Assembly (NCBI RefSeq): GCF_034627025.1
Contig: NZ_CP141048.1
Coordinates: 3,670,001-3,734,000, forward strand
Reading direction: 5' to 3'
DNA: 64,000 nucleotides
Origin: Microvirga lotononidis
GTDB lineage: Bacteria; Pseudomonadota; Alphaproteobacteria; Rhizobiales; Beijerinckiaceae
Both the position numbers and the translations under genes were made by a program. Position 1 is the stretch's first letter. Each line of letters starts with the position of its first letter. Of this stretch, positions 1-64,000 are shown one piece after another. The notes beneath the pieces were generated by a model. That model was given only the letters and a program-made list of their open reading frames with translations. It did no database searches and had not been told where the DNA came from.

Positions 1-698
1 TCATCACCATGAGCGGCGACAGGGATTACATACCGAGCGATCGCGCGTCCCGCCTGCTGCTCCAGGAGGCCAGCGCCGTTCCCTCGTCCCGTAAGCTGTT
101 CATGCGGGCGGCATCGGATGACCACGGCTATCCCGCCCTGACGACGACCCTCGCATCGCCCGGATCGCCCAAGGCCGATTACGACGCTTCCGCCATCAAG
201 CTTCCGCCCGATCCGCCTCGCGATCCGAAGCAGAGGAACACCTGGCGCTGGAGCGCTGACATGTCGCTCAGCGGTCCGCAGACAATCCTGACCCAGCAAC
301 TCGGCAGCAACGGCACCGATGCGCTCGACTTCCTCGCCTTCTGGAAAACCTTTGACCTCGCGTCCGATGCGGCCTTTGCCGGCAAGGAGGCTTCGGCGCT
401 CCTGCGCGATCCCAAATTCGTCGACATGAGCACCTGGAGCGACGGGTGGCCGGTCAAGCGCCTGTCGGCCCAGGTGCCGAAAGCAGCGGCGCCGGAGAGC
501 AAGGGCGAGCCGACGCCGCGCCGCAAGTTGAATATGGCGCCTCCCGAATCCAAGCACGGACTCGCGCATCGCGCGGACCCGAAGGGCCGCGTCGACGAAA
601 GGGGGACCCGGATTTCCGCGTCGAACGATGCGCAAGCTCAAGAGTTGAGCATCGGATCGGGTTCAAAAGCGGGTTCGCTTCGGGATCCGATGCTCTAG
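1..698 (+). CDS. Alpha/beta-hydrolase-like protein, C-terminal part (5' end outside window)
   Basis: The frame is open from the first bases, so the internal ATG at 9 is probably not the true start. The early segment carries GDRD and then DDHGYP about 30 residues later. That order fits the acid and histidine regions at the end of an alpha/beta-hydrolase fold, but the nucleophile elbow would lie upstream and cannot be seen. The last 40 or so residues are Arg/Ser-rich and low in complexity because the frame runs into a palindromic repeat, which supplies the TAG stop. The family call is tentative; an unrelated conserved hypothetical is possible. Confidence 0.5.
   Translation, partial: ITMSGDRDYIPSDRASRLLLQEASAVPSSRKLFMRAASDDHGYPALTTTLASPGSPKADYDASAIKLPPDPPRDPKQRNTWRWSADMSLSGPQTILTQQLGSNGTDALDFLAFWKTFDLASDAAFAGKEASALLRDPKFVDMSTWSDGWPVKRLSAQVPKAAAPESKGEPTPRRKLNMAPPESKHGLAHRADPKGRVDERGTRISASNDAQAQELSIGSGSKAGSLRDPML
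590..697. repeat. Dispersed palindromic repeat, family A, copy 1
   Basis: The core is a perfect inverted repeat, GAGCATCGGATC (647-658) against GATCCGATGCTC (684-695). It is preceded by a weaker unit containing GTCGAACGATGCGC. The same GCATCGG / CCGATGC arms flanking an AAAAG centre recur at seven other places in the window. Here the repeat lies inside the 3' end of the preceding reading frame and contains its stop codon. Confidence 0.8.
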
Positions 699-782
699 CG
701 GATTTTTTTGACCAAGTCGCGTTCGTAAGGGTTGGTTATGCGTGTCGATCTTCTGGCAGGGGCACTCTATAATCCCGCCGTC

Positions 783-1616
783 ATGCCGTCCCCCGTCCCC
801 ACCATCCTGGTTTTCGATTCCGGTCTCGGCGGCCTCACGGTCTTTTCAGAGGTGCTGAAGGCTCGCCCGGACGCGCGTTTCGTCTATGCGGCGGACGATG
901 CAGGCTTTCCCTATGGCCGGCTGAGCGAGGCGGTTCTCGTCGAGCGGGTCGGGGCCGTGATGGAGCGTTTGATCGGCCTTCACGATCCGAAGATCGTCGT
1001 GGTGGCCTGCAACACGGCCTCGACCGTCGTGCTGCCGCATCTGCGCAAGCGCTTCTCCATTCCCTTCGTCGGCACCGTTCCGGCGATCAAGCCGGCCGCC
1101 CGGACGACGCAGACCGGGTACATCTCCGTTCTCGCCACCCCCGGCACCGTGGCGCGGGATTATACCCGCGACCTCGTCGAGACCTATGCGGCGGGCTGTA
1201 AGGTCAATCTCGTCGGCTCGCGCCGTCTTGCCGGCTTTGCCGAGGCCGAACTCGCGGGCAATCCCGTCTCGGACGAGGAACTGCTCGACGAGCTTATGCC
1301 CTGCTTCGTCGAGGAGGAGGGCGGCAGGACCGACGTGGTAGCCCTGAGCTGCACCCATTATCCATTGCTGCTCCCACGCTTTCAGACCTTGGCACCCTGG
1401 CCTGTGACCTGGATCGACCCGGCCCCGGCCATCGCCCGCCGGGTGATCCAGCTCATCGGAGAAACCGTGCCCGGCCACGAGGCGGATGACGACGAAGCCG
1501 TTGCGGTTTTCACCGATGGGGCCGGCATCGGCGTACCGTTGCGGGCCGCGCTCCACGTGCGGGGGCTTTCGCAGGTCGTCGTGGAATCCTGGCCCATGCT
1601 CCAGACGGCGCCCTGA
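783..1616 (+). CDS. murI: Glutamate racemase MurI
   Basis: Cytoplasmic, cofactor-independent racemase that makes D-glutamate for peptidoglycan. From the ATG at 783 the protein is 277 residues, normal for the family. The N-terminal DSGLGGLTV motif (Asp12) and the two catalytic cysteines in ACNTAS (Cys76) and SCTHYP (Cys190) are present. The start is ambiguous: an ATG at 738 has a better Shine-Dalgarno (AAGGG, 6-nt gap) and would add 15 residues, while 783 matches the usual N-terminus. A TATAAT at 768-773 lies between the two starts. No obvious operon partner follows; the RND genes begin 100 bp downstream. Confidence 0.95.
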   Translation: MPSPVPTILVFDSGLGGLTVFSEVLKARPDARFVYAADDAGFPYGRLSEAVLVERVGAVMERLIGLHDPKIVVVACNTASTVVLPHLRKRFSIPFVGTVPAIKPAARTTQTGYISVLATPGTVARDYTRDLVETYAAGCKVNLVGSRRLAGFAEAELAGNPVSDEELLDELMPCFVEEEGGRTDVVALSCTHYPLLLPRFQTLAPWPVTWIDPAPAIARRVIQLIGETVPGHEADDDEAVAVFTDGAGIGVPLRAALHVRGLSQVVVESWPMLQTAP

Positions 1617-1717
1617 TCCCGAAAGGGTGGACGCACGAAAGTGTGTAAGATGTCGCCCTATCTCTCCCGGGGGCGCCTCCTAAATAGAAAGCTTGAGTCC
1701 ACGCGCGGGAGAGCTCC

Positions 1718-2911
1718 ATGGTCGAGCCGAAGCCGACGTCGGGGCGCAAGTCCCGAGGCCTCTTTGTCGTTTTTCTCATCCTTCTCCTGGCCGGAGGAGG
1801 CTGGGGCGCCTGGCATTGGCATGAGGCCCAGACGGCGCAAAGGGCGGCGGCTGCGCGACCTGCCGCACCGGCTCCCGTTCCGGTTCAGGCAGCCTCCGTA
1901 GAGGAAAGCGACATCCCGATCTACATGACGGGGCTCGGTTCCGTGCAGGCCCTGAACACGGTCACCGTTCGCAGCCGGGTCGACGGCCAGATCGATAAGA
2001 TCGCGTTCCAGGAGGGGCAGATGGTCAAGGAGGGAGACCTCCTGCTCCAGATTGACCCGCGTCCCTTCCAGGCCGCCCTGGACCAAGCCGTCGCGAAGAA
2101 GGCGCAGGACGAAGCGCAGCTGGTGAGCGCCAAGGCGGATCTCGAACGGACCCGTCAGCTCATCACCCGCGATTTCGCGTCCAAGCAGCAACTCGACGTC
2201 CAGCAGGCGAACGTGAATTCGCTCAACGCCCAGATCCAGGCGGATCAGGGCGCCATCGACAATGCGACCACACAGTTGAGCTACACGACGATCCGGGCCC
2301 CGCTGACGGGCCGTACGGGCCTGCGGCAGGTCGATCAGGGCAACATCGTCCATGCGTCCGATACGAACGGCATCGTGCAGATCGCCCAGATCGAGCCGAT
2401 CGCCGTCATCTTCACCGCTCCCGAGGCGGAGCTTTCCGGCATCCTGAAGGCGCAGGGGCAGGGACCGCTCAAGGTCTGGGCCCTGACATCGAGCGGCAAG
2501 ACGCCCCTGGCCGAGGGCGAACTCACCTTGGTGAACAACCAGGTCGACAGCGCGACGGGGACCGTGCGCCTCAAGGCGCAGTTCGCCAACAAGGATCACA
2601 GCCTCTGGCCGGGAATGTCGGTGGATGCGCGCCTGCTGGTGCGCACGCTGAAAGGGGTCGCGGCGGTGCCGAACACGGCGGTCCAGAGAGGGCCGCAGGG
2701 CCTCTTCGCTTATGTCGTGAAGACGGACAACACGGTCGAGATGCGCCCGATCAAGGTCGGGGTGATCACAGCCGACAAGGCGGTCATCGAGAGCGGGGTG
2801 AGCGTCGGGGAAAGGGTCGTCACGGCCGGGCATTACCGGCTCCAGCCAGGAGCATCCGTGCAGGTCACGAACGCTTCGGAAACGCATGTCGCGGCCGGGG
2901 AGATGAAGTGA
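1718..2911 (+). CDS. RND efflux periplasmic adaptor (MdtA-like, HlyD family)
   Basis: Membrane-fusion protein linking an inner-membrane RND pump to an outer-membrane channel. The 397 residues show one N-terminal membrane anchor (about 13-33) and an Ala/Pro-rich linker. A split lipoyl domain follows (VDGQIDKIAFQEGQMVKEGD and the later TTIRAPLTGRTG), with an alpha-hairpin between its halves and then beta-barrel and membrane-proximal domains. GGGAG precedes the start. The stop is separated by one base from the pump gene, so the two are certainly co-transcribed. No outer-membrane factor gene is nearby, so a shared TolC-type channel is inferred. Confidence 0.93.
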   Translation: MVEPKPTSGRKSRGLFVVFLILLLAGGGWGAWHWHEAQTAQRAAAARPAAPAPVPVQAASVEESDIPIYMTGLGSVQALNTVTVRSRVDGQIDKIAFQEGQMVKEGDLLLQIDPRPFQAALDQAVAKKAQDEAQLVSAKADLERTRQLITRDFASKQQLDVQQANVNSLNAQIQADQGAIDNATTQLSYTTIRAPLTGRTGLRQVDQGNIVHASDTNGIVQIAQIEPIAVIFTAPEAELSGILKAQGQGPLKVWALTSSGKTPLAEGELTLVNNQVDSATGTVRLKAQFANKDHSLWPGMSVDARLLVRTLKGVAAVPNTAVQRGPQGLFAYVVKTDNTVEMRPIKVGVITADKAVIESGVSVGERVVTAGHYRLQPGASVQVTNASETHVAAGEMK

Positions 2912-2912
2912 C

Positions 2913-5900
2913 ATGAGTGCTGCATTCTCAAGGGGCGGCGTCTCGGCCCCGTTCATCCGTTATCCGGTTGCCACCACGCTGTTGATGATCGGGATCCTGT
3001 TCGCGGGCCTGACCGCGTATCCGTTCCTTCCGGTCGCGCCGCTGCCCCAGATCGACTTTCCGACGATCCAGGTGTCCGCAACATTGCCGGGCGCCAGCCC
3101 GCAGACCATGGCCTCGTCGGTCGCCCAGCCCCTCGAACGGCAGTTCGGACAGATCCCGGGCGTCACTCAAATGTCCTCCGCGAGCGCGCTCGGCTCGACG
3201 TCGATCACGATCCAGTTCGATCTCGACCGGAACATCGACGCGGCCGCCCAGGACGTCCAATCGGCCATCAACGCGGCCAGCGGACAATTGCCCAAGAATC
3301 TGCCGAGCCCGCCGACCTATCGTAAGGTCAATCCGGCCGACACGCCGATCCTCATCGTGTCCGTGGTCTCCGATGCCCTGCCGCTCACGGAGGTCAGCGA
3401 CAACGCGGACACAAAGCTCGCCCAGCAGGTAAGCCAGATCTCGGGCGTGGCCCAGGTGGTGATCGGCGGCCAGCAGAAGCCCGCGATCAGGGTGCAGCTC
3501 GATCCCACGAAGCTGGTGAACAAGAACCTGTCCCTGGAGGACGTGCGCTCCAAGCTCGCCATTTCCACCGTCGATGCTCCCAAGGGCTCGATCGACGGAG
3601 ACACCCGCAGCTTCACCATCTATGCCAACGACCAGCTGGTGCAGGCGGAGGAGTGGAACGACGTCATCGTGGCTTATGCGGACGGCGCTCCCATCCGAGT
3701 GAGGGACATCGGGCAGGCGGTGGCCGGCCCGGAGAACACGAAGCTCGCCGCGTGGGCTAACGGAAAGCGCGGGGTGTTCCTCATCGTCTTCAAGCAGCCC
3801 GGCGCCAATGTGATCGACACGGTCGACCGGGTGAAGGCCCAGCTCCCCCGCCTGGAAGCCGCGATGCCGCCCGCCATCAAGATCGGCGTCCTGAGCGACC
3901 GGACCCAGACGATCCGCGCCTCCGTGGCCGACGTGCAGTTCACCCTTCTGATCACCATCGCCCTCGTGGTGTTCGTGATCTTCGTCTTCCTGCGACGGCT
4001 ATGGGCGACGGTCATTCCGAGCGTCACGGTTCCCCTGGCCCTGCTCGGCACCTGCGGCCTGATGTATCTCGCGGGCTACAGCCTCGACAACCTGTCGCTC
4101 ATGGCGCTGACCATCTCCGTGGGCTTCGTCGTCGACGATGCGATCGTCATGCTCGAGAACATCGTCCGTCACGTCGAGGACGGCGAGTCCCCCATGAACG
4201 CGGCCTACCAGGGCGCCGGAGAGATCGGCTTCACCATCCTGTCCATCAGCGTGTCCCTGGTCGCGGTGTTCATCCCGCTCCTCTTGATGGGCGGCATCAT
4301 CGGCCGGCTGTTCCGCGAATTCTCCATCGTCATGACCATGACGATCGCCGTCTCGGCCGTCGTGTCGCTGACCCTGACGCCCATGATGGCGTCGCGCCTT
4401 CTCAAGCCGCACGGGCCGGAGGAGAGGCACGGCCGGCTCTATCGCTGGCTCGAGGCGTCGTTCACGGCGCTCGAGCGCGGTTACGAGCGGGGTCTCGATG
4501 GGGTTCTGCGGCACCGTTTCCTCACGCTCCTCGTGTTCTTCGCAACGCTCGCCGCGACGGTCGCGCTGTTCATGGCGATCCCGAAAGGATTCTTCCCGCA
4601 GCAGGATACGGGCTTCCTCGTCGGGACGTCGGAGGCCGCGCAGGACATCTCGTTCAAGGACATGTACGAGCGCCAGCAGGCACTCGGCGACATCGTGGCG
4701 AACGATCCCGACGTCGCGACCTATGCCATGTCGATCGGAGCGGGGAACGGCGCATCGACCCTGAATACGGGCCGGTTCTATATCAGCCTCAAGCCCCGGT
4801 CGGAACGGAATGCATCCGCGACCGAGATCATCGCCCGCCTGAGGCCGCAATTCGACAAGGTCGAGGGGATCCGCCTTTTCCTGCAGGCATCGCAGGACAT
4901 CAACGTGGGCGGACGCCAGGCGCGCACCCAGTACCAATACACCCTTCAGGACGCCAATCTGGACGAGCTGAACGACTGGGCGCCGAAGGTCCTGGAGAAG
5001 CTCCGGACGCTGCCCGAACTGCGCGATGTGGCGACCGACCAGCAGGTGAGCGGCACAACCCTGACCCTGACGATCAACCGGGACCAGGCCTCCCGCTTCG
5101 GATTCACGCCGCAGCAGATCGACGACACGCTCTACGACGCCTTCGGTCAGCGGCAGGTCACCCAGTACTTCACCCAGCTCAACAGCTACAACGTCGTCAT
5201 GGAGGTGCTGCCGGACCTGCAGGGCGATACGGAAACGCTCAGCAAGATCTATCTGAAATCGCCGATCTCCGGCCAGCAGGTCCCGCTCTCGACATTCGCC
5301 AGCTGGACGACGCGCAAGATCGCGCCCCTCGCGATCAATCACCAGGGACAGTTTCCCGCGATCACGATCAGCTTCAACCTCGCGCAGGGCACCGCCCTGG
5401 GAGAGGCGACCCAGGCCATCGAGCGGGCCGTGGCCTCGCTCAACCCGCCCGGATCGCTCGCCGGAACCTTCCAGGGCAATGCGCAGGCCTTCCAGGCCTC
5501 GCTCGCGACGGTGCCGCTCCTCATCATGGCAGCCCTCGTGGTCGTCTACCTGATCCTCGGCATTCTCTACGAGAGCTACATTCACCCCATCACGATCCTG
5601 TCGACGCTGCCCTCGGCGGGCCTCGGCGCCATCGCGACGCTCATGCTGTTCGGGTTCGATTTCAGCCTGATCGCCTTCATCGGGGTGATCCTGCTGATCG
5701 GCATCGTGAAGAAGAACGGCATCATGATGGTCGATTTCGCCATCAGCGCCGAGCGGGACGAGGGGCTCTCCCCCCGTGAGGCCATCCGGAAGGCGGCGAT
5801 CCTGCGGTTCCGTCCGATCATGATGACCACCATGGCGGCGCTTCTCGGCGGCGTGCCGCTCATGCTGGGACACGGCACGGGCTCGGAGATTCGCCAGCCC

Positions 5901-6074
5901 CTCGGTTATGCCATCGTGGGCGGCCTCGTGGTCAGCCAAGCCCTGACCCTGTTCACGACGCCGGTGGTCTATCTCTATCTCGACAGCCTGTCCCTGGCCG
6001 TCCGCTCCTGGTGGTCCGGCCGCCATCCCGAGGCCGAGGAGACGCCCGAAGCGACCGCCCAGGCGGCCGAGTGA
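2913..6074 (+). CDS. RND efflux pump inner-membrane subunit (MdtB/MdtC-like, HAE1 family)
   Basis: Proton-driven drug/metabolite exporter of 1053 residues, the full length for hydrophobe/amphiphile RND pumps. It has TM1 after residue 15, a large periplasmic porter domain beginning PLPQIDFPTIQVSA, and a TM2-6 block. TM4 contains SVGFVVDDAIVMLENIV with the paired aspartates of the proton relay. A second periplasmic domain and TM8-12 follow. It pairs with the adaptor one base upstream. Substrate cannot be read from sequence; MdtBC-type pumps export bile salts, novobiocin and similar compounds in enterics. No local regulator gene is evident. Confidence 0.95.
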   Translation: MSAAFSRGGVSAPFIRYPVATTLLMIGILFAGLTAYPFLPVAPLPQIDFPTIQVSATLPGASPQTMASSVAQPLERQFGQIPGVTQMSSASALGSTSITIQFDLDRNIDAAAQDVQSAINAASGQLPKNLPSPPTYRKVNPADTPILIVSVVSDALPLTEVSDNADTKLAQQVSQISGVAQVVIGGQQKPAIRVQLDPTKLVNKNLSLEDVRSKLAISTVDAPKGSIDGDTRSFTIYANDQLVQAEEWNDVIVAYADGAPIRVRDIGQAVAGPENTKLAAWANGKRGVFLIVFKQPGANVIDTVDRVKAQLPRLEAAMPPAIKIGVLSDRTQTIRASVADVQFTLLITIALVVFVIFVFLRRLWATVIPSVTVPLALLGTCGLMYLAGYSLDNLSLMALTISVGFVVDDAIVMLENIVRHVEDGESPMNAAYQGAGEIGFTILSISVSLVAVFIPLLLMGGIIGRLFREFSIVMTMTIAVSAVVSLTLTPMMASRLLKPHGPEERHGRLYRWLEASFTALERGYERGLDGVLRHRFLTLLVFFATLAATVALFMAIPKGFFPQQDTGFLVGTSEAAQDISFKDMYERQQALGDIVANDPDVATYAMSIGAGNGASTLNTGRFYISLKPRSERNASATEIIARLRPQFDKVEGIRLFLQASQDINVGGRQARTQYQYTLQDANLDELNDWAPKVLEKLRTLPELRDVATDQQVSGTTLTLTINRDQASRFGFTPQQIDDTLYDAFGQRQVTQYFTQLNSYNVVMEVLPDLQGDTETLSKIYLKSPISGQQVPLSTFASWTTRKIAPLAINHQGQFPAITISFNLAQGTALGEATQAIERAVASLNPPGSLAGTFQGNAQAFQASLATVPLLIMAALVVVYLILGILYESYIHPITILSTLPSAGLGAIATLMLFGFDFSLIAFIGVILLIGIVKKNGIMMVDFAISAERDEGLSPREAIRKAAILRFRPIMMTTMAALLGGVPLMLGHGTGSEIRQPLGYAIVGGLVVSQALTLFTTPVVYLYLDSLSLAVRSWWSGRHPEAEETPEATAQAAE

Positions 6075-6280
6075 GGCGTCTTCCTTGACAGGCCGGCCCG
6101 TCTCGACTAAGGCAATCCCGTTCACGCGGTCCTCTCGGGCCGCGTAACTTTTTACGCTCCCGTGGCCCGGTTCCGGCCGGCCTGTCGTCCTGTCCCTCGA
6201 GACGGTCCTTTGGACCTCCTCGGGAATGAGGGGAAGAGGAGGGCGCGTTCCTCGCAGATTCGACAACAAGAGGAACAGCG

Positions 6281-6898
6281 ATGTCGAAGCGCATTCAGGC
6301 CAAGCACAAGCTTGACCGCCGCATGGGTCAGAATATCTGGGGCCGCCCGAAGAGCCCCGTGAACCGCCGCGAATATGGCCCCGGCCAGCACGGCCAGCGC
6401 CGCAAGGGCAAGATGTCTGACTTCGGCACGCAGCTGCGCGCCAAGCAGAAGCTCAAGGGCTACTACGCCAACATCACCGAGAAGCAGTTCCGCCGCTACT
6501 ACGCGGAGGCGATCCGCCTGAAGGGCGATTCCGGTGAGAACCTGGTCGGCCTGCTCGAGCGCCGTCTCGACGCGGTCGTGTACCGCGCGAAGTTCGTCGC
6601 CACCCCGTTCGCTGCCCGTCAGTTCGTGAACCACGGTCACGTGAAGGTCAACGGCCGCCGCGTCAACATCCCGAGCTATCAGGTGAAGGCCGGCGATGTG
6701 ATCGAGGTGAAGGACAAGTCGAAGCAGCTCGAGGTCGTCGTCGTGGCGTCCCAGCTCGCCGAGCGCGACGTTCCGGACTACATCGAGGTCGATCATTCCA
6801 AGATGACGGCCCGCGTGACGCGCATCCCGACCCTGTCGGAAGTGCCGTACCCGGTCCAGATGGAACCGAACCTCGTGATCGAGTTCTATTCGCGCTAA
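6281..6898 (+). CDS. rpsD: 30S ribosomal protein S4
   Basis: Primary 16S rRNA-binding protein that nucleates small-subunit assembly. It is 205 residues, starting [20 protein letters not shown], with the S4 RNA-binding domain at about residues 95-158 ([22 protein letters not shown]). Codon use is strongly biased, as expected for high expression. In this lineage rpsD is often monocistronic, and here it has its own upstream gap of about 200 bp and a strong terminator right after it. Confidence 0.98.
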
Positions 6899-6929
6899 TC
6901 CGCGAAGAGCCGGTTTCGAAAACGAAGAA

Positions 6930-6955
6930 GGCCGCCCCATGGGGCGGCCTTTTTG
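6930..6955 (+). terminator. Rho-independent terminator of rpsD
   Basis: A perfect 9-bp stem GGCCGCCCC / GGGGCGGCC with an AT centre (6930-6949) is followed by a T tract, 32 bp after the rpsD stop. Confidence 0.93.
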
Positions 6956-7015
6956 TTGTTTGGGGTTCGCGCATCCCTATCCGAAAAGCCGGATCCCCCT
7001 GTTGCGCTCGCTGCC

Positions 7016-7618
7016 TTACTGCTGCGAGGCAGGGCCGCGAGGACCGTGGCCCATCATGCCGGGGCCATGGTCCATCATCATCGCGGCACGGCGTCCGTGA
7101 TGGCCGTCCCGGCCGGCCCGTCCGCGCTGCTCGCCCCAGCCGCCGTTGATGGCTTCACGCATGAGGCGCGGGGCAATCCGCTTCTGGTCCTCGCTGAAGC
7201 TGTCCCAGAGCGGGCGGAGGGCTTTGGTCAGCGCGGCGGAGCGCTGGGCGCTTTCGTTCAGCATGGTGCTGCGCTGCTCGAGGCGCTGCATCAGGTCCAT
7301 GGAGCGGCGCTGGTCGCGGTTCTCACGAAACTGCTGCATGCGGGTATAGCGCTCGGAGGCCGACGTCCGGATCGCGGTTTCCACCGGACCCCACAGGCGT
7401 TCCTGATCGGCAGACAGCTTCAGGCCGGCCTTGATCGCCGCGACACGGGCATCCACCAGCCGGTTGTAATCGTCCTGGCTCATGCGGGGGCGGCGGTTCT
7501 GCTGGCCCTGGTCCTGGGAGGCCGCCGGCGCATTCGGGGCAGGATTCTGCTGTGCGAACGCGTAAGTCCCGGAGCCTGCCAGCAGGGCGGCGAGAGCGAC
7601 GGTTGCAAAGGTCTTCAT
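7016..7618 (-). CDS. Spy/CpxP-like periplasmic protein (LTXXQ-type)
   Basis: 200-residue protein with a clear signal peptide (MKTFATVALAALLAGSGTYA, probably cut after AFA). A Gln/Asn/Arg-rich helical body follows, with paired segments resembling the LTxxQ repeats of Spy/CpxP periplasmic chaperones. The C-terminus is Gly/His/Met-rich (HGPGMMGHG) and could bind metal. The start is fixed by an excellent GGAGGAT; longer frames lack a signal peptide. It reads toward rpsD and shares its terminator region. Role in envelope stress is inferred. Confidence 0.75.
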   Translation of the reverse strand: MKTFATVALAALLAGSGTYAFAQQNPAPNAPAASQDQGQQNRRPRMSQDDYNRLVDARVAAIKAGLKLSADQERLWGPVETAIRTSASERYTRMQQFRENRDQRRSMDLMQRLEQRSTMLNESAQRSAALTKALRPLWDSFSEDQKRIAPRLMREAINGGWGEQRGRAGRDGHHGRRAAMMMDHGPGMMGHGPRGPASQQ

Positions 7619-7746
7619 GGATATCCTCCGTTGTGGCGATAGGACAAGATTGCTCTCATCCTGCTCTCGCTCAGGTGACCGCCGCATGAACTTTTCGTCA
7701 TGTGGATAAGGTCGGAGGCATCCTCGTAGTCAGCCTCTCCGGAGGT

Positions 7747-8298
7747 TCACAGCCGTTTCAGGAATCCGGCGAAACGCATGAGGCCCTCGGGCCACGGGCC
7801 GTGGCCGCTCTCCGTGTTCAGGTGGCCCGCATCGCCCGCGTCGACGATGGCCGAGCCCCAGGCATAGGCGATGTCTTCCGCCTTGGCGTAGTCGCAATGC
7901 GGATCGGTGCGGCTGGCCACGAGAACGGACGGGAAGGGGAAAGGCTCGCGCGGGATCGGCGCGAAGGCCCGGTCGATGGCCGGGATGAAGTCGGGCCGTT
8001 CCACGTCCGGCAGGCTGACCAGGAAGGCGCCCTTGGCCTTCCCGCCCGCGAGCTGCGGCGCCGCATGGGCGATGGCCAGCACGCCGAGGCTGTGCCCAAC
8101 GAGCACGACCGGCTTCTGGGCGCGCTCCACGTCGCGCACGATGCGCTCGACCCAGGCGTCCTTGTTGGGGGCGTCCCAGTTCTCCTGTTCGACGCGCCAA
8201 GCGGTCGAGAGCTGGCGCTCCCACCGGCTCTGCCAATGGTCTTCGCCGGAATTGGTGTGGCCGGGAACGATGAGGATTTCGCAATCGGAGGTTTTCAT
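7747..8298 (-). CDS. RBBP9/YdeN-family serine hydrolase
   Basis: Small alpha/beta hydrolase of 183 residues. It opens with ILIVPGHTNSGEDHWQSRWE, the hallmark N-terminus of the RBBP9/YdeN family, and has the nucleophile elbow GHSLG. The Asp (SRTDPHC) and His (AGHLN) of the triad follow. The substrate is unknown in this family. It is 31 bp downstream of cfa on the same strand, so the two are probably co-transcribed. Confidence 0.88.
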   Translation of the reverse strand: MKTSDCEILIVPGHTNSGEDHWQSRWERQLSTAWRVEQENWDAPNKDAWVERIVRDVERAQKPVVLVGHSLGVLAIAHAAPQLAGGKAKGAFLVSLPDVERPDFIPAIDRAFAPIPREPFPFPSVLVASRTDPHCDYAKAEDIAYAWGSAIVDAGDAGHLNTESGHGPWPEGLMRFAGFLKRL

Positions 8299-8329
8299 GA
8301 CCGGGAGATAAAGACCCGCCGAGGCAGGT

Positions 8330-9583
8330 TCAAGCGCTCCGCTTCAACTCCATGTTCTGCTCGGCCTCCTTCAGGACGGCCTCCCGTTCCGCGATGTAGT
8401 CGCGGGTCAGGGGTACCGCGTCGTTGCGGCGGGCGAGCTGGACCTGGAAGACGACCGCGTCCTGCCAGCGGAAGGCGGATTCGGACATGGCGAGATAGCA
8501 TTCCCACATCCGGCAGAAACGCTCGTCATAGAGGCGCAGGACCTCTTCGCGATGGGCCATGAAGCGCTCGCGCCAGGCCTTCAAGGTATAGGCGTAGTGC
8601 AGGCGAAGGATCTCGATGTCGGTCACCACCAGCCCGGCGCGCTCGATGGCGGGCATCATCTCCGACAGGACGGGCAGATGGCCGCCCGGGAAGATGTATT
8701 TCGTGATCCACGGATTGGTCGGGTAGGGCGTGCCGGTTCGCCCGATGGTGTGGAGGAGCATGACGCCGTCGGCCTTCAGGAGGCTCCGGCTGGCCTGGAA
8801 ATAGGCGTCGTAGGAGGACACGCCGACATGCTCGAACATGCCGACCGAGACGATGCGGTCGAAGGAGCCTTTCGTGTCGCGGTAATCCTGAAGCTCGAAT
8901 TGCACACGGTCCTGGAGGCACGCGGTGGCGGACCGCTTGCGCGATGCCTCCAGCTGCTCCTCCGAGAGCGTGATTCCCTTGACGGAGCCTGCGCCGGCCA
9001 CCTGGGCCAGATAGAGCCCCATTCCGCCCCAGCCGGAGCCGATGTCCAGGACGCTGTGGCCCGGATCGACCAGCAGTTTGGCCGCGATGTGCCGCTTCTT
9101 GGCCATCTGCGCCTCTTCGAGGCTCGCGTCGGGATGGTCGAAATAGGCGCAGGAATACTGGCGGTCGCCGTCGAGGAAGAGGGCGTAGAGCCGGCCGTCG
9201 AGATCGTAATGGTGGGCGACGTTGCGCTTCGAGCGGATGGCGTCGTTCTCGGCCCGCCGCATCATCCAGGCGCGGATCTTGCGCAGGCGATGCAGGGGAA
9301 GCTCGTCGAGCTCCCCATGGGTGTCCTGAAGGAGGAGTTGGAGCAGGTCGAGGATATTGCCCTTCTCGATGACGAGGCGGCCGTCGACGAACAATTCACC
9401 GAGCTTCAGCTCCGGGTGAAGGCAGAGGGCCATCTGGGCTGCGGCATCCGTGAACCGGATCGAGACCTGCGGCTCGGCCCCGTTGCCGAACGTGAAACGC
9501 TTGCCCCTGGCCGTTATCATCTCCAGGGTGCCGTGTTTTATGGCCCGCGTGAACGCAAGATCGAGAAGCTTCTCCGACAGCAT
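8330..9583 (-). CDS. cfa: Cyclopropane-fatty-acyl-phospholipid synthase
   Basis: Transfers a methylene group from S-adenosylmethionine to cis double bonds of membrane phospholipids. The 417 residues fit the family. An N-terminal lipid-binding part is followed by the SAM fold with VLDIGSGWGGMGL at about 178-190 and the conserved YSCAYFDHPD before it. Near the C-terminus RLHYAYTLKAWRERF is typical. A family A repeat lies upstream of the start. Confidence 0.95.
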   Translation of the reverse strand: MLSEKLLDLAFTRAIKHGTLEMITARGKRFTFGNGAEPQVSIRFTDAAAQMALCLHPELKLGELFVDGRLVIEKGNILDLLQLLLQDTHGELDELPLHRLRKIRAWMMRRAENDAIRSKRNVAHHYDLDGRLYALFLDGDRQYSCAYFDHPDASLEEAQMAKKRHIAAKLLVDPGHSVLDIGSGWGGMGLYLAQVAGAGSVKGITLSEEQLEASRKRSATACLQDRVQFELQDYRDTKGSFDRIVSVGMFEHVGVSSYDAYFQASRSLLKADGVMLLHTIGRTGTPYPTNPWITKYIFPGGHLPVLSEMMPAIERAGLVVTDIEILRLHYAYTLKAWRERFMAHREEVLRLYDERFCRMWECYLAMSESAFRWQDAVVFQVQLARRNDAVPLTRDYIAEREAVLKEAEQNMELKRSA

Positions 9584-9612
9584 GGCAACAACCCCCGCGC
9601 CATTGATCTTTC

Positions 9613-9720
9613 AACGCATCGGGCGGAAAAGTGGCTCCGGTTTTCCGCACCGGACGATGCGTTCGTCAAAAGAGAGGCATCGGACCCAAAAGCGGACACC
9701 ACTCCTGGGCCCGACGCCTG
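9613..9720. repeat. Dispersed palindromic repeat, family A, copy 2
   Basis: Two units in tandem: CGCATCGGGCGGAAAA ... TTTTCCGCACCGGACGATGCG, then GGCATCGGACCCAAAAG ... CTGGGCCCGACGCC. It lies between the divergent end of purB and the start of cfa. Confidence 0.8.
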
Positions 9721-9764
9721 ACTGGGGATTCTTGCTCAGTCGGGAAATATTTCCAACCCCCGAG

Positions 9765-11078
9765 CTATGCGCCGCCTGCGCCGAAGACCCGCGTGAAGAT
9801 CGTATCCACATGCTTGAAGTGGTAGCCGAGGTCGAAGCACGCTGCGATCTCGTCCGGGGACAGGTACTTCGTCACGTCCGCGTCGTTCTTCAGCAGGGTC
9901 AGGAAGTCGCCTTCCCCGCGCCAGACCGGCATGGCGTTGCGCTGGACGAGCCGGTAGGCATCCTCGCGGGATGCGCCCTTCTGGGTCAGGGCCAGCAGAA
10001 CCCGCTGTGAGTGGACGAGGCCGCCGAGACGGTCCAGGTTCTTCTGCATGTTCTCCGGGTAGACCACCAGCTTGTCGATGACGCTGGTCAGGCGGGCGAG
10101 CGCGAAGTCCAGGGTCACGGTGGCGTCGGGGCCGATCATGCGCTCGACGGACGAGTGGGAGATGTCCCGCTCGTGCCAGAGCGCCACGTTCTCCATGGCC
10201 GGCATGGCGTAGGCCCGGACCATGCGGGCAAGGCCCGTCAAGTTCTCGGTGAGCACGGGATTGCGCTTGTGCGGCATGGCGGAGGAGCCCTTCTGGCCGG
10301 CCGAGAAGAACTCTTCCGCCTCAAGGACTTCGCTCCGCTGCAGGTGGCGCACTTCCGTGGCCAGGCGCTCGATGGAGGACGCGATGACGCCGAGGGTGGC
10401 GAAATACATGGCGTGCCGGTCGCGGGGGATGACTTGGGTCGAGACCGGCTCGACCTGGAGGCCCATCTGCTCGGCCACGTATTCTTCGACGCTCGGGTCG
10501 ATATTGGCGAAGGTGCCGACCGCGCCCGAGATGGCGCAGGTGGAAATCTCCCGCCGCGCCTCGATCAGGCGGACCTTGCAGCGCTCGAACTCCGCATAGG
10601 CCTGGGCGAGCTTGAGGCCGAAGGTGGTGGGCTCCGCGTGGATGCCGTGCGAGCGGCCGATAGTCGGCGTCATCTTGTGCTCGAAGGCCCGGCGCTTGAT
10701 AGCGGCCAGCAGCTCGTCGAGATCGTGCAGGAGAAGGTCGGACGCGCGGGCGAGCTGCACGTTGAAGGTGGTGTCCAGCACGTCCGAGGAGGTCATGCCC
10801 TGGTGGACGAAGCGAGCCTCGGGTCCCACGATCTCGGCCAGATGCGTGAGGAAGGCGATGACATCGTGCTTCACCTCACGCTCGATGGCGTCGATCCGCT
10901 CCACGTCGAAGGTGGCCTTGGAGCCCTCCTCCCAGACCTTCTCCGCGGCTTCTTTCGGCACGACGCCGAGATTGGCGAGCGCCGTCGTGGCGTGGGCCTC
11001 GATCTCGAACCAGATGCGGAACTTGGTTTCCGGCGACCAGATGGCCACCATCTCGGGACGGCTGTAACGGGGGATCAT
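9765..11078 (-). CDS. purB: Adenylosuccinate lyase
   Basis: Acts twice in purine synthesis, releasing fumarate from SAICAR and from adenylosuccinate. From the ATG at 11078 the protein is 437 residues, starting MIPRYSRPEMVAIWS as in other alphaproteobacteria. The superfamily signature SSAMPHKRNP is at about 265-274 and the catalytic His region TIGRSHGIHAEPTT at about 139-152. It sits 58 bp downstream of rpe on the same strand and may be transcribed with it. Confidence 0.97.
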   Translation of the reverse strand: MIPRYSRPEMVAIWSPETKFRIWFEIEAHATTALANLGVVPKEAAEKVWEEGSKATFDVERIDAIEREVKHDVIAFLTHLAEIVGPEARFVHQGMTSSDVLDTTFNVQLARASDLLLHDLDELLAAIKRRAFEHKMTPTIGRSHGIHAEPTTFGLKLAQAYAEFERCKVRLIEARREISTCAISGAVGTFANIDPSVEEYVAEQMGLQVEPVSTQVIPRDRHAMYFATLGVIASSIERLATEVRHLQRSEVLEAEEFFSAGQKGSSAMPHKRNPVLTENLTGLARMVRAYAMPAMENVALWHERDISHSSVERMIGPDATVTLDFALARLTSVIDKLVVYPENMQKNLDRLGGLVHSQRVLLALTQKGASREDAYRLVQRNAMPVWRGEGDFLTLLKNDADVTKYLSPDEIAACFDLGYHFKHVDTIFTRVFGAGGA

Positions 11079-11136
11079 GGCTTTCCACTTCCACGCGGGT
11101 GATATGCCCGCGCGGTAGCACGATAGCCCTTTGATC

Positions 11137-11808
11137 TCAACGCGCCTTTGCGGCCGCCTCGCGAATGGCCGCCATGTTGGACGCATAGGCGCCGGGACCG
11201 CCCTTGAACGTGGCGGAGCCCGCGACGAGCACGTTGGCTCCGGCTTCCGCCACCAGCGGCGCGGTCTCGGACGTCACGCCGCCGTCGATCTCGATGTCGA
11301 TGTCCCGGTCTCCGACCATTTCCTTGATCCGGCGCAGCTTGTGGCAGACCGAGGGGATGAAGGCCTGTCCGCCGAAGCCCGGATTGACCGTCATCAGAAG
11401 GATCAGGTCGACCTCGTCGATCACAGGCTCGATGGAGCCTTCATGCGTGCCGGGATTGAGCACGATGCCGGCCTTCTTGCCGAGCTTGCGGATGGTCTGG
11501 AGCGAGCGGTGCAGGTGCGGCCCGGCTTCCGCATGAATGCTGATGATGTCGGCGCCCGCCTTGGCGAAGGCTTCCAGGTAGGGATCGACCGGGGCGATCA
11601 TCAGGTGGACGTCGAAGGGCTTGGACGTATGAGGGCGCAGGGCCTTCACCACGTCGGGGCCGATGGTGATGTTCGGCACGAAATGCCCGTCCATCACGTC
11701 GATATGGATCCAGTCCGCACCGGCGGAGTCGATGGCGCGGATTTCTTCGCCGAGCTTCGAGAAATCGGAAGCCAGGATCGAGGGGGCAATGAGGAGCGGG
11801 CGTGTCAT
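11137..11808 (-). CDS. rpe: Ribulose-phosphate 3-epimerase
   Basis: Interconverts ribulose-5-phosphate and xylulose-5-phosphate in the pentose phosphate and Calvin pathways. It is a 223-residue TIM barrel starting [20 protein letters not shown]. The metal/catalytic motifs [29 protein letters not shown] and EIDGGV are all present. A long upstream extension of the frame (to 11961) lacks homology and is not used. It is followed by purB. Confidence 0.97.
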
Positions 11809-12017
11809 GCCGCGCCGGTAGCACGAGCCTTTTCCCGCCGCAACGGGGCATCGAGCCGCTCGCTCGGACCAATTGAAGACCACTTGGCTGGGGAAGGGGG
11901 CTTTTGCGGCATGAAATCCGTGGACGGCTTCGAGCCAACGGGAGTAAAGATGCCTCATCAATAGGCATGAACGTCGTCTTCCGATCCTGGCGGATGGCGG
12001 AACGGGGCAGGGTCTCG

Positions 12018-13259
12018 ATGCGTAAGGATGTGGTTGTTCTGGGTGCCGGCATCGTCGGCGTGTCGATTGCGGTGCATCTGCAGAAGCGAGGACGGTCGGT
12101 CCTGCTCGTCGACAAGCGCAAGCCAGGCGAAGAGACCTCTTTCGGCAATGCCGGCCTGATCCAGCGCGAGGGCGTCTATCCTTACGGCTTCCCGCACGAT
12201 TTCGGCGCCCTGCTGCGCTATGCCCTCAACAACACCATCGACGCCCATTACCATTGGGCCGCGATCCCCAGGCTCGCACCGTTCCTGTGGCAGTACTGGA
12301 TGCATTCCCGTCCCGCCCAGCACAAGGCGATCGCCCGGATGTACGCGCCTCTCATCGAGCGCAGCGTCACCGAGCACATGGCGCTGGCGGAGGAATCCGG
12401 CTCCACGCACCTGATCCGTCCGACCGGCTGGATGAAGGTGTTCCGCGACGAGAAGAGCCGCGACGAGCAGTTCAAGGACGCGGAGGACGTGAAGCGCGAC
12501 TTCGGCGTCAATTTCGATGCGCTCGACACGCGGGCCGTGGCCGAGCGCGAGCCGCATCTCAAGGTCGAGACGAAGGGCGGCATTCATTGGACCGATCCGG
12601 CCTCGGTGTCCGACCCGCACATGCTGACCATGGGTTATGTCGGGCTGTTCGAGCGGCTCGGCGGCGAACTGGCGGCGGGCGACGCCCGCACGCTCGAGCA
12701 GACTCCGACCGGCTGGCGCGTCCAGACGGAGAAGGGGCCGGTCGACGCCGGCGAGGTCGTCATCGCCCTGGGCGCCTGGGCCGACGTGGTGACGACGAAG
12801 CTCGGCTATAACCTGCCTCTGGCTGTCAAGCGCGGCTACCACATGCATTACAAGGCCGTGGGCAATGCGGTGCTCAACCGGCCGACCCTCGATTTCGACC
12901 GGGGCTATTTCCTCGCCCCGATGACGAAGGGCATCCGCCTGACGACAGGGGCCGAGTTCGCCAACCGCGACGCGCCTAAGACGCCGGTTCAGCTTCAGCG
13001 GGCCGAGCCCATCGCCCGGGACTTCTTCCCCCTGGGCGAGCGGGTCGATCCCGAGCCCTGGATGGGCATGCGCCCCTGCACCCCGGACATGATGCCGATC
13101 ATCGGCCCGGCGCCCAAGCACAAGAACCTCTGGTTCGGCTTCGGCCACGCCCATCATGGCCTGACCCTCGGCCCGGTGACGGGACGGCTCCTGGCCGAGA
13201 TGATCACTGGCGAGACGCCTGTCGTCGATCCGAAGCCTTATCGGGCGGATAGGTTCTAG
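12018..13259 (+). CDS. DadA-like FAD-dependent D-amino-acid dehydrogenase
   Basis: Membrane-associated FAD oxidoreductase of the DadA family. It oxidises D-amino acids to keto acids and passes electrons to the respiratory chain. The start is the ATG at 12018, giving 413 residues and putting the FAD-binding [17 protein letters not shown] near residue 5; GGGCAGGG precedes it. The C-terminal [19 protein letters not shown] and [10 protein letters not shown] are typical of the family. No alanine racemase gene is adjacent, so the substrate is not settled. The TAG stop lies at the edge of a family A repeat. Confidence 0.88.
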
Positions 13260-13376
13260 AGCCTCGGACCCAAAAGTGGAGACCACTTTTGGGATTCATC
13301 CGATGCTCCTTCTCTTGGCTGGCGCATCGGATTCGGCGGAAAACCGGGCCACTTTTCCGTCCGATGCGCTAGCCTC
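13258..13376. repeat. Dispersed palindromic repeat, family A, copy 3
   Basis: Best-preserved two-unit copy: GCCTCGGACCCAAAAGTGG ... CCACTTTTGGGATTCATCCGATGC, then GCGCATCGGATTCGGCGGAAAA ... TTTTCCGTCCGATGCGC. CTAG or TAG trinucleotides at its two outer edges are the stop codons of the convergent DadA-like and S58 peptidase genes. Confidence 0.9.
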
Positions 13377-14370
13377 GCGAGAACCTGTCCCGCCAGGCCG
13401 GCTGCGCGTCCGGATAGGGCAGGGCCGTCGCCTCGTAGACCCCGCGTGCGATCGCGCGGGTCAGCGCGTCGGCGGCAAGAGCCGTGAGTTCCGTGAACTC
13501 CGCCGCCTCGTCCTGGAGCGGCCTGCGCCCCGTAGCGGCGGTGAAGATCGTGTCGCCGTCGAACAGGGCGTGAGAGAAGCGCAGAGCCCGGGCAAGCCCC
13601 GCATGGGACGCGATGGCGAGGCGTTTGGCCTGGGCCTTCGTCAAGGCAGCGTCCGTCGCGACGAGCGCGATAGTCGTGGCCGGCTGCGGCCCGCCTTTCC
13701 AGACGAGCTGGCGTTTCTGCGCATCGACGCGCTCGGGATGCCCGTACCCGCCGAATTCCCCGCCTTCCTCCAGGGCGCCCGCCCAGAAATGCGGGCCGTT
13801 GCCGATGACCGCCGAGGCAATGCTGTTCACCACCACGAGCGCTCCGACCGTGTGACCGGCTGAGGTGACGGCGCTGGCCGAGCCGAGGCCTCCTTTGAAA
13901 TTCGCCGTCGTGGCGCCGTATCCGCCCCCGGCCGTGCCGAGTTCAAAGTCCGGTCCGGCCTGGCGGGCCGCGTCGTAGCCGAGTTCCCGATAGGGCGGGT
14001 AACGGCCCCAATCCTTGTTGCCGCCGTTGATGAGATCGAAGATGCACGCCTGCGGGACCAGGGGGACGAGCGCATCCCGGACGGCGAAGCCGATCCCCTG
14101 TTCTCTTAAGTAAGCCTGAACTCCACTGGCCGCATCGAGGCCAAAGGCGGAGCCGCCGGAGAGCACGACCCCGTGGATGCCGGGCGCCATCTTGTCCGGG
14201 TCGAGCAGATCGGTCTCGCGGGTGGCCGGAGCCCCGCCCATGACGAAGGCCGAGGCGACGGCCGGCGCGTCGAAGAGCGCGACTGTCACGCCGGAGCCGA
14301 GGGCGGAATCCTGGGCATTGCCGATGCGAAGGCCGGGGACGTCGGTGATGAGATTGCGGCGCTGTGTCAT
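13369..14370 (-). CDS. P1/S58-family peptidase (DmpA-like N-terminal nucleophile hydrolase)
   Basis: Self-processing amidase/aminopeptidase of the DmpA, BapA and NylC group, 333 residues. It opens NLITDVPGLRIGNAQD and contains GIHGVVLSGGSAFGLDAASGV, both strong family hallmarks. The segment GALVVVNSIASAVIG contains the likely autocleavage Asn-Ser and new N-terminal nucleophile (inferred from NylC/DmpA). The substrate is unknown. ATGs at 14382 and 14370 are both possible starts. Its stop is inside a family A repeat. Confidence 0.88.
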   Translation of the reverse strand: MTQRRNLITDVPGLRIGNAQDSALGSGVTVALFDAPAVASAFVMGGAPATRETDLLDPDKMAPGIHGVVLSGGSAFGLDAASGVQAYLREQGIGFAVRDALVPLVPQACIFDLINGGNKDWGRYPPYRELGYDAARQAGPDFELGTAGGGYGATTANFKGGLGSASAVTSAGHTVGALVVVNSIASAVIGNGPHFWAGALEEGGEFGGYGHPERVDAQKRQLVWKGGPQPATTIALVATDAALTKAQAKRLAIASHAGLARALRFSHALFDGDTIFTAATGRRPLQDEAAEFTELTALAADALTRAIARGVYEATALPYPDAQPAWRDRFSRG

Positions 14371-14466
14371 GGGGTGAAGCAAACCGAATTTCGGCCGCCT
14401 TCACAAGCTGGAGAACGGGCCTTTCACCGCCTTTCTCAAGCGGCCGCGACAGGATAGAAGGCTCCC

Positions 14467-15195
14467 ATGCTCAGTGTTTCCTATCCGGCCGCGGCGCTCG
14501 GCGGCCTCATCAGTTTCTTAAGTCCCTGCGTCCTGCCGCTGGTGCCGCCCTACCTGTCGTTTCTCGCCGGCACCACCTTCGACCGGCTGAGCGCGGGAGA
14601 CGACCGCGCCGTCCGGCAGCGGGCCATCCTGGCGGCCTTGCTGTTCGTGGCGGGCTTCTCGACCGTCTTCGTGCTGCTGGGAGCCACGGCCTCGGCCCTG
14701 GGGCAGGTGATCCGGCAATATCTCGATGTCCTGAGCACCGTGGCGGGCATCGCCATCATCGTGATGGGCCTGCATTTCCTCGGGCTCTTCCGCATCGGCC
14801 TGTTCTACCGCGAGGCCCGGTTCCAGGTGACGAGACCCGTGGGGCTCTGGGGCGCCTACGTGATGGGCCTTGCCTTCGCCTTCGGCTGGACACCCTGCAT
14901 CGGTCCGGTCCTCGCCGCGATCCTGACCGTGGCTGGCTCGGAGGACAGCGTGTCTTACGGCGCCCTTTTGCTCGCCGCCTATTCGGCCGGACTCGGCATT
15001 CCCTTCCTGCTCGCCGCCTTCGCCATGAAGCCGTTCGTGGCGCTTCTGAAGCGCATGCGCTCCCGCTTCGCCCTGATCGAGAAGGTCATGGGCGTTCTCC
15101 TCGTCCTCACCGGCATCGCCTTCCTCACCGGCTGGATCGGCAACATGTCGTTCTGGCTCCTGGAGACGTTTCCGGCGCTGGGGACGCTGGGGTAG
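14467..15195 (+). CDS. ccdA: Cytochrome c biogenesis / thiol-disulfide membrane protein CcdA
   Basis: Inner-membrane protein that carries reducing equivalents from cytoplasmic thioredoxin to periplasmic thiol proteins. It is 242 residues with six predicted membrane segments. The redox cysteine pair is in FLSPCVLPLVPPY near the N-terminus and in FGWTPCIGPVLAA in the middle. Family size and topology match CcdA rather than full-length DsbD. It stands alone, divergent from the peptidase gene. Confidence 0.93.
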   Translation: MLSVSYPAAALGGLISFLSPCVLPLVPPYLSFLAGTTFDRLSAGDDRAVRQRAILAALLFVAGFSTVFVLLGATASALGQVIRQYLDVLSTVAGIAIIVMGLHFLGLFRIGLFYREARFQVTRPVGLWGAYVMGLAFAFGWTPCIGPVLAAILTVAGSEDSVSYGALLLAAYSAGLGIPFLLAAFAMKPFVALLKRMRSRFALIEKVMGVLLVLTGIAFLTGWIGNMSFWLLETFPALGTLG

Positions 15196-15266
15196 CGCCG
15201 CACAGGAATCGGGTCGCTCCAGGGGGACGAACTTGCCATCGTGGTGATCCCACACGGAGATCGCCT

Positions 15267-15734
15267 ATGTCCTTCCTGATCCGCGGCCTCGATGCCGAGC
15301 CTTTCGCGCCCCTGTTCGAACTGAATGATGCCGACCTCAGGGCCATCGGCGCCCAGCGCGTCCATGCCGATGAGGCCGATGCCTATCCGTGCCGCGTGTC
15401 CCTGACCCGGGTTGCGGTCGGGGAGGAGCTTCTGCTGCTCAACCACGCTCATCAGACGACCGGGACGTCACCCTATCGCGCGGCCGGTCCGATCTTCGTC
15501 AGCCGGTCAGGGAAGGCCGGGACGTATCGGGGCGAATTGCCACCGATGATGCGGGACCGACTCCTGTCCTTAAGGGCCTATGATGCCGCAGCCTTCATCG
15601 TCGATGCGGAGGTGGCCGAGGGTGAGGACGTTCTCGAGGTGATCGGACGGTTCTTCGCCAACACGCACGTCGCGCATATCGATGCCCATTTCGCCCGGCG
15701 CGGCTGCTTCGCCGCCCGGATCGAGCGGGCCTGA
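15267..15734 (+). CDS. DUF1203 domain protein
   Basis: 155-residue cytoplasmic protein of the DUF1203 family, recognised from PYPCRVSL-like (AYPCRVSLTRVAVGEELLLLN), the SPYRAAGPIFV segment and the ending HVAHIDAHFARRGCFA. Molecular function is unknown in the family. GGAGA precedes the ATG at 15267. Its stop is immediately followed, with no gap, by the stop of the convergent ACT-domain gene. Confidence 0.85.
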   Translation: MSFLIRGLDAEPFAPLFELNDADLRAIGAQRVHADEADAYPCRVSLTRVAVGEELLLLNHAHQTTGTSPYRAAGPIFVSRSGKAGTYRGELPPMMRDRLLSLRAYDAAAFIVDAEVAEGEDVLEVIGRFFANTHVAHIDAHFARRGCFAARIERA

Positions 15735-16121
15735 TCACTCCTCGCTTCGGACCGTGTGCCCGGCGGCTCTCAGCGCCGCGGCGGCCTTGTCCGTATCGCC
15801 CGCCTTCACCAGCACGTAATCGGTGCTGAAGGTGGAGGTGGCGAAGATGCCCACGCCGGCGCCCGCCAGCGGCGCGAGCACGGAAGCGAGAATACCCGGA
15901 ACACTGAAATCGAAGCTCTGTTCGATCCGGAAGCAGCGCCAGCCGGCATCGATTTCGGCGTGCGGCGGGGCATGGTCGAGGGGGCAGACGAGCGTCGTTT
16001 CCTCGGTCGCCTGGACGAGGAGAGAGAAGGGGCCGGGTGCAGGAGCCACGGCCGGCGTGTCTGAAGGAAAACGGCAGACGGCGTAGGAGTTCTTGAGCAG
16101 GGAAAGGTTGAGAGCGGGCAT
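15735..16121 (-). CDS. ACT-domain (CASTOR-like) small protein
   Basis: 128-residue protein made of tandem ACT-like folds, ending LAGAGVGIFATSTFSTDYVLVKAGD. ACT proteins of this type bind small ligands such as amino acids; the ligand here is unknown. The start at 16121 (MPALNLSLLKNSY) is chosen because the longer frame runs into a family B repeat. Confidence 0.8.
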   Translation of the reverse strand: MPALNLSLLKNSYAVCRFPSDTPAVAPAPGPFSLLVQATEETTLVCPLDHAPPHAEIDAGWRCFRIEQSFDFSVPGILASVLAPLAGAGVGIFATSTFSTDYVLVKAGDTDKAAAALRAAGHTVRSEE

Positions 16122-16163
16122 CGTCACCAGTTTCCGAGAGGCCGGTTGGAAATTCATTTTTCT

Positions 16164-16254
16164 CGTCATGCCCGGCCTTGTGCCGGGCATCCACGCCTTT
16201 GCTGGGCTGTGGTTCCCAAGACGTGGGTGGCCGGGACGAGCCCGGCCACGACGT
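16164..16254. repeat. Dispersed palindromic repeat, family B, copy 1
   Basis: Begins CGTCATGCCCGGCCTTGTGCCGGGCAT and ends GGCCGGGACGAGCCCGGCCACGACG. It is thus a long imperfect palindrome whose outer GTCATG / CACGAC arms enclose two smaller hairpins. Confidence 0.8.
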
Positions 16255-16329
16255 GGGTTATATCAACGGAAAACGGAGAAGCCTCGGTTTCCTGTTTCTG
16301 GCTCGGCCCTTGAGCAGGATGTCCATAAG

Positions 16330-16356
16330 AAAACCCGCCCTGTCGCCAGGGCGGGT
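16330..16356 (-). terminator. Rho-independent terminator of livK
   Basis: Stem ACCCGCCCTG / CAGGGCGGGT with a 4-nt loop. On the minus strand it is followed by TTTTCTT and lies 30 bp after the livK stop. Confidence 0.9.
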
Positions 16357-16385
16357 CTCCGAATGTCGGCTTTCAGGCCGATCGA

Positions 16386-17513
16386 TTACATGGCGAGTTC
16401 GTTGCCCGTGTAGTCGATCTTGCCGTCGGCGCCCTTCTTCCAGACGTACATGACGTAGTCCGGACGGGTGATGTCGCCCTTCTTGTCGAAGGAGAGGTCA
16501 CCGATGACGGTCTTGAAGGGCTTGCCGGCCTTCATGACGTCGGCAACCTTCTTGCCGTCGAAGCTGCCGGCCTGCTTGGCGGCGTCGGCCAGGATCTGGG
16601 CGGCCGCATAGCTGTAGAGCGTGTAGGCTTCAGGCTCGTAGTTCTTGGCCTTGAACTTGGCCACCACGTCCTTGGCGTTCGGGTTCTTGCGCGGATCCGG
16701 CGAGAAGGTCATCAGGGTGCCTTCGGCGCCCGGGCCGGCGATCGAGACGAACTCGGCCGACACGATGCCGTCACCCGACATGAGCGGGGCGTTCAGGCCC
16801 TGGTCGCGCATCTGGCGGATGATGAGGCCGGCTTCCGTGTGGAGGCCGCCGAAATAGACGACGTCGACGCCAGCCTGCTTCAGCTTCGACACGAGAGCGG
16901 AGTAGTCCTTCTCGCCCGGGTTCACGCCTTCATAGACGACTTCCTTCAGACCCTTGGAGTTCATGGTCTTCTGGGTCTCGTCGGCAAGGCCCTTTCCGTA
17001 GGGGGTCTTGTCGTGGATGACGGCGACCTTCTTGCCCTTGAACTTGTCGGCGAGGTAGCTGCCGGCAACGAGGCCCTGCTGGTCGTCGCGTCCGCAGGTG
17101 CGGAAGGTGTTCCACAGGCCGCGCTCGGTGAACTGCGGGTTGGTCGAAGCGGGCGAAACCTGGACGATGCCAGCTTCCTCGTAGACGGAGGAGGCGGGGA
17201 TCGAAACGCCGGAGTTGAAGTGGCCGACGACGAACTTCACGCCTTCAGCGGCGAACTTGTTCGCCACCGACACGCCCTGCTTCGGATCGGACACGTCGTC
17301 GCCGACGACGACCTGGAGCTTCTGTCCATTGATGCCGCCAGCGGCATTGATGTCTTCGACAGCCTGCTCGACGCCGTTCTTCAGCTGGGCGCCGAAGGCC
17401 GCGTTCGGGCCGGTGATGGGGCCAGCGACGCCGATCTTGATCTGGGCGCTGGCAGCGCTGGAGAAGGCGAGGCCAAGACCAAGCGCCACGCCGGTCAACA
17501 GCAGTTTTTTCAT
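16386..17513 (-). CDS. livK: Branched-chain amino-acid ABC transporter, periplasmic binding protein
   Basis: Periplasmic solute receptor of the LIV-I type, 375 residues. It has a signal peptide MKKLLLTGVALGLGLAFSSA, cleaved after ASA, and mature QIKIGVAGPITGPNAAFGAQ. Family features include FVVGHFNSGVSIPAS and GVDVVYFGGLHTEAGLI. GAGGAG precedes the start. It lies downstream of livHMGF on the same strand, separated by about 240 bp that hold a family A repeat. It may be expressed separately, as is common for the more abundant receptor. Confidence 0.95.
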   Translation of the reverse strand: MKKLLLTGVALGLGLAFSSAASAQIKIGVAGPITGPNAAFGAQLKNGVEQAVEDINAAGGINGQKLQVVVGDDVSDPKQGVSVANKFAAEGVKFVVGHFNSGVSIPASSVYEEAGIVQVSPASTNPQFTERGLWNTFRTCGRDDQQGLVAGSYLADKFKGKKVAVIHDKTPYGKGLADETQKTMNSKGLKEVVYEGVNPGEKDYSALVSKLKQAGVDVVYFGGLHTEAGLIIRQMRDQGLNAPLMSGDGIVSAEFVSIAGPGAEGTLMTFSPDPRKNPNAKDVVAKFKAKNYEPEAYTLYSYAAAQILADAAKQAGSFDGKKVADVMKAGKPFKTVIGDLSFDKKGDITRPDYVMYVWKKGADGKIDYTGNELAM

Positions 17514-17635
17514 GAGGTCACTCCTCTGGGTGGTTTTATAGGCCCCCCTTCCTTTGTGGGGCCGGTTTGACGGTAGACCCGTCATCCGAGGTAACATCAT
17601 GCTGTTTTTTAAGCGGATGTCACCTGGGAATTTTT

Positions 17636-17757
17636 CGACCGGAGCGTCGGGCCCAAAAGAGGAAACCCTTTTTGGGATCAATCCGATGCGCCGTCTTTTT
17701 AACGCAGCGCATCGTTCGGTGCGGAAAGCCTGATCCGCCTTTCCGCACGATGCGCTC
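17636..17757. repeat. Dispersed palindromic repeat, family A, copy 4
   Basis: Two units: GCGTCGGGCCCAAAAG ... TTTTTGGGATCAATCCGATGCG, then GCGCATCGTTCGGTGCGGAAAG ... CTTTCCGCACGATGCGC. Its right edge contains the stop codon of the DUF6867-like gene. Located between livK and the liv permease/ATPase genes. Confidence 0.85.
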
Positions 17758-18117
17758 AGCCCTTCACGGCGGACGTCTTTTCCCGCCAGGAGAAGGGGCC
17801 GCTCCGCTCGTAGAGCCAGCGGTATTGGGTGGTCATCATGCGGGCGCGGCGGTACTGGAAACCCAGGGCGCCGACGATCAGCAGCACGATGGTGTCGACC
17901 GCGTAATAATGGATCGACAGCAGCGTCCCGCCGAACAGGGCGAAGTGGATGAAGCGCACCGCGGCGCCGAGGATGAAGAGGTAGATGATCAGCGTCCAGA
18001 AAGGTCGCCAGGTCAGCGCGATGGCCCGGCCGGTCATCCAGGCCGCCCACCCGCCCATGATCACGGTGATGAGAAGAAAGAGCCAGATCGACGGCTCTTC
18101 GTAGAGGATGCCCTGCA

Positions 18118-18118
<1 letters not shown>
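17756..18118 (-). CDS. DUF6867-like small membrane protein of the liv operon
   Basis: 120-residue protein with three predicted membrane segments (about 12-30, 38-60 and 67-87) and a basic cytoplasmic tail. Its ATG overlaps the livF stop (ATGA), so the two are translationally coupled. Similar genes accompany branched-chain amino-acid transporter genes in Hyphomicrobiales; the DUF name is from memory. A transporter accessory role is inferred only from this position. The stop codon falls in a repeat, so the C-terminal residues may vary between strains. Confidence 0.75.
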
Positions 18119-18887
<769 letters not shown>

Positions 18888-18891
<4 letters not shown>

Positions 18892-19729
18892 GCGCCGACC
18901 TCCGCCTCGACCTTCTCGACTTCGTCATCGGCCACGCCGAGATAGGCAGCGATGACTTTGGGATCGTTCCTGACCTCGGCGGGTGCGCCGTCCGAGATTT
19001 TGGTGCCGTAATCGAGCACCACTACATGGTCCGAGATCTGCATCACGACCGACATGTCGTGCTCGATCAGGAGGATCGACGTTCCGTTGTCCTTGCGGAT
19101 CGACAGGAGCAGCTCGTTGAGCTCGAGGGATTCGCGCGGATTGAGGCCCGCCGCCGGCTCGTCGAGGCAGAGCAGGAGCGGGTCCGTACACATGGCGCGA
19201 GCGATTTCCAGGCGGCGCTGGTCACCGTAGGGAAGGTCGCCGGCCGGGTCGTCGGCCCGGTGGATCAGGCGGGCCTTCTCCAGCCAGTACTTGGCCTTCT
19301 CGATGGCCTCCTTCTCGGCCTTGCGGTAGCCCCCGACCCCGAGAACGCCCAGGAACGTGAAGCCCGAGGCGATCATGAGCGGGTTGTGCTGGGCCACCAG
19401 CAGGTTCTCGAGCACCGTCATGCCGGAGAACAGGCGGATGTTCTGGAAGGTGCGGGCGACCTTGCCCTTCCAGTTGATGTCGTAGCCCGGCAGCCGCTCC
19501 AGGAGCAGATGCGAACCGTCGGGCTTGCGCAGCGCGATCATGCCTTCCGTCGGCTTGTAGAAGCCGGTGATGCAGTTGAAGACCGTGGTCTTGCCCGCTC
19601 CGTTGGGGCCGATGAGCGCCGTGATGTCGCCGCGCCCGGCCTTGAAGGAGAGGTCGTTGATGGCGACGAGGCCGCCGAAGCGCATCGTGAGATGCTGCAC
19701 GTCGAGGATGGGATCCTGCAGCCAGCGCA

Positions 19730-19730
<1 letters not shown>
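18888..19730 (-). CDS. livG: Branched-chain amino-acid ABC transporter ATPase LivG
   Basis: Second ATPase of the transporter, 280 residues. It has Walker A GPNGAGKTT, the LivG-type insertion with VARTFQNIRLFSGMTVLENLLVAQH, GDQRRLEIARAM in place of the LSGGQ signature, and Walker B LLCLDEPAAGLNP. It overlaps livM by one base (TAATG type) and livF by four. Confidence 0.96.
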
Positions 19731-21142
<1,412 letters not shown>

Positions 21143-21156
21143 GCTTTTCAGGCCCC

Positions 21157-22077
<921 letters not shown>

Positions 22078-22379
22078 GTCCTACCCTTGCCCCTCTGGAA
22101 TGGGGTCATTCTTGGGAAACACCTCAGGAAAGCACGATGCCAGAGCAACGCCAAGCCTGACGTAAGATGCTGATGTCTCTACCAAACGGATTTTCGTTCG
22201 ACAACTTTCTGTTAAGTTTCCTATTACCGCTCCTGATGGAATAAGCGGCAGGGGCTGATGCAATACTGGGCAAGTTCCGTTCTGCCTACCGCTTCCAAAG
22301 ACTAAGGCCAGGAACCATATGGCTCCGTACGACCTTGTGCTCTGCCCTGAAAGCGTGGAAGAGGCTTGTCTGGAATATC

Positions 22380-22907
22380 ATGTTGAAGTCTCAAGCCACT
22401 CCCGATTCCGCCGCCACAGGTGCCGCCGGTCCCGATGCCGTTCTCTTTAGGGAAGGCATGAGCCGGGTGACTGCCGCCGTGCATGTGGTCACGACCGACG
22501 GCGCGGCCGGGCGCGCGGGATTCACGGCCACGGCCGTCACGACCGTGACGGACGGCCCGCCGTCGCTTCTGGTCTGCGTCAACACCTCGTCACGCTCCGC
22601 GCAGGCGCTTCTCGCCAACAGGGTCTTCTGCGTGAACACTCTGAGTTCGGAGGATCGGTCGCTCGCGGACATCTTCGCCGGACGCACCGGCCTTCAGGGG
22701 CAGGAGCGTTTCACCATCGGGGAATGGGAGACGCTCGACACGGGCTCGCCCGCTCTGACGACGAGCCTCGTCTCCTTCGATTGCCGCATCAGCGAAGCCC
22801 GGATCGTCGCGACACATCACGTGATCATCGGCGAGGTCGTCCGCATCCGGCTCGGGGAAACTAAACCCACCCTGGTCTACCAGGGGCGCCATTACCGGAC
22901 GCTCTGA
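22380..22907 (+). CDS. Flavin reductase-like FMN-binding protein (HpaC/RutF type)
   Basis: 175-residue split-barrel FMN-binding protein. Such enzymes reduce free flavin with NAD(P)H for a partner monooxygenase. Diagnostic segments are FREGMSRVTAAVHVVTTDG, GFTATAVTTVTDGPPSLLVCVN and HHVIIGEVVRIRL. No oxygenase gene is adjacent, so the partner is unknown. The ATG at 22380 is chosen; the Shine-Dalgarno is weak. Confidence 0.88.
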   Translation: MLKSQATPDSAATGAAGPDAVLFREGMSRVTAAVHVVTTDGAAGRAGFTATAVTTVTDGPPSLLVCVNTSSRSAQALLANRVFCVNTLSSEDRSLADIFAGRTGLQGQERFTIGEWETLDTGSPALTTSLVSFDCRISEARIVATHHVIIGEVVRIRLGETKPTLVYQGRHYRTL

Positions 22908-22926
22908 AACCTGTGGACAAACGGAA

Positions 22927-22966
22927 AGGCCTCCTCACCCGCCGTCGCCGGCACATGAGGAGGCCT
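22927..22966. terminator. Inverted repeat downstream of flavin reductase gene
   Basis: Perfect 11-bp arms AGGCCTCCTCA (22927-22937) and TGAGGAGGCCT (22956-22966) with an 18-nt GC-rich loop, 20 bp after the stop. No T tract follows on the plus strand; a short TTT follows on the minus strand. Probably a terminator or mRNA-end hairpin. Confidence 0.6.
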
Positions 22967-23061
22967 CCCGGTCCTGAAGGCCAACAGGATAGCCTTCGGG
23001 AGGGAAATGACCGAAACGCCGAAGGGTTTCATCGCGGCTGTGAATGAAATCCGGAAAAGAA

Positions 23062-23092
23062 AAAGCCCTTCACGGGGGCGGTGAAGGGCTTT
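23062..23092 (-). terminator. Rho-independent terminator (minus strand)
   Basis: Perfect 12-bp stem AAAGCCCTTCAC / GTGAAGGGCTTT with a 7-nt loop. On the minus strand it runs into TTTCTTTTCC. It could end the formyltransferase transcript 260 bp away, or an unannotated minus-strand RNA. Confidence 0.75.
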
Positions 23093-23267
23093 GAGGGTCT
23101 CGAAGACCTGGGGGCATATGGCCTTCGTGATGGAATAATGCCGTCGGGGAGGCCTGGTTCCGTACGCGGCTTTCTAAAAATCAGGCAGACTCCCTTCTTC
23201 CGGCCGAGCTTGGAACCTTCCGCGCTGCCCACCCCTTGAGACGCAGGAAGAATTTCAAGGAAGCCCG

Positions 23268-23336
23268 ATGTTCAAGCTGATCAGAAACATTTTCATCCTC
23301 CGTCAGGCCTGGAAGCTGGTGAAACGCCGGCGCTGA
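23268..23336 (+). CDS. Possible 22-residue basic amphipathic peptide
   Basis: ORF with an AAGGAAG Shine-Dalgarno five bases before the ATG. It encodes a hydrophobic/basic peptide (MFKLIRNIFILRQAW followed by KLVKRRR). The composition suggests a membrane-associated helix with a cationic tail. It ends 14 bp before the stop of the convergent formyltransferase gene. Recognised from signal quality only; no family known to me. Confidence 0.4.
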   Translation: MFKLIRNIFILRQAWKLVKRRR

Positions 23337-23350
23337 AGCAGGCGCGGGCG

Positions 23351-24199
23351 CTATTTGCTCCGCGCCGGTCCCGGCGCATAGGGGCTCCAGCCCGTGATCT
23401 GCACGAAGCCGTCGCGCGCAGCCACGACCATGTGCCTGCGGTGCTTGTGGACGAGGGTGCCGGGCCGGTAGCGGTGAGGCTCCTCCCAGCCGGTGGCCTC
23501 CCACACATAGACGTATCGCGTTTCGATCTGGGCGAAGGCCTCGATGGATCCGAAGGCGCGGACGGTGCGCATGACGTTCCGGACGCTTCCCGCCCAATGG
23601 ATCGTCCGCTGCGCCTGCGTGATCCGGGGCCAATAGGTCCCGGCCCCCTGCGGACGCGCCTCGTCCCAGAGCCGGGGGAGATCGTCGGCCAGTTGCAGGG
23701 AGATCTCCTTGGCGGCGATCTGGCACTTGGCCAGGAGCGTGTCGTGTGTCTCCGTTTCGCTCAACGAGAACCGCGTCTGGGTCACGATGGCGCCGGTGTC
23801 GAAGGCAGGCTCCAGGCGATGGGCCGTCATGCCCCATTCGGGATGACTGTCCAGGATGGCCTGGAAGAGCGGGTAAGGTCCGCGCCCCATCGGAAGCGGC
23901 GACGGATGGAAGTTGACCGCGAAAGGCACGTGACGCTCCCAGCCGGTGACCAGCCAGGGATAGCCCGCCACCACCAGGGCCTGGCACCCCAGGGCCTTCA
24001 GGCCGGCCAGATCCGCCGGAAGGATCCGCGACATCTGGATCGGCAGCCTCAAGGAGCGGGCGCGAGCGACCGTCACGTCGTTGAAGTCGTAGATGCCGTC
24101 GCAGGGCCGGCTGAAGAGTTTGACCGGCTCCCAGCCACGGGCAAGCAACGTCTCGAAAACATCTCCGAGAAAATCGATTCCGGCGAAGGCAAAGCGCAT
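23351..24199 (-). CDS. Formyltransferase family protein (Fmt-like fold)
   Basis: 282-residue protein with a formyltransferase N-terminal domain. It has VNFHPSPLPMGRGPYPLFQAI in place of the canonical HPSLLPRYRG and a later GMTAHRLEPAFDTGAIV. The catalytic Asn/His region (VNFHPS) is retained. It is shorter than methionyl-tRNA formyltransferase and diverged, so it probably acts on another acceptor such as an amino sugar or nucleotide sugar. GGAGATCC precedes the start at 24199. Confidence 0.8.
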   Translation of the reverse strand: MRFAFAGIDFLGDVFETLLARGWEPVKLFSRPCDGIYDFNDVTVARARSLRLPIQMSRILPADLAGLKALGCQALVVAGYPWLVTGWERHVPFAVNFHPSPLPMGRGPYPLFQAILDSHPEWGMTAHRLEPAFDTGAIVTQTRFSLSETETHDTLLAKCQIAAKEISLQLADDLPRLWDEARPQGAGTYWPRITQAQRTIHWAGSVRNVMRTVRAFGSIEAFAQIETRYVYVWEATGWEEPHRYRPGTLVHKHRRHMVVAARDGFVQITGWSPYAPGPARSK

Positions 24200-24407
24200 T
24201 CCCGGGGATCTCCTTATCCGGTGTCTCGGGCCGCACGTGGTTAAAGGCAATCAACGCAACATCGCAGGAATGTGCAACCCCGTCGGCTTGCGGGAACCGA
24301 GAAACACACTCAAGATTTAGCCTTGAGCATAGGGCAGGGAACCGCCTGTGCCATTGGGGCGGATACCTGTCGTCCGGGCTCGCTGGAGCTTGAGAGAAGG
24401 AGTTCGC

Positions 24408-24677
24408 ATGGTATCCAAGGACTTCATCCGCCAGATGGAAGGTTATGGGCTGACGACCGCAAAAATCCTCTACCGCATGCCCGATCACCCGACCTTCCTT
24501 CAGACCTACATCTGGCAGGAATACGATTTGGCTCCCCGTTTTCCGGTCCTCATCGACTTCCTCGACTTCTGGAAGCGCGAACTCGCCGGTCCCCTGCATT
24601 CCGTCACCGTCAGCCATGCCCGCCTGATCAAGCCGGCGGAATTCCGGGCGGTTCAGGGCGAGATCAACATTCATTGA
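24408..24677 (+). CDS. usg: Usg family protein
   Basis: 89-residue cytoplasmic protein with the characteristic YGLTTAKILYRMPDHPTFLQ and QTYIWQEYDLAPRFPVL. Usg is a small alphaproteobacterial family of unknown function, named from a gene beside trp genes in other species. A textbook AGAAGGAG fixes the start at 24408; longer frames lack support. Confidence 0.93.
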   Translation: MVSKDFIRQMEGYGLTTAKILYRMPDHPTFLQTYIWQEYDLAPRFPVLIDFLDFWKRELAGPLHSVTVSHARLIKPAEFRAVQGEINIH

Positions 24678-24681
24678 GGAT

Positions 24682-25356
24682 GTGGCCTCAAACCCTTGGC
24701 CCCGGACATTAAGTCAGGTAGAGAGGCGCCCTGAGCATCCCCGAACCTGCCAGGGCTCCTTGTTTTCCAACGCGCGCACTTCACAAATTCTGCTCGCCCT
24801 TGCCTCACAGCCTGGCGAGCGCCTCACCGTGCGCCAGATCATGACGGTGCTCCAGGACAGGGCCTTCGCGCTCCTCATCGTCCTCCTCGGCCTGCCGAAC
24901 TGCCTGCCCATGCCGCCGCCGATCCCGCTGGTCTGCGGCCTGCTCCTGGCCCTCGTCGCCATCCAGATCACCTTCGGCCGGGAGGCGCCCTGGCTGCCGC
25001 GCCAGCTCATGAACCGGTCCGTCGCCCGGACCGACGTGGAGCGTGCCGTCGGACGGGCGATCCCGGTCTTTCGCCGGCTGGAGCGCATCTCGCGTCCGCG
25101 CATGACCTTCCTCGACACGCCCCTCTCCATGCGGCTCATGGGCGCGGTCATCCTGATCCTGGCCCTGGGCCTGCTGTTCGCGCCCCCGTTCGTCGGACAG
25201 ATTCCCTTAGGGTTGGCCGTGTGCCTCGTGGGGCTCGGCCTCGTCGAGCGTGACGGCCTTGTGATCATCGCCGGCCTGGTCATCGGCTCCATCGGCCTGA
25301 CCCTGAGCCTCGGCTTCGTCTACGCGATCTTCGCCGGGCTCGAGTCGCTGTTCTAG
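24682..25356 (+). CDS. exoD: ExoD family membrane protein
   Basis: Inner-membrane protein of the ExoD family, linked to exopolysaccharide synthesis and alkali tolerance in rhizobia. The core DRAFALLIVLLGLPNCLPMPPPIP and the late hydrophobic pair are typical. The start is uncertain. A GTG at 24682 gives 224 residues but its Shine-Dalgarno is too close; a TTG at 24760 has AGGG at good spacing and would give 198 residues beginning just before the conserved region. Confidence 0.85.
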   Translation: MASNPWPRTLSQVERRPEHPRTCQGSLFSNARTSQILLALASQPGERLTVRQIMTVLQDRAFALLIVLLGLPNCLPMPPPIPLVCGLLLALVAIQITFGREAPWLPRQLMNRSVARTDVERAVGRAIPVFRRLERISRPRMTFLDTPLSMRLMGAVILILALGLLFAPPFVGQIPLGLAVCLVGLGLVERDGLVIIAGLVIGSIGLTLSLGFVYAIFAGLESLF

Positions 25357-25384
25357 GGTGCGCGGCGGCCGGCCTCGCTGACGC

Positions 25385-26071
25385 TCAGATCAAATGCAGG
25401 CCCTTCAGGCTGGCATGTCCCTCGCGGCCGACGATGATGTGGTCATGGACGGTGATCCCAAGGGGCTTGGCGACGTCGATGATCTCGCGCGTCATCTTGA
25501 TGTCCGCGGACGAGGGCGTCGGATCGCCGGACGGATGATTGTGGACCAGGATGAGGGCCGAGGCCGAGAGCTCGAGCGCCCGCTTCACCACCTCGCGCGG
25601 ATAGACCGGCGTATGGTCGATGGTGCCCGATTGCTGCACCTCGTCGGCGATGAGGGCGTTGCGCTTGTCGAGGAAGAGCAGTCGGAACTGCTCCTTGTCC
25701 ATGAAGGCCATGGCGGTACGGCAATAATCGATCACGGAAGCCCAGGAGGACAGGACGGGCCTCTTCGCCACCTCGCCCTTGGCCAGACGGCGGGCCGAGG
25801 CCTCCACAACCTTGAGGTCGGTCACCACGCTCTCGCCGATCCCGTCCACCTCCATGAGCCGGGCCGGGGAGGCCGCCAGCACCTCGGCAAAGGTGCCGAA
25901 GCGCTTCATCAGCTCCTTGGCGATGGGTTTCACGTCCCGGCGCGGGATCGAGCGGAACAGGACCAGTTCCAGCAATTCGTAATCCGGCAGCGGGTCGCCG
26001 CCCGTCTCCATGAATCGGGCGCGTAGCCGGTCGCGGTGGCCGTGATAATGGGGAGTCTCGTCGCCGCTCAT
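25385..26071 (-). CDS. radC: RadC-family JAB/MPN domain protein
   Basis: 228 residues: an N-terminal helix-hairpin-helix-like part ([10 protein letters not shown], about 72-81) and a C-terminal JAMM metalloprotease-like domain. The latter has [14 protein letters not shown] (His177, His179, Asp190). Despite the historical name, a DNA repair role is not established; the biochemical activity is unknown. Confidence 0.93.
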
Positions 26072-26164
26072 GCCCGCCCGTCGCTTGTGCCTCGCGGCGC
26101 TCCGAGAAAAGGTCCGGAACGCCGATGTAACTTTGTAGGCTTGAAGCGACGTGTCAGGCTAGAG

Positions 26165-26986
26165 TCAAGCGGCGGAATAAGGCGGCTTGTCCAAGCCCTT
26201 CGGTGAGAAGGTGAAGACCTCGACGCCGGTTTCGGTCACACCGACCGTATGTTCGAACTGGGCCGACAGGGAGCGGTCGCGGGTCACGGCGGTCCAGCCG
26301 TCGGCGAGCACCTTCACCTGCGGCCGTCCGAGGTTGATCATGGGCTCGATGGTGAAGAGCATGCCGGGTTTCAGCTCCACGTTGTAGGCCGGCTCGACGT
26401 AGTGGAGGATCGTCGGCGAGTCGTGGAACACGCGGCCGAGGCCGTGGCCGCAGAAGTCCCGCACCACCGAGCAGCGCTCGGCCTCGGCATAGGACTGGAT
26501 GGCCGCCCCGATGTCGTTGGTGGTGGCCCCGGGCTTGACCGCCGCGATGCCCCGCATCAGGCATTCATAGGTGATCTCGCAGAGCCGCTGGGCCCGGCGC
26601 GGCACCTCGCCCACGTAGTACATCCGGCTCGAATCGCCGTGCCACCCGTCGAGGATCAGGGTCACGTCGATATTCATGATGTCCCCGTCGCGCAGGGGCT
26701 TGTCGTTGGGGATGCCGTGGCAGACCACGTGGTTGATGGAGGTGCAGATCGTCTTGGTGTAGCCGCGATAGTTCAGGCAGGCCGGATAGGCGCCATGGTC
26801 GCGGATGAACTCGAAGGCGAGCTTGTCCAGGAATTCCGTCGTGACGCCGGGCTTCACGTAGTCGGTCAGCATGTCGAGGCACTCGGCCGTCATGCGGCAC
26901 ACCCGCCGCATGGCCTCGAAATCCTCCGGCCCGTGGAGCGGGATTTCGGCGGAGCGCTTGCGCTCGACAACGTCGGTTTCGGTCAT
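26165..26986 (-). CDS. map: Methionine aminopeptidase, type I
   Basis: Removes the initiator methionine from nascent proteins. It is 273 residues. The metal ligands are all visible: Asp in MNIDVTLI, Asp in WHGDSSRM, His in FCGHGLGRVFH, Glu in FTIEPMINLG and Glu in AQFEHTVGV. A short N-terminal extension is usual in this order. AAGGAAC precedes the ATG. Confidence 0.97.
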   Translation of the reverse strand: MTETDVVERKRSAEIPLHGPEDFEAMRRVCRMTAECLDMLTDYVKPGVTTEFLDKLAFEFIRDHGAYPACLNYRGYTKTICTSINHVVCHGIPNDKPLRDGDIMNIDVTLILDGWHGDSSRMYYVGEVPRRAQRLCEITYECLMRGIAAVKPGATTNDIGAAIQSYAEAERCSVVRDFCGHGLGRVFHDSPTILHYVEPAYNVELKPGMLFTIEPMINLGRPQVKVLADGWTAVTRDRSLSAQFEHTVGVTETGVEVFTFSPKGLDKPPYSAA

Positions 26987-27040
26987 TTTCGTTCCTTGAA
27001 CTCTTGTCCGGAATGTAGGGATCGCCGCGCCCGACGCAAG

Positions 27041-27183
27041 CTAAAGCATCGGATGGGTCCCAAACGGGACTTGCTCCTTTGGGATCTATCGGATGCCTGC
27101 CCGATGAACGAGGCCGTCGTTGTCGCGGACCCGGAGGGCCGCGCCAGCGAAAACCGGGACCCACATTTCGGCACGATGCTCTA
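27041..27183. repeat. Dispersed palindromic repeat, family A, copy 5
   Basis: AAGCATCGGATGGGTCCCAAA ... TTTGGGATCTATCGGATGC, then a more diverged second unit ending AAAACCGGGACCCACATTTC and GCACGATGCTC. It fills the gap between the divergent map and FkbM genes. Confidence 0.75.
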
Positions 27184-27224
27184 AAGACCTGCTGCCGCGC
27201 TTGCGATTGGCGCCCGAGGGTGTC

Positions 27225-28100
27225 ATGAGCAACCCTGTTCATTCCCAACCGACGGTCGTGGATTCCCGCTTAATGAATGATTCTCGCCCCTTCGGCGATT
27301 TTGCGCCTTCAGGACTCGCCCGCTGGGTGATCGACCGCACGCGCGGGCTGCCCGAGGGTTGGGCCGGCCGCCGGGTGGCCCTGATGCTGCGCCGCCTGGC
27401 GATGAAGACCCTGAAGGGGCTGCCGCTCGACCTGGAGACCTTCGGCCTCCGCATGCGGCTCTATCCCTACAAGAACGTCTGCGAGCGGCGCATCCTGTTC
27501 ACGCCGCAATATTTCGACGTGGACGAGATCAAGCTCCTGACGTCCCGGATCAAGGACGGCTTCACCTTCATCGACATCGGCTCGAACGTCGGCTGGTACG
27601 CCCTCTCGGTCGGACGGGAAGCGGGCTCCGTTCCGGTGCGGATCCTCGCCGTGGAGCCGCAGCCTGAGATCTTCGACCGCCTGATCTACAACATCGGCCA
27701 GAACCCCTCCTGCACCATCAAGGCCGTGGATTGCGCGGTGGCCGACAAGACCGGCGAGCTCACCCTCTTCCTCGATCCGCTCAACCGGGGCGAAGCGAGC
27801 CTGAAGATCGTCAACTCGAGCCAGACGGACGCGATCCGCGTCCCGGCCGTGACGATGCTGGAACTCCTGAACCGGGAAGGCCTGACCCGCGTCGATGCCA
27901 TCAAGCTCGACGTGGAGGGGGCGGAGGACCTGGTGCTCGACCCCTTCTTCCGGGATGCGCCCGCGTCCCTGTACCCCGGGCTCTTCGTCGTCGCCAACGT
28001 GCCGGAGCGCTGGCAGATCGACGTGGTGAAGCTCCTGAAAGGCAAGGGTTACCGGCAGATCCTCACGAACAAGATGAATCTGGCCTTCGAACGGGGCTGA
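27225..28100 (+). CDS. FkbM-family SAM methyltransferase
   Basis: 291 residues. The methyltransferase core shows FIDIGSNVGWYALSVGREAG (about 121-140), AVEPQPEIFDRL and the late motif IKLDVEGAEDLVL, all typical of FkbM. Substrates in this family are usually sugar or lipid hydroxyls. The start at 27225 has GAGGG five bases upstream. Confidence 0.88.
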   Translation: MSNPVHSQPTVVDSRLMNDSRPFGDFAPSGLARWVIDRTRGLPEGWAGRRVALMLRRLAMKTLKGLPLDLETFGLRMRLYPYKNVCERRILFTPQYFDVDEIKLLTSRIKDGFTFIDIGSNVGWYALSVGREAGSVPVRILAVEPQPEIFDRLIYNIGQNPSCTIKAVDCAVADKTGELTLFLDPLNRGEASLKIVNSSQTDAIRVPAVTMLELLNREGLTRVDAIKLDVEGAEDLVLDPFFRDAPASLYPGLFVVANVPERWQIDVVKLLKGKGYRQILTNKMNLAFERG

Positions 28101-28168
28101 GGGTTTGCCGGGGCGACGTGCTCCTAGGTCATCATTGGCCTTGTTCAGATGAATCCAGTTCTCACAAT

Positions 28169-28266
28169 GTCATTCCCGACCGGAGCGGAGCGCAGGGGAA
28201 GGGAACCCATCTGCACGCTCTGAACCATGGATCCCCTTCCCGAGCCTTCGGCTCGCCGGGGATGAC
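28169..28266. repeat. Dispersed palindromic repeat, family B-like, copy 2
   Basis: Runs from GTCATTCCCGACCGGAGCG to GCTCGCCGGGGATGAC, with an internal GGGAAGGGAACCCAT / ATGGATCCCCTTCCC pair. The GTCAT ... ATGAC boundaries match the other family B copies, but the interior differs. Confidence 0.7.
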
Positions 28267-28296
28267 GCCCGCTCACGTCACAACCGGAGGGGACGC

Positions 28297-29016
28297 TCAC
28301 CGCGGCGTCACGATCTCCACGGGCCGGTCGATGGCCACCTCTTGCGGCGTGATGCGGCAGACATAGGCGTAGGATTCCACGCCCGCCGCCAGGGCGTGCC
28401 GGAAGGCCTTGTCGTAGGCCGGGTCGATGTCGCGGGCCACGTCGAACCGCTCGGCGTCCATCTGGATGACATAGACGAGAGCGGCTCTCGCGCCTTCCGC
28501 CACCATGTCCGCAAGCTCGTAGAGGTGCTTGGCGCTGCGGGCCGCGACGCAATCCGGGAACTCGGCGAAGCCCGCCTCCCGCATCAGGTGGCAGTTCTTG
28601 ACCTCCAGGTAGCAGGGCGGCTCGCCGTCCTTCTCGAGCAGGAAATCGACCCGGCTGTTGCGGCCGTACTTCACCTCCGGCCTGACCCGCTCGTAGCCCG
28701 CGAAGGGCGCGAGGCGCTCGTCGGCCAGGGCTTCCGCGACCAGGAGGTTGGGCCGGGATGTGTTGATGCCGATGAGCTGGCGCGGGCCGCCGCCGGCCGC
28801 GACCTCCACGAATTCCCAATTGTATTTGAGCTTGCGGTTCGGGTTCGTGGCCCGGGAGAGATACACCCGGCAACCGGGCTCCTTCAGGCCCATCATCGCG
28901 CCGGGATTGGCGCAATGGGCCGTGACCACCTCGCCCGTATCGAGCTCGACATCCGCCAGAAATCGCTTGTAGCGCTCGATGAGACGGCCCTCGAGCAGGG
29001 TTTCCTGAAAACGCAT
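28297..29016 (-). CDS. sfsA: SfsA-family nuclease/sugar fermentation stimulation protein
   Basis: 239 residues with TLLEGRLIERYKRFLADVEL, VTAHCANPGAMMGL and RVDFLLEKDGEPPCYLEVKN. The last is an E-x-K type nuclease core. SfsA proteins have been reported as DNA/RNA nucleases; the older sugar role is indirect. The ATG at 29016 is preferred over the adjacent TTG. Confidence 0.93.
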   Translation of the reverse strand: MRFQETLLEGRLIERYKRFLADVELDTGEVVTAHCANPGAMMGLKEPGCRVYLSRATNPNRKLKYNWEFVEVAAGGGPRQLIGINTSRPNLLVAEALADERLAPFAGYERVRPEVKYGRNSRVDFLLEKDGEPPCYLEVKNCHLMREAGFAEFPDCVAARSAKHLYELADMVAEGARAALVYVIQMDAERFDVARDIDPAYDKAFRHALAAGVESYAYVCRITPQEVAIDRPVEIVTPR

Positions 29017-29085
29017 CAAAATCCAACGCTTGAACGAAAAAAACTTGGTAGCAGGGGAGGAGGCCGGGGTTCAACTGCGACCGAT

Positions 29086-29173
29086 GTCATCACCGGCCTT
29101 GTGCCGGTGATCTCGCTTCTGGAGGGCGCGGCGCCTTTCTGATCGGGGTGGCCGGCTCACGGCCGGCCATGAC
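29086..29173. repeat. Dispersed palindromic repeat, family B, copy 3
   Basis: Starts GTCATCACCGGCCTTGTGCC and ends GGCTCACGGCCGGCCATGAC. Internal GGGCGCGGCGCC adds a small hairpin at the centre. Between sfsA and the CinA-type gene. Confidence 0.85.
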
Positions 29174-29277
29174 GTAGGAGGACGTCATTGCTGCCTATCG
29201 CCGCCGGGGATGAACGCTTGCTTCCGCTTGAGAATTGCAGCTTCTAACGCTAAACGCCCCCAAAAGGATCGCTGCGC

Positions 29278-30024
29278 ATGGCCGTTTCCGTTACAGCCGC
29301 CCTCCTCATCATCGGCGATGAGATCCTCACAGGGCGCACCAAGGACAAGAATATCGGCTACATCGCCGAGTACCTGACCGGGATCGGCATCGACCTGCGC
29401 GAGGTGCGCGTCGTGCCCGACGTGGAGGAAGAGATCGTTGCGGCGGTCAATGCCCTGCGCGGCCGCTACACTTATCTCTTTACGACCGGCGGCATCGGCC
29501 CGACCCATGACGACATCACGGCGGATTGCATCGCCAAGGCCTTCGGCGTCGGGATCGGGCAGGATCCCCGGGCCGTCGCCATGCTGCGGGAGCGCTACCA
29601 GCCGCACGAGCTGAACGAGGCCCGCCTGCGCATGGCCCGCATCCCTGAAGGAGCGGACCTCATCGAGAACCCGATCTCCAAGGCGCCTGGTTTCCGGATC
29701 GGCAATGTGTTCGTCATGGCGGGCGTGCCGTCCATCATGCAGGCCATGCTCGACCTGATCGCGCCCACCCTCCAGACCGGCGCCCGCATGATCATCGAGA
29801 CCATCGAGGCCGAGGGGCTGGCGGAGGGCATCTATGCCGAGGGCTTGAGCCAGATCGCCGCGTCGAACCCGGCCGTGTCCATCGGGTCCTATCCGTCGTT
29901 CTCGACGAGCGGCTTCCGCAACCAGATCGTCGTGCGGGGCAAGGACCCGGATGCCGTTGCCGGTTCCGCCGCCGCCGTGCGCGAGCTTCTCGGCCGCCTC
30001 AAGGGCGACCGGGCGCCCCTGTAA
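29278..30024 (+). CDS. MoaB/CinA-N molybdopterin-binding-fold protein
   Basis: 248 residues with the MoCF domain: LIIGDEILTGRTKDKNIGYIA near the start and FTTGGIGPTHDDIT (about 65-78). It matches the N-terminal half of CinA and lacks the C-terminal deamidase domain, as is common in alphaproteobacteria. The role is uncertain. It is followed at 41 bp by gpt. Confidence 0.88.
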   Translation: MAVSVTAALLIIGDEILTGRTKDKNIGYIAEYLTGIGIDLREVRVVPDVEEEIVAAVNALRGRYTYLFTTGGIGPTHDDITADCIAKAFGVGIGQDPRAVAMLRERYQPHELNEARLRMARIPEGADLIENPISKAPGFRIGNVFVMAGVPSIMQAMLDLIAPTLQTGARMIIETIEAEGLAEGIYAEGLSQIAASNPAVSIGSYPSFSTSGFRNQIVVRGKDPDAVAGSAAAVRELLGRLKGDRAPL

Positions 30025-30065
30025 GCGTTATTCGTTTCACCTGACAGCCCTACAAGAGCATAGCA

Positions 30066-30572
30066 ATGTCCCCGACCTCTCCCAAAGCCTTCCCCGTCTC
30101 CTGGGATCAGTTCCACCGCGATTGCCGGGCTCTCGCCTGGCGCCTGGCGTCGGCCGGGCCCTTCGAGGCGATCGTCTGCATCACCCGCGGCGGCCTCGTG
30201 CCGGCCGCCATCGTGGCGCGCGAGCTCGACCTGCGGCTCATCGAGAGCGTCTGCATCGCCAGCTACCACGACTACAAGAACCAGGGCGACCTGCAGGTGC
30301 TGAAGGACATTGCGCCTTCGATCAAGGCCGTGGGCGACGGGCAGGGCAAGGGCGTCCTCGTAATCGACGATCTCACCGATACCGGCAAGACCGCCAAGAT
30401 CGTGCGCGACATGCTCCCCAACGCGCATTTCGCCGCCGTCTACGCCAAGCCCGCCGGGCGTCCCTTGATCGACACCTTCGTGACGGAAGTGAGCCAAGAC
30501 ACCTGGATCTACTTCCCCTGGGATATGGGCCTGGCCTATCAGGCTCCGATCCGCGAAGGCTCGGCCGGTTAA
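30066..30572 (+). CDS. gpt: Xanthine(-guanine) phosphoribosyltransferase
   Basis: Purine salvage enzyme converting xanthine, guanine or hypoxanthine and PRPP to nucleotides. It is 168 residues, with [11 protein letters not shown] near 37-47 and the PRPP motif [13 protein letters not shown] at 97-109. Probably co-transcribed with the upstream MoaB-like gene and the downstream AMP ligase (19 bp). Confidence 0.95.
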
Positions 30573-30591
30573 CAGGAATTGAGGGGCGCCC

Positions 30592-32148
30592 GTGGCGGAG
30601 TTCGACATCGCGCGGACGCGCAAGAGCCTGTTCGGCGCCCTTCTCGATGCGAGGGACCGTTTCGGACGGAACAAGGTCGCCCTCGAGGACCTGGAGCGCC
30701 AGCCGATCACATTCGGACGCCTCGTTCTGGGCTCGCTCGTCCTCGGGCGCAAGCTGGCGGGCCTGACGGGTGAGCGCGAGACGATCGGCGTGCTGCTCCC
30801 GAACGTCCAGGCGATCGCCGTCACCCTGTTCGGATTCAACGCCTTCGGACGCGTCCCCGCCTTCCTGAACTTCACGGCCGGGCCCAAGAACCTGAAGGCC
30901 GCATGCGAGCTCGCCGGGATCCAGACCATCGTGACCTCCCGCCGCTTCGTCGAGCAGGGCAAGCTCGACGACCTCGTGGCGACCCTAGGGGAGGGGCGGC
31001 GGATCCTGTGGCTCGAGGACGTCCGGGCACAGCTGACGAGCTTCGACAAGCTGCGCGGTCTCGTCGATTCCTGGATGGCGCGTCGCGTCCATGCGGGCGC
31101 CAAGGTCGCGCCCGACGATCCGGCCGTCGTGCTGTTCACGTCCGGCTCCGAAGGGGCTCCGAAAGGCGTGGTGCTGTCGAACGCCAATCTGGTCGCCAAT
31201 GCCTACCAGGTCAAAGCGCTGGCGGGCGACGTGCTGCGGCCTGACGACGTGTTCTTCAACCCCCTGCCGATCTTCCATTCCTTCGGCCTGACCGCCGGGC
31301 TGCTGACGGCGGTTCTCAACGGCATGAAGTCCGTGCTCTATCCGAGCCCGCTTCACTACCGCCAGATCCCGAAGCTCGTGGCCGGCACCCGCGCCACGAT
31401 CATGCTCGCGACGGATACCTTCCTGCAGGGCTATGCCCGCGCGGCGGGGGAGAACGATCTCGCCAGCGTCCGCTACGTCATCGCCGGGGCCGAACGGGTG
31501 AAGGACGAGACGCGCAAGCTCTGGGCCAAGCATGGCACGGTGATCCTCGAGGGGTACGGGGCGACCGAGTGCTCGCCGGTCATCTCCGTGAGCCTGCCCG
31601 ACCGCAACAGGCCCGGATCGGTCGGCCCGATCCTGCCGGGCATCGAATGGCGCCTCGATCCGGTCGAGGGGATCCACGAGGGCGGGCGCTTCAACGTGCG
31701 CGGCCCCAACGTCATGAAGGGCTATCTCGATCCCGCAGCGCCCGGCGGCCTGCGTCCTCCCGTCGACGGCTGGCACGATACCGGGGACATCGTGACCGTC
31801 GAAGACCGGATCGTGACGATCAGGGGCCGGGCGAAGCGGTTCGCCAAGATCGGCGGCGAAATGATCTCGCTGGCCGCCATCGAGGCGACCGTCCAGAGCC
31901 TCTGGCCGGACAACAGCCATGTGGTCGTGGCCTTGCCGGATCCGCGCAAGGGCGAGCAGATCATCCTCATTACCGACAAGGCCGATGCGGACCGGGATGT
32001 GCTGCTGGCTCACGCCAGGGCGCAGGGCTTCCCGGAACTCTGGATGCCCCGCTCCATCCTGGTCTCCGGCATTCCGGTCCTGGGATCCGGCAAGACCGAC
32101 TATGCCGCGGCCGTCGAGCTGGCGCGGCGCCTGCAGCCGATGCTTTAG
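30592..32148 (+). CDS. Aas-like acyl-AMP ligase (AMP-binding enzyme)
   Basis: 518-residue adenylate-forming enzyme. The P-loop is LFTSGSEGAPKGVVLSN, with YGATECSPVIS, WHDTGDIV and IRGRAKRFAKIGGEMIS following. These resemble the acyl-ACP synthetase half of Aas, which activates free fatty acids; the PlsC-like acyltransferase half is absent and no such gene adjoins it. The start is a GTG. The likely substrate is a long-chain fatty acid. Confidence 0.85.
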   Translation: MAEFDIARTRKSLFGALLDARDRFGRNKVALEDLERQPITFGRLVLGSLVLGRKLAGLTGERETIGVLLPNVQAIAVTLFGFNAFGRVPAFLNFTAGPKNLKAACELAGIQTIVTSRRFVEQGKLDDLVATLGEGRRILWLEDVRAQLTSFDKLRGLVDSWMARRVHAGAKVAPDDPAVVLFTSGSEGAPKGVVLSNANLVANAYQVKALAGDVLRPDDVFFNPLPIFHSFGLTAGLLTAVLNGMKSVLYPSPLHYRQIPKLVAGTRATIMLATDTFLQGYARAAGENDLASVRYVIAGAERVKDETRKLWAKHGTVILEGYGATECSPVISVSLPDRNRPGSVGPILPGIEWRLDPVEGIHEGGRFNVRGPNVMKGYLDPAAPGGLRPPVDGWHDTGDIVTVEDRIVTIRGRAKRFAKIGGEMISLAAIEATVQSLWPDNSHVVVALPDPRKGEQIILITDKADADRDVLLAHARAQGFPELWMPRSILVSGIPVLGSGKTDYAAAVELARRLQPML

Positions 32149-32268
32149 GTCGATACTCTCCTCATCCTGGAAAAAAGCGCGCGTCTTGCGCGTAACTGGG
32201 CTCGCCCTTCGACGTTGTCATGCGGGAATCGCGGTCCCGCCAGGTGCGTCCGTATGAAGGATTCGAGT

Positions 32269-32559
32269 ATGAGACGAGTTGCTCTTGTTCTGGTTGCGTT
32301 GTCCTTCGCGTCGGGCGCATTGGCTCAAAACCGGCCTTTCACACCCAGCATGACCTGCAATCAGGCTCGTGGTCTCGTGTCCGCTCGCGGGGCCGTCGTC
32401 CTCGGCACCGGCACCTATACCTACGACCGTTACGTCCGGGACAGCAGCTTCTGCCAAGCCAACGAGACGATCGAGCCGCGCTATGTGTCGACCCGAGATG
32501 CGCCGCAATGCTTCGCCGGATATGTCTGCCGGGACTCGGATTATTTCTTCAACGACTGA
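32269..32559 (+). CDS. Small secreted Cys-containing protein, function unknown
   Basis: 96 residues: signal peptide MRRVALVLVALSFASGALAQ, then a mature part with four cysteines (MTCNQ, SFCQA, QCFAG, YVCRD) that probably form two disulfides, and repeated aromatic residues (TYTYDRYV). AAGGA seven bases upstream supports the ATG at 32269. No function is recognised; an exported periplasmic or surface protein is inferred. Confidence 0.75.
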   Translation: MRRVALVLVALSFASGALAQNRPFTPSMTCNQARGLVSARGAVVLGTGTYTYDRYVRDSSFCQANETIEPRYVSTRDAPQCFAGYVCRDSDYFFND

Positions 32560-32568
32560 GGCTTGACC

Positions 32569-32598
32569 GGGAAGGAAAACGCGCGTCGTTTCCTTCCC
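32569..32598 (+). terminator. Hairpin after the small secreted protein gene
   Basis: GGGAAGGAAAAC / GTTTCCTTCCC with a 7-nt loop, 10 bp after the stop. One base is bulged. No long T tract, so possibly a weak terminator. Confidence 0.55.
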
Positions 32599-32855
32599 TT
32601 CCGGCCACCCGATGAAGGCCTCGGCGCGCACGATGACCCTTCGTAAACCGGTCTGTGGATAGGGTGCTCTCCGCTGTTGAAATAATGACACACCGGCGGA
32701 GATAATTTCGGGGGCTATCCAAATTTGCTTATCTTTTCAGCAGATTGCGTCATGTATGGGCGAACTGCGCGGCTGCCCATGTTGCGCCAGACCGACGCTT
32801 GATTATGGTCACGGTTGTATATGAGTCCTGGACTCAGGAATTTTTGGAGAGAACC

Positions 32856-34112
32856 ATGAAGCTCGCTAAGAGCCTCTTCCTCGGATCGGTCGCGGGTCTC
32901 GCGGCTGTCGCCGGGGCTCAAGCTGCCGATCTTCCCGTCGCGAAGGCTGCTCCCGTCGAATACGTGCGTGTCTGCTCCACCTACGGCGCAGGCTTCTTCT
33001 ACATCCCCGGCACCGAAACCTGCCTCCGCGTCGGCGGCCGTGTTCGCGGCGAGTTCCTGTACGTGGAACCGAACGACCGCGCCAATGACGCCATCGGCTT
33101 CCGCGCTCGTGGCCGTATCCAGCTCGACGCCCGCACCGCCACCGCCTACGGTCTGCTCCGCACCTTCGTGCGCTTCGAGATGACTCGCGACACCGGCTCG
33201 TATGGCTTCAGCTCCACATCGCCGAACGTCGACCAGGCCTTCGTGCAGTTCGGCGGCCTCACCGCCGGTCGCACGATCTCGTTCTTCATGAACAGCGACC
33301 TGCCGAACGAGAACTGGGGCACGCTCCGCTTCTACGACGCTCCGACGGTCAACGTGTTCGCCTACACCTTCTCCTTCGGCAACGGCTTCTCGGCCACGAT
33401 CGCCGCCGAAGAAGGCAGCTTCACCGGCAACACCTTCGCTGGCACCTCGGTGTTCACCGACGCTGGCCAGACGATGCCCGACCTCGTCGGTAACCTGAAG
33501 TACGCCGGCACCTGGGGTTCGGCTCAGCTCGGCGCTGCCCTGCACCAGCTGCGCAGCGACAACCTGATCACCTTCCCCGGTGGCGCCGATTACCCGGACA
33601 CCAAGCTCGGTTGGGCTGTGACGGCTCAGGGCTACGTCAACCTGCCGGCGCTTGCCGAGGGTGATGCCCTTTGGCTCGCCGCCACCTATGCCGACGGTGC
33701 TCTCGGCTATCTCGGCTTCGATCCGAACGTGACCTCCGGAGCGACGACCCGCGATGTGGTCGACGCCTATATCGGCACCAACGGCGACATCAATACCGGC
33801 CGTGGCTGGTCCATCGCCGGTGGCATCAACCACTATTGGACCCCGACCATCCGCCAGAGCGTGTTCGGTTCCTACGCTCGCGTCGACTACAGCAACGGCG
33901 GCGTTGCGGGCTTCGGTCCTGGCTCGCTCGTCAGCGCATCGGTGTTCGACTTCACCGAATGGCGCGCCGGTACGAACCTGATCTGGTCCCCGGTTTCGGG
34001 TCTCGATCTCGGTGTCGAGGTTCTCTACTCGAACATCGACCCGCGCGGTCCGAACTTCGGCGTGGACAGCGACAACTGGGAAGGCCGTCTGCGCGTTCAG
34101 CGCGACTTCTGA
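32856..34112 (+). CDS. Major outer-membrane porin (Porin_2 family)
   Basis: 418 residues with a signal peptide ending AGAQA, then the family opening RVCSTYGAGFFYIPGTETCL and the GGRVRGEFLY beta-strand. The protein ends VQRDF with a terminal Phe, as outer-membrane barrels do. The codon choice is strongly biased, suggesting very high expression. It has TTTGGAGAG upstream and a strong terminator downstream. It forms trimeric general diffusion channels in related bacteria. Confidence 0.95.
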   Translation: MKLAKSLFLGSVAGLAAVAGAQAADLPVAKAAPVEYVRVCSTYGAGFFYIPGTETCLRVGGRVRGEFLYVEPNDRANDAIGFRARGRIQLDARTATAYGLLRTFVRFEMTRDTGSYGFSSTSPNVDQAFVQFGGLTAGRTISFFMNSDLPNENWGTLRFYDAPTVNVFAYTFSFGNGFSATIAAEEGSFTGNTFAGTSVFTDAGQTMPDLVGNLKYAGTWGSAQLGAALHQLRSDNLITFPGGADYPDTKLGWAVTAQGYVNLPALAEGDALWLAATYADGALGYLGFDPNVTSGATTRDVVDAYIGTNGDINTGRGWSIAGGINHYWTPTIRQSVFGSYARVDYSNGGVAGFGPGSLVSASVFDFTEWRAGTNLIWSPVSGLDLGVEVLYSNIDPRGPNFGVDSDNWEGRLRVQRDF

Positions 34113-34137
34113 TCGGCTTATCCTGATTGGATAGGAG

Positions 34138-34167
34138 AACCCCGGTGGCGACACCGGGGTTTTCTTT
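34138..34167 (+). terminator. Rho-independent terminator of porin gene
   Basis: Perfect 10-bp stem AACCCCGGTG / CACCGGGGTT with a GCGA tetraloop, followed by TTCTTTTT. Confidence 0.95.
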
Positions 34168-34297
34168 TTGATCGGGCGTGCATCGGACGCGAGGGGGGCT
34201 GCATGCCGCTTCGACATTCCGAGCCGTGCGTTGCCGTATCGGGGACGCTGCCTATAAGGTCCCATGAAACAGGCGAAAGCAAAGGATCGGGACTACG

Positions 34298-34558
34298 ATG
34301 TCGAAAGCCTTCAGAACCCTGGCTTCTGTTACGTTTCTTGCAATCGGCCTGTCCGGATGCGTGGGCAGCGCGGGCGTGTCCACCTGGCAATATCAATCGG
34401 GGCCGGGCTACGAAACGCAGCGCGTCTATGACGGCAGCGTCCAGGCTGACACGACCCGCGGGCTCACGCGCGAGGCGTGCACGACCGTTTCACGGCGACA
34501 AATCGGTCCCGCCGGAAACGTGGCCGGCCGGGATGTGACCGACTGCACTTCCGATTAG
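34298..34558 (+). CDS. Small lipoprotein, function unknown
   Basis: 86 residues. The N-terminus MSKAFRTLASVTFLAIGLSGC has a lipobox (LSGC, Cys21). The mature part is polar with a Tyr/Gln-rich start and two further cysteines (EACTT, TDCTS). No family is recognised. It stands alone between the porin gene and a 24-codon microprotein. Confidence 0.7.
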   Translation: MSKAFRTLASVTFLAIGLSGCVGSAGVSTWQYQSGPGYETQRVYDGSVQADTTRGLTREACTTVSRRQIGPAGNVAGRDVTDCTSD

Positions 34559-34639
34559 CCGGAGCCGCCTCGATCGACGGAACGAAGGCTCACCTTGACC
34601 GTTGGCATGGAGTCAAGCCAACGTCAGGAGAGCAACATC

Positions 34640-34714
34640 ATGAACAATATCATCTGGCTCATCGGAGCGATCGTGGTCGTCCTCGCGATCTTGTCGTTCC
34701 TTGGATTGCGATAA
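34640..34714 (+). CDS. 24-residue single-span membrane microprotein
   Basis: Encodes MNNIIWLIGAIVVVLAILSF followed by LGLR: almost one membrane helix with a single C-terminal Arg. AGGAG eight bases upstream is a good Shine-Dalgarno. I recall near-identical tiny proteins in other alphaproteobacteria, usually unannotated. Function unknown. Confidence 0.7.
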   Translation: MNNIIWLIGAIVVVLAILSFLGLR

Positions 34715-34814
34715 GGCGTCTTCGCTTTTCGGCAATTCCGATGGTGGTTCACGGCCGGCGCGCCATCTGACGCGGACCCTCGGTTCCGCATTCTGCGTCG
34801 ACCTGTTTTCGAGA

Positions 34815-34853
34815 AACTGCAAGGCTGCGTTCCCTGGAATGCGCCTTGCAGTT
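34815..34853. terminator. Long hairpin between convergent microprotein genes
   Basis: Arms AACTGCAAGGC and GCCTTGCAGTT (11 bp), with an inner near-complementary GCGTTCC / GGAATGC. Lies between the 24-codon plus-strand gene and the 49-codon minus-strand gene, so probably a shared terminator. The plus side is followed by pyrimidine-rich CTTCCTGCTGCTTCC. Confidence 0.65.
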
Positions 34854-34904
34854 CTTCCTGCTGCTTCCGCTCGGCACGCCCTGCAAGACGACCGGTGAAG
34901 CAAG

Positions 34905-35054
34905 CTATTCCATGAGCACCAGAACGACCGACGCGACGTTCATGATCGCTAGTGCCCCGAGCAATGTCGGAACCAAGGGAAGACCAAAACGCCGAGGCGC
35001 CCGGTCGTGGGAAATTCTAGATATCGATGTGCGATGAGAGCCGTCGAAGGTCAT
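34905..35054 (-). CDS. 49-residue membrane microprotein
   Basis: Start ATG at 35054 with GAGGGTGAGG upstream. The protein has a polar, basic N-terminal half (RISHDRAPRRFG) and one membrane segment (LPLVPTLLGALAIMNVASVV). Its C-terminal half resembles the 42-residue protein at 41322-41450 (PxVxxLL...IMNVA / GINVA...VLxL). Function unknown. Convergent with the 24-codon gene. Confidence 0.6.
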   Translation of the reverse strand: MTFDGSHRTSISRISHDRAPRRFGLPLVPTLLGALAIMNVASVVLVLME

Positions 35055-35240
35055 GCCTCACCCTCTTCGTGACTTGACCTAACCTAACGTTAATCGAGTG
35101 CCACCTTGGACTTTCGCCGCGCGGTGCGAAGTGTTCTGCCGCACATGAGATTCCAGTCCGTCCGGCCGTAGAAGCCCGGTCCGCACTCATGCCGGCCGCC
35201 TCGAGCGGTCCCGAAGCTTCGAGGTTTCGCGTTCGACGGC

Positions 35241-35480
35241 CTAATGCCGGGTTGCGGTCTTCTGAATCTGTAGAAGCTGACCTTCGACGGCGCGCATCCT
35301 GGTCATCAGGCGATCAAGTTCCGAGAGAAGGAATTTCTCGTCCGCCTTCGCCTTCTCCACGAGATCGGGCGAGGAGCCGTGGCGGATGCGCTGAATGGCG
35401 TCCGCAAGCTGCCGATCCAGAAGCCGCATGTGGTGCTCCAGATCCAAGAACTCTTGATGAAGCTTGGTCTCCTTGAGCAC
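35241..35480 (-). CDS. Small helical protein, function unknown
   Basis: 79 residues, almost wholly charged and helical with heptad-like leucines (HQEFLDLEHHMRLLDRQLAD; ELDRLMTRMRAVEGQLLQIQ). A coiled-coil dimer is likely. The only in-frame start upstream is the GTG at 35480, with a weak Shine-Dalgarno, so the start is unsure. No family recognised. Confidence 0.5.
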   Translation of the reverse strand: MLKETKLHQEFLDLEHHMRLLDRQLADAIQRIRHGSSPDLVEKAKADEKFLLSELDRLMTRMRAVEGQLLQIQKTATRH

Positions 35481-35859
35481 AGCAGAAATCTCACATGCGG
35501 CCGGTCGTTCCTGAGCTTAAGCTACAGCCTGGAGGCGGGTTCTTCCAAGGCAAAAACGAACCCCGGACACATTTCTCAACGGCCAAGCTGAAACGGAGCG
35601 CGGAGTTCACCGTTCTGTGATGAGGGCCTCACCCGATGGCGCACCATCGGGAACCTAAGGTTTTGTATCTGGCCCTGAGAACGCAGCACTCGCAGGCGGG
35701 ACCGGCAGGACAGCCGATTGCGTCGCATTCTGCGTCATCTTCGCGACCACCCGCTTTGCGTTTCCGGGACGGTCTTTCCAAGGATCACCGAGCCTTGCGC
35801 GTCCGTGCAGACGCCGAGAGCTCCGAGAACAGCCGCCGGGCAATAGAGGAGATGGCCGT
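35481..35859. other. Gene-free stretch upstream of orphan response regulator
   Basis: About 380 bp. No convincing ORF, repeat or promoter box was found. Short frames here lack Shine-Dalgarno sites and normal codon use. Confidence 0.5.
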
Positions 35860-36255
35860 ATGGGACAGAAGATTGAGCCTTATCGTGTCGCCTTGATCGT
35901 CGAGGATGACTTCGAAGTCCGAGGCTTGGCGGCGGCACTCCTTGAGGAAACGGACCTGAAAGTCGTCGAGGCATCCAGCGCCGAAGAGGCCCTGGATTAT
36001 CTGCGGCAGCATTCGGACGAGGTGGCTTTCCTGTTCGCCGATGTCCGTCTTCCATGCCTGATGGACGGCCTGGACCTGGTCCGTACCGTGCGCCTGAAAT
36101 GGCCATGGGTGCGCACGCTCCTGACCTCCGGGCGGCCTCTCGATCAGCGTGAAGGCGAGGTTCCGAGGGATGTTCGGTTCATGCAGAAGCCGTGGAAAGC
36201 GCTGGACGTGTTGATGGAAGCCGAAAAGGCCGCCGACGCCTCGCGACGGCACTGA
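35860..36255 (+). CDS. Single-domain response regulator
   Basis: 131 residues forming one receiver domain with no output domain. The phosphorylation apparatus is complete: acidic pair Asp16-Asp17 (IVEDD), phospho-acceptor Asp61 (LFADVRLP), Thr89 and Lys110 (MQKPW). Such CheY-like proteins act as shuttles or phosphate sinks. No histidine kinase is nearby, so the partner is unknown. Confidence 0.9.
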   Translation: MGQKIEPYRVALIVEDDFEVRGLAAALLEETDLKVVEASSAEEALDYLRQHSDEVAFLFADVRLPCLMDGLDLVRTVRLKWPWVRTLLTSGRPLDQREGEVPRDVRFMQKPWKALDVLMEAEKAADASRRH

Positions 36256-36346
36256 CCCGAAGGCGATCGGACCGCCCAACCTCGTGCGGCTTGGAACCTT
36301 GGCGCTTGCCAGGAATTTGCGTCAGCAGTTTGAAAGGAATTGACTG

Positions 36347-36706
36347 ATGCCGCATACCTCCATCGCCACAGGCAGCTTCTCGTCCCGCAAGGAGGCCAAC
36401 CGGGCCGTTCAGCGTCTTGTCTCGGGTGGATTCGCCCGCAACAGCATCGCCGTTCACGAGCGTGACGACGATGACGGGTACGACCTTGAAATTCATACCC
36501 GGCGCGAGAATCTCCGGCGCGCCGAACGCCTGATCCACGATTCCGCGCCCTTGTATGTGGTGCGGGAGAAGGCATCCGACGTGGTTCATACCGCCAGATC
36601 CTATCCGCTGGTTCTGCTCGGAGCCGGAATCCTGACGGGGTTCCTGATCTACAATCTCATCCCGCGCGCAAGTTCGTCTGACCACCGGGATCGCCGCAGG
36701 GGCTGA
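36347..36706 (+). CDS. Membrane-anchored protein with a YflT/general-stress-like domain
   Basis: 119 residues. The first 70 or so resemble small general-stress domains: ATGSFSSRKEANRAVQRLVS, GGFARNSIAVHE and then a charged segment. A C-terminal membrane helix (SYPLVLLGAGILTGFLIYNL) and a basic tail follow. A tail-anchored membrane protein involved in stress is a guess from the domain pattern only. Confidence 0.6.
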   Translation: MPHTSIATGSFSSRKEANRAVQRLVSGGFARNSIAVHERDDDDGYDLEIHTRRENLRRAERLIHDSAPLYVVREKASDVVHTARSYPLVLLGAGILTGFLIYNLIPRASSSDHRDRRRG

Positions 36707-36727
36707 GGCAGAGACGGCTGGATTGCC

Positions 36728-36756
36728 CAGGCCGCGAGCGGCAGGTTCGCGGCCTG
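36728..36756. terminator. Hairpin downstream of the stress-like gene
   Basis: Perfect 10-bp arms CAGGCCGCGA / TCGCGGCCTG with a 9-nt loop, 22 bp after the stop. No T tract. Confidence 0.55.
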
Positions 36757-36913
36757 AAGCCTCGAACGCAGAAGCGTGAATGGATTCGGCAGTAGGTAGC
36801 AAAGTCCATCAGTAAACACCTAAGTTGTTGTTTAACAGACGCTTTCCACCATTCTGCGTCTGGCGAAGGCGGGAGGCCGCGTCCCAAGCTCCTGATCCCT
36901 GTGGAGGCGGTGT

Positions 36914-36934
36914 AGTCGGGCATCATGCCCGACT
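36914..36934. terminator. Palindrome after the CmlA-like gene
   Basis: AGTCGGGCAT C ATGCCCGACT, a perfect 10-bp inverted repeat 11 bp beyond the stop of the minus-strand exporter gene. No T tract on either side. Confidence 0.5.
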
Positions 36935-36944
36935 GCACGTTGGA

Positions 36945-38144
36945 TCACGTCCGCAGACGGTTTCGGTAATGCAGCCATCCCTGGGCGATCAGGACGACGA
37001 CGGCCATGGTCGCGGAGAAGGTTGCAAGCGGCCACGCGGTGTCGCCGTGCAGCCAAATGACAGCCAGGGTTCCCCCGATGCTGACGATGAGGCTCTGCAC
37101 GCAGAAATGCAGCGCCACTGCCGACCCGGCGATGTCCCCGAACTTCTCCAGAGCGCCGTTCGCCGTCACCGACACGGCGAAGACGATGCCGACTGCCATG
37201 ACCCACATGGGGACAACGAACGTCCAAAGGGAGGGTGTCCCGAACACCTGCCCGATGCTCAGGAACCCGGCGCCCAGAAGCAGCATCGCCATGCCCCGCG
37301 TGAGACTGCCGGCGTTCCCCCACCGGGCAACGAACCGTTTGGCGAAGCGTGTCGTGATGATCAGCACGACTGCTGCTGTTGCGAAGGCGAAGCTGAATTC
37401 CAGCTCGGAGTAGCCAGCTCCGTCGATCAGGACGCGGGGGGCGGTCGAGAAGAACACGAAGAACGTCCCCATGGCGGCACTGAACCCGAGCGTATAGGTC
37501 CAGAACGCGAGGCTGCGCAGGACGGGCAGGAACGATCGTCGTGACCTGGCGGCCGTCACGGGCCGGGTTTCATGCCATCGCAGCAGAGCATGCAGGGCCG
37601 CGAGAACGGCAAGAACACCCAGTGCCACGAAGATCGAGCGCCATCCAAACCTGTCGGCGAGCATCGCGCCGGCGATCGGTCCCAAGGCAGGCACGAAGGC
37701 CAGCATGGAACTGAACAGGCTGTAGATGACCACGCTTTCCGGTCGGTCGGCATACACGTCCCGGACGGTCGCGAAGGTGGCCACCATCGCTGCCGAGGCT
37801 CCCACCGCTTGCAGGAAGCGGAGGACAACAAAGGGAACGGCAGACGGGGATGCAGCCAGGAAGAATGATGCCGCCGCAAACAGGATCGCGCCGCCGATCA
37901 GAACGGGCCGCCGTCCGATGCCGTCCGAGATCGGCCCGAAGATGATCTGGCCGAGCCCGAGCATCACCATGTACAGGCTCAACGTGAGCTGGACGATGGC
38001 CGGGCTGGTGCCGAGAATGCCCGGCATAGCCGGAACGATGGGGAGATAGATATCCATCGCGAGGGAGGCGAGAATATCGAAGGGTGCCATCAGCAGGAGC
38101 GCTGTCGGCAGGGAATAGGCCCAAACGGGGGGCTTTGGAGACAT
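36945..38144 (-). CDS. CmlA/FloR-type MFS drug exporter
   Basis: 399-residue, 12-helix MFS antiporter. From memory it aligns over its whole length with CmlA/FloR phenicol exporters: WAYSLPTALLLMAPFDILAS, LAMDIYLPIVPAMPGILGTS, FGPISDGIGRRPVLIGG, VGASAAMVATFATVRDVYAD, MGTFFVFFSTAPRVL and NGALEKFGDIAGSAVALHFC. Bcr/CflA proteins are the alternative but match less well. The start at 38144 (MSPKPPVWAYSL) fits the CmlA N-terminus; GAGCGGATG lies just upstream. A nine-codon ORF and a stem-loop lie in its leader. Actual phenicol export is not proven. Confidence 0.85.
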   Translation of the reverse strand: MSPKPPVWAYSLPTALLLMAPFDILASLAMDIYLPIVPAMPGILGTSPAIVQLTLSLYMVMLGLGQIIFGPISDGIGRRPVLIGGAILFAAASFFLAASPSAVPFVVLRFLQAVGASAAMVATFATVRDVYADRPESVVIYSLFSSMLAFVPALGPIAGAMLADRFGWRSIFVALGVLAVLAALHALLRWHETRPVTAARSRRSFLPVLRSLAFWTYTLGFSAAMGTFFVFFSTAPRVLIDGAGYSELEFSFAFATAAVVLIITTRFAKRFVARWGNAGSLTRGMAMLLLGAGFLSIGQVFGTPSLWTFVVPMWVMAVGIVFAVSVTANGALEKFGDIAGSAVALHFCVQSLIVSIGGTLAVIWLHGDTAWPLATFSATMAVVVLIAQGWLHYRNRLRT

Positions 38145-38159
38145 GATGATGCATCCGCT

Positions 38160-38176
38160 CAAATGAGGAACATTTG
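38160..38176 (-). promoter_or_regulatory. Second small stem in the leader of the CmlA-like gene
   Basis: CAAATG TTCCT CATTTG on the minus strand, a 6-bp perfect stem ending immediately before the GAGCGGATG that precedes the exporter start codon. Confidence 0.4.
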
Positions 38177-38221
38177 GCGGCGACCTGCCTGTCAGCATGG
38201 GCTGGAATCGGTTCGACAGAC

Positions 38222-38252
38222 GCCGCAACAACAAGGAAAGCGTTGTTGCGGC
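38222..38252 (-). promoter_or_regulatory. Attenuator-like stem-loop upstream of the CmlA-like gene
   Basis: Perfect 11-bp stem GCCGCAACAAC / GTTGTTGCGGC with a 9-nt loop. It begins on the base right after the stop codon of a nine-codon ORF on the same strand and lies 77 bp before the exporter start. No T tract follows, which argues against a plain terminator. Confidence 0.55.
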
Positions 38253-38282
38253 CTACTTGTCCGACGAGGGCTCGGCTCCCAT
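38253..38282 (-). CDS. Putative nine-residue leader peptide of the CmlA-like gene
   Basis: ATG GGA GCC GAG CCC TCG TCG GAC AAG TAG encodes MGAEPSSDK. GGAG lies seven bases upstream of the ATG. The stop abuts the stem-loop. Known cmlA and cat genes are controlled by drug-stalled ribosomes on nine-codon leaders next to a stem, so the arrangement is suggestive. The SD of the exporter is not inside this stem, so the mechanism would need extra pairing. Confidence 0.45.
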   Translation of the reverse strand: MGAEPSSDK

Positions 38283-38490
38283 GCCACGGCTCCAGGGTCA
38301 TACGAGGTTAGAAGAGGGCTCTTGGATTACCATGTCGGTCCGGAACCGACAAATCCCGCAGGATACCTGAGACGAGGTCACGGAGACCTGGTGGCGTTTG
38401 CTACCGAATGCCGAATGGGTTTGCGGAAAGCGACGCGTCGAGCCGCAGCCCTGAAGTCTTGGACGTGGGCGCAGGCGCCCGTCCGAGGCT
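38283..38490. other. Gap between leader and NepR-like gene
   Basis: The remainder of the gene-free stretch from 38145 to 38490. The exporter promoter should lie here, but no clear boxes were recognised. Confidence 0.4.
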
Positions 38491-38715
38491 TCAAAGCTCC
38501 TCGTTTTCCTCTCGGGCATGGGCTTGCTCCAGGCGCTCCAGCAATTGCTGGATCCGGTCCGGAGCAGGCTCCTTCAGCACGTTCTGATAATTCTGCCGCA
38601 ACTGCCTCCCGAGGTCTTTCAGGACTTCGGACTGGCTGGACGACGGCAGGTTACCGAGACCGACGTTCCAGCCTTCATGGCCCTCGGCGGTATAAGGATG
38701 GTGCCGCTTTGGCAT
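38491..38715 (-). CDS. NepR-like anti-sigma factor
   Basis: 74 residues. The C-terminal half, VLKDLGRQLRQNYQNVLKEP then APDRIQQLLERLEQA, matches the NepR signature (LRxxYxxLvxEPvPDRfxxLLxxLe). NepR binds the extracytoplasmic-function sigma factor EcfG and releases it when PhyR is phosphorylated during the general stress response. The start at 38715 has GGAGGGC upstream; a longer TTG start at 38760 is possible. No phyR or ecfG gene is adjacent, so it is probably a secondary NepR paralogue. Confidence 0.75.
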   Translation of the reverse strand: MPKRHHPYTAEGHEGWNVGLGNLPSSSQSEVLKDLGRQLRQNYQNVLKEPAPDRIQQLLERLEQAHAREENEEL

Positions 38716-38967
38716 CCATGCCCTCCATCTCTGCTCATCCTTGAGCTTGAGAACGGGCAAGTCCGGATTGGGTTTCAGCTAAGTTTATGAAAAAGAATAG
38801 TTTTCCATAAAATTCGAGGAGGAGGCCTGAAATTGGGACTAGCTTCCTCGGATGTCGGATGCGGCCCATGCGTCTTCGACCAAAGGATGCGGCGACCGCC
38901 GGTCGCATTGGATTCCTATGAACACTGCGTCAAAGCTCGACCTTAGTGACAAAGGCGGGCTGGGTTC

Positions 38968-39135
38968 ATGCGTGAAGTTCTTATGGTTTATCTGTGCGGC
39001 GTGATCCTGCTCCTGGCAGTGTCGACCACCATCGATGGGGACGAAGGCGTAAGTCTCGACCACATCCTGATCGCCGGTTTCGGCTGGCCCATCCTGACAC
39101 CGATTCTCGCCTTGCGCGCCTGGAACAGCCGCTGA
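38968..39135 (+). CDS. 55-residue two-span membrane protein
   Basis: Encodes a helix (VLMVYLCGVILLLAVSTT), a short acidic loop (IDGDEGVSLD) and a second helix (HILIAGFGWPILTPILAL), ending in RAWNSR. The hydrophobic hairpin and biased codons suggest a real gene; the Shine-Dalgarno (AAAGGCGGG) is rather far. Function unknown. Confidence 0.55.
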   Translation: MREVLMVYLCGVILLLAVSTTIDGDEGVSLDHILIAGFGWPILTPILALRAWNSR

Positions 39136-39230
39136 AGGCGTTTCGTCTCGGATCTGTTCTCGACCCTAAATGCATTCCCTTGCGTCATCGGCGCTGCTAA
39201 GCTGGGCCGCAACTTTTCTCGAATGAACTC

Positions 39231-39626
39231 ATGTCCAGAGCGATCCTGTCCACCGTGATCCTGTTGTCGTCCCTCGGCGCGGTCCACGCCCAGACAAGCT
39301 GCTATCCCCGGATCGGGGCCTATAGCGGGCAGTATGAGGGCCAGTGCCCCGGTTCCAGTCTCAAATGGATGGCGGTCGAGAATTCGATCGGAGCGTTCGG
39401 GCGCAACTGCAGCGACGAGCCCTGGACGTATAACCGGATGGAAAAGACGTTCTACCATCCCAGGGCCAACGAGACATTCGCCATGCAGGATTGTTATGCG
39501 GCCAGCCGCGAGCAGCCCGCCGGCAGCCAGAGAACGAGCATCGGCACCGAAATCGTGCGCCGCTTCCACGAGAGCAAGATCCAACGGCCCGGTAAGACGG
39601 AGGAAGCATCGGCGGGCTCGCGGTGA
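39231..39626 (+). CDS. Secreted protein of unknown function
   Basis: 131 residues with a signal peptide MSRAILSTVILLSSLGAVHA. The mature part has four cysteines (TSCYP, GQCPG, RNCSD, QDCYA) and many aromatic residues, then a charged tail rich in Arg/Glu. An extracytoplasmic disulfide-bonded protein is inferred. No family recognised. Confidence 0.65.
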   Translation: MSRAILSTVILLSSLGAVHAQTSCYPRIGAYSGQYEGQCPGSSLKWMAVENSIGAFGRNCSDEPWTYNRMEKTFYHPRANETFAMQDCYAASREQPAGSQRTSIGTEIVRRFHESKIQRPGKTEEASAGSR

Positions 39627-39692
39627 GGACTCGTCGTGAGGTGGGCGAGGGGGCGGCACTCCCGAGCGTCATGATCCGTAAGGATACGTGAA

Positions 39693-39762
39693 TTGACCCT
39701 CGTCTCCGACGGGGTGACACTGATGTGTGGCCGACAGAATTGGTTGCTCCCTCTGAAGAACT
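39693..39762 (+). other. Possible short transcript with 13-codon ORF
   Basis: A TTGACC at 39693 precedes a 13-codon ORF (ATG at 39723-39724 region, MCGRQNWLLPLKN) whose TGA touches the terminator stem. GGGGTGA lies upstream of the ATG. No good -10 box was found. Either a tiny peptide gene or a small RNA. Confidence 0.3.
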
Positions 39763-39789
39763 GAGGCCCCTTTCGGGGCCTCTTTTCTT
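39763..39789 (+). terminator. Rho-independent terminator
   Basis: Stem GAGGCCCC / GGGGCCTC with a TTTC tetraloop, followed by TTTTCTT. It is 137 bp beyond the secreted-protein gene, further than expected for it alone. Confidence 0.9.
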
Positions 39790-39809
39790 GTCGGGTCTTC
39801 GGCGAGCCC

Positions 39810-40073
39810 TCAGGCGCGCAGGCTTTCGAGGAGCTTCTGGTAGGGCTCGCGCCGCTCGCGGTATTTCAGCAGCAGCTGCGTCTCGATGTATCGCCTCTGC
39901 TCGGCGTCGATCGGGCTGCGATCGAGATTCAGGATGTCTTCCCCATACTGGAAATCGATGTTGGTGAGCGTCCGTGCGACCCACAGTATTTTCAGATCGT
40001 TGTCGGTGATCATGCCCCGGGGCGCCTTCCGCCCAGGGTGCGCGTCGGATACATTCGCCTTGCTGACCGGCAT
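39810..40073 (-). CDS. Conserved-type small cytoplasmic protein, function unknown
   Basis: 87 residues, charged and mostly helical after residue 22 (ITDNDLKILWVARTLTNIDF ... RRYIETQLLLKYRERREPYQ). GGGGGGAAAC precedes the ATG at 40073. No domain recognised. It is divergent from the LuxR gene. Confidence 0.6.
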   Translation of the reverse strand: MPVSKANVSDAHPGRKAPRGMITDNDLKILWVARTLTNIDFQYGEDILNLDRSPIDAEQRRYIETQLLLKYRERREPYQKLLESLRA

Positions 40074-40427
40074 GTTTCCCCCCAGCCATCAGAACCTGTG
40101 AGGAATAATATCGTCCTGGAGGGTGAGCCGGCAACGGATGCAATCTAAGCTTGCGGGTTAAACGGCGGGCTCCAAGTCGGTAACCCGGATGGCGAGAGTG
40201 GGTATGCCACCCGGTTCCCGTCTGGCCCGGTCCCGTCCGGAGGCAGGTGCGCCGACCTGGTCCTGAAAGATATTAACAGGTGCTTTCCGTAACGGAGCCA
40301 TTAGGGGGTACGTAGTACCCCTTAGTGAGTAGAGAGGGCCTTCGCTACCTTGATCAACTTAGGACTTTGAGTCCTGATAGGCTCAGGAGGACTAACCCGC
40401 ACCATTTTGTCCTAAGGGGGGCAATCG
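40074..40427. other. Regulatory gap upstream of LuxR gene
   Basis: 354 bp. It holds a palindrome at 40305-40321 and, near the LuxR start, CTTAGG and CCTAAGG motifs (40358-40410). No ORF was recognised. Confidence 0.5.
40305..40321. promoter_or_regulatory. Candidate operator palindrome upstream of LuxR-type gene
   Basis: GGGGTAC GTA GTACCCC, 7-bp arms with a 3-nt centre, continuing TTAGTGAG. The right half TACCCCT fits the NarL-type heptamer pattern (TACYYMT). It lies 107 bp before the LuxR start and may be an autoregulatory site. Confidence 0.45.
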
Positions 40428-41168
40428 ATGATCCAGGATCATTCCGAACATGCCGCAGCGCCTGCTGCGATGGCAACGAATTCCTCGCAGCGCGTGGCAA
40501 CGAAGTTGCTCTGCGGGAACGTTCTGTTGCGGGCTGGCCTCTCCCAGCTTCTGTCAGGCACCGGCTTCGATATGGCCGGATCCACCGGGGTCGCACCCGA
40601 TCTCTGCATCGTCGATGCCACGGGCGATTTCCAGCAGACGCTCGAACTTATCCGCGAGACCAAGGCGCAGCATCCAGTCTCCCGGGTCGTGGCGATATCC
40701 CAGCAGTTCGACGTGCCGGGCGTGCAATCCGCGGTCGACGCGGGGGTGGACAGTTTCTGCCTCGCCACGAGCGCCCGTGAGGTTCTGGTCAGGACGCTCG
40801 AGCTCACCATGCTGGGCGAGAGGATATTGCCCAGTTCGATTCTGCGCCAGCTTCTGACCCAGGAGCACTCGCCCGCCGGCGCCGCGCAGGTGATCCCCCT
40901 GGCCGACCACCGGATGCCGGACCCGAAGGTTTCGAAGCTTTCGCCGCGCGAGACGGTGATCCTCCAGTCCCTGATGGGCGGCGACCCGAACAAGGTCATC
41001 GCGCGCAAGCTCGACATCACCGAGGCGACGATCAAGGTTCACGTGAAGGCGATCCTGCGCAAGATCGGCGTCGCCAACCGCACCCAGGCCGCCATGTGGG
41101 CGACGGGGAACCTCCGCGAGGCCGGATCGACGGCCGGCGATTTCCGCGAAGTGCGGCGCCTGAGCTGA
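40428..41168 (+). CDS. LuxR/NarL-type regulator with degenerate receiver domain
   Basis: 246 residues. A receiver-like N-terminal domain retains Asp63 (CIVDATGD), but the acidic pair after the first strand is missing (KLLCGN) and the conserved Lys is replaced (FCLATSAREV). The C-terminal GerE helix-turn-helix is intact: KLSPRETVILQSLMGGDPNK and ATIKVHVKAILRKIGVANRT (170-220). It probably acts without normal phosphorylation. Binding of a ligand or constitutive control is possible. Targets unknown. Confidence 0.88.
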   Translation: MIQDHSEHAAAPAAMATNSSQRVATKLLCGNVLLRAGLSQLLSGTGFDMAGSTGVAPDLCIVDATGDFQQTLELIRETKAQHPVSRVVAISQQFDVPGVQSAVDAGVDSFCLATSAREVLVRTLELTMLGERILPSSILRQLLTQEHSPAGAAQVIPLADHRMPDPKVSKLSPRETVILQSLMGGDPNKVIARKLDITEATIKVHVKAILRKIGVANRTQAAMWATGNLREAGSTAGDFREVRRLS

Positions 41169-41222
41169 ACCCAGGACGCGTCAGGCGGCCCTTCGGGGCC
41201 GCTCGGAACGATACGCTCTTCC

Positions 41223-41330
41223 TGAATGGGAGCATCGAACCCGGAAACGGGTTCGATGCTTTATGTTTTGGCCCGACGCCTCTTGTGCGCGAAAGCGGTT
41301 CCCACCTTCGCGTTCGATGCCTCACGCGAG
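41223..41330. repeat. Dispersed palindromic repeat, family A, copy 6
   Basis: GAGCATCGAACCCGGAAACGGGTTCGATGCTT, a tight palindrome, then a second unit GCGAAAGCGGTTCCCACCTTCGC and TTCGATGCCTCA. The last bases contain the stop codon of the minus-strand microprotein. Confidence 0.75.
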
Positions 41331-41450
41331 CAGCGACAGGACCGTCGCGGCGACGTTGATCCCCATCACGACGAAGAGCAATGCGACCGAGACGGGAATG
41401 GGCCGCATGGATGGTTCGTATTCCCTGGGGTGATGATCCGTTGCCTTCAT
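41322..41450 (-). CDS. 42-residue membrane microprotein
   Basis: Start ATG at 41450 with AAGGGAAAC upstream. A polar N-terminus (MKATDHHPREYEPSMRP) is followed by one membrane helix (IPVSVALLFVVMGINVAATV) and LSLLA. It is similar in layout and C-terminal sequence to the 49-residue protein at 34905-35054. Its stop lies in a family A repeat. Function unknown. Confidence 0.6.
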   Translation of the reverse strand: MKATDHHPREYEPSMRPIPVSVALLFVVMGINVAATVLSLLA

Positions 41451-41570
41451 GGCGTTTCCCTTTCGGCTTTGCTGAATGGCCTGCAGGATGACGCGCTTCG
41501 GCCCAGGCCGCTGTGAAGTGCTTCACGCAAGCGGACATTTCGGCGAAGCGGATCGGACTTTCACGATTCG

Positions 41571-42413
41571 CTAAGGCGAGCCGCCACTCGCCGTCCCTCG
41601 GTGCTTCCGCAGAAACTGCGCGATCACCGCCGCGACGTCCCGCGCCCGCTCCACGGGGAGCATGTGCGTCTCGTTCTTGAAGAGGCGCAGCTGCGCCCCG
41701 GGGATGAGCCGGGCCGTCTCTTCGAGAGCCGCCACGTCGAAGAACGGGTCGCGGGTCGCGCCGACGACGAGTGCCGGCGCCGCGATGCGGGCGAGCCAGG
41801 ACGGATCGCGGCCGAATTCCTCGCCCGCAACGGCGTTGAGTCCGCGCACGATGGTCACCGGATCGTTCATCGTTTCCAGCAGCCGCTTGCGCTCCTGCCT
41901 GAACCGCAGGCGGATGAGCCAGTTGAGCCACGGGCGGCGGAAGACAAGGCCGAACTCGTCGAGGAAGCCGTCGAAGTCGCCGGCCCAGGCGCAGGCGATC
42001 TGCCGGTCGACGCTCCGGCGTCCCTCCGGCGAGAAGCGATGTGCGCTGACCGTCAGGATCAGCTCCGTCACGAGGTCGGGACGATCCGCCGCGAGCCGCG
42101 CCGCGACGAAGCCGCCGAAGGAGATGCCCATCACGGTGGCCGGGCCGATGTCCCCCAGGATCCGCGCGACGTCGTCGACGATCGTGCCGACCGTGTAGTC
42201 GGCGGCTGGAGAGGGGTCGTAACCCAGGATGTAGATCGGCCGGCCGCGAGGCAGGAGGCGCGCGATGCGGCTCGCGTCCCTCATCGCCCGCGCCGGGGTC
42301 GGACGCCTGACGAAAGCCTGCCCGCCGTTGAGCACGACGATTGGGTTGGGCCCCGAACCCGATGTCACATAGGGAATCTTGTTCAGGAACAGACCTGATT
42401 GAAAGTCCTTCAT
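41571..42413 (-). CDS. Alpha/beta hydrolase
   Basis: 280 residues. It has an alpha/beta-hydrolase fold with nucleophile elbow GISFGG (VMGISFGGFVAARLA), acid in VVGATRDPFF and His in FKNETHMLP. An oxyanion-type loop VVLNGGQAF near the start replaces HG. Substrate unknown. The ATG at 42413 starts MKDFQSGLFLNKIPYVTSG; no clear Shine-Dalgarno was found. Confidence 0.83.
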   Translation of the reverse strand: MKDFQSGLFLNKIPYVTSGSGPNPIVVLNGGQAFVRRPTPARAMRDASRIARLLPRGRPIYILGYDPSPAADYTVGTIVDDVARILGDIGPATVMGISFGGFVAARLAADRPDLVTELILTVSAHRFSPEGRRSVDRQIACAWAGDFDGFLDEFGLVFRRPWLNWLIRLRFRQERKRLLETMNDPVTIVRGLNAVAGEEFGRDPSWLARIAAPALVVGATRDPFFDVAALEETARLIPGAQLRLFKNETHMLPVERARDVAAVIAQFLRKHRGTASGGSP

Positions 42414-42754
42414 GGGAGATACGCGAGGTCGGAAGCGGCCGGTCCGGAAGCATTCGATCGGTGGCGAGGAACGGCCGCAACGGAAATGAACATCTGCCTC
42501 GGATGCCGTTCCCCGCAGGGGCGAACGACAATGCACGCCAGTCATGGGCTGGAGCGGGATCGAAAGGCAGGAATGGAGCCGACGGACACTGGAAGAGTGG
42601 CGGCGGCGGGCGGCCGGACGGTTTTCCTAATGAGACTTGGACGTTACGTCAACTGCCGAGTTTGACGTGGCGCGTGTCATCCTCAGGCTGAGTGCAGCGA
42701 GGGAAGGGGATCCATGGCGTAGAGCGTGTAAGGGGATCTCCTTTCCCTTACGCC
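42414..42754. other. Gap holding a partial family B-like repeat
   Basis: 341 bp between the hydrolase and EAL genes. GTCATCCTCAGGCTGAGTGC at 42675 opens a GTCAT-type repeat reaching the EAL stop codon. A plus-strand frame at 42399-42665 has poor codon use and was not accepted. Confidence 0.5.
42675..42754. repeat. Dispersed repeat, family B-like, partial copy 4
   Basis: GTCATCCTCAGGCTG at the left, with internal GGGAAGGGGATCCATGG and AGGGGATCTCCTTTCCCTTA, like the interior of the copy at 28169. The right ATGAC boundary is missing. Confidence 0.55.
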
Positions 42755-43504
42755 TCACGGGTTGAGCGAAACCGCCGGTAGATCCTCGACGGCAGGACGG
42801 GCGAAGAGGAAGCCCTGGAACAGGCTGATGCCCGCATTCCGGAGTGTGGCGAGCTCCGCCTCCGTCTCGATGCCCTCGGCGATGACCGTGATGCCGAGGG
42901 CGCGCGCCATCACCAGGATGCCGGCGACAATGGCCTGGCGGGCGGAGGAATCCGGAATGCCGCGGACGATTTCCATGTCGACCTTGATGACGTCGGTCTG
43001 GAAGTTGGCGAGGAGGTTCAGCCCCGCATGGCCCGCGCCGAAATCGTCGATGGCGGTGATGAAACCGAGGCGCTTGTATTCCGCGATGATCCGGGCGACG
43101 TGCTTCGTGTCCGCCATCCGTTCGTTTTCCGTGAACTCGAACATGATCCGCCGGGTGTCGAAGCCCACGCGGCGGGCGGTTTCCAGGGAGGTTCTGATGC
43201 AGGCGGAGGGCTCGTAGACCGCGTTCGGCATGAAATTGATGGAAAGCCTCGTCTCCTCGGTTTTCGGGAAGAGGCGGCCCGCCAGCTCGATGGCCTTCAC
43301 CCGGCAGGCCTGATCGAACTTGTATTGCCGGGCCTCATCGACCTGGCTCAGGATCTGCCATGCCGATTGCCCCTCCGTTCCCCGAACCAGCGCCTCGTAG
43401 CCCCAGACGATCTCCCGGTCGAGATCCACGATGGGGTGGAACGCCATGGTGAAATCGAAGGGAAGCGGCTCGCTGCTCCGGCATCCCTGGCAGCCCGATT
43501 TCAT
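42755..43504 (-). CDS. EAL-domain cyclic-di-GMP phosphodiesterase
   Basis: 249 residues, essentially a stand-alone EAL domain that linearises cyclic-di-GMP. Catalytic features are intact: EAL at 37-39 (GYEALVRG), Asn in LSINFMPNAV, Glu in EFTENERM, DDFGAG at 153-158, Lys174 and Glu210 (AEGIE). A short N-terminal CQGC could bind metal or sense redox state. The start at 43504 is the best ATG but its Shine-Dalgarno is weak. Confidence 0.92.
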   Translation of the reverse strand: MKSGCQGCRSSEPLPFDFTMAFHPIVDLDREIVWGYEALVRGTEGQSAWQILSQVDEARQYKFDQACRVKAIELAGRLFPKTEETRLSINFMPNAVYEPSACIRTSLETARRVGFDTRRIMFEFTENERMADTKHVARIIAEYKRLGFITAIDDFGAGHAGLNLLANFQTDVIKVDMEIVRGIPDSSARQAIVAGILVMARALGITVIAEGIETEAELATLRNAGISLFQGFLFARPAVEDLPAVSLNP

Positions 43505-43599
43505 GTCCACTGGCGTTTCCGATCCGATGATGGAGAATTTCACAAAGCCATACGGGGAAAGATCTTGCGATTGCCCTAATGCAACGTGCGGTTCACCGG

Positions 43600-43668
43600 G
43601 GCCGCGTCGAACGATGCGTCGCTTCAAGAACGGAGCATCGGACGTAAATGTGGGTCCGATCCTCTGAC
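43600..43668. repeat. Dispersed palindromic repeat, family A, copy 7
   Basis: GCGTCGAACGATGCGTC followed by GGAGCATCGGACGTAAATGTGGGTCCGATCCTC. Shortened and diverged, between divergent EAL and homocysteine methyltransferase genes. Confidence 0.65.
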
Positions 43669-43823
43669 GTGAGGAAAAGCACATCCAGGCGTTAAGTCTT
43701 CGGGCAATCTTGCAGACCGACGCACTCGGCAATCCCGCACTGGCGAAGCACGCCGCGAAGCCAGCTGTCTTCAAGGGGCCGTTGGGGGTTATCGCTCATG
43801 CAAGGAACGCGGGAGGCGCTGCC

Positions 43824-44783
43824 ATGACCCGTCACCGATTTGCGTTTCCACCCTCCGACGATGCGATCTTCCTGACCGATGGCGGTCTCGAAACGACGCT
43901 CGTCTTCGTCGAAGGCCTGGATCTTCCCTGCTTCGCGGCCTTTCCGCTTCTGCGCAGCGTGGAGGGAAGGGGGCGGCTCGAACGGTATTTCGAGCCCTAT
44001 ATCCGCACCGCCATGGAGCGGGATGTCGGGTTCATCCTGGATACGCCTACGTGGCGGGCCAATGCCGATTGGGGCGCGAAGCTGAACGTCTCACCGGAAG
44101 ACCTGATCGTGATGAACGGAGATGCGGTGCGCTGGGCCCTCTCGCTTCGCGACCGGCTCTCCGATGAGCGGGATCGCATCCTGATCAACGGCGTCGTCGG
44201 CCCACGCGGGGACGGCTACAGGGCCGATGCGCAGATGACGGTCGAAGAGGCTCAGGCCTATCATGCGCCGCAGCTGGAAGCCTTTCGCGATGCGGGGGGC
44301 GACATGGTGAGCGCCATCACGATGAATTATGCGGAGGAGGCCATCGGAATCGCGCGCGCCGCCAAAGCTCTGAGCATGCCGGTGGTGATCTCGTTCACCG
44401 TCGAAACCGATGGCAGGCTCGCTTCCGGCGAGACGCTTCGATCCGCCATCGAACGGACGGATCGGGAGACGGGCGAGGCCACTGCCTATTACATGATCAA
44501 CTGCGCGCACCCGACCCACTTCGACGACATCCTGTCGGGCAGGGAAGAATGGACCCGGCGCATCCGGGGGCTCCGCGCCAATGCCTCGGTCAAAAGTCAC
44601 GCGGAACTCGATGAATCCACCGAGCTCGACCCGGGCGATCCGGTCGATCTCGGTCGGCATTACCGAAGGCTGCGCGAGCGCATGCCCCAGATCTCCGTGC
44701 TCGGGGGCTGCTGCGGCACCGATCATCGTCACATCGCGGCGATCTGCGAGGCCTGCATGCCACCGTCAGGCAGATCGGCGTGA
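43824..44783 (+). CDS. Homocysteine S-methyltransferase family protein
   Basis: 319 residues. The fold opens FLTDGGLETTLVFVEGLDLP and carries the zinc-thiolate ligands in INCAHP and GGCCGTDHRHIAAIC. Such enzymes methylate homocysteine to methionine from S-methylmethionine or betaine-like donors. GGGAGG precedes the ATG at 43824. Its 3' end overlaps the convergent DUF1622 fragment by 18 bp. Confidence 0.9.
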   Translation: MTRHRFAFPPSDDAIFLTDGGLETTLVFVEGLDLPCFAAFPLLRSVEGRGRLERYFEPYIRTAMERDVGFILDTPTWRANADWGAKLNVSPEDLIVMNGDAVRWALSLRDRLSDERDRILINGVVGPRGDGYRADAQMTVEEAQAYHAPQLEAFRDAGGDMVSAITMNYAEEAIGIARAAKALSMPVVISFTVETDGRLASGETLRSAIERTDRETGEATAYYMINCAHPTHFDDILSGREEWTRRIRGLRANASVKSHAELDESTELDPGDPVDLGRHYRRLRERMPQISVLGGCCGTDHRHIAAICEACMPPSGRSA

Positions 44784-45083
44784 TGGTTCGACTTCGTCTT
44801 TGTGCCGTTCCCAGGGCCAGCGGCCTTCGATCTCGACTTCGAGCGAGAAGCTGAGGAATGTCCGGATGAGGACGATGCCGCCGAGGATCAGAAGGCTTTG
44901 AATCGTCGGCTCGATGGCGACCGTGTTGATGATGTCGGCGGCGACGAGGAATTCGAGGCCGAGCAGGATCGCGCGGCCCACATTGGAGCGGTAGAGGGTA
45001 AACGCGTCCGAACCGGAACGACCGTGCAGGATCTGCCAGAGCGCGGCGATGCTCGATCCGAGAATGCCGAGGACGATGATGGC
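44766..45083 (-). pseudogene. DUF1622 membrane protein, 3' part (interrupted by IS21 element)
   Basis: Encodes the last 105 residues: IIVLGILGSSIAALWQILHG, GLEFLVAADIINTVAIEP and SFSLEVEIEGRWPWERHKDE, the typical DUF1622 pattern. Joining it to the 5' part at 47721-47791, with one copy of the 8-bp duplication removed, restores an uninterrupted 126-codon gene in frame. Confidence 0.9.
45076..45083. repeat. Target-site duplication, left copy
   Basis: ATGATGGC, repeated at 47721-47728 on the other side of the IS21 element. Confidence 0.9.
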
Positions 45084-45233
45084 TGAGGATACCGACGAAG
45101 CCGTCCACTTCGTCCAATCTGAAGCCGTCCAGGCATTCCGATTTCAAGCCGTCCATGGGTCCGAGGTGAAGTCGTCCACCTGAGCGCCGCTCTTCGGGTC
45201 AGTGATGGATGGTGGTTGAGGTGGTGACGCTGG

Positions 45234-45980
45234 TCAAGCGTCGGCTGGCGTGTGGCGGGTCTTGCGCAGGCTCTCGCCGGTCAGATTAATCCGGTAGGCG
45301 TTGTGCACGACCCGATCGAGGATGGCGTCCGCCAGCGTCGGAACGCTGCCGATCATCGCGTACCAGTTCTCGACCGGCACCTGGCTCGTGATCAGCAGCG
45401 AACCGGCATCGTAGCGGTCCTCGACGATTTCCAGCAGATCGCGCTGCTGCTCGCCGGTGAGCGCCTCAGGACCCCAGTCGTCGAGGATCAGCAGCTTGGC
45501 CCGGGCAAGACTGCGTAACAGGCGAGAGTAGCGGCCATCGCTGCGGGCGAGATCGAGCGCCGCAAACAGCCGTGGCACACGATGGTAGAGCACCGACAGG
45601 TCCTCCCGGCAGGCCCGGTGTCCCAGGGCGCAGGCGAGCCAGCTCTTCCCGACCCCGCACGGGCCGGTGATCAACAGATTGCGCCGCTCGCGGATCCAGT
45701 CGCAGGTGGCCAGCTTGAGAAACAGCGCCCGGTCGAGGCCGCGTGCGGCCCGGAAGTCAACATCCTCGACGCTGGCGGGATGGCGCAGTTTGGCCGTTTT
45801 GGCCCGGGTCTCGCAGCGCTTCTGCTGCCGCGTCGTCACTTCATGATCGAGGATCAGGCCGAGCCATTCGGCATGGCCGAGCGCGTCAGCCTCGGGAGTG
45901 GCGCTGAGCGCCTTGAAGCCTTTGGCCATGCCGTGCAGGCCCAGCGCGTGAAGCTGGTCGAGGGTGGGATGGATCAACAT
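45234..45980 (-). CDS. istB: IS21 helper ATPase IstB
   Basis: 248-residue DnaC/DnaA-like AAA+ ATPase that assists the transposase. It opens MLIHPTLDQLHALGLHGMAK. Walker A is TGPCGVGKSWLA (106-116) and Walker B KLLILDDWG (162-170). AGGAGAC precedes the ATG at 45980. It follows istA by 13 bp. Confidence 0.96.
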   Translation of the reverse strand: MLIHPTLDQLHALGLHGMAKGFKALSATPEADALGHAEWLGLILDHEVTTRQQKRCETRAKTAKLRHPASVEDVDFRAARGLDRALFLKLATCDWIRERRNLLITGPCGVGKSWLACALGHRACREDLSVLYHRVPRLFAALDLARSDGRYSRLLRSLARAKLLILDDWGPEALTGEQQRDLLEIVEDRYDAGSLLITSQVPVENWYAMIGSVPTLADAILDRVVHNAYRINLTGESLRKTRHTPADA

Positions 45981-45993
45981 GGTCGGTCTCCTG

Positions 45994-47526
45994 TCAGTGG
46001 AAATACCCCGGTCCGCGGACATTGGGGTGGGTGAGAACGGGCGTATCGGCGGCGGGAGCGCGCTCGCGGTAGGTGTCGAGAAGCGACACGATGCTCTTGT
46101 AGGTCAGCGCCTGGATCGCCAGGGCTTTGGCCGCGACCGCCTCGACACGCTCCTGCGGGATGCCGCGCATGTGCTGCAAAACCCCGATGCAGGTGCGAAA
46201 GCCCTGCTCGGGATGGCGGCGGGCGGACAGAATGGCGGCAATCAGCCCCTCGGTGTTGGGGCCGATCGACGCCGCCCAGGAGCGGAAGCGCTCGGGCGAC
46301 CAGGCGGCATAGCGGCGATGCGAGCTCGGCATGTGCTCGGCCTGCGTGCCATGCGCCCGTCCCGCATAACGCCGCGCGTGGGCCGCGACGCGTCCGCCTT
46401 TGTGGAAGGCCTCGATCGTGCGCTGGGTGACGCGCACCTCGACCTGCTGGCCGATGAGGCCAAATGGCACCGAGTAGAAGAAGCCCTCGACCTCGATGTG
46501 GTAGTCGAGCCCGACCCGGGCGAACTGCCACTGCGCGAAGACGTAGTCCTCGGCCGGCAGGGGTGCGAGGGCCGGCTTCTCGATCGTCTCGAACAACTGG
46601 CGCCGGCTGACGCCGAGCCGGCGCATGGGTACGCTGTTCATCCGCTCGACGGCCTCGGCGATCGCGGCATTGGCCTCCTGGAGCGAGAAGAAGGTGCGGT
46701 GGCGCAGGCGACCGAGAATGTAGGATTGGGCGAAGCGCACCCCGGCCTCGACTTTGGCTTTGTCCTTCGGCCGGCGCGGTCGGGCTGGCAAAATGCCGAC
46801 CGCGTAATGGGCCGCCATCTTGCCGTAGCTGCGGTTGATCTCGGGATCGTAGAACGAGGCCTTGTGGACGCCGCTCTTCAGGTTGTCCGGCACGACGAGC
46901 TTGGTCACGCCACCCTGGAACCGGAACATGCGCACATGCGCCTCGATCCAATCCGGCAGGGTCTGGGTCCAGGTGGCTTCGGCATAGGTCAGGTTGGAGG
47001 CGCCGAGCACCGCGACGAAGATCTCGGCCTGGCGGATCTCGCCGGTGAGTGGATCGACGATCGGCAGCTTCTTGCCCGAGTAATCCACGAACACCTTGTC
47101 GCCGGCGACGTGATGCTGACGCATGGTCGGCGTCAGGCGGCGCTCGAAGGAGCGGACCAGGTCGCAGAAACGCGAATAGCCGTAGCCGTCCGGATGGTCT
47201 GCCCGGTACTCCTCATGCAGGATGGCGATGCTGACGCCGGGCCGCTTGAGTTCCTGGACCAGGTGAGCCCAATCCGGCTCCGGCCGGCGGCGCGTTCCGA
47301 CCCGGGTGCCCGCCCGGGCGAACAGCTTCTCCTCCAGGGCCGCGTCGGTCAGGTCCTCCGGCAGGGGCCAGGCCAGCCCGGCCGCCTTGGCCCGCTGGAT
47401 GGCATCGCGCACGGTCGAGCGCGCCGCACCGACAATCCGGCCGATCTCGCGATCGCTGGTTTGGCTGGCGTGGAGCCGCAGCACTTGCCGCATCTGTCGC
47501 ATGGTCATCTCTCTGTTTGCTGGCAT
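45994..47526 (-). CDS. istA: IS21 transposase IstA
   Basis: 510-residue transposase. It has an N-terminal helix-turn-helix (QTSDREIGRIVGAARSTVRD), a DDE core with KVFVDYSGKKLPIVDPLTGE, TKLVVPDNLKSGVHKASFYD and KAKVEAGVRFAQ, and a C-terminal Mu-type domain. The ATG at 47526 has GAGAGGA upstream. No frameshift or stop was seen. Confidence 0.96.
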   Translation of the reverse strand: MPANREMTMRQMRQVLRLHASQTSDREIGRIVGAARSTVRDAIQRAKAAGLAWPLPEDLTDAALEEKLFARAGTRVGTRRRPEPDWAHLVQELKRPGVSIAILHEEYRADHPDGYGYSRFCDLVRSFERRLTPTMRQHHVAGDKVFVDYSGKKLPIVDPLTGEIRQAEIFVAVLGASNLTYAEATWTQTLPDWIEAHVRMFRFQGGVTKLVVPDNLKSGVHKASFYDPEINRSYGKMAAHYAVGILPARPRRPKDKAKVEAGVRFAQSYILGRLRHRTFFSLQEANAAIAEAVERMNSVPMRRLGVSRRQLFETIEKPALAPLPAEDYVFAQWQFARVGLDYHIEVEGFFYSVPFGLIGQQVEVRVTQRTIEAFHKGGRVAAHARRYAGRAHGTQAEHMPSSHRRYAAWSPERFRSWAASIGPNTEGLIAAILSARRHPEQGFRTCIGVLQHMRGIPQERVEAVAAKALAIQALTYKSIVSLLDTYRERAPAADTPVLTHPNVRGPGYFH

Positions 47527-47603
47527 CGCGTCCTCTCTGGTGGAGAGGTCGCAATGCCCCAATCGGATGACCCGGTGCAGCAGGGTTCTTCAGACCGATC
47601 CCT

Positions 47604-47705
47604 GGACGGGATCAAATCGGAAGGAGGGACGGCTTCAAGTCGGAAGGGTGGACGGGATCAAATCGGAACCGGGGACGACTTCAAGTCGGTACACATGGAC
47701 GGATT
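47604..47705. repeat. Multiple terminal repeats at the IS21 right end
   Basis: Four units of about 23 bp: GGACGGGATCAAATCGGAA, GGACGGCTTCAAGTCGGAA, GGACGGGATCAAATCGGAA, GGACGACTTCAAGTCGG. Two core types alternate. Probable transposase binding sites. Confidence 0.85.
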
Positions 47706-47720
47706 GCGTCGGTATCCGCA

Positions 47721-47791
47721 ATGATGGCGATCCCGCCGACCTCGATGGCGCGCGTCGTGAGCTTCAGCGCCGAGAAGAACCAATCGTCCAT
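47721..47791 (-). pseudogene. DUF1622 membrane protein, 5' part
   Basis: Start ATG at 47791, encoding MDDWFFSALKLTTRAIEVGG then IAII. The frame now runs 13 codons into the IS end (ADTDAIRPCVPT, stop). The codon phase at the duplication (47728) matches that at 45083. The first 8 bases (47721-47728) are the right copy of the target duplication. Confidence 0.9.
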
Positions 47792-48122
47792 GGGCGATCC
47801 TTCACCTTCATGGACATAGATTCATAGGACAGCGCGGCGAAGCGGCCAGCGGCGGCATGGGGGAATCGAGAGGGGCAGGGGAGGGATGATCAAGCACACG
47901 GCTTGTCGTCAGAGCCAGACCAGATGCTCCCGCCTTGTCATCACCGGCCCTGTGCCGGTGATCCCGACCGAATGAGGCGCGACGCTTCAAAGAAGCGAGA
48001 TGGCCGGCACAGGGCCGGCCATGACGAGGAGGTGGACGCCCTCGTTCCTTCGAGACGACGCGACACGCCTCCTTCGGATGAGGACCCAAGCGGCCGGCTC
48101 ACGGAGTATGGCGGCGTACCGA
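47792..48122. other. Gap with family B repeat
   Basis: 331 bp between the interrupted DUF1622 gene and the DUF2892 gene, mostly filled by a family B repeat. No ORF recognised. Confidence 0.6.
47937..48025. repeat. Dispersed palindromic repeat, family B, copy 5
   Basis: GTCATCACCGGCCCTGTGCC at the left and GGCACAGGGCCGGCCATGAC at the right. The outer arms are complementary, and a central GACGCTTCAAAGAAGCG adds a hairpin. Confidence 0.85.
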
Positions 48123-48326
48123 TCAGGTGAATCCCGGCTTGCTGGGAAGACCCATGCGCTTGAACATCATCACGACCGGGCACATCCCCGTGAAGGACGC
48201 CTGAACCAGATGGGCGCCGAGGAGCCCGGTGAGCCAGAGCCAGTTGATGTTGACGGTAACGGCGAGCAGCACAGTGACGATGATGAGCCCGCCGACAGTG
48301 AGAAGGATCGCGCGTTCTACGGTCAT
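48123..48326 (-). CDS. DUF2892 (YgaP-like) inner-membrane protein
   Basis: 67 residues with two membrane segments and the conserved GMCPVVMMFKRMGL near the C-terminus. It resembles the membrane part of YgaP without the rhodanese domain. Function unknown. The ATG at 48326 is chosen because GGAGG is seven bases away; the ATG at 48332 is too close to it. Confidence 0.85.
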   Translation of the reverse strand: MTVERAILLTVGGLIIVTVLLAVTVNINWLWLTGLLGAHLVQASFTGMCPVVMMFKRMGLPSKPGFT

Positions 48327-48380
48327 GACCATGCCTCCAGCAGAGACACGGCGATTTTACAGCAAGCCTGAAGGGGACGA

Positions 48381-48411
48381 AAGAAAAAGGGCCGGCAAAC
48401 AGCCGGCCCTT
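48381..48411 (-). terminator. Rho-independent terminator of the L,D-transpeptidase gene
   Basis: Stem AAGGGCCGGC / GCCGGCCCTT with a 5-nt loop. On the minus strand it is followed by TTTTCTTT. Confidence 0.92.
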
Positions 48412-48431
48412 CCGCATCTTATGGGTTAGGT

Positions 48432-49163
48432 TCAGTAGGCCGACGAAACCCGCGTTTCATCCTCCACATCGAACAGGCGCTGGCCGCGCAGCACCACCAC
48501 CGGCGAGCCCACGGGCACGCGGCTGTAGAGGTCGATGATGTCCTGGTTGAACAGGCGGATGCAGCCGCTCGACACGGACTGGCCGATGGACCACGGCTCG
48601 GTGGTGCCGTGGAGCCGGTACATGGTATCGACACCGTTGTTGTAGAGATACAGAGCGCGCGCGCCGAGCGGGTTGTTCAATCCGCCTTCCATGCCGCCGG
48701 CCCAGCGAGCGTTGCGCTCCGGCTCTCGGCGGATCATGGCGGCGGTGGGCGTCCAGCGCGGCCAGGTGGCCTTGCGGCCGATCCGAGCGCGACCGCTCCA
48801 GGCGAGTCCCTCCTTGCCGACGCCGATGCCATAGCGGATCGCGCGGCCGCCCTCGCGCACGAGGTAGAGATAGCGGGATTCCGTGTCGACCACGATGGTG
48901 CCCGGCTCCTCGCGTCCGTAATAGGCGACCTCACGGCGCAGGAAGCGCGGATCGACTTCGGAAATGTCGGTGGCGGGCAGCGGATGCGGCTCGTCCGGGC
49001 GCGGCCCGTACATGGCCACGTAGGCAGGATCGATTCGGCGGATGGCTTGCTGCACGGGGCCTTGCGTGGAAACACAGGCCGCCAAGGCCATCGGAAGAAT
49101 TACCGCAAGGAAGCGGGTTGCATTTTTCAACGGTGACGGGCGCGAAGCCAGGGCAGCAAACAT
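48432..49163 (-). CDS. YkuD-type L,D-transpeptidase lipoprotein
   Basis: 243 residues. The N-terminus has a lipobox-like MALAAC, so it is probably a lipoprotein in the periplasm. The YkuD active site is HGTTEPWSIGQSVSSGCIRL (about 194-213), with His and Cys present. It forms 3-3 crosslinks or attaches proteins to peptidoglycan. The start at 49163 (MFAALASRPS) is chosen; 49226 adds 21 residues without benefit. Confidence 0.93.
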   Translation of the reverse strand: MFAALASRPSPLKNATRFLAVILPMALAACVSTQGPVQQAIRRIDPAYVAMYGPRPDEPHPLPATDISEVDPRFLRREVAYYGREEPGTIVVDTESRYLYLVREGGRAIRYGIGVGKEGLAWSGRARIGRKATWPRWTPTAAMIRREPERNARWAGGMEGGLNNPLGARALYLYNNGVDTMYRLHGTTEPWSIGQSVSSGCIRLFNQDIIDLYSRVPVGSPVVVLRGQRLFDVEDETRVSSAY

Positions 49164-49418
49164 CAGTAGGGTGACCTGCAGTTTCTGTTTTTGGTGTGAT
49201 CTGCCGAGGCTCATGCCCGGCGGCAATACTCACGAAGAGACATAGCCTGGGTGGTGACGACAAGGTGGATCTTGCATGGCGGAAATGTGGCAAGGTCCGA
49301 GTGTGGTTTGCAAGACACAGTATTTTGAACGCATCGATCCAACCGGCTCGCAACACGTTAACGCTTTGGATAGGTTCGTTAAGTTGTTTCCTGCTACACG
49401 CGGCGAGCGAGCGATTTC

Positions 49419-49997
49419 ATGCCCACCATGCCGATACGGATGCTCACGATCTGCGGCATCTCCGAACTGCCGGACCAGCGCGACAGGTCCGTGACCCACG
49501 TGCTCTCGATCCTCGATCCCGAGCACCCCGATCCCGAGGCCTTCGGGGCGTATGCGCGGCATCACAGAACGATCCTGCGTTTCCACGACATCATCAACCC
49601 GATCCCGGGCATGATCCTTCCGACGTCACGGGACGTGGAATCCATTCTCCGCTTCGGAGACGATGTGATGAACGAGAGGGACGACGGCGTCGAGGGGCAT
49701 CTGCTCGTCCATTGCCACATGGGCGTCTCGCGCTCGACCGCCGCGATGCTGACGCTCTTGGCTCAGACCAACCCGGACGAGAGCGAGGACGAATTGTTCT
49801 CACGCCTGGTGGAGATCCGGCCCCAGGCGTGGCCGAATTCCCTCATGGTCGACTTCGCCGATAGCCTCCTGGGGCGCGAAGGACGGCTCACCGATGCGCT
49901 GTGCCGTCACTACGGCCGCCAGATCCGCCGCATGCCCAACTACGCGCAGGTGATGCACGATCTCGGGCGCGGCCGCGAGGTCGAGATGGCGGCTTGA
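49419..49997 (+). CDS. Tyrosine/dual-specificity phosphatase-like protein
   Basis: 192 residues with the cysteine phosphatase loop VHCHMGVSRSTAAM (Cys99, Arg105). The general-acid Asp region before it is less clear (FHDIINPIPG). Bacterial relatives dephosphorylate tyrosine or phosphoinositides; the target here is unknown. The ATG at 49419 is the first in frame; 49428 is an alternative. Confidence 0.85.
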   Translation: MPTMPIRMLTICGISELPDQRDRSVTHVLSILDPEHPDPEAFGAYARHHRTILRFHDIINPIPGMILPTSRDVESILRFGDDVMNERDDGVEGHLLVHCHMGVSRSTAAMLTLLAQTNPDESEDELFSRLVEIRPQAWPNSLMVDFADSLLGREGRLTDALCRHYGRQIRRMPNYAQVMHDLGRGREVEMAA

Positions 49998-50077
49998 TGG
50001 AGCAGGCTGTCCAAACTCTTATCTGACGCTCACAGTTTGATCCGTCGTCATTTCGAACGCGTGATGTGACTGGCACG

Positions 50078-50196
50078 GGAGTCCCCTCCCTCCTTGTGGG
50101 GGAGGGCTAGGGAGGGGGGTGTTAGCGCCACTCTGGTTCCAGTCCTGCGCTGCCCCCCTCTCCAACTCCCCCCACCAGGGTGGAGAGGGCTTGCCG
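50078..50196. repeat. Long inverted-repeat element (type C)
   Basis: GGGAGTCCCCTCCCTCCTTGTGGGGGAGGGCTAGGG at the left mirrors CCCCTCTCCAACTCCCCCCACCAGGGTGGAGAGGG at the right. The centre is GTGTTAGCGCCACTCTGG. Only one copy occurs here; such GGGAGGG/CCTCCC elements are common intergenic repeats in Hyphomicrobiales. Confidence 0.65.
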
Positions 50197-50263
50197 CGCT
50201 CGATCGACCAAGCAGCGGCATAATCTGGCCTTGGAAGCGTGCCGCAGAAGCACCCAGCCGCCC

Positions 50264-50715
50264 TTACCGCGCCGCCACTTTCCCCAAGGCGCCGAACTTC
50301 GCATCCGGCTTCGCCGGAGCGGGCGCCGGGTCGTCGCTCGCCAGCTCTTCGATGATCGGGCAATGGGGACGCGCATCGCCGTGGCAATTCCGGGCGAGAT
50401 GCTTCAGGGTCGATGCCATCTCCTGCAACTCGCGGATCTTGCGCTCGAGCACACCCACATGTTCGAGGGCGATGGCCTTCACGTCCTTGCTCGCGCGCTC
50501 GCGGTCCTGCCAAAGCGACACGAGATCGGCTATCTGCTCGACGGAGAAGCCGAGGTCCCGCGAGCGGCGAATGAAGCGCAGGGTGTGTACGTCTTGGTCC
50601 GAATACACCCGGTAGCCTGATTCCGTGCGCACAGTCTTGGGGATCAACCCGATGGATTCGTAATAGCGGATCATCTTGGACGATACGCCCGAAGCCGCGG
50701 CTGCCTGTCCGATAT

Positions 50716-50719
<4 letters not shown>
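50264..50719 (-). CDS. cueR: Cu(I)-responsive MerR-family regulator CueR
   Basis: 151 residues. It has a MerR helix-turn-helix ([20 protein letters not shown]), a long dimer helix and a metal loop [10 protein letters not shown] with Cys112 and Cys120, the same spacing and numbering as E. coli CueR. It twists its operator to activate copA when Cu(I), Ag(I) or Au(I) binds. Its ATG overlaps the copA stop by 4 bp, so it is autoregulated by the copA promoter. A Pro/Ala-rich tail follows the fold. Confidence 0.93.
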
Positions 50720-53241
<2,522 letters not shown>

Positions 53242-53272
53242 GATGAAACTCCTGAACCTCATATGGGGAGAA

Positions 53273-53303
53273 GGTGTAATCGTTCCAATCATGGGAAGGT
53301 CAA
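53273..53303 (-). promoter_or_regulatory. CueR-type promoter/operator of copA
   Basis: On the minus strand, -35 TTGACC (53303-53298), 19-bp spacer, -10-like TACACC (53278-53273). A dyad ACCTTCC N7 GGAACGA is centred in the spacer, matching the long-spacer MerR-family layout and the CueR box ACCTTCC N7 GGAAGGT. It ends 31 bp before the copA ATG. Confidence 0.88.
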
Positions 53304-53482
53304 GCGGGTCATGACGGAGGCGGGGATCGAGATCGGCCCAGCCCTGGCCTCGCTCGGGAACCATGGTCGAGCCTGGGTCATTGATCCGACACGTTTGCCA
53401 CCTAGGTGGCGGAGGCGACCTCCCGCTTCGGCGAGTAACGCGGTATTCTGACCCTCAACGATCATCGAGCCGGTGCCGACCT

Positions 53483-54292
53483 TTGAAGCATAGCGAAAAA
53501 CAGGGACCAACCCTTCGGATCCTCACCTACAACGTCCATCGTTGGCTCGGCACGGACAGGAAGATTTCACCGCAGCGGATCGCGGACGTCATCGCATCCT
53601 GCAACCCGGATATCGTCGCCCTGCAGGAGGTCCGGGTCGGGCGCGTGCGGGCAGGAGAGATCGATCAGGCCGCCGCCGTGGCATCCAGGCTCGGCATGGA
53701 TCTGCATTTCCAGCCAACGATCCGCATCCTGGGAGAGCAATACGGCATCGCCGTCCTGACCCGTCATGCGTCGAAAATCGTGCAGTCGGGCCGCCTCCCA
53801 ACGCAGTCGACGCGACCCTCCTTCGAGAAGCGCAGCGCTCTCTGGGTATCCGTCGAGATCGACGGCCAGACGGTCCAGGTGGTCAACGCCCATCTCTCGT
53901 TGCGGTCCGGGGAGCGGCGGACCCAGGCGGCTGCCCTGATCGGCCCCGACTGGATCGGGCATCCGGATTGTAGGGATCCGGCGATCCTGCTGGGCGACTT
54001 CAACGCCCCGCCTTACTCGCGTTCCTACCGGCTGATCGCGAACAGGATGCAGGACGCTCAGTTGTCCAACTCCTTCGGGGAGCCCCAACCGACATTCCAC
54101 ACGCGGGCGCCCGTCCTGCGCCTCGACCACGTCTTCGTGACGAAATCCATCGAGGTGGTCGATGCCGGTCCCGTTCGGAATCCCATGACCCGCGTGGCAT
54201 CGGACCACTTTCCGCTGTTGGCGGAGCTCCGGGTGCGCAAGCGACTCGGAACCGCCACGTCGCGCCGGGCGCACGAGGGAGAGCTCCTCTAG
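53483..54292 (+). CDS. Endonuclease/exonuclease/phosphatase-family hydrolase
   Basis: About 269 residues with the EEP fold: LTYNVHRW, ALQEVRVG, VNAHLSLRSGERRTQ, LLGDFNAPP and the ending RVASDHFPLLAEL. These include the metal Glu and catalytic Asp/His of DNase I-like enzymes. It may act on DNA, phospholipid head groups or other phosphodiesters. The start is uncertain: a TTG at 53483 is likeliest; no good Shine-Dalgarno was seen and upstream frame lacks homology. Confidence 0.85.
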   Translation: MKHSEKQGPTLRILTYNVHRWLGTDRKISPQRIADVIASCNPDIVALQEVRVGRVRAGEIDQAAAVASRLGMDLHFQPTIRILGEQYGIAVLTRHASKIVQSGRLPTQSTRPSFEKRSALWVSVEIDGQTVQVVNAHLSLRSGERRTQAAALIGPDWIGHPDCRDPAILLGDFNAPPYSRSYRLIANRMQDAQLSNSFGEPQPTFHTRAPVLRLDHVFVTKSIEVVDAGPVRNPMTRVASDHFPLLAELRVRKRLGTATSRRAHEGELL

Positions 54293-54422
54293 GTCATTCC
54301 TGCGCCAGCAACAGAAATATGGGTGCAGGTCTCAGAGGCCCTTGAAGGCGCAATTTCGTGACATAGAAACATTGCTCGTTGTCACGTTATAGCTCTGAGT
54401 GTCAGCGGGGCGCAGGACCGTC

Positions 54423-55037
54423 ATGAAGCTGTACTATTCTCCCGGGGCCAGTTCGCTCGCGCCGCGCATCATCGCATTCGAGGCCGGCCTGAATATCGAG
54501 TACGACAAGGTCGATCTGAAAACGCAGACCACGGCGTCCGGACGAAGCTTCAGCCGGATCAATCCGAAAGGCGATGTTCCTGCCCTTGCGTTACCGAGTG
54601 GAGAGATTCTGGCCGAGGTTCCAGTCATCCTCGAATATCTCGCGGACCAGGCTCCATCCGCTCAGCTTCTGCCGAACCTTGGCTCCTGGGAGCGCTACCA
54701 AGTCAAGGAATGGCTCGATTTCACGGGTTCCGAGCTCCACAAGGGGTTCGATCCGCTCTGGGAGGCTCCCCAGTTGCCGAAAGCCAGGGAACTGGCCGTC
54801 TGTCACCTTCGGAAGCGCATTGCCTACGTGGATCAGTGCCTACGAGGGCAGCTCTACCTGACCGGCCAGCGGTTCACCGTGGCCGATGCCTACTGCTACA
54901 CCATTCTCAGCTGGGCCCGCTTCCACAGAATCGACCTGACCGGCCATGGGATGGTTCTGGAGTACATGCGGCGGATCACCGATCGCCCGATGGTCAGACG
55001 GGCCTTGCAGTCGGAAGGCCTGCCGATCGCCGCCTGA
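54423..55037 (+). CDS. Glutathione S-transferase (beta-class-like)
   Basis: 204 residues with a thioredoxin-like N-terminal domain MKLYYSPGASSLAPRIIAFE, the cis-Pro region GDVPALALPSGEILAEVPVI and an all-helical C-terminal domain containing FTVADAYCYTILSW. The usual beta-class catalytic Cys of the SPGACSL motif is replaced by Ser (SPGASSL), so activity may be altered. AGGA precedes the ATG. Confidence 0.9.
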   Translation: MKLYYSPGASSLAPRIIAFEAGLNIEYDKVDLKTQTTASGRSFSRINPKGDVPALALPSGEILAEVPVILEYLADQAPSAQLLPNLGSWERYQVKEWLDFTGSELHKGFDPLWEAPQLPKARELAVCHLRKRIAYVDQCLRGQLYLTGQRFTVADAYCYTILSWARFHRIDLTGHGMVLEYMRRITDRPMVRRALQSEGLPIAA

Positions 55038-55042
55038 CCCGA

Positions 55043-55092
55043 GGCGCGGCGCGTCGAAAAACCGGTTCCACTTGCTCGCACGATGCGCTAGG
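55043..55092. repeat. Dispersed palindromic repeat, family A, copy 8 (single unit)
   Basis: GGCGCGTCGAAAAACCGGTTCCACTTGCTCGCACGATGCGCTAG. One unit only, between the GST stop and the glycosyltransferase start. Confidence 0.6.
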
Positions 55093-55103
55093 CACCCGGT
55101 GCC

Positions 55104-55907
55104 ATGTTTCCTGTTTCCGTTTTCATCATTGCCAAGAACGAGGCCGACCGCATAGGAGCGACCATCCGCGCCGTCCGTGGGCTGACGGACGATATCGTCG
55201 TCGTCGATTCGGGCTCGACGGATGGAACCCAGGCGGTGGCCCAGGAACTCGGTGCCCGGGTGATCTTCAATCCCTGGCCCGGTTATGGCCTCCAGAAGCG
55301 CTTCGCCGAGGATCAGTGCCGGTACGACTGGCTGCTGAATCTCGATGCGGATGAGGAGGTCTCGCCGGAGCTGCTGGCCGAGATCCGCAGATTGTTCGCT
55401 CAGGGAGAGCCGCCCTGCCAAGCCTATGGGATCCGCATCGCCGAGACCTATCCGGGCGAGGCAGCGCCCCATCCGCTGGCCTACCGGATCGCGCCCGTCC
55501 GGCTCTATCACCGGGACGCCGGGCGGTACTCGTCGTCCCTCGTCCACGACCGGGTCGACCTGAAGCCGAAGACGAAGGTCGGCAAGCTGAAGGGCCTCGT
55601 GCACCATCGGTCCGTCCGGTCCCTCGGGGACCAGCTCGCCAAGCTGAACAGCTACGCCGACCAGCAGGCGGTCGACCTGGAGGTGAGGGGCGTTTCGATC
55701 CCCACCTGGAGGGTTTATTTCGAGTTTCCGGCGGCATTCCTGAAGGTCTATTTCGGCCGGTTGCACTTCCTGCGCGGCACCTACGGCTTCCTCATCTCCA
55801 TGAACTACGCGACCTGGCGCCACCTGCGTCTAGCGAAGCACTACGAGCGCAAGCGCCTGGGAGCGCTGGCGAAGTCGGACGCACGGACGAAGCGGGTCAA
55901 GGCCTAA
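55104..55907 (+). CDS. Family 2 glycosyltransferase (WaaE/KdtX-like)
   Basis: 267 residues, GT-A fold. FIIAKNEADRIGATIRAVRG and VVVDSGSTDGTQAVA give the nucleotide-sugar site, and LLNLDADEEVSPEL holds the DxD metal motif. It resembles WaaE/KdtX proteins that add a sugar to lipopolysaccharide core. The C-terminal basic region may bind membrane. Convergent with the RidA-family gene, 4 bp apart. Confidence 0.88.
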   Translation: MFPVSVFIIAKNEADRIGATIRAVRGLTDDIVVVDSGSTDGTQAVAQELGARVIFNPWPGYGLQKRFAEDQCRYDWLLNLDADEEVSPELLAEIRRLFAQGEPPCQAYGIRIAETYPGEAAPHPLAYRIAPVRLYHRDAGRYSSSLVHDRVDLKPKTKVGKLKGLVHHRSVRSLGDQLAKLNSYADQQAVDLEVRGVSIPTWRVYFEFPAAFLKVYFGRLHFLRGTYGFLISMNYATWRHLRLAKHYERKRLGALAKSDARTKRVKA

Positions 55908-55911
55908 CGGC

Positions 55912-56265
55912 TCAAAGCGCGACGGTGACCTGGATCTCGAGCTTGTAATCCGGGTCGGCCAGCTTGGACTCGACGCAGACGCGTGCCGGAGCCTGACCGG
56001 GAACGACCCAGGCGTCCCAGACTGCGTTCATCTCGTCGTAAAAGGCGATATCGGCCAGCCAGATCGTGGCCTGAAGAAGCCTGGATTTGTCACTGCCGAT
56101 TTCCGCAAGGGATTGCTCGATCTGTCCCAGGATGTCGCGGGTCTGCTCCGCAACGGAGAGGCCCAAGGTCGTCTCGGGGACGTAGCCTGAGAAATAGGCT
56201 GTCCCGTCGTGCATCACGAGATCGCTGTAGCGCGCCGCAACGCCGATCCGCCGAATGTCTGTCAC
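55912..56265 (-). CDS. RidA-family protein
   Basis: 117 residues. RidA proteins trap or hydrolyse reactive enamine/imine intermediates. Visible features are AYFSGYVPE, AEQTRDILGQIEQSLAEIGS and QAPARVCVESKLADPDYKLE. The Arg of PARVCVE is the family's carboxylate-binding residue. The start is the GTG at 56265 with GGGGAGAAG eight bases upstream. Probably a divergent subgroup rather than RidA itself. Confidence 0.88.
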   Translation of the reverse strand: MTDIRRIGVAARYSDLVMHDGTAYFSGYVPETTLGLSVAEQTRDILGQIEQSLAEIGSDKSRLLQATIWLADIAFYDEMNAVWDAWVVPGQAPARVCVESKLADPDYKLEIQVTVAL

Positions 56266-56788
56266 GATACGCTTCTCCCCACGCCTGACAAGGCACAGGC
56301 TCCTACCACAGGTCTGCGCATGGACGACAGCGAACGATTGTCTGGAAGGTGGAATGGCGGGACCGGAGGATTTGGCCACTCCAGCGCCGTCGATCCCGCG
56401 GCAAGGTCGTCATCGGGAAGGCAACCCAACAGATCATCGGCGCGGGTCGAGCCCTGAGCGAGTTCATGCCGAGGCTGGGCCTCGACCACCGGGCGATGGA
56501 CACCGCGACCCGGATCCGCTCGTCGGGCCCAACCAGGCGATGCATATCCAAACGCGACGTTTTTTTAACATAGGTTAAAAATCGCCTACCTGTCCGAAGT
56601 ACTCCTCTTCGCCATTCGTCGGTTCAACGGAAAAGTTAATCCCTTCTCCCTTTATTTCACCTTAATCCTTCTGGGTCTCTGTGAAGTTGCAGTCACTTAA
56701 GGCAGCTTGAGAGGGTTAACCATCTCGGTCTCGCAGCAACGCATTCCGTGCGAGTCCAAGCGGGGGTACCGAGTTCAGGGAGAGGAAA
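56266..56788. other. Gap upstream of the A-T-TE gene
   Basis: 523 bp. Several frames are open but lack Shine-Dalgarno sites. AT-rich stretches near 56555-56700 (TTTTTTTAACATAGG; TTATTTCACCTTAATCC) suggest that the promoter is here. No known operator was recognised. Confidence 0.45.
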
Positions 56789-59422
56789 TTGCTCCTGGAG
56801 AACAAGAAGCTGGTTCGTCTGAATGACACGGCCGGAGATTTGCCCACCGCTGAGAAAGGGGTGGGAGTTCAAGCCACACTGGGTCAGGTGATCGGTCGGA
56901 ATGCCCTGCGGTTTCCGCGCCAGCCGGCTATCGTCTCACCCGCATTCGCGCCCCTGGCTTACCAGGACCTGCAGCTCCAGCTGGACGGGATCCGCGGGCA
57001 GCTGCGCCATGCCGGCTTCGATTGTCGCGCCCGGATCGCAGTGCTGATGCCGAATGGCCCGGAAGCGATCCTTGCGATCGTTGGCGTTGCCTGCTGCTGC
57101 ACGGCGGTCCCGATCGATCCACGGTTGAGCCCGGTGGAAATGGATCAGCGTTTCGACATGCTGCGTCCAGATGCTCTTCTCGTGATGCGAGGGGCTTTCC
57201 CCGAGGCGCGCAGGATCGCAGAGCGGAGAAGGCTGACCCTTGTTGAGGCCGTTCCCATTGCTCCCGGCCGACTTGGGCTCAGCATGGCCGTTCAGGGTAC
57301 GGCCGACCCTGTTCTCGACGAGGAGCCGGATCCAAGCTCGCCCGCCTTCATCCTGCAGACGTCCGGAACGATTGCGGAGCCAAAGCTGATCCCCTTCAGC
57401 CATGCCAATATGCTGGCAGCGGCGGAACGGCTCAAAACCTGGTTTCTCCTGACACCGCAGGACCGCTGCCTGAGCGTCTCGCCGCCTTACTATTCCCACG
57501 GCCTCAAAGTGACGATCTTCACGCCGCTCCTCACGGGAGGCAGCATCGCGATTCCGTCGAATGCCGCCGCGGTGGATCTGACGGAGTGGTTCGATGCCCT
57601 GCGACCGACGTGGTACTCGGCAGGCCCGACCCTCCATAACGCCGTGCTGGACAAGGCGAGAGCACTGGCGGACGTGCAGGCGATGCATACCTTGCGCATG
57701 GTCGTGTCCGGTGGCGCGCCGCTCCCGGGAGCGGTGCGGGATGAGCTGCAGCGAACCTTGAGCGTACCGGTGCTGGAGCATTACGGCTCCAGCGAAGCCG
57801 CCCAAATGGCGTCGAACCGGCCACCACCAGGTCCCAGCCGGCCAGGCAGCTGCGGACAGCCCTGGCCAGGGACGTTGATGATCGCCGGAGAGGATGGGCG
57901 CCCGCTTCCAGCCGGCGACCAGGGAGAGATCTGGGTGCGTGGTCCAACCGTAATGGCCGGCTATCTCGATGCGCCGGATCTCAACCGCTCCGCCTTCGCC
58001 GACGGATGGCTTCGCACGGGTGACCTCGGGAGTCTGGATGAGGATGGCTATCTCTTTCTGCATGGCCGCCTGAACGAGTTGATCAATCGCGGCGGAGAAA
58101 AGATTGCCCCCGCCGAAATCGATGCGGCGCTCCTGCGCCATCCGGCGGTCGCCGAGGCCGCGGCTTTCGCGGTCCCGCATCCACGCCTCGACGAGGACGT
58201 TGCCGCTGCGGTCGTACTCCATCCAGGCGCCGAGGCGCTCCCTGCGGATCTGCGTCAGTTTCTTCAGAGCGAATTGGCCTCGTTCAAGATCCCCCGTCGC
58301 ATCCACATTCTCGACCAGCTGCCGAAGGGAAGCACGGGCAAGGTCCAGCGTCGAAGGCTCAAGGACATGCTCGACGCGCCGCATGAACCGGCGGAGCGCC
58401 TGTCCGTCACAACCGAGGGCCCGCGAGACCTCAGAGCCGAACTGCTGCTGATGTGGCGGAGGCTCCTCAAATCGGAGGCCCTGTCCGACCACGACGACTT
58501 CTTCGAAAGCGGCGGGGATTCCCTTCTGGCAATGGAAATGCTCCTCGAGGTCGAGCGCCTCATTGGTCATCCCGTGCCGGAAACGGTGATGATCGGGGCA
58601 GAGACGATCCATCAGCTCGTTCCGCGGATTGTCGAGCAGGTCGCCCTGCCTACCACGCCGGTGCACCAGTTCCACACCGAGGGCGACCGGCCTCCGCTGT
58701 ACTTCTTCCATGGTGAATTGTCCGGCGGCACAGGCATGCGGCGCATGGTCCAGCTTCTTGGCCCGGACCAGCCGATCACAGCGGTTGATCCCCATGGAAT
58801 GAACGGCGAGCCGATTCCGGCAACGATTGAAGCAATGGCCGCGGACCGGCTGCCATTGCTTCTGGAAAAGCAGACGAGTGGCTCGTACTTTCTGGGGGGG
58901 TACTGTAACGGTGCACTGACGGCGTTCGAAACGGCCCGCCTGCTGGTCGCGGCCGGCCGCAAGGTGGAGATGGTCGCGATGATCGACCCGCCGACCATCA
59001 GCGCTCGCCCGACGACGCGGGCGATGCTCAAACTGCTGAAGCCGATTCTATCAGGCTACCGTTTGGCCCAGATCTACGACCAGTTGGCTCGCCTCGAGCG
59101 GATCCTCAGAATGTCGCCAGGCGAAGTGTTCGCCAAGACCTACGAGCGCATCGGTCCCGACAAACGGTCGCAGTCCGTATCACGATGGCATCCCTATACG
59201 ATTGCCATGGCGCGGTATCGGCCAGCCCCGTTCGACGTGCCCGTGGTCTTTTTCTCGGCCGGTCACAACGGCCATGCATGGCGGGGGCTCTGCCCCAAGC
59301 TCGAAGTGATCGAGATGCCAGGCGGGCACAATAACTGCCTCACGGCCGGGGCAGAGATTCTGGTCAAACACCTGAGGCAGAGGATCGATCTCATAGGCCG
59401 TGGCATGGTCCCGCAGAAGTGA
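56789..59422 (+). CDS. Adenylation-carrier-thioesterase tridomain protein (NRPS-like)
   Basis: 877 residues in three domains. Adenylation (about 30-530): ILQTSGTIAEPKLIPFSHAN (188-207), EHYGSSEAAQ, WLRTGDLG and the catalytic Lys in PKGSTGKVQR (about 518). Carrier protein (about 545-615): FFESGGDSLLAMEM with the phosphopantetheine Ser578. Thioesterase (about 630-870): FLGGYCNGALTAFE (nucleophile Cys706 instead of Ser), MIDPP (Asp733) and MPGGHNN (His846). The A4 region YYSHGLK lacks the amino-acid-type Asp, so a carboxylic or keto acid substrate is likely. There is no condensation domain. The start is a TTG with GGGAGAGG upstream. Confidence 0.88.
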   Translation: MLLENKKLVRLNDTAGDLPTAEKGVGVQATLGQVIGRNALRFPRQPAIVSPAFAPLAYQDLQLQLDGIRGQLRHAGFDCRARIAVLMPNGPEAILAIVGVACCCTAVPIDPRLSPVEMDQRFDMLRPDALLVMRGAFPEARRIAERRRLTLVEAVPIAPGRLGLSMAVQGTADPVLDEEPDPSSPAFILQTSGTIAEPKLIPFSHANMLAAAERLKTWFLLTPQDRCLSVSPPYYSHGLKVTIFTPLLTGGSIAIPSNAAAVDLTEWFDALRPTWYSAGPTLHNAVLDKARALADVQAMHTLRMVVSGGAPLPGAVRDELQRTLSVPVLEHYGSSEAAQMASNRPPPGPSRPGSCGQPWPGTLMIAGEDGRPLPAGDQGEIWVRGPTVMAGYLDAPDLNRSAFADGWLRTGDLGSLDEDGYLFLHGRLNELINRGGEKIAPAEIDAALLRHPAVAEAAAFAVPHPRLDEDVAAAVVLHPGAEALPADLRQFLQSELASFKIPRRIHILDQLPKGSTGKVQRRRLKDMLDAPHEPAERLSVTTEGPRDLRAELLLMWRRLLKSEALSDHDDFFESGGDSLLAMEMLLEVERLIGHPVPETVMIGAETIHQLVPRIVEQVALPTTPVHQFHTEGDRPPLYFFHGELSGGTGMRRMVQLLGPDQPITAVDPHGMNGEPIPATIEAMAADRLPLLLEKQTSGSYFLGGYCNGALTAFETARLLVAAGRKVEMVAMIDPPTISARPTTRAMLKLLKPILSGYRLAQIYDQLARLERILRMSPGEVFAKTYERIGPDKRSQSVSRWHPYTIAMARYRPAPFDVPVVFFSAGHNGHAWRGLCPKLEVIEMPGGHNNCLTAGAEILVKHLRQRIDLIGRGMVPQK

Positions 59423-59447
59423 GCAACGGATCGCAGCGTCTGCACCC

Positions 59448-60902
59448 TCAGAACGCGCCGAACAGGGAGCCGAGGGCGATGACGGCCGCCAATGCCAGCA
59501 GCGAGCTCACGATCCCGACCATGATGATGTCGACATAGCTCTCGCGGTGGCTCGAGCCGCAGAGGGCGAGCAGCGACACCACCGCGCCGTTATGCGGCAG
59601 GATATCGAGCGTGCCGGAGCCGATGACCGCCACGCGGTGCAGGAGGGCGGGATCGATGCGCAGCTGCGCGGCGAGGTCCATGTAGGTCGGGCCGAGGGCG
59701 TCGAGCGCGATCGTCAGGCCGCCCGAGGCGGATCCGGTCAGCGCGGCAAGCACGTTGGTCGCCACCGCCAGTGATACGAGTGGTCCGCCCCCGATCGTCA
59801 GCACCCAGTCCCGAACCAGTGCGAAGGAGGGCATGCCGGCGATGACGGCGCCGAAGCCGACCAGGCTCGCGATGCTGAGAGCCGGCAGCACGGATGCATT
59901 GGCGCCGGCATCCATGCTCTCGCGCAGAGACGGAAGGCGACTGCCATGGAGCGCCACGAGCACCAGGATCGCGGCCGCGAGGGCGACCACGACGGACCAC
60001 ACCCCGGCCACCGCCGACAGGGAGGTGGCACCCCAGCGTTCCTCGGCCAGGAACGAGACATCGAGCCGAGGCAGGATGAGCAGCGACATCACGAGGTTGA
60101 CCGCAATGACGACGATGAGCGGCAGGGCGGCCTGAAGCACCGGCGGCGGCTTGGGGCTGGACAGCCCGTGCGCGATCTCCGCGGGATCGAATTCGCGCGC
60201 GGTCGTCGCCCGCTCCCGCACCATTTCATCGCCCGCGGCAACCTCCGGGGCGGCGGCCGCGTCCGTGCCATAGCCTTCGCCCGACTGGCGGGCCGCCGCC
60301 TCGGCTCGTCGCAGCCACCACAGGCCGCTCCCCAGCACGATCATGCTGGCGATGAGACCCAGGCCGGGCGCGGCGAACGGCGTGGTACCGAAGAACGGCA
60401 TGGGAATCGCGTTCTGGATCGCCGGCGTGCCGGGCAACGCTGTCATCGTAAAGGTCGAGGTGCCGAGGATGATCGCGGCCGGCATCAGCCGTCGCGGGAT
60501 GTCGGCGGCACGAAACAGCGCCTGCGCCATCGGCACGAGCACAAAGAAGGCGACGAACAGGGAGACGCCCCCATAGGTCACCAAGGCACCGGCGAGCACG
60601 ACCGCGAGGACGGCCCTGGCCTTGCCGAGCCGGGCCGTCATGAAATCGGTGATCGCCGTGACCGAGCCGCTGTCGTTCATGAGCTTACCGAACAGCGCGC
60701 CCAGCAGGAACAGCGGGAAGAACTGTGCCAGGAAGCGCGCGGCGGTGCCCATGAAGATCTGCGTCCAGCTCGCCAGCAACGGTTCGCCGGCGAACGCGGC
60801 CGCGATGAGGGCGGCGGCAGGCGCGAGCAGCAGAACGCTCCAGCCGCGGAAAGCGAGCCAGATGAGGAGACCGAGGCCGACCAGGATCCCAAGAAGGCCC
60901 AT
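59448..60902 (-). CDS. GntP-family permease
   Basis: 484 residues, about 12 membrane helices, of the gluconate/organic-acid permease family. Key segments are FFPLFLLGALFGKLMNDSGS, LVTYGGVSLFVAFFVLVPMA and GSASGGLTIALDALG, and a long polar loop near the middle (ARQSGEGYGTDAAAAPEVAA). Substrates are sugar acids or hydroxy acids. Convergent with the A-T-TE gene, 25 bp apart. Confidence 0.88.
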   Translation of the reverse strand: MGLLGILVGLGLLIWLAFRGWSVLLLAPAAALIAAAFAGEPLLASWTQIFMGTAARFLAQFFPLFLLGALFGKLMNDSGSVTAITDFMTARLGKARAVLAVVLAGALVTYGGVSLFVAFFVLVPMAQALFRAADIPRRLMPAAIILGTSTFTMTALPGTPAIQNAIPMPFFGTTPFAAPGLGLIASMIVLGSGLWWLRRAEAAARQSGEGYGTDAAAAPEVAAGDEMVRERATTAREFDPAEIAHGLSSPKPPPVLQAALPLIVVIAVNLVMSLLILPRLDVSFLAEERWGATSLSAVAGVWSVVVALAAAILVLVALHGSRLPSLRESMDAGANASVLPALSIASLVGFGAVIAGMPSFALVRDWVLTIGGGPLVSLAVATNVLAALTGSASGGLTIALDALGPTYMDLAAQLRIDPALLHRVAVIGSGTLDILPHNGAVVSLLALCGSSHRESYVDIIMVGIVSSLLALAAVIALGSLFGAF

Positions 60903-61376
60903 GGGTTAACGTTCTCCAGCAGCCGGTCGGGCATGCCCCAGGTGAAGGCACCATGTGCCCCGCCACCTTGTAGGGCGAAGGACACCGGCGCGGCAACCCG
61001 TTTCGGAGCCTACAACAAACGCCCTGTCCCAGGCAGCTCTGCTGTACTCCTTGACGCGCCGAAGACCCTGGTTCGCCGACCGAGAGCTGACACCTGTCGT
61101 ATGGTCGGAATGTGAAGGTTTGTCGCCCATTCAGATGACTGGAAGTCGCTGCTCGCGAACCTGATCCGATCGCGGCGGGCGGTGCGGCGCGGGCCTCTTG
61201 GCGCAGGGCAGGGCGCCGGACCTACCGTCGTGTGCGTGATGGATGGTGACGAGCCGTGCCCGTTTCGCGGATCGACCTGAAATGCGCATCACCGTGAGGA
61301 CTATCCTTGAGCCGCACTCGTCGAATGCTCCTGGCAACCCCGTCGATTGGGCCGATGTCCGCGTGCGTGTCTGGTC
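60903..61376. other. Gene-free stretch
   Basis: 474 bp between the GntP gene and the acyltransferase gene. Short open frames are Arg-rich and lack start signals. No repeat or terminator was recognised. Confidence 0.5.
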
Positions 61377-62417
61377 CTAGGGCAGTGCGACCGCGACGTC
61401 GCGGCGCTGTCGCGTAGCCAACAGGTTCTTGAAAAGGGCGACGATTGGCCTCTCGCAGGCGAAATGGAAGACCAGGCCTGCGAAGAGGCCGATCGCGACG
61501 AGAACCGCACAGTCAAAAGCGGGATTTCCTGTACGGAGCTTCGAGAGTAGACCGCTGACCTCAAGGAAGGAAAACAGCGGCAGGTGGATGAGATAGGTGC
61601 CGTAGCACAGGGCGCCGAGGATGTCGGTCGTCTTTGAGCTGACGGAGCCTTTGCGGATCTCGATTGCTGCTCCGCCGGCGATTACAAGGGCAGAGGCCAA
61701 TCCCCAAGCCGGGACGAATGAGGGCAAGGCGACAGCCTCAGTGGCCAAACCCGCCAGCGTTAAGAGGCCGAGGGCAAGAAGGAACCCTCCAACGAGGACC
61801 GATATCCGCGGGACGCATACAGCCACGATCACCCCAAAAAAGAACAAGGAGATATTCTTGAAGGCCATTGTCGCATTGGCGAAGGGCTGCGTTCCTGACA
61901 CGAACAGCCCATAGACCAGAGCGGGCACCGCCACGAGCAGAAGCAGGGAAATACGACGGGGCAGGGCAATGCAGATCCCGAAGAAGATATAGAAAATCAG
62001 TTCATAGTGAAGCGTCCAGGCTTGGGTGATGATCCCGAAATCCTTGGCGGAGCGAGGGATCAGGAAGGTACTGCTCAGAAGGTTCGACCAAGTCAGCGGA
62101 TCTCGGAGGTTGAACCATAGCAGGAACCCGATTGCGAATGCGAGGACGCACCAATAAGGCGGATATATCCGCAGGAACCGTTTCTTGGCGAAGGTGCCGA
62201 GCCGCTCCGGATGGCTGAGGTCCGCCGCATGGGCCTGCATGATCACGAAGCCGCTGAGCACAAAGAAGAAATCCACTCCGTAGTAGGTGAATCCGAAGGC
62301 TTTCCCGAACTCCAAATCACTTAGAAATGCGCCTGAATGGAAGACAACGATAGCCGCAGCCGCCAGCCACCGGGCCACATCGATTGAGCCGAAACGCACT
62401 GATGTGATGGGAGGCAT
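61377..62417 (-). CDS. Acyltransferase-3 family membrane protein (OafA/YrhL-like)
   Basis: 346 residues, about ten membrane helices. It shows the family start RFGSIDVARWLAAAAIVVFH with the conserved His, FGFTYYGVDFFFVLSGFVIM, and KKRFLRIYPPYWCVLAFAI. These proteins O-acetylate surface polysaccharides or lipopolysaccharide. The start at 62417 is placed just before the first helix; an ATG at 62483 would add 22 residues. GC content is lower than its neighbours', which suggests transfer, next to an IS fragment. Confidence 0.85.
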   Translation of the reverse strand: MPPITSVRFGSIDVARWLAAAAIVVFHSGAFLSDLEFGKAFGFTYYGVDFFFVLSGFVIMQAHAADLSHPERLGTFAKKRFLRIYPPYWCVLAFAIGFLLWFNLRDPLTWSNLLSSTFLIPRSAKDFGIITQAWTLHYELIFYIFFGICIALPRRISLLLLVAVPALVYGLFVSGTQPFANATMAFKNISLFFFGVIVAVCVPRISVLVGGFLLALGLLTLAGLATEAVALPSFVPAWGLASALVIAGGAAIEIRKGSVSSKTTDILGALCYGTYLIHLPLFSFLEVSGLLSKLRTGNPAFDCAVLVAIGLFAGLVFHFACERPIVALFKNLLATRQRRDVAVALP

Positions 62418-62605
62418 TCGGGCAGCTCTGACAAGGTGTTCGGGAAAGTTTACTTTGTAGCTACTTGGTCTTGCCCTGTCCATCAGGGCCAACGGTCGCA
62501 AGCCGTGCAGTTCTAGAGTATCGGCAGTTCTGATTGAATCGGAGGCTATGCGGCGTGACGGCTTTGTGATTCCCTTATCTCGACCCTCTCCGGAGGAGAT
62601 GAGCG

Positions 62606-63463
62606 ATGACCAAGTCCTACTCGCTGGATCTGCGGCAACGGGTGGTGCGCTTTGTTGAGGCGGGGCATTCCTTCCATGAGGCTGCCCGGCATTTTGAGGT
62701 GTCGGTCGCGTTTGTGGTGCGGCTGCTGGCGGCGTGTCGGTCCACCAGCAACCTGGCGCCCCAGCCAGAGGGCGGCTGGCGCTACTCCAAGCTCGACCCG
62801 CATCGCGACTTCTTGATCCGTCGCGTGACCGAGACGAACGACATCACCATGCCCCAGCTCGCGGCCGAACCGCTGGCCTTGAGCACCAGGATCACGCCGG
62901 CTTCCATCGCGCGCTGGTTCATCCGCCAGGGCTATAGCGTCAAAAAAACTTTGCGGGCCAGCGAACAAGAACGCTCCGACGTGCATCAAGCCCGCGAGCA
63001 CGGGAGAGCCAAGCGCCAGCCGCGCATGCCCCAGGAGCCGCACCGGCCGGTGTTTCTCGATGAGACCGGCACATCCACCAAGATGCCCCGCCTGCGCGGC
63101 CGCTGTCTGAAAGGGCAGCGGCTGTATGCCAGGGCGCCATTCGGCCACTGGCTGACCCAGACCTTTGTCGCGGGGCTGCGCTACTCTGGTCTGACGGCGC
63201 CTTGGGTGATCGATGGGCCGATGACCCGGCAGATCTTTGAGGCCTATGTGGAGACCCGGCTCGCCCCAACCTTGTCCAAGGGTGACGTGGTGATCCTCGA
63301 CAACCTGCCGGCGTACAAGAGTGAGACGGCGGCGCAGTGCCTGAAGCAAAGGGGTGCTTGGTTCCTGTTCCTGCCTGCTTATTCGCCCGATTTGAACCCA
63401 ATTGAGCAACTCTTCGCCAAGATCAAAGCACACCTGCGCATGTCGAAGGCATGCCTTACCTAA
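62606..63463 (+). mobile_element. IS630-family transposase, 3'-truncated
   Basis: 285 residues. The helix-turn-helix [20 protein letters not shown] is followed by the DDE core: [22 protein letters not shown] and [20 protein letters not shown]. From memory, intact relatives continue about 30 residues further, whereas this frame diverges after HLRM and stops (SKACLT). The segment [15 protein letters not shown] also looks altered. No right-hand inverted repeat could be matched. Probably a non-functional remnant. CCGGAGGAG lies upstream of the ATG. Confidence 0.88.
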
Positions 63464-63589
63464 ATAAAGCTGGCGCATGTATCGGCGGTTGAAGCTCTGT
63501 CCCAGCTGTTGAGCCAAGAGCGCTATGTGATCCCCTGGGAACCCGTTGGGCGTCCGTACGGCCGCAACTGCTGCTCAGGCGAATGGTGA
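63464..63589 (+). pseudogene. Remnant reading frame downstream of the IS630 fragment
   Basis: Directly after the transposase stop, and in the same frame, 41 open codons end with HVSAVEALSQLLSQERYVIP then WEPVGRPYGRNCC and a stop. It has protein-like composition but no start. It may be the tail of a gene broken by the IS or of the adjoining region. Family not recognised. Confidence 0.35.
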
Positions 63590-63618
63590 AGTCAATTTCG
63601 GCGTAGGTGGAGCGCTCC

Positions 63619-64000
63619 TCAAAGTGAAACGCCAAAACGGCCTGCAGCCGAGCGGATATGGCTTTGCATTGCCGCTTCAGCGGTGTCTGGGTCCTGGCTG
63701 GCTATGCCCTCCAAGATAGCCTCGTGTTCACACACAGTTTCACTCAGGCGATCGAGTTGAGCCATGGGAAGCCGTTGACTTTCGACGAGCATTTCGCGGA
63801 CTGGCCGGTACATGGCAGCCAGAACTGGGTTTCCAGAGAGCTCAAAAACCATGTCATGAAAAGCCGTGTCGTTGACGGCAAGGCTGATCACGTCGCCTGA
63901 CTCTAGGGCGTCTCGCATGGCGTCGGTGCACCGCCTCAGGCGTTCCTCGGCGGGTTTGTCGATGCGAGCGGCTGCGAGCCTCGCAGCGTATCCCTCAAGC
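63619..64000 (-). CDS. GntR-family regulator, FCD domain (5' end beyond window)
   Basis: The frame is open to the window edge and continues beyond it, so only the C-terminal part is seen. It is an FCD ligand-binding domain: ALESGDVISLAVNDTAFHDM, ELSGNPVLAAMYRPVREMLV and CEHEAILEGIASQDPDTAEA ... MQSHI. The Asp/His set (ND...FH, EHEAI, SHI) forms the usual metal site. The N-terminal DNA-binding domain would lie past 64000. FCD regulators usually control adjacent catabolic genes, here not visible. Confidence 0.9.
   Translation of the reverse strand, partial: LEGYAARLAAARIDKPAEERLRRCTDAMRDALESGDVISLAVNDTAFHDMVFELSGNPVLAAMYRPVREMLVESQRLPMAQLDRLSETVCEHEAILEGIASQDPDTAEAAMQSHIRSAAGRFGVSL

Follow-up and report, generated by a model that had tools for sequence, protein, structure and literature searches.

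A short leader in front of the CmlA/FloR-type phenicol exporter gene of Microvirga lotononidis is very likely a translational attenuator of the ermC/cmlA kind, which would control the exporter through a switch between two sets of RNA helices. Three sources lead to this reading, namely conservation among homologous leaders, predicted folding and the parallel with known systems. A phenicol- or ribosome-sensing attenuator, as the original prediction had it, is the best-supported interpretation, the peptide, the spacing from stop codon to stem and both stems being conserved in homologous leaders. Attenuators of this kind have been described before; what appears to be new is the reading of the floR branch in four segments, together with the environmental spread of such leaders.

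In the mechanism we propose, ribosomes would complete the nine-codon leader ORF when no drug is present, helices 1:2 and 3:4 would form, and 3:4 would conceal the ribosome-binding box of the exporter. With a phenicol bound, a ribosome would stall near codon 8 and cover most of segment 1. Segment 2, freed, would then pair with segment 3, the lower part of 3:4 would break, and this opening would expose the start region of the exporter. The comparison establishes the anatomy of the leader, its conservation, the complementarity of the three helices and a partial match to cmlA; that the leader is transcribed, that phenicols stall ribosomes on it, that the helices switch in cells and how the mobile leaders descended are points that we infer. 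A specific prediction, open to test, of how the floR leader reaches the ribosome site follows from the four-segment reading. This reading also suggests that a phenicol exporter under regulation, together with its sensor, exists in environmental bacteria. A leader of the same kind precedes the floR gene of many disease-causing bacteria.

The elements of the locus are given in Table 1, in coordinates of the window, that is, the whole stretch of 64,000 nt that was analysed. The exporter matched the Pfam MFS_1 domain. It scored 636.7 bits with the model of the CmlA/FloR family (NCBIfam NF033134), above the curated cut-off of 450, and 591 bits with the exception model for FloR proper (NF000219), below the cut-off of 700, and because of this second score the models class it as a relative of FloR, not floR itself. 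Its ATG begins at 38144 on the minus strand, and its start, ATGTCTCCAAAG, is common to close relatives. A dispersed repeat was rejected as an explanation of the leader, a DNA search of the whole M. lotononidis genome having found one copy only. Upstream of the exporter and on the same strand lies a gene for a NepR-like anti-sigma factor (38491-38760, minus strand; Pfam PF18557, 40.6 bits); such a neighbour was found in none of the 24 relative loci searched for it. The candidate promoter boxes are the best-scoring ones by a simple score and occur at a similar distance in many relatives; a stricter sigma-70 scan at the locus found no promoter. From these boxes, transcription would start upstream of the leader ORF. 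Rfam families gave no match at the gathering score in the window.

Table 1. Features of the exporter gene and of its leader, in the order of transcription (window coordinates)
Feature	Position	Strand	Sequence or detail	Basis
Promoter-like boxes	38326..38352	-	TTGTCG (38352-38347) and GGTAAT (38331-38326)	candidate, inferred
Shine-Dalgarno-like box and leader start codon	38280..38293	-	GGAG (38293-38290) and ATG (38282-38280)	sequence
Leader ORF	38253..38282	-	MGAEPSSDK-TAG, nine codons	sequence and leader comparison
Segment 1, 5' arm of stem 1:2, right after the leader stop	38242..38252	-	GCCGCAACAAC	sequence and alignment
3' arm of stem 1:2, start of segment 2	38222..38232	-	GTTGTTGCGGC	sequence and alignment
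Part of segment 2 predicted to pair with segment 3 when the switch is ON	38215..38226	-	GCGGCGTCTGTC	alignment and duplexes
Segment 3, partner of segment 2	38177..38189	-	GGCAGGTCGCCGC	alignment and duplexes
5' arm of stem 3:4	38171..38180	-	CCGCCAAATG	alignment
Segment 4, 3' arm of stem 3:4	38155..38165	-	CATTTGAGCGG, holds the GAGCGG box	sequence and alignment
CmlA/FloR-type phenicol exporter gene, major facilitator superfamily	36945..38144	-	399 aa

The original prediction described a nine-codon ORF, MGAEPSSDK, with GGAG upstream and ending exactly where an 11-bp perfect stem begins. This arrangement was recovered, with its coordinates on the minus strand. The GGAG box, 7 nt ahead of the leader ATG (38282), is retained in the Microvirga leaders displayed, and the stop codon immediately adjoins segment 1 in 57 of the 59 distinct leaders. 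Peptides were compared on 72 pooled leaders, cmlA included, which yielded 52 distinct ORFs. Codon 7 encodes Ser in 25 ORFs and Ala in the other 27, hence one of the two residues in 52/52, and codon 8 encodes Asp in 50 of the 52. The Ser and Asp codons themselves differ synonymously among the leader ORFs. The predicted stall would place Asp8 in the P site, Ser7 in penultimate position and Lys9 in the A site; judging by the general footprint of a ribosome, about seven nt of segment 1 would then be covered. According to the part of PMC8987054 that was available, ribosome arrest by chloramphenicol and linezolid is most effective with Ala as the penultimate residue of the nascent chain, followed by Ser or Thr, and the Ser/Ala residue at codon 7 fits this published rule for chloramphenicol. 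Some leaders depart from the common form. In L025:2865-3006 and L036:2864-3006 a Tyr codon replaces the leader stop and the ORF continues into the stem, the Ala/Ser-Asp-Lys residues keeping the same distance from the stem despite the lost stop. One leader of the 59, L030, lacks an ATG in the usual place and offers only a GTG in frame.

Stem 1:2 is made of perfect 11-bp arms separated by a 9-nt loop. As had been noted originally, it does not hold the ribosome site of the exporter, whose ATG is 77 nt downstream. When perfect inverted repeats of at least 11 bp with loops of 3-15 nt were counted over the whole window, 5 were found, against a mean of 0.4 in 10 Markov-1 resamplings. Taken alone, the 11-bp stem is therefore unusual and constitutes modest evidence; the decisive evidence is its conservation. 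A chance hairpin was rejected on the conservation of the stem in FloR-type loci and in close relatives. Two more perfect hairpins, with arms of 13 bp and 12 bp, are present in the window at 41231-41260 and 23062-23092.

In the alignment of homologous leaders, the partners of stem 1:2 are paired in 99.2% of 637 alignment cells, a level reached by none of 500 shuffles. Pairing was still 73-84% when partners were slid by three columns, because the arms are repetitive. Only 3 cells are changed on both sides; the resulting covariation score of 0.046 was reached by 0/500 shuffles, compared with scores of 0.040 and 0.044 for slides of three columns. Besides these few two-sided changes, the stem contains G-U pairs, and the distance between the starts of its two arms ranges from 15 to 22 nt across the 59 leaders. 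Of what had been expected from related genomes, the conservation of the ORF and of the stem was thus found, while compensatory changes were few.

A second stem of 6 bp had been placed just before the ribosome site of the exporter. This stem is present, but it actually extends over about 10 bp with one bulge, including CAAATG/CATTTG (38176-38171 / 38165-38160), and the Shine-Dalgarno-like GAGCGG box of the exporter (38160-38155, 10 nt ahead of its ATG) is located inside its 3' arm. Helices 2:3 and 3:4 are mutually exclusive because both use CCGC, and 2:3 excludes 1:2 because GCGGC is shared. The two alternative sets, 1:2 with 3:4 on one side and 2:3 on the other, are complementary in 90.9-99.2% of alignment cells. 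Because stem 1 does not contain the ribosome site and lies 77 bp away, the original prediction had expected a mechanism other than the classical one. This was wrong: stem 2 holds the ribosome site, and pairing is possible between its 5' arm and the 3' arm of stem 1, in line with the ermC/cmlA design. We dropped the caveat on distance because 3:4 includes the GAGCGG box and 2:3 competes with 3:4.

The partners of 3:4 are paired in 90.9% of 573 cells and those of 2:3 in 94.1% of 696 cells, levels that 0/500 shuffles reached in either case. With the partners of any of the three helices shifted by one or two columns, 27-39% of cells remained paired, and a shift of three columns, for 3:4 and 2:3, left 31-51%. 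For 3:4, 19 cells are changed on both sides, a number reached by 1 of 500 shuffles; a slide of +1 gave 25 two-sided cells, yet a lower score (0.152 versus 0.179). Covariation is absent from 2:3, its score being reached by 175 of 500 shuffles. For this helix we also computed duplexes segment-wise in 71 of the 72 leaders, L136 being left out. Mean duplex energy was -19.8 kcal/mol, against -10.5 kcal/mol with shuffled segment 3, and it lay more than 2 standard deviations below the shuffled mean in 64/71 leaders; native partners did better than the median swapped partner in 51/71. The ends of L039 and L043 were corrected in the 59-leader alignment only, and are uncorrected in the spacing, folding and duplex analyses. 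RNAalifold, run without guidance, recovered stem 1 together with four of the 2:3 pairs; it did not find 3:4. The proposed helices, 2:3 above all, are supported mainly by kept complementarity and by the parallel with cmlA, covariation being weak.

The predicted switch was then followed by ensemble folding of the 59 leaders on the exporter's strand, counting pairs between the named segments. The intact RNA formed a median of 11.0 pairs within 1:2 and 0.0 within 2:3; between the GAGCGG box and segment 3 the median was 4.9 pairs. Hiding 7 nt of segment 1 raised 2:3 to 11.1 pairs and lowered the pairs of the box to 1.3; hiding 11 nt gave 10.4 and 1.5. More than 1.5 box pairs were lost in 46 (7 nt) or 47 (11 nt) of the 59 leaders. 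The 12 leaders that did not lose as much with 11 nt hidden are L019, L024, L028, L032, L035, L089, L091, L092 and four floR2-like ones, L047, L049, L050 and L052, which represent 18 of 83 loci. The mean unpaired probability of the GAGCGG box increased only from 0.19 to 0.27 on hiding segment 1 (up by more than 0.2 in 8/59 leaders, down by more than 0.2 in 1/59), the freed box tending to re-pair with neighbouring bases in the folds. That of the exporter start codon went from 0.38 to 0.69. In these models the helix switch, including the extent to which the box would be released, is plausible.

We next consider how widely the leader is distributed. The exporter gene was present in 10 of the 61 genomes searched, that of M. 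lotononidis included, and a contig search with the exporter provided the best 80 of 173 confirmed loci. Among the loci compared, the closest named relatives of the exporter are from Microvirga. After leaving out seven loci that repeated others, the FloR-type set comprised 85 loci, of which 83 have the 3' arm of stem 1 at most 200 nt upstream of the gene. Many of these 83 are near-identical mobile floR copies, so that the 59 distinct leaders they contain are a better count. The two loci that lack the arm, L084 and L090, are floR loci of Flavobacterium and Chryseobacterium; they are without the leader and have other, A/T-rich DNA directly before the start codon. In comparisons with ten close relatives, identity was 90-100% for stem 1 and 89-97% for the stretch following it, against 60-78% for the promoter-like stretch and 45-63% for the DNA beyond -220, counted from the exporter start. 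The leader therefore travels with the gene and not with the neighbourhood.

Genomes of the genus and of the order were searched with Infernal under stricter filters, so that weaker relatives upstream of other genes may have escaped. Strong matches to the model were found in 11 of 48 Microvirga genomes, with 13 matches at E <1e-15, 12 of them followed by a FloR exporter. Of the 347 order genomes, 12 gave such matches (12 matches at E 2.4e-14 or better, all 12 followed by FloR). Among strong matches in these 347 order and 48 genus genomes, none preceded a gene other than CmlA/FloR. Seven order genomes and one genus genome had weak matches only (E 0.001-0.009), with no adjacent FloR, which look like chance. 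The distant exporters L098 and L099, as well as the floR loci L084 and L090, gave no match to the model at E up to 1. The thirteenth of the Microvirga matches is a second copy of the leader in a Microvirga relative, G446 (L113:1500-1790); unrelated DNA resembling an insertion breaks this copy off downstream of stem 1, and no exporter was seen in the 1790 bases examined. On a wider scale, the M. lotononidis genome is alone over the family cut-off among 385 genomes of the class, and the exporter gene is therefore accessory. In E. coli, 949 out of 5426 complete genomes contain such a leader, matched over 80% or more of the query and nearly always with 90-95% identity.

Other explanations of these observations were weighed. 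Oxazolidinones, other peptidyl-transferase drugs or starvation for a leader codon might be equally effective, in which case the leader would be a general sensor of ribosome stalling and phenicols would not be special. The RNA part requires only a stalled ribosome near segment 1, and linezolid follows the same penultimate Ala/Ser rule in the available part of PMC8987054. Such generality seems to us somewhat unlikely, given that the leader was seen, among strong matches and with strict filters, only with CmlA/FloR exporters. The leader might also have been kept by ancestry and have no current regulatory role in this Microvirga, a view that agrees with the accessory nature of the gene (a strong leader match in 11 of 48 genus genomes, and a sole genome over the cut-off in the class). 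It is made very improbable by the contrast between the identity of stem 1 and that of the flanks beyond -220, and by the Ser/Ala codon and the pairing, which are retained in leaders of many genera.

Two further alternatives give the stem a role other than in the translational attenuator that we favour. Protection of mRNA by stalled ribosomes is known for erm genes, and the stem might be a messenger-stabilising hairpin, or else a transcription terminator, control being exerted by mRNA decay or transcriptional attenuation. Published floR induction, in the available parts of PMC5890775 and PMC8256890, is indeed at the mRNA level, and slight for one variant; translational control alone gives no direct explanation of it. 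Nevertheless, the conservation extends to segments 3 and 4, which a simple terminator or stabiliser would not need, and a terminator was rejected since no terminator-like site was found within 38100-38500, so that we hold this alternative to be improbable. Long perfect palindromes near promoters are often operators, and the 11-bp inverted repeat might accordingly be a DNA site for a repressor in place of an RNA stem. An operator is extremely improbable here: the arms adjoin a conserved coding ORF, the stem has G-U pairs and a few two-sided changes, and the variable spacing between arm starts, on which the operator was rejected, would alter the phasing of a DNA site and not that of an RNA stem.

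As an attenuator, the leader can be compared with several known systems. That of ermC has a four-segment layout. There too, when a drug stalls the ribosome on a leader peptide, the RNA adopts an alternative structure and a concealed ribosome site becomes exposed (PMC5418344, in the part available), but the peptide and the drug are unrelated, and the gene is a macrolide-induced methylase gene. The catA and fexA genes are chloramphenicol-inducible with an attenuator ahead of the resistance gene; the available part of PMC5890775 sets them apart by its description, their attenuator overlapping the ribosome site directly.

A close case is that of mobile floR, for which PMC5890775 and PMC8256890, in their available parts, describe a putative attenuator with a 9-aa leader (6-9 aa) and an 11-bp or variant inverted repeat upstream of the gene. 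The mobile floR leaders align with the Microvirga leader and match its model. The original prediction had assigned the switch to an environmental alphaproteobacterium, but the leader is not confined to environmental bacteria, as it also precedes mobile floR (described in part in the same two papers). In the parts available, floR mRNA rises with florfenicol or chloramphenicol (PMC5890775, PMC8256890), an 8-fold rise is cited for plasmid floR in both papers, and with phenicols floR-T2 mRNA rises strongly and floR-T1 mRNA only slightly (PMC8256890). The same parts state that the floR stem does not overlap the ribosome site (PMC5890775, 2018), and that its role in induction is unclear for lack of such an overlap (PMC8256890, 2021). 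What these passages describe is stem 1 only, to which segments 3 and 4, helix 2:3 and the chromosomal relatives are added here. In the open literature, subscription papers and figures aside, neither segments 3 and 4 of a floR leader nor its chromosomal relatives were seen to be described.

Stokes and Hall are said to have described, in 1991, a translational attenuator for cmlA, in an integron cassette. A review (PMC8876359, in the part available) gives cmlA a 9-aa leader and two alternate stem-loop pairs. The covariance model built on the 59 leaders matches the leaders of cmlA1 and cmlA5 (L093, L094) with 53.3 bits and an E-value of 6.4e-14. This match covers 86 nt, from the ORF to slightly past stem 1, and ends before segment 3, so that common descent of the whole cmlA and floR leaders can be called no more than likely. 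In cmlA, too, a nine-codon leader (MSTSKNADK-TAA in L093 and L094) has its stop adjoining the stem, GCCGCAGCAACC, an 11-bp pairing is available between the 3' arm of stem 1 and a later segment, and the second stem includes the ribosome site (AAGGAG). The differences are an exporter only 47% identical, AAGGAG in the second stem where Microvirga has GAGCGG, a shorter leader, and a location in an integron cassette, whereas the Microvirga exporter is chromosomal. A natural hybrid exists in Comamonas testosteroni NFYY023 (L049:2840-3006), where a cmlA-type MSTSKNADK leader and its adjoining upstream DNA stand before segments and a gene of the floR2 type.

Finally, a tree of 66 exporters was built with a midpoint root, eight rows being labelled mobile floR by judgement. 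These eight, with four unlabelled rows, form a fully supported clade of 12, which is nested in a supported clade of 20 that includes Rhizobium exporters; cmlA is on a long branch. In this tree mobile floR lies inside a clade of Rhizobiales-type exporters, and the mobile gene appears to descend from relatives of the environmental bacteria that hold such exporters. We give roughly even chances to the broader proposal that a single ancient RNA switch gave rise to the attenuators of both clinical floR and cmlA. This switch would have arisen alongside the chromosomal exporters of soil-dwelling bacteria, Rhizobiales for the most part, long before the use of phenicols as drugs, and would have been mobilised with the gene, the four-segment design solving the puzzle of the distance in floR.
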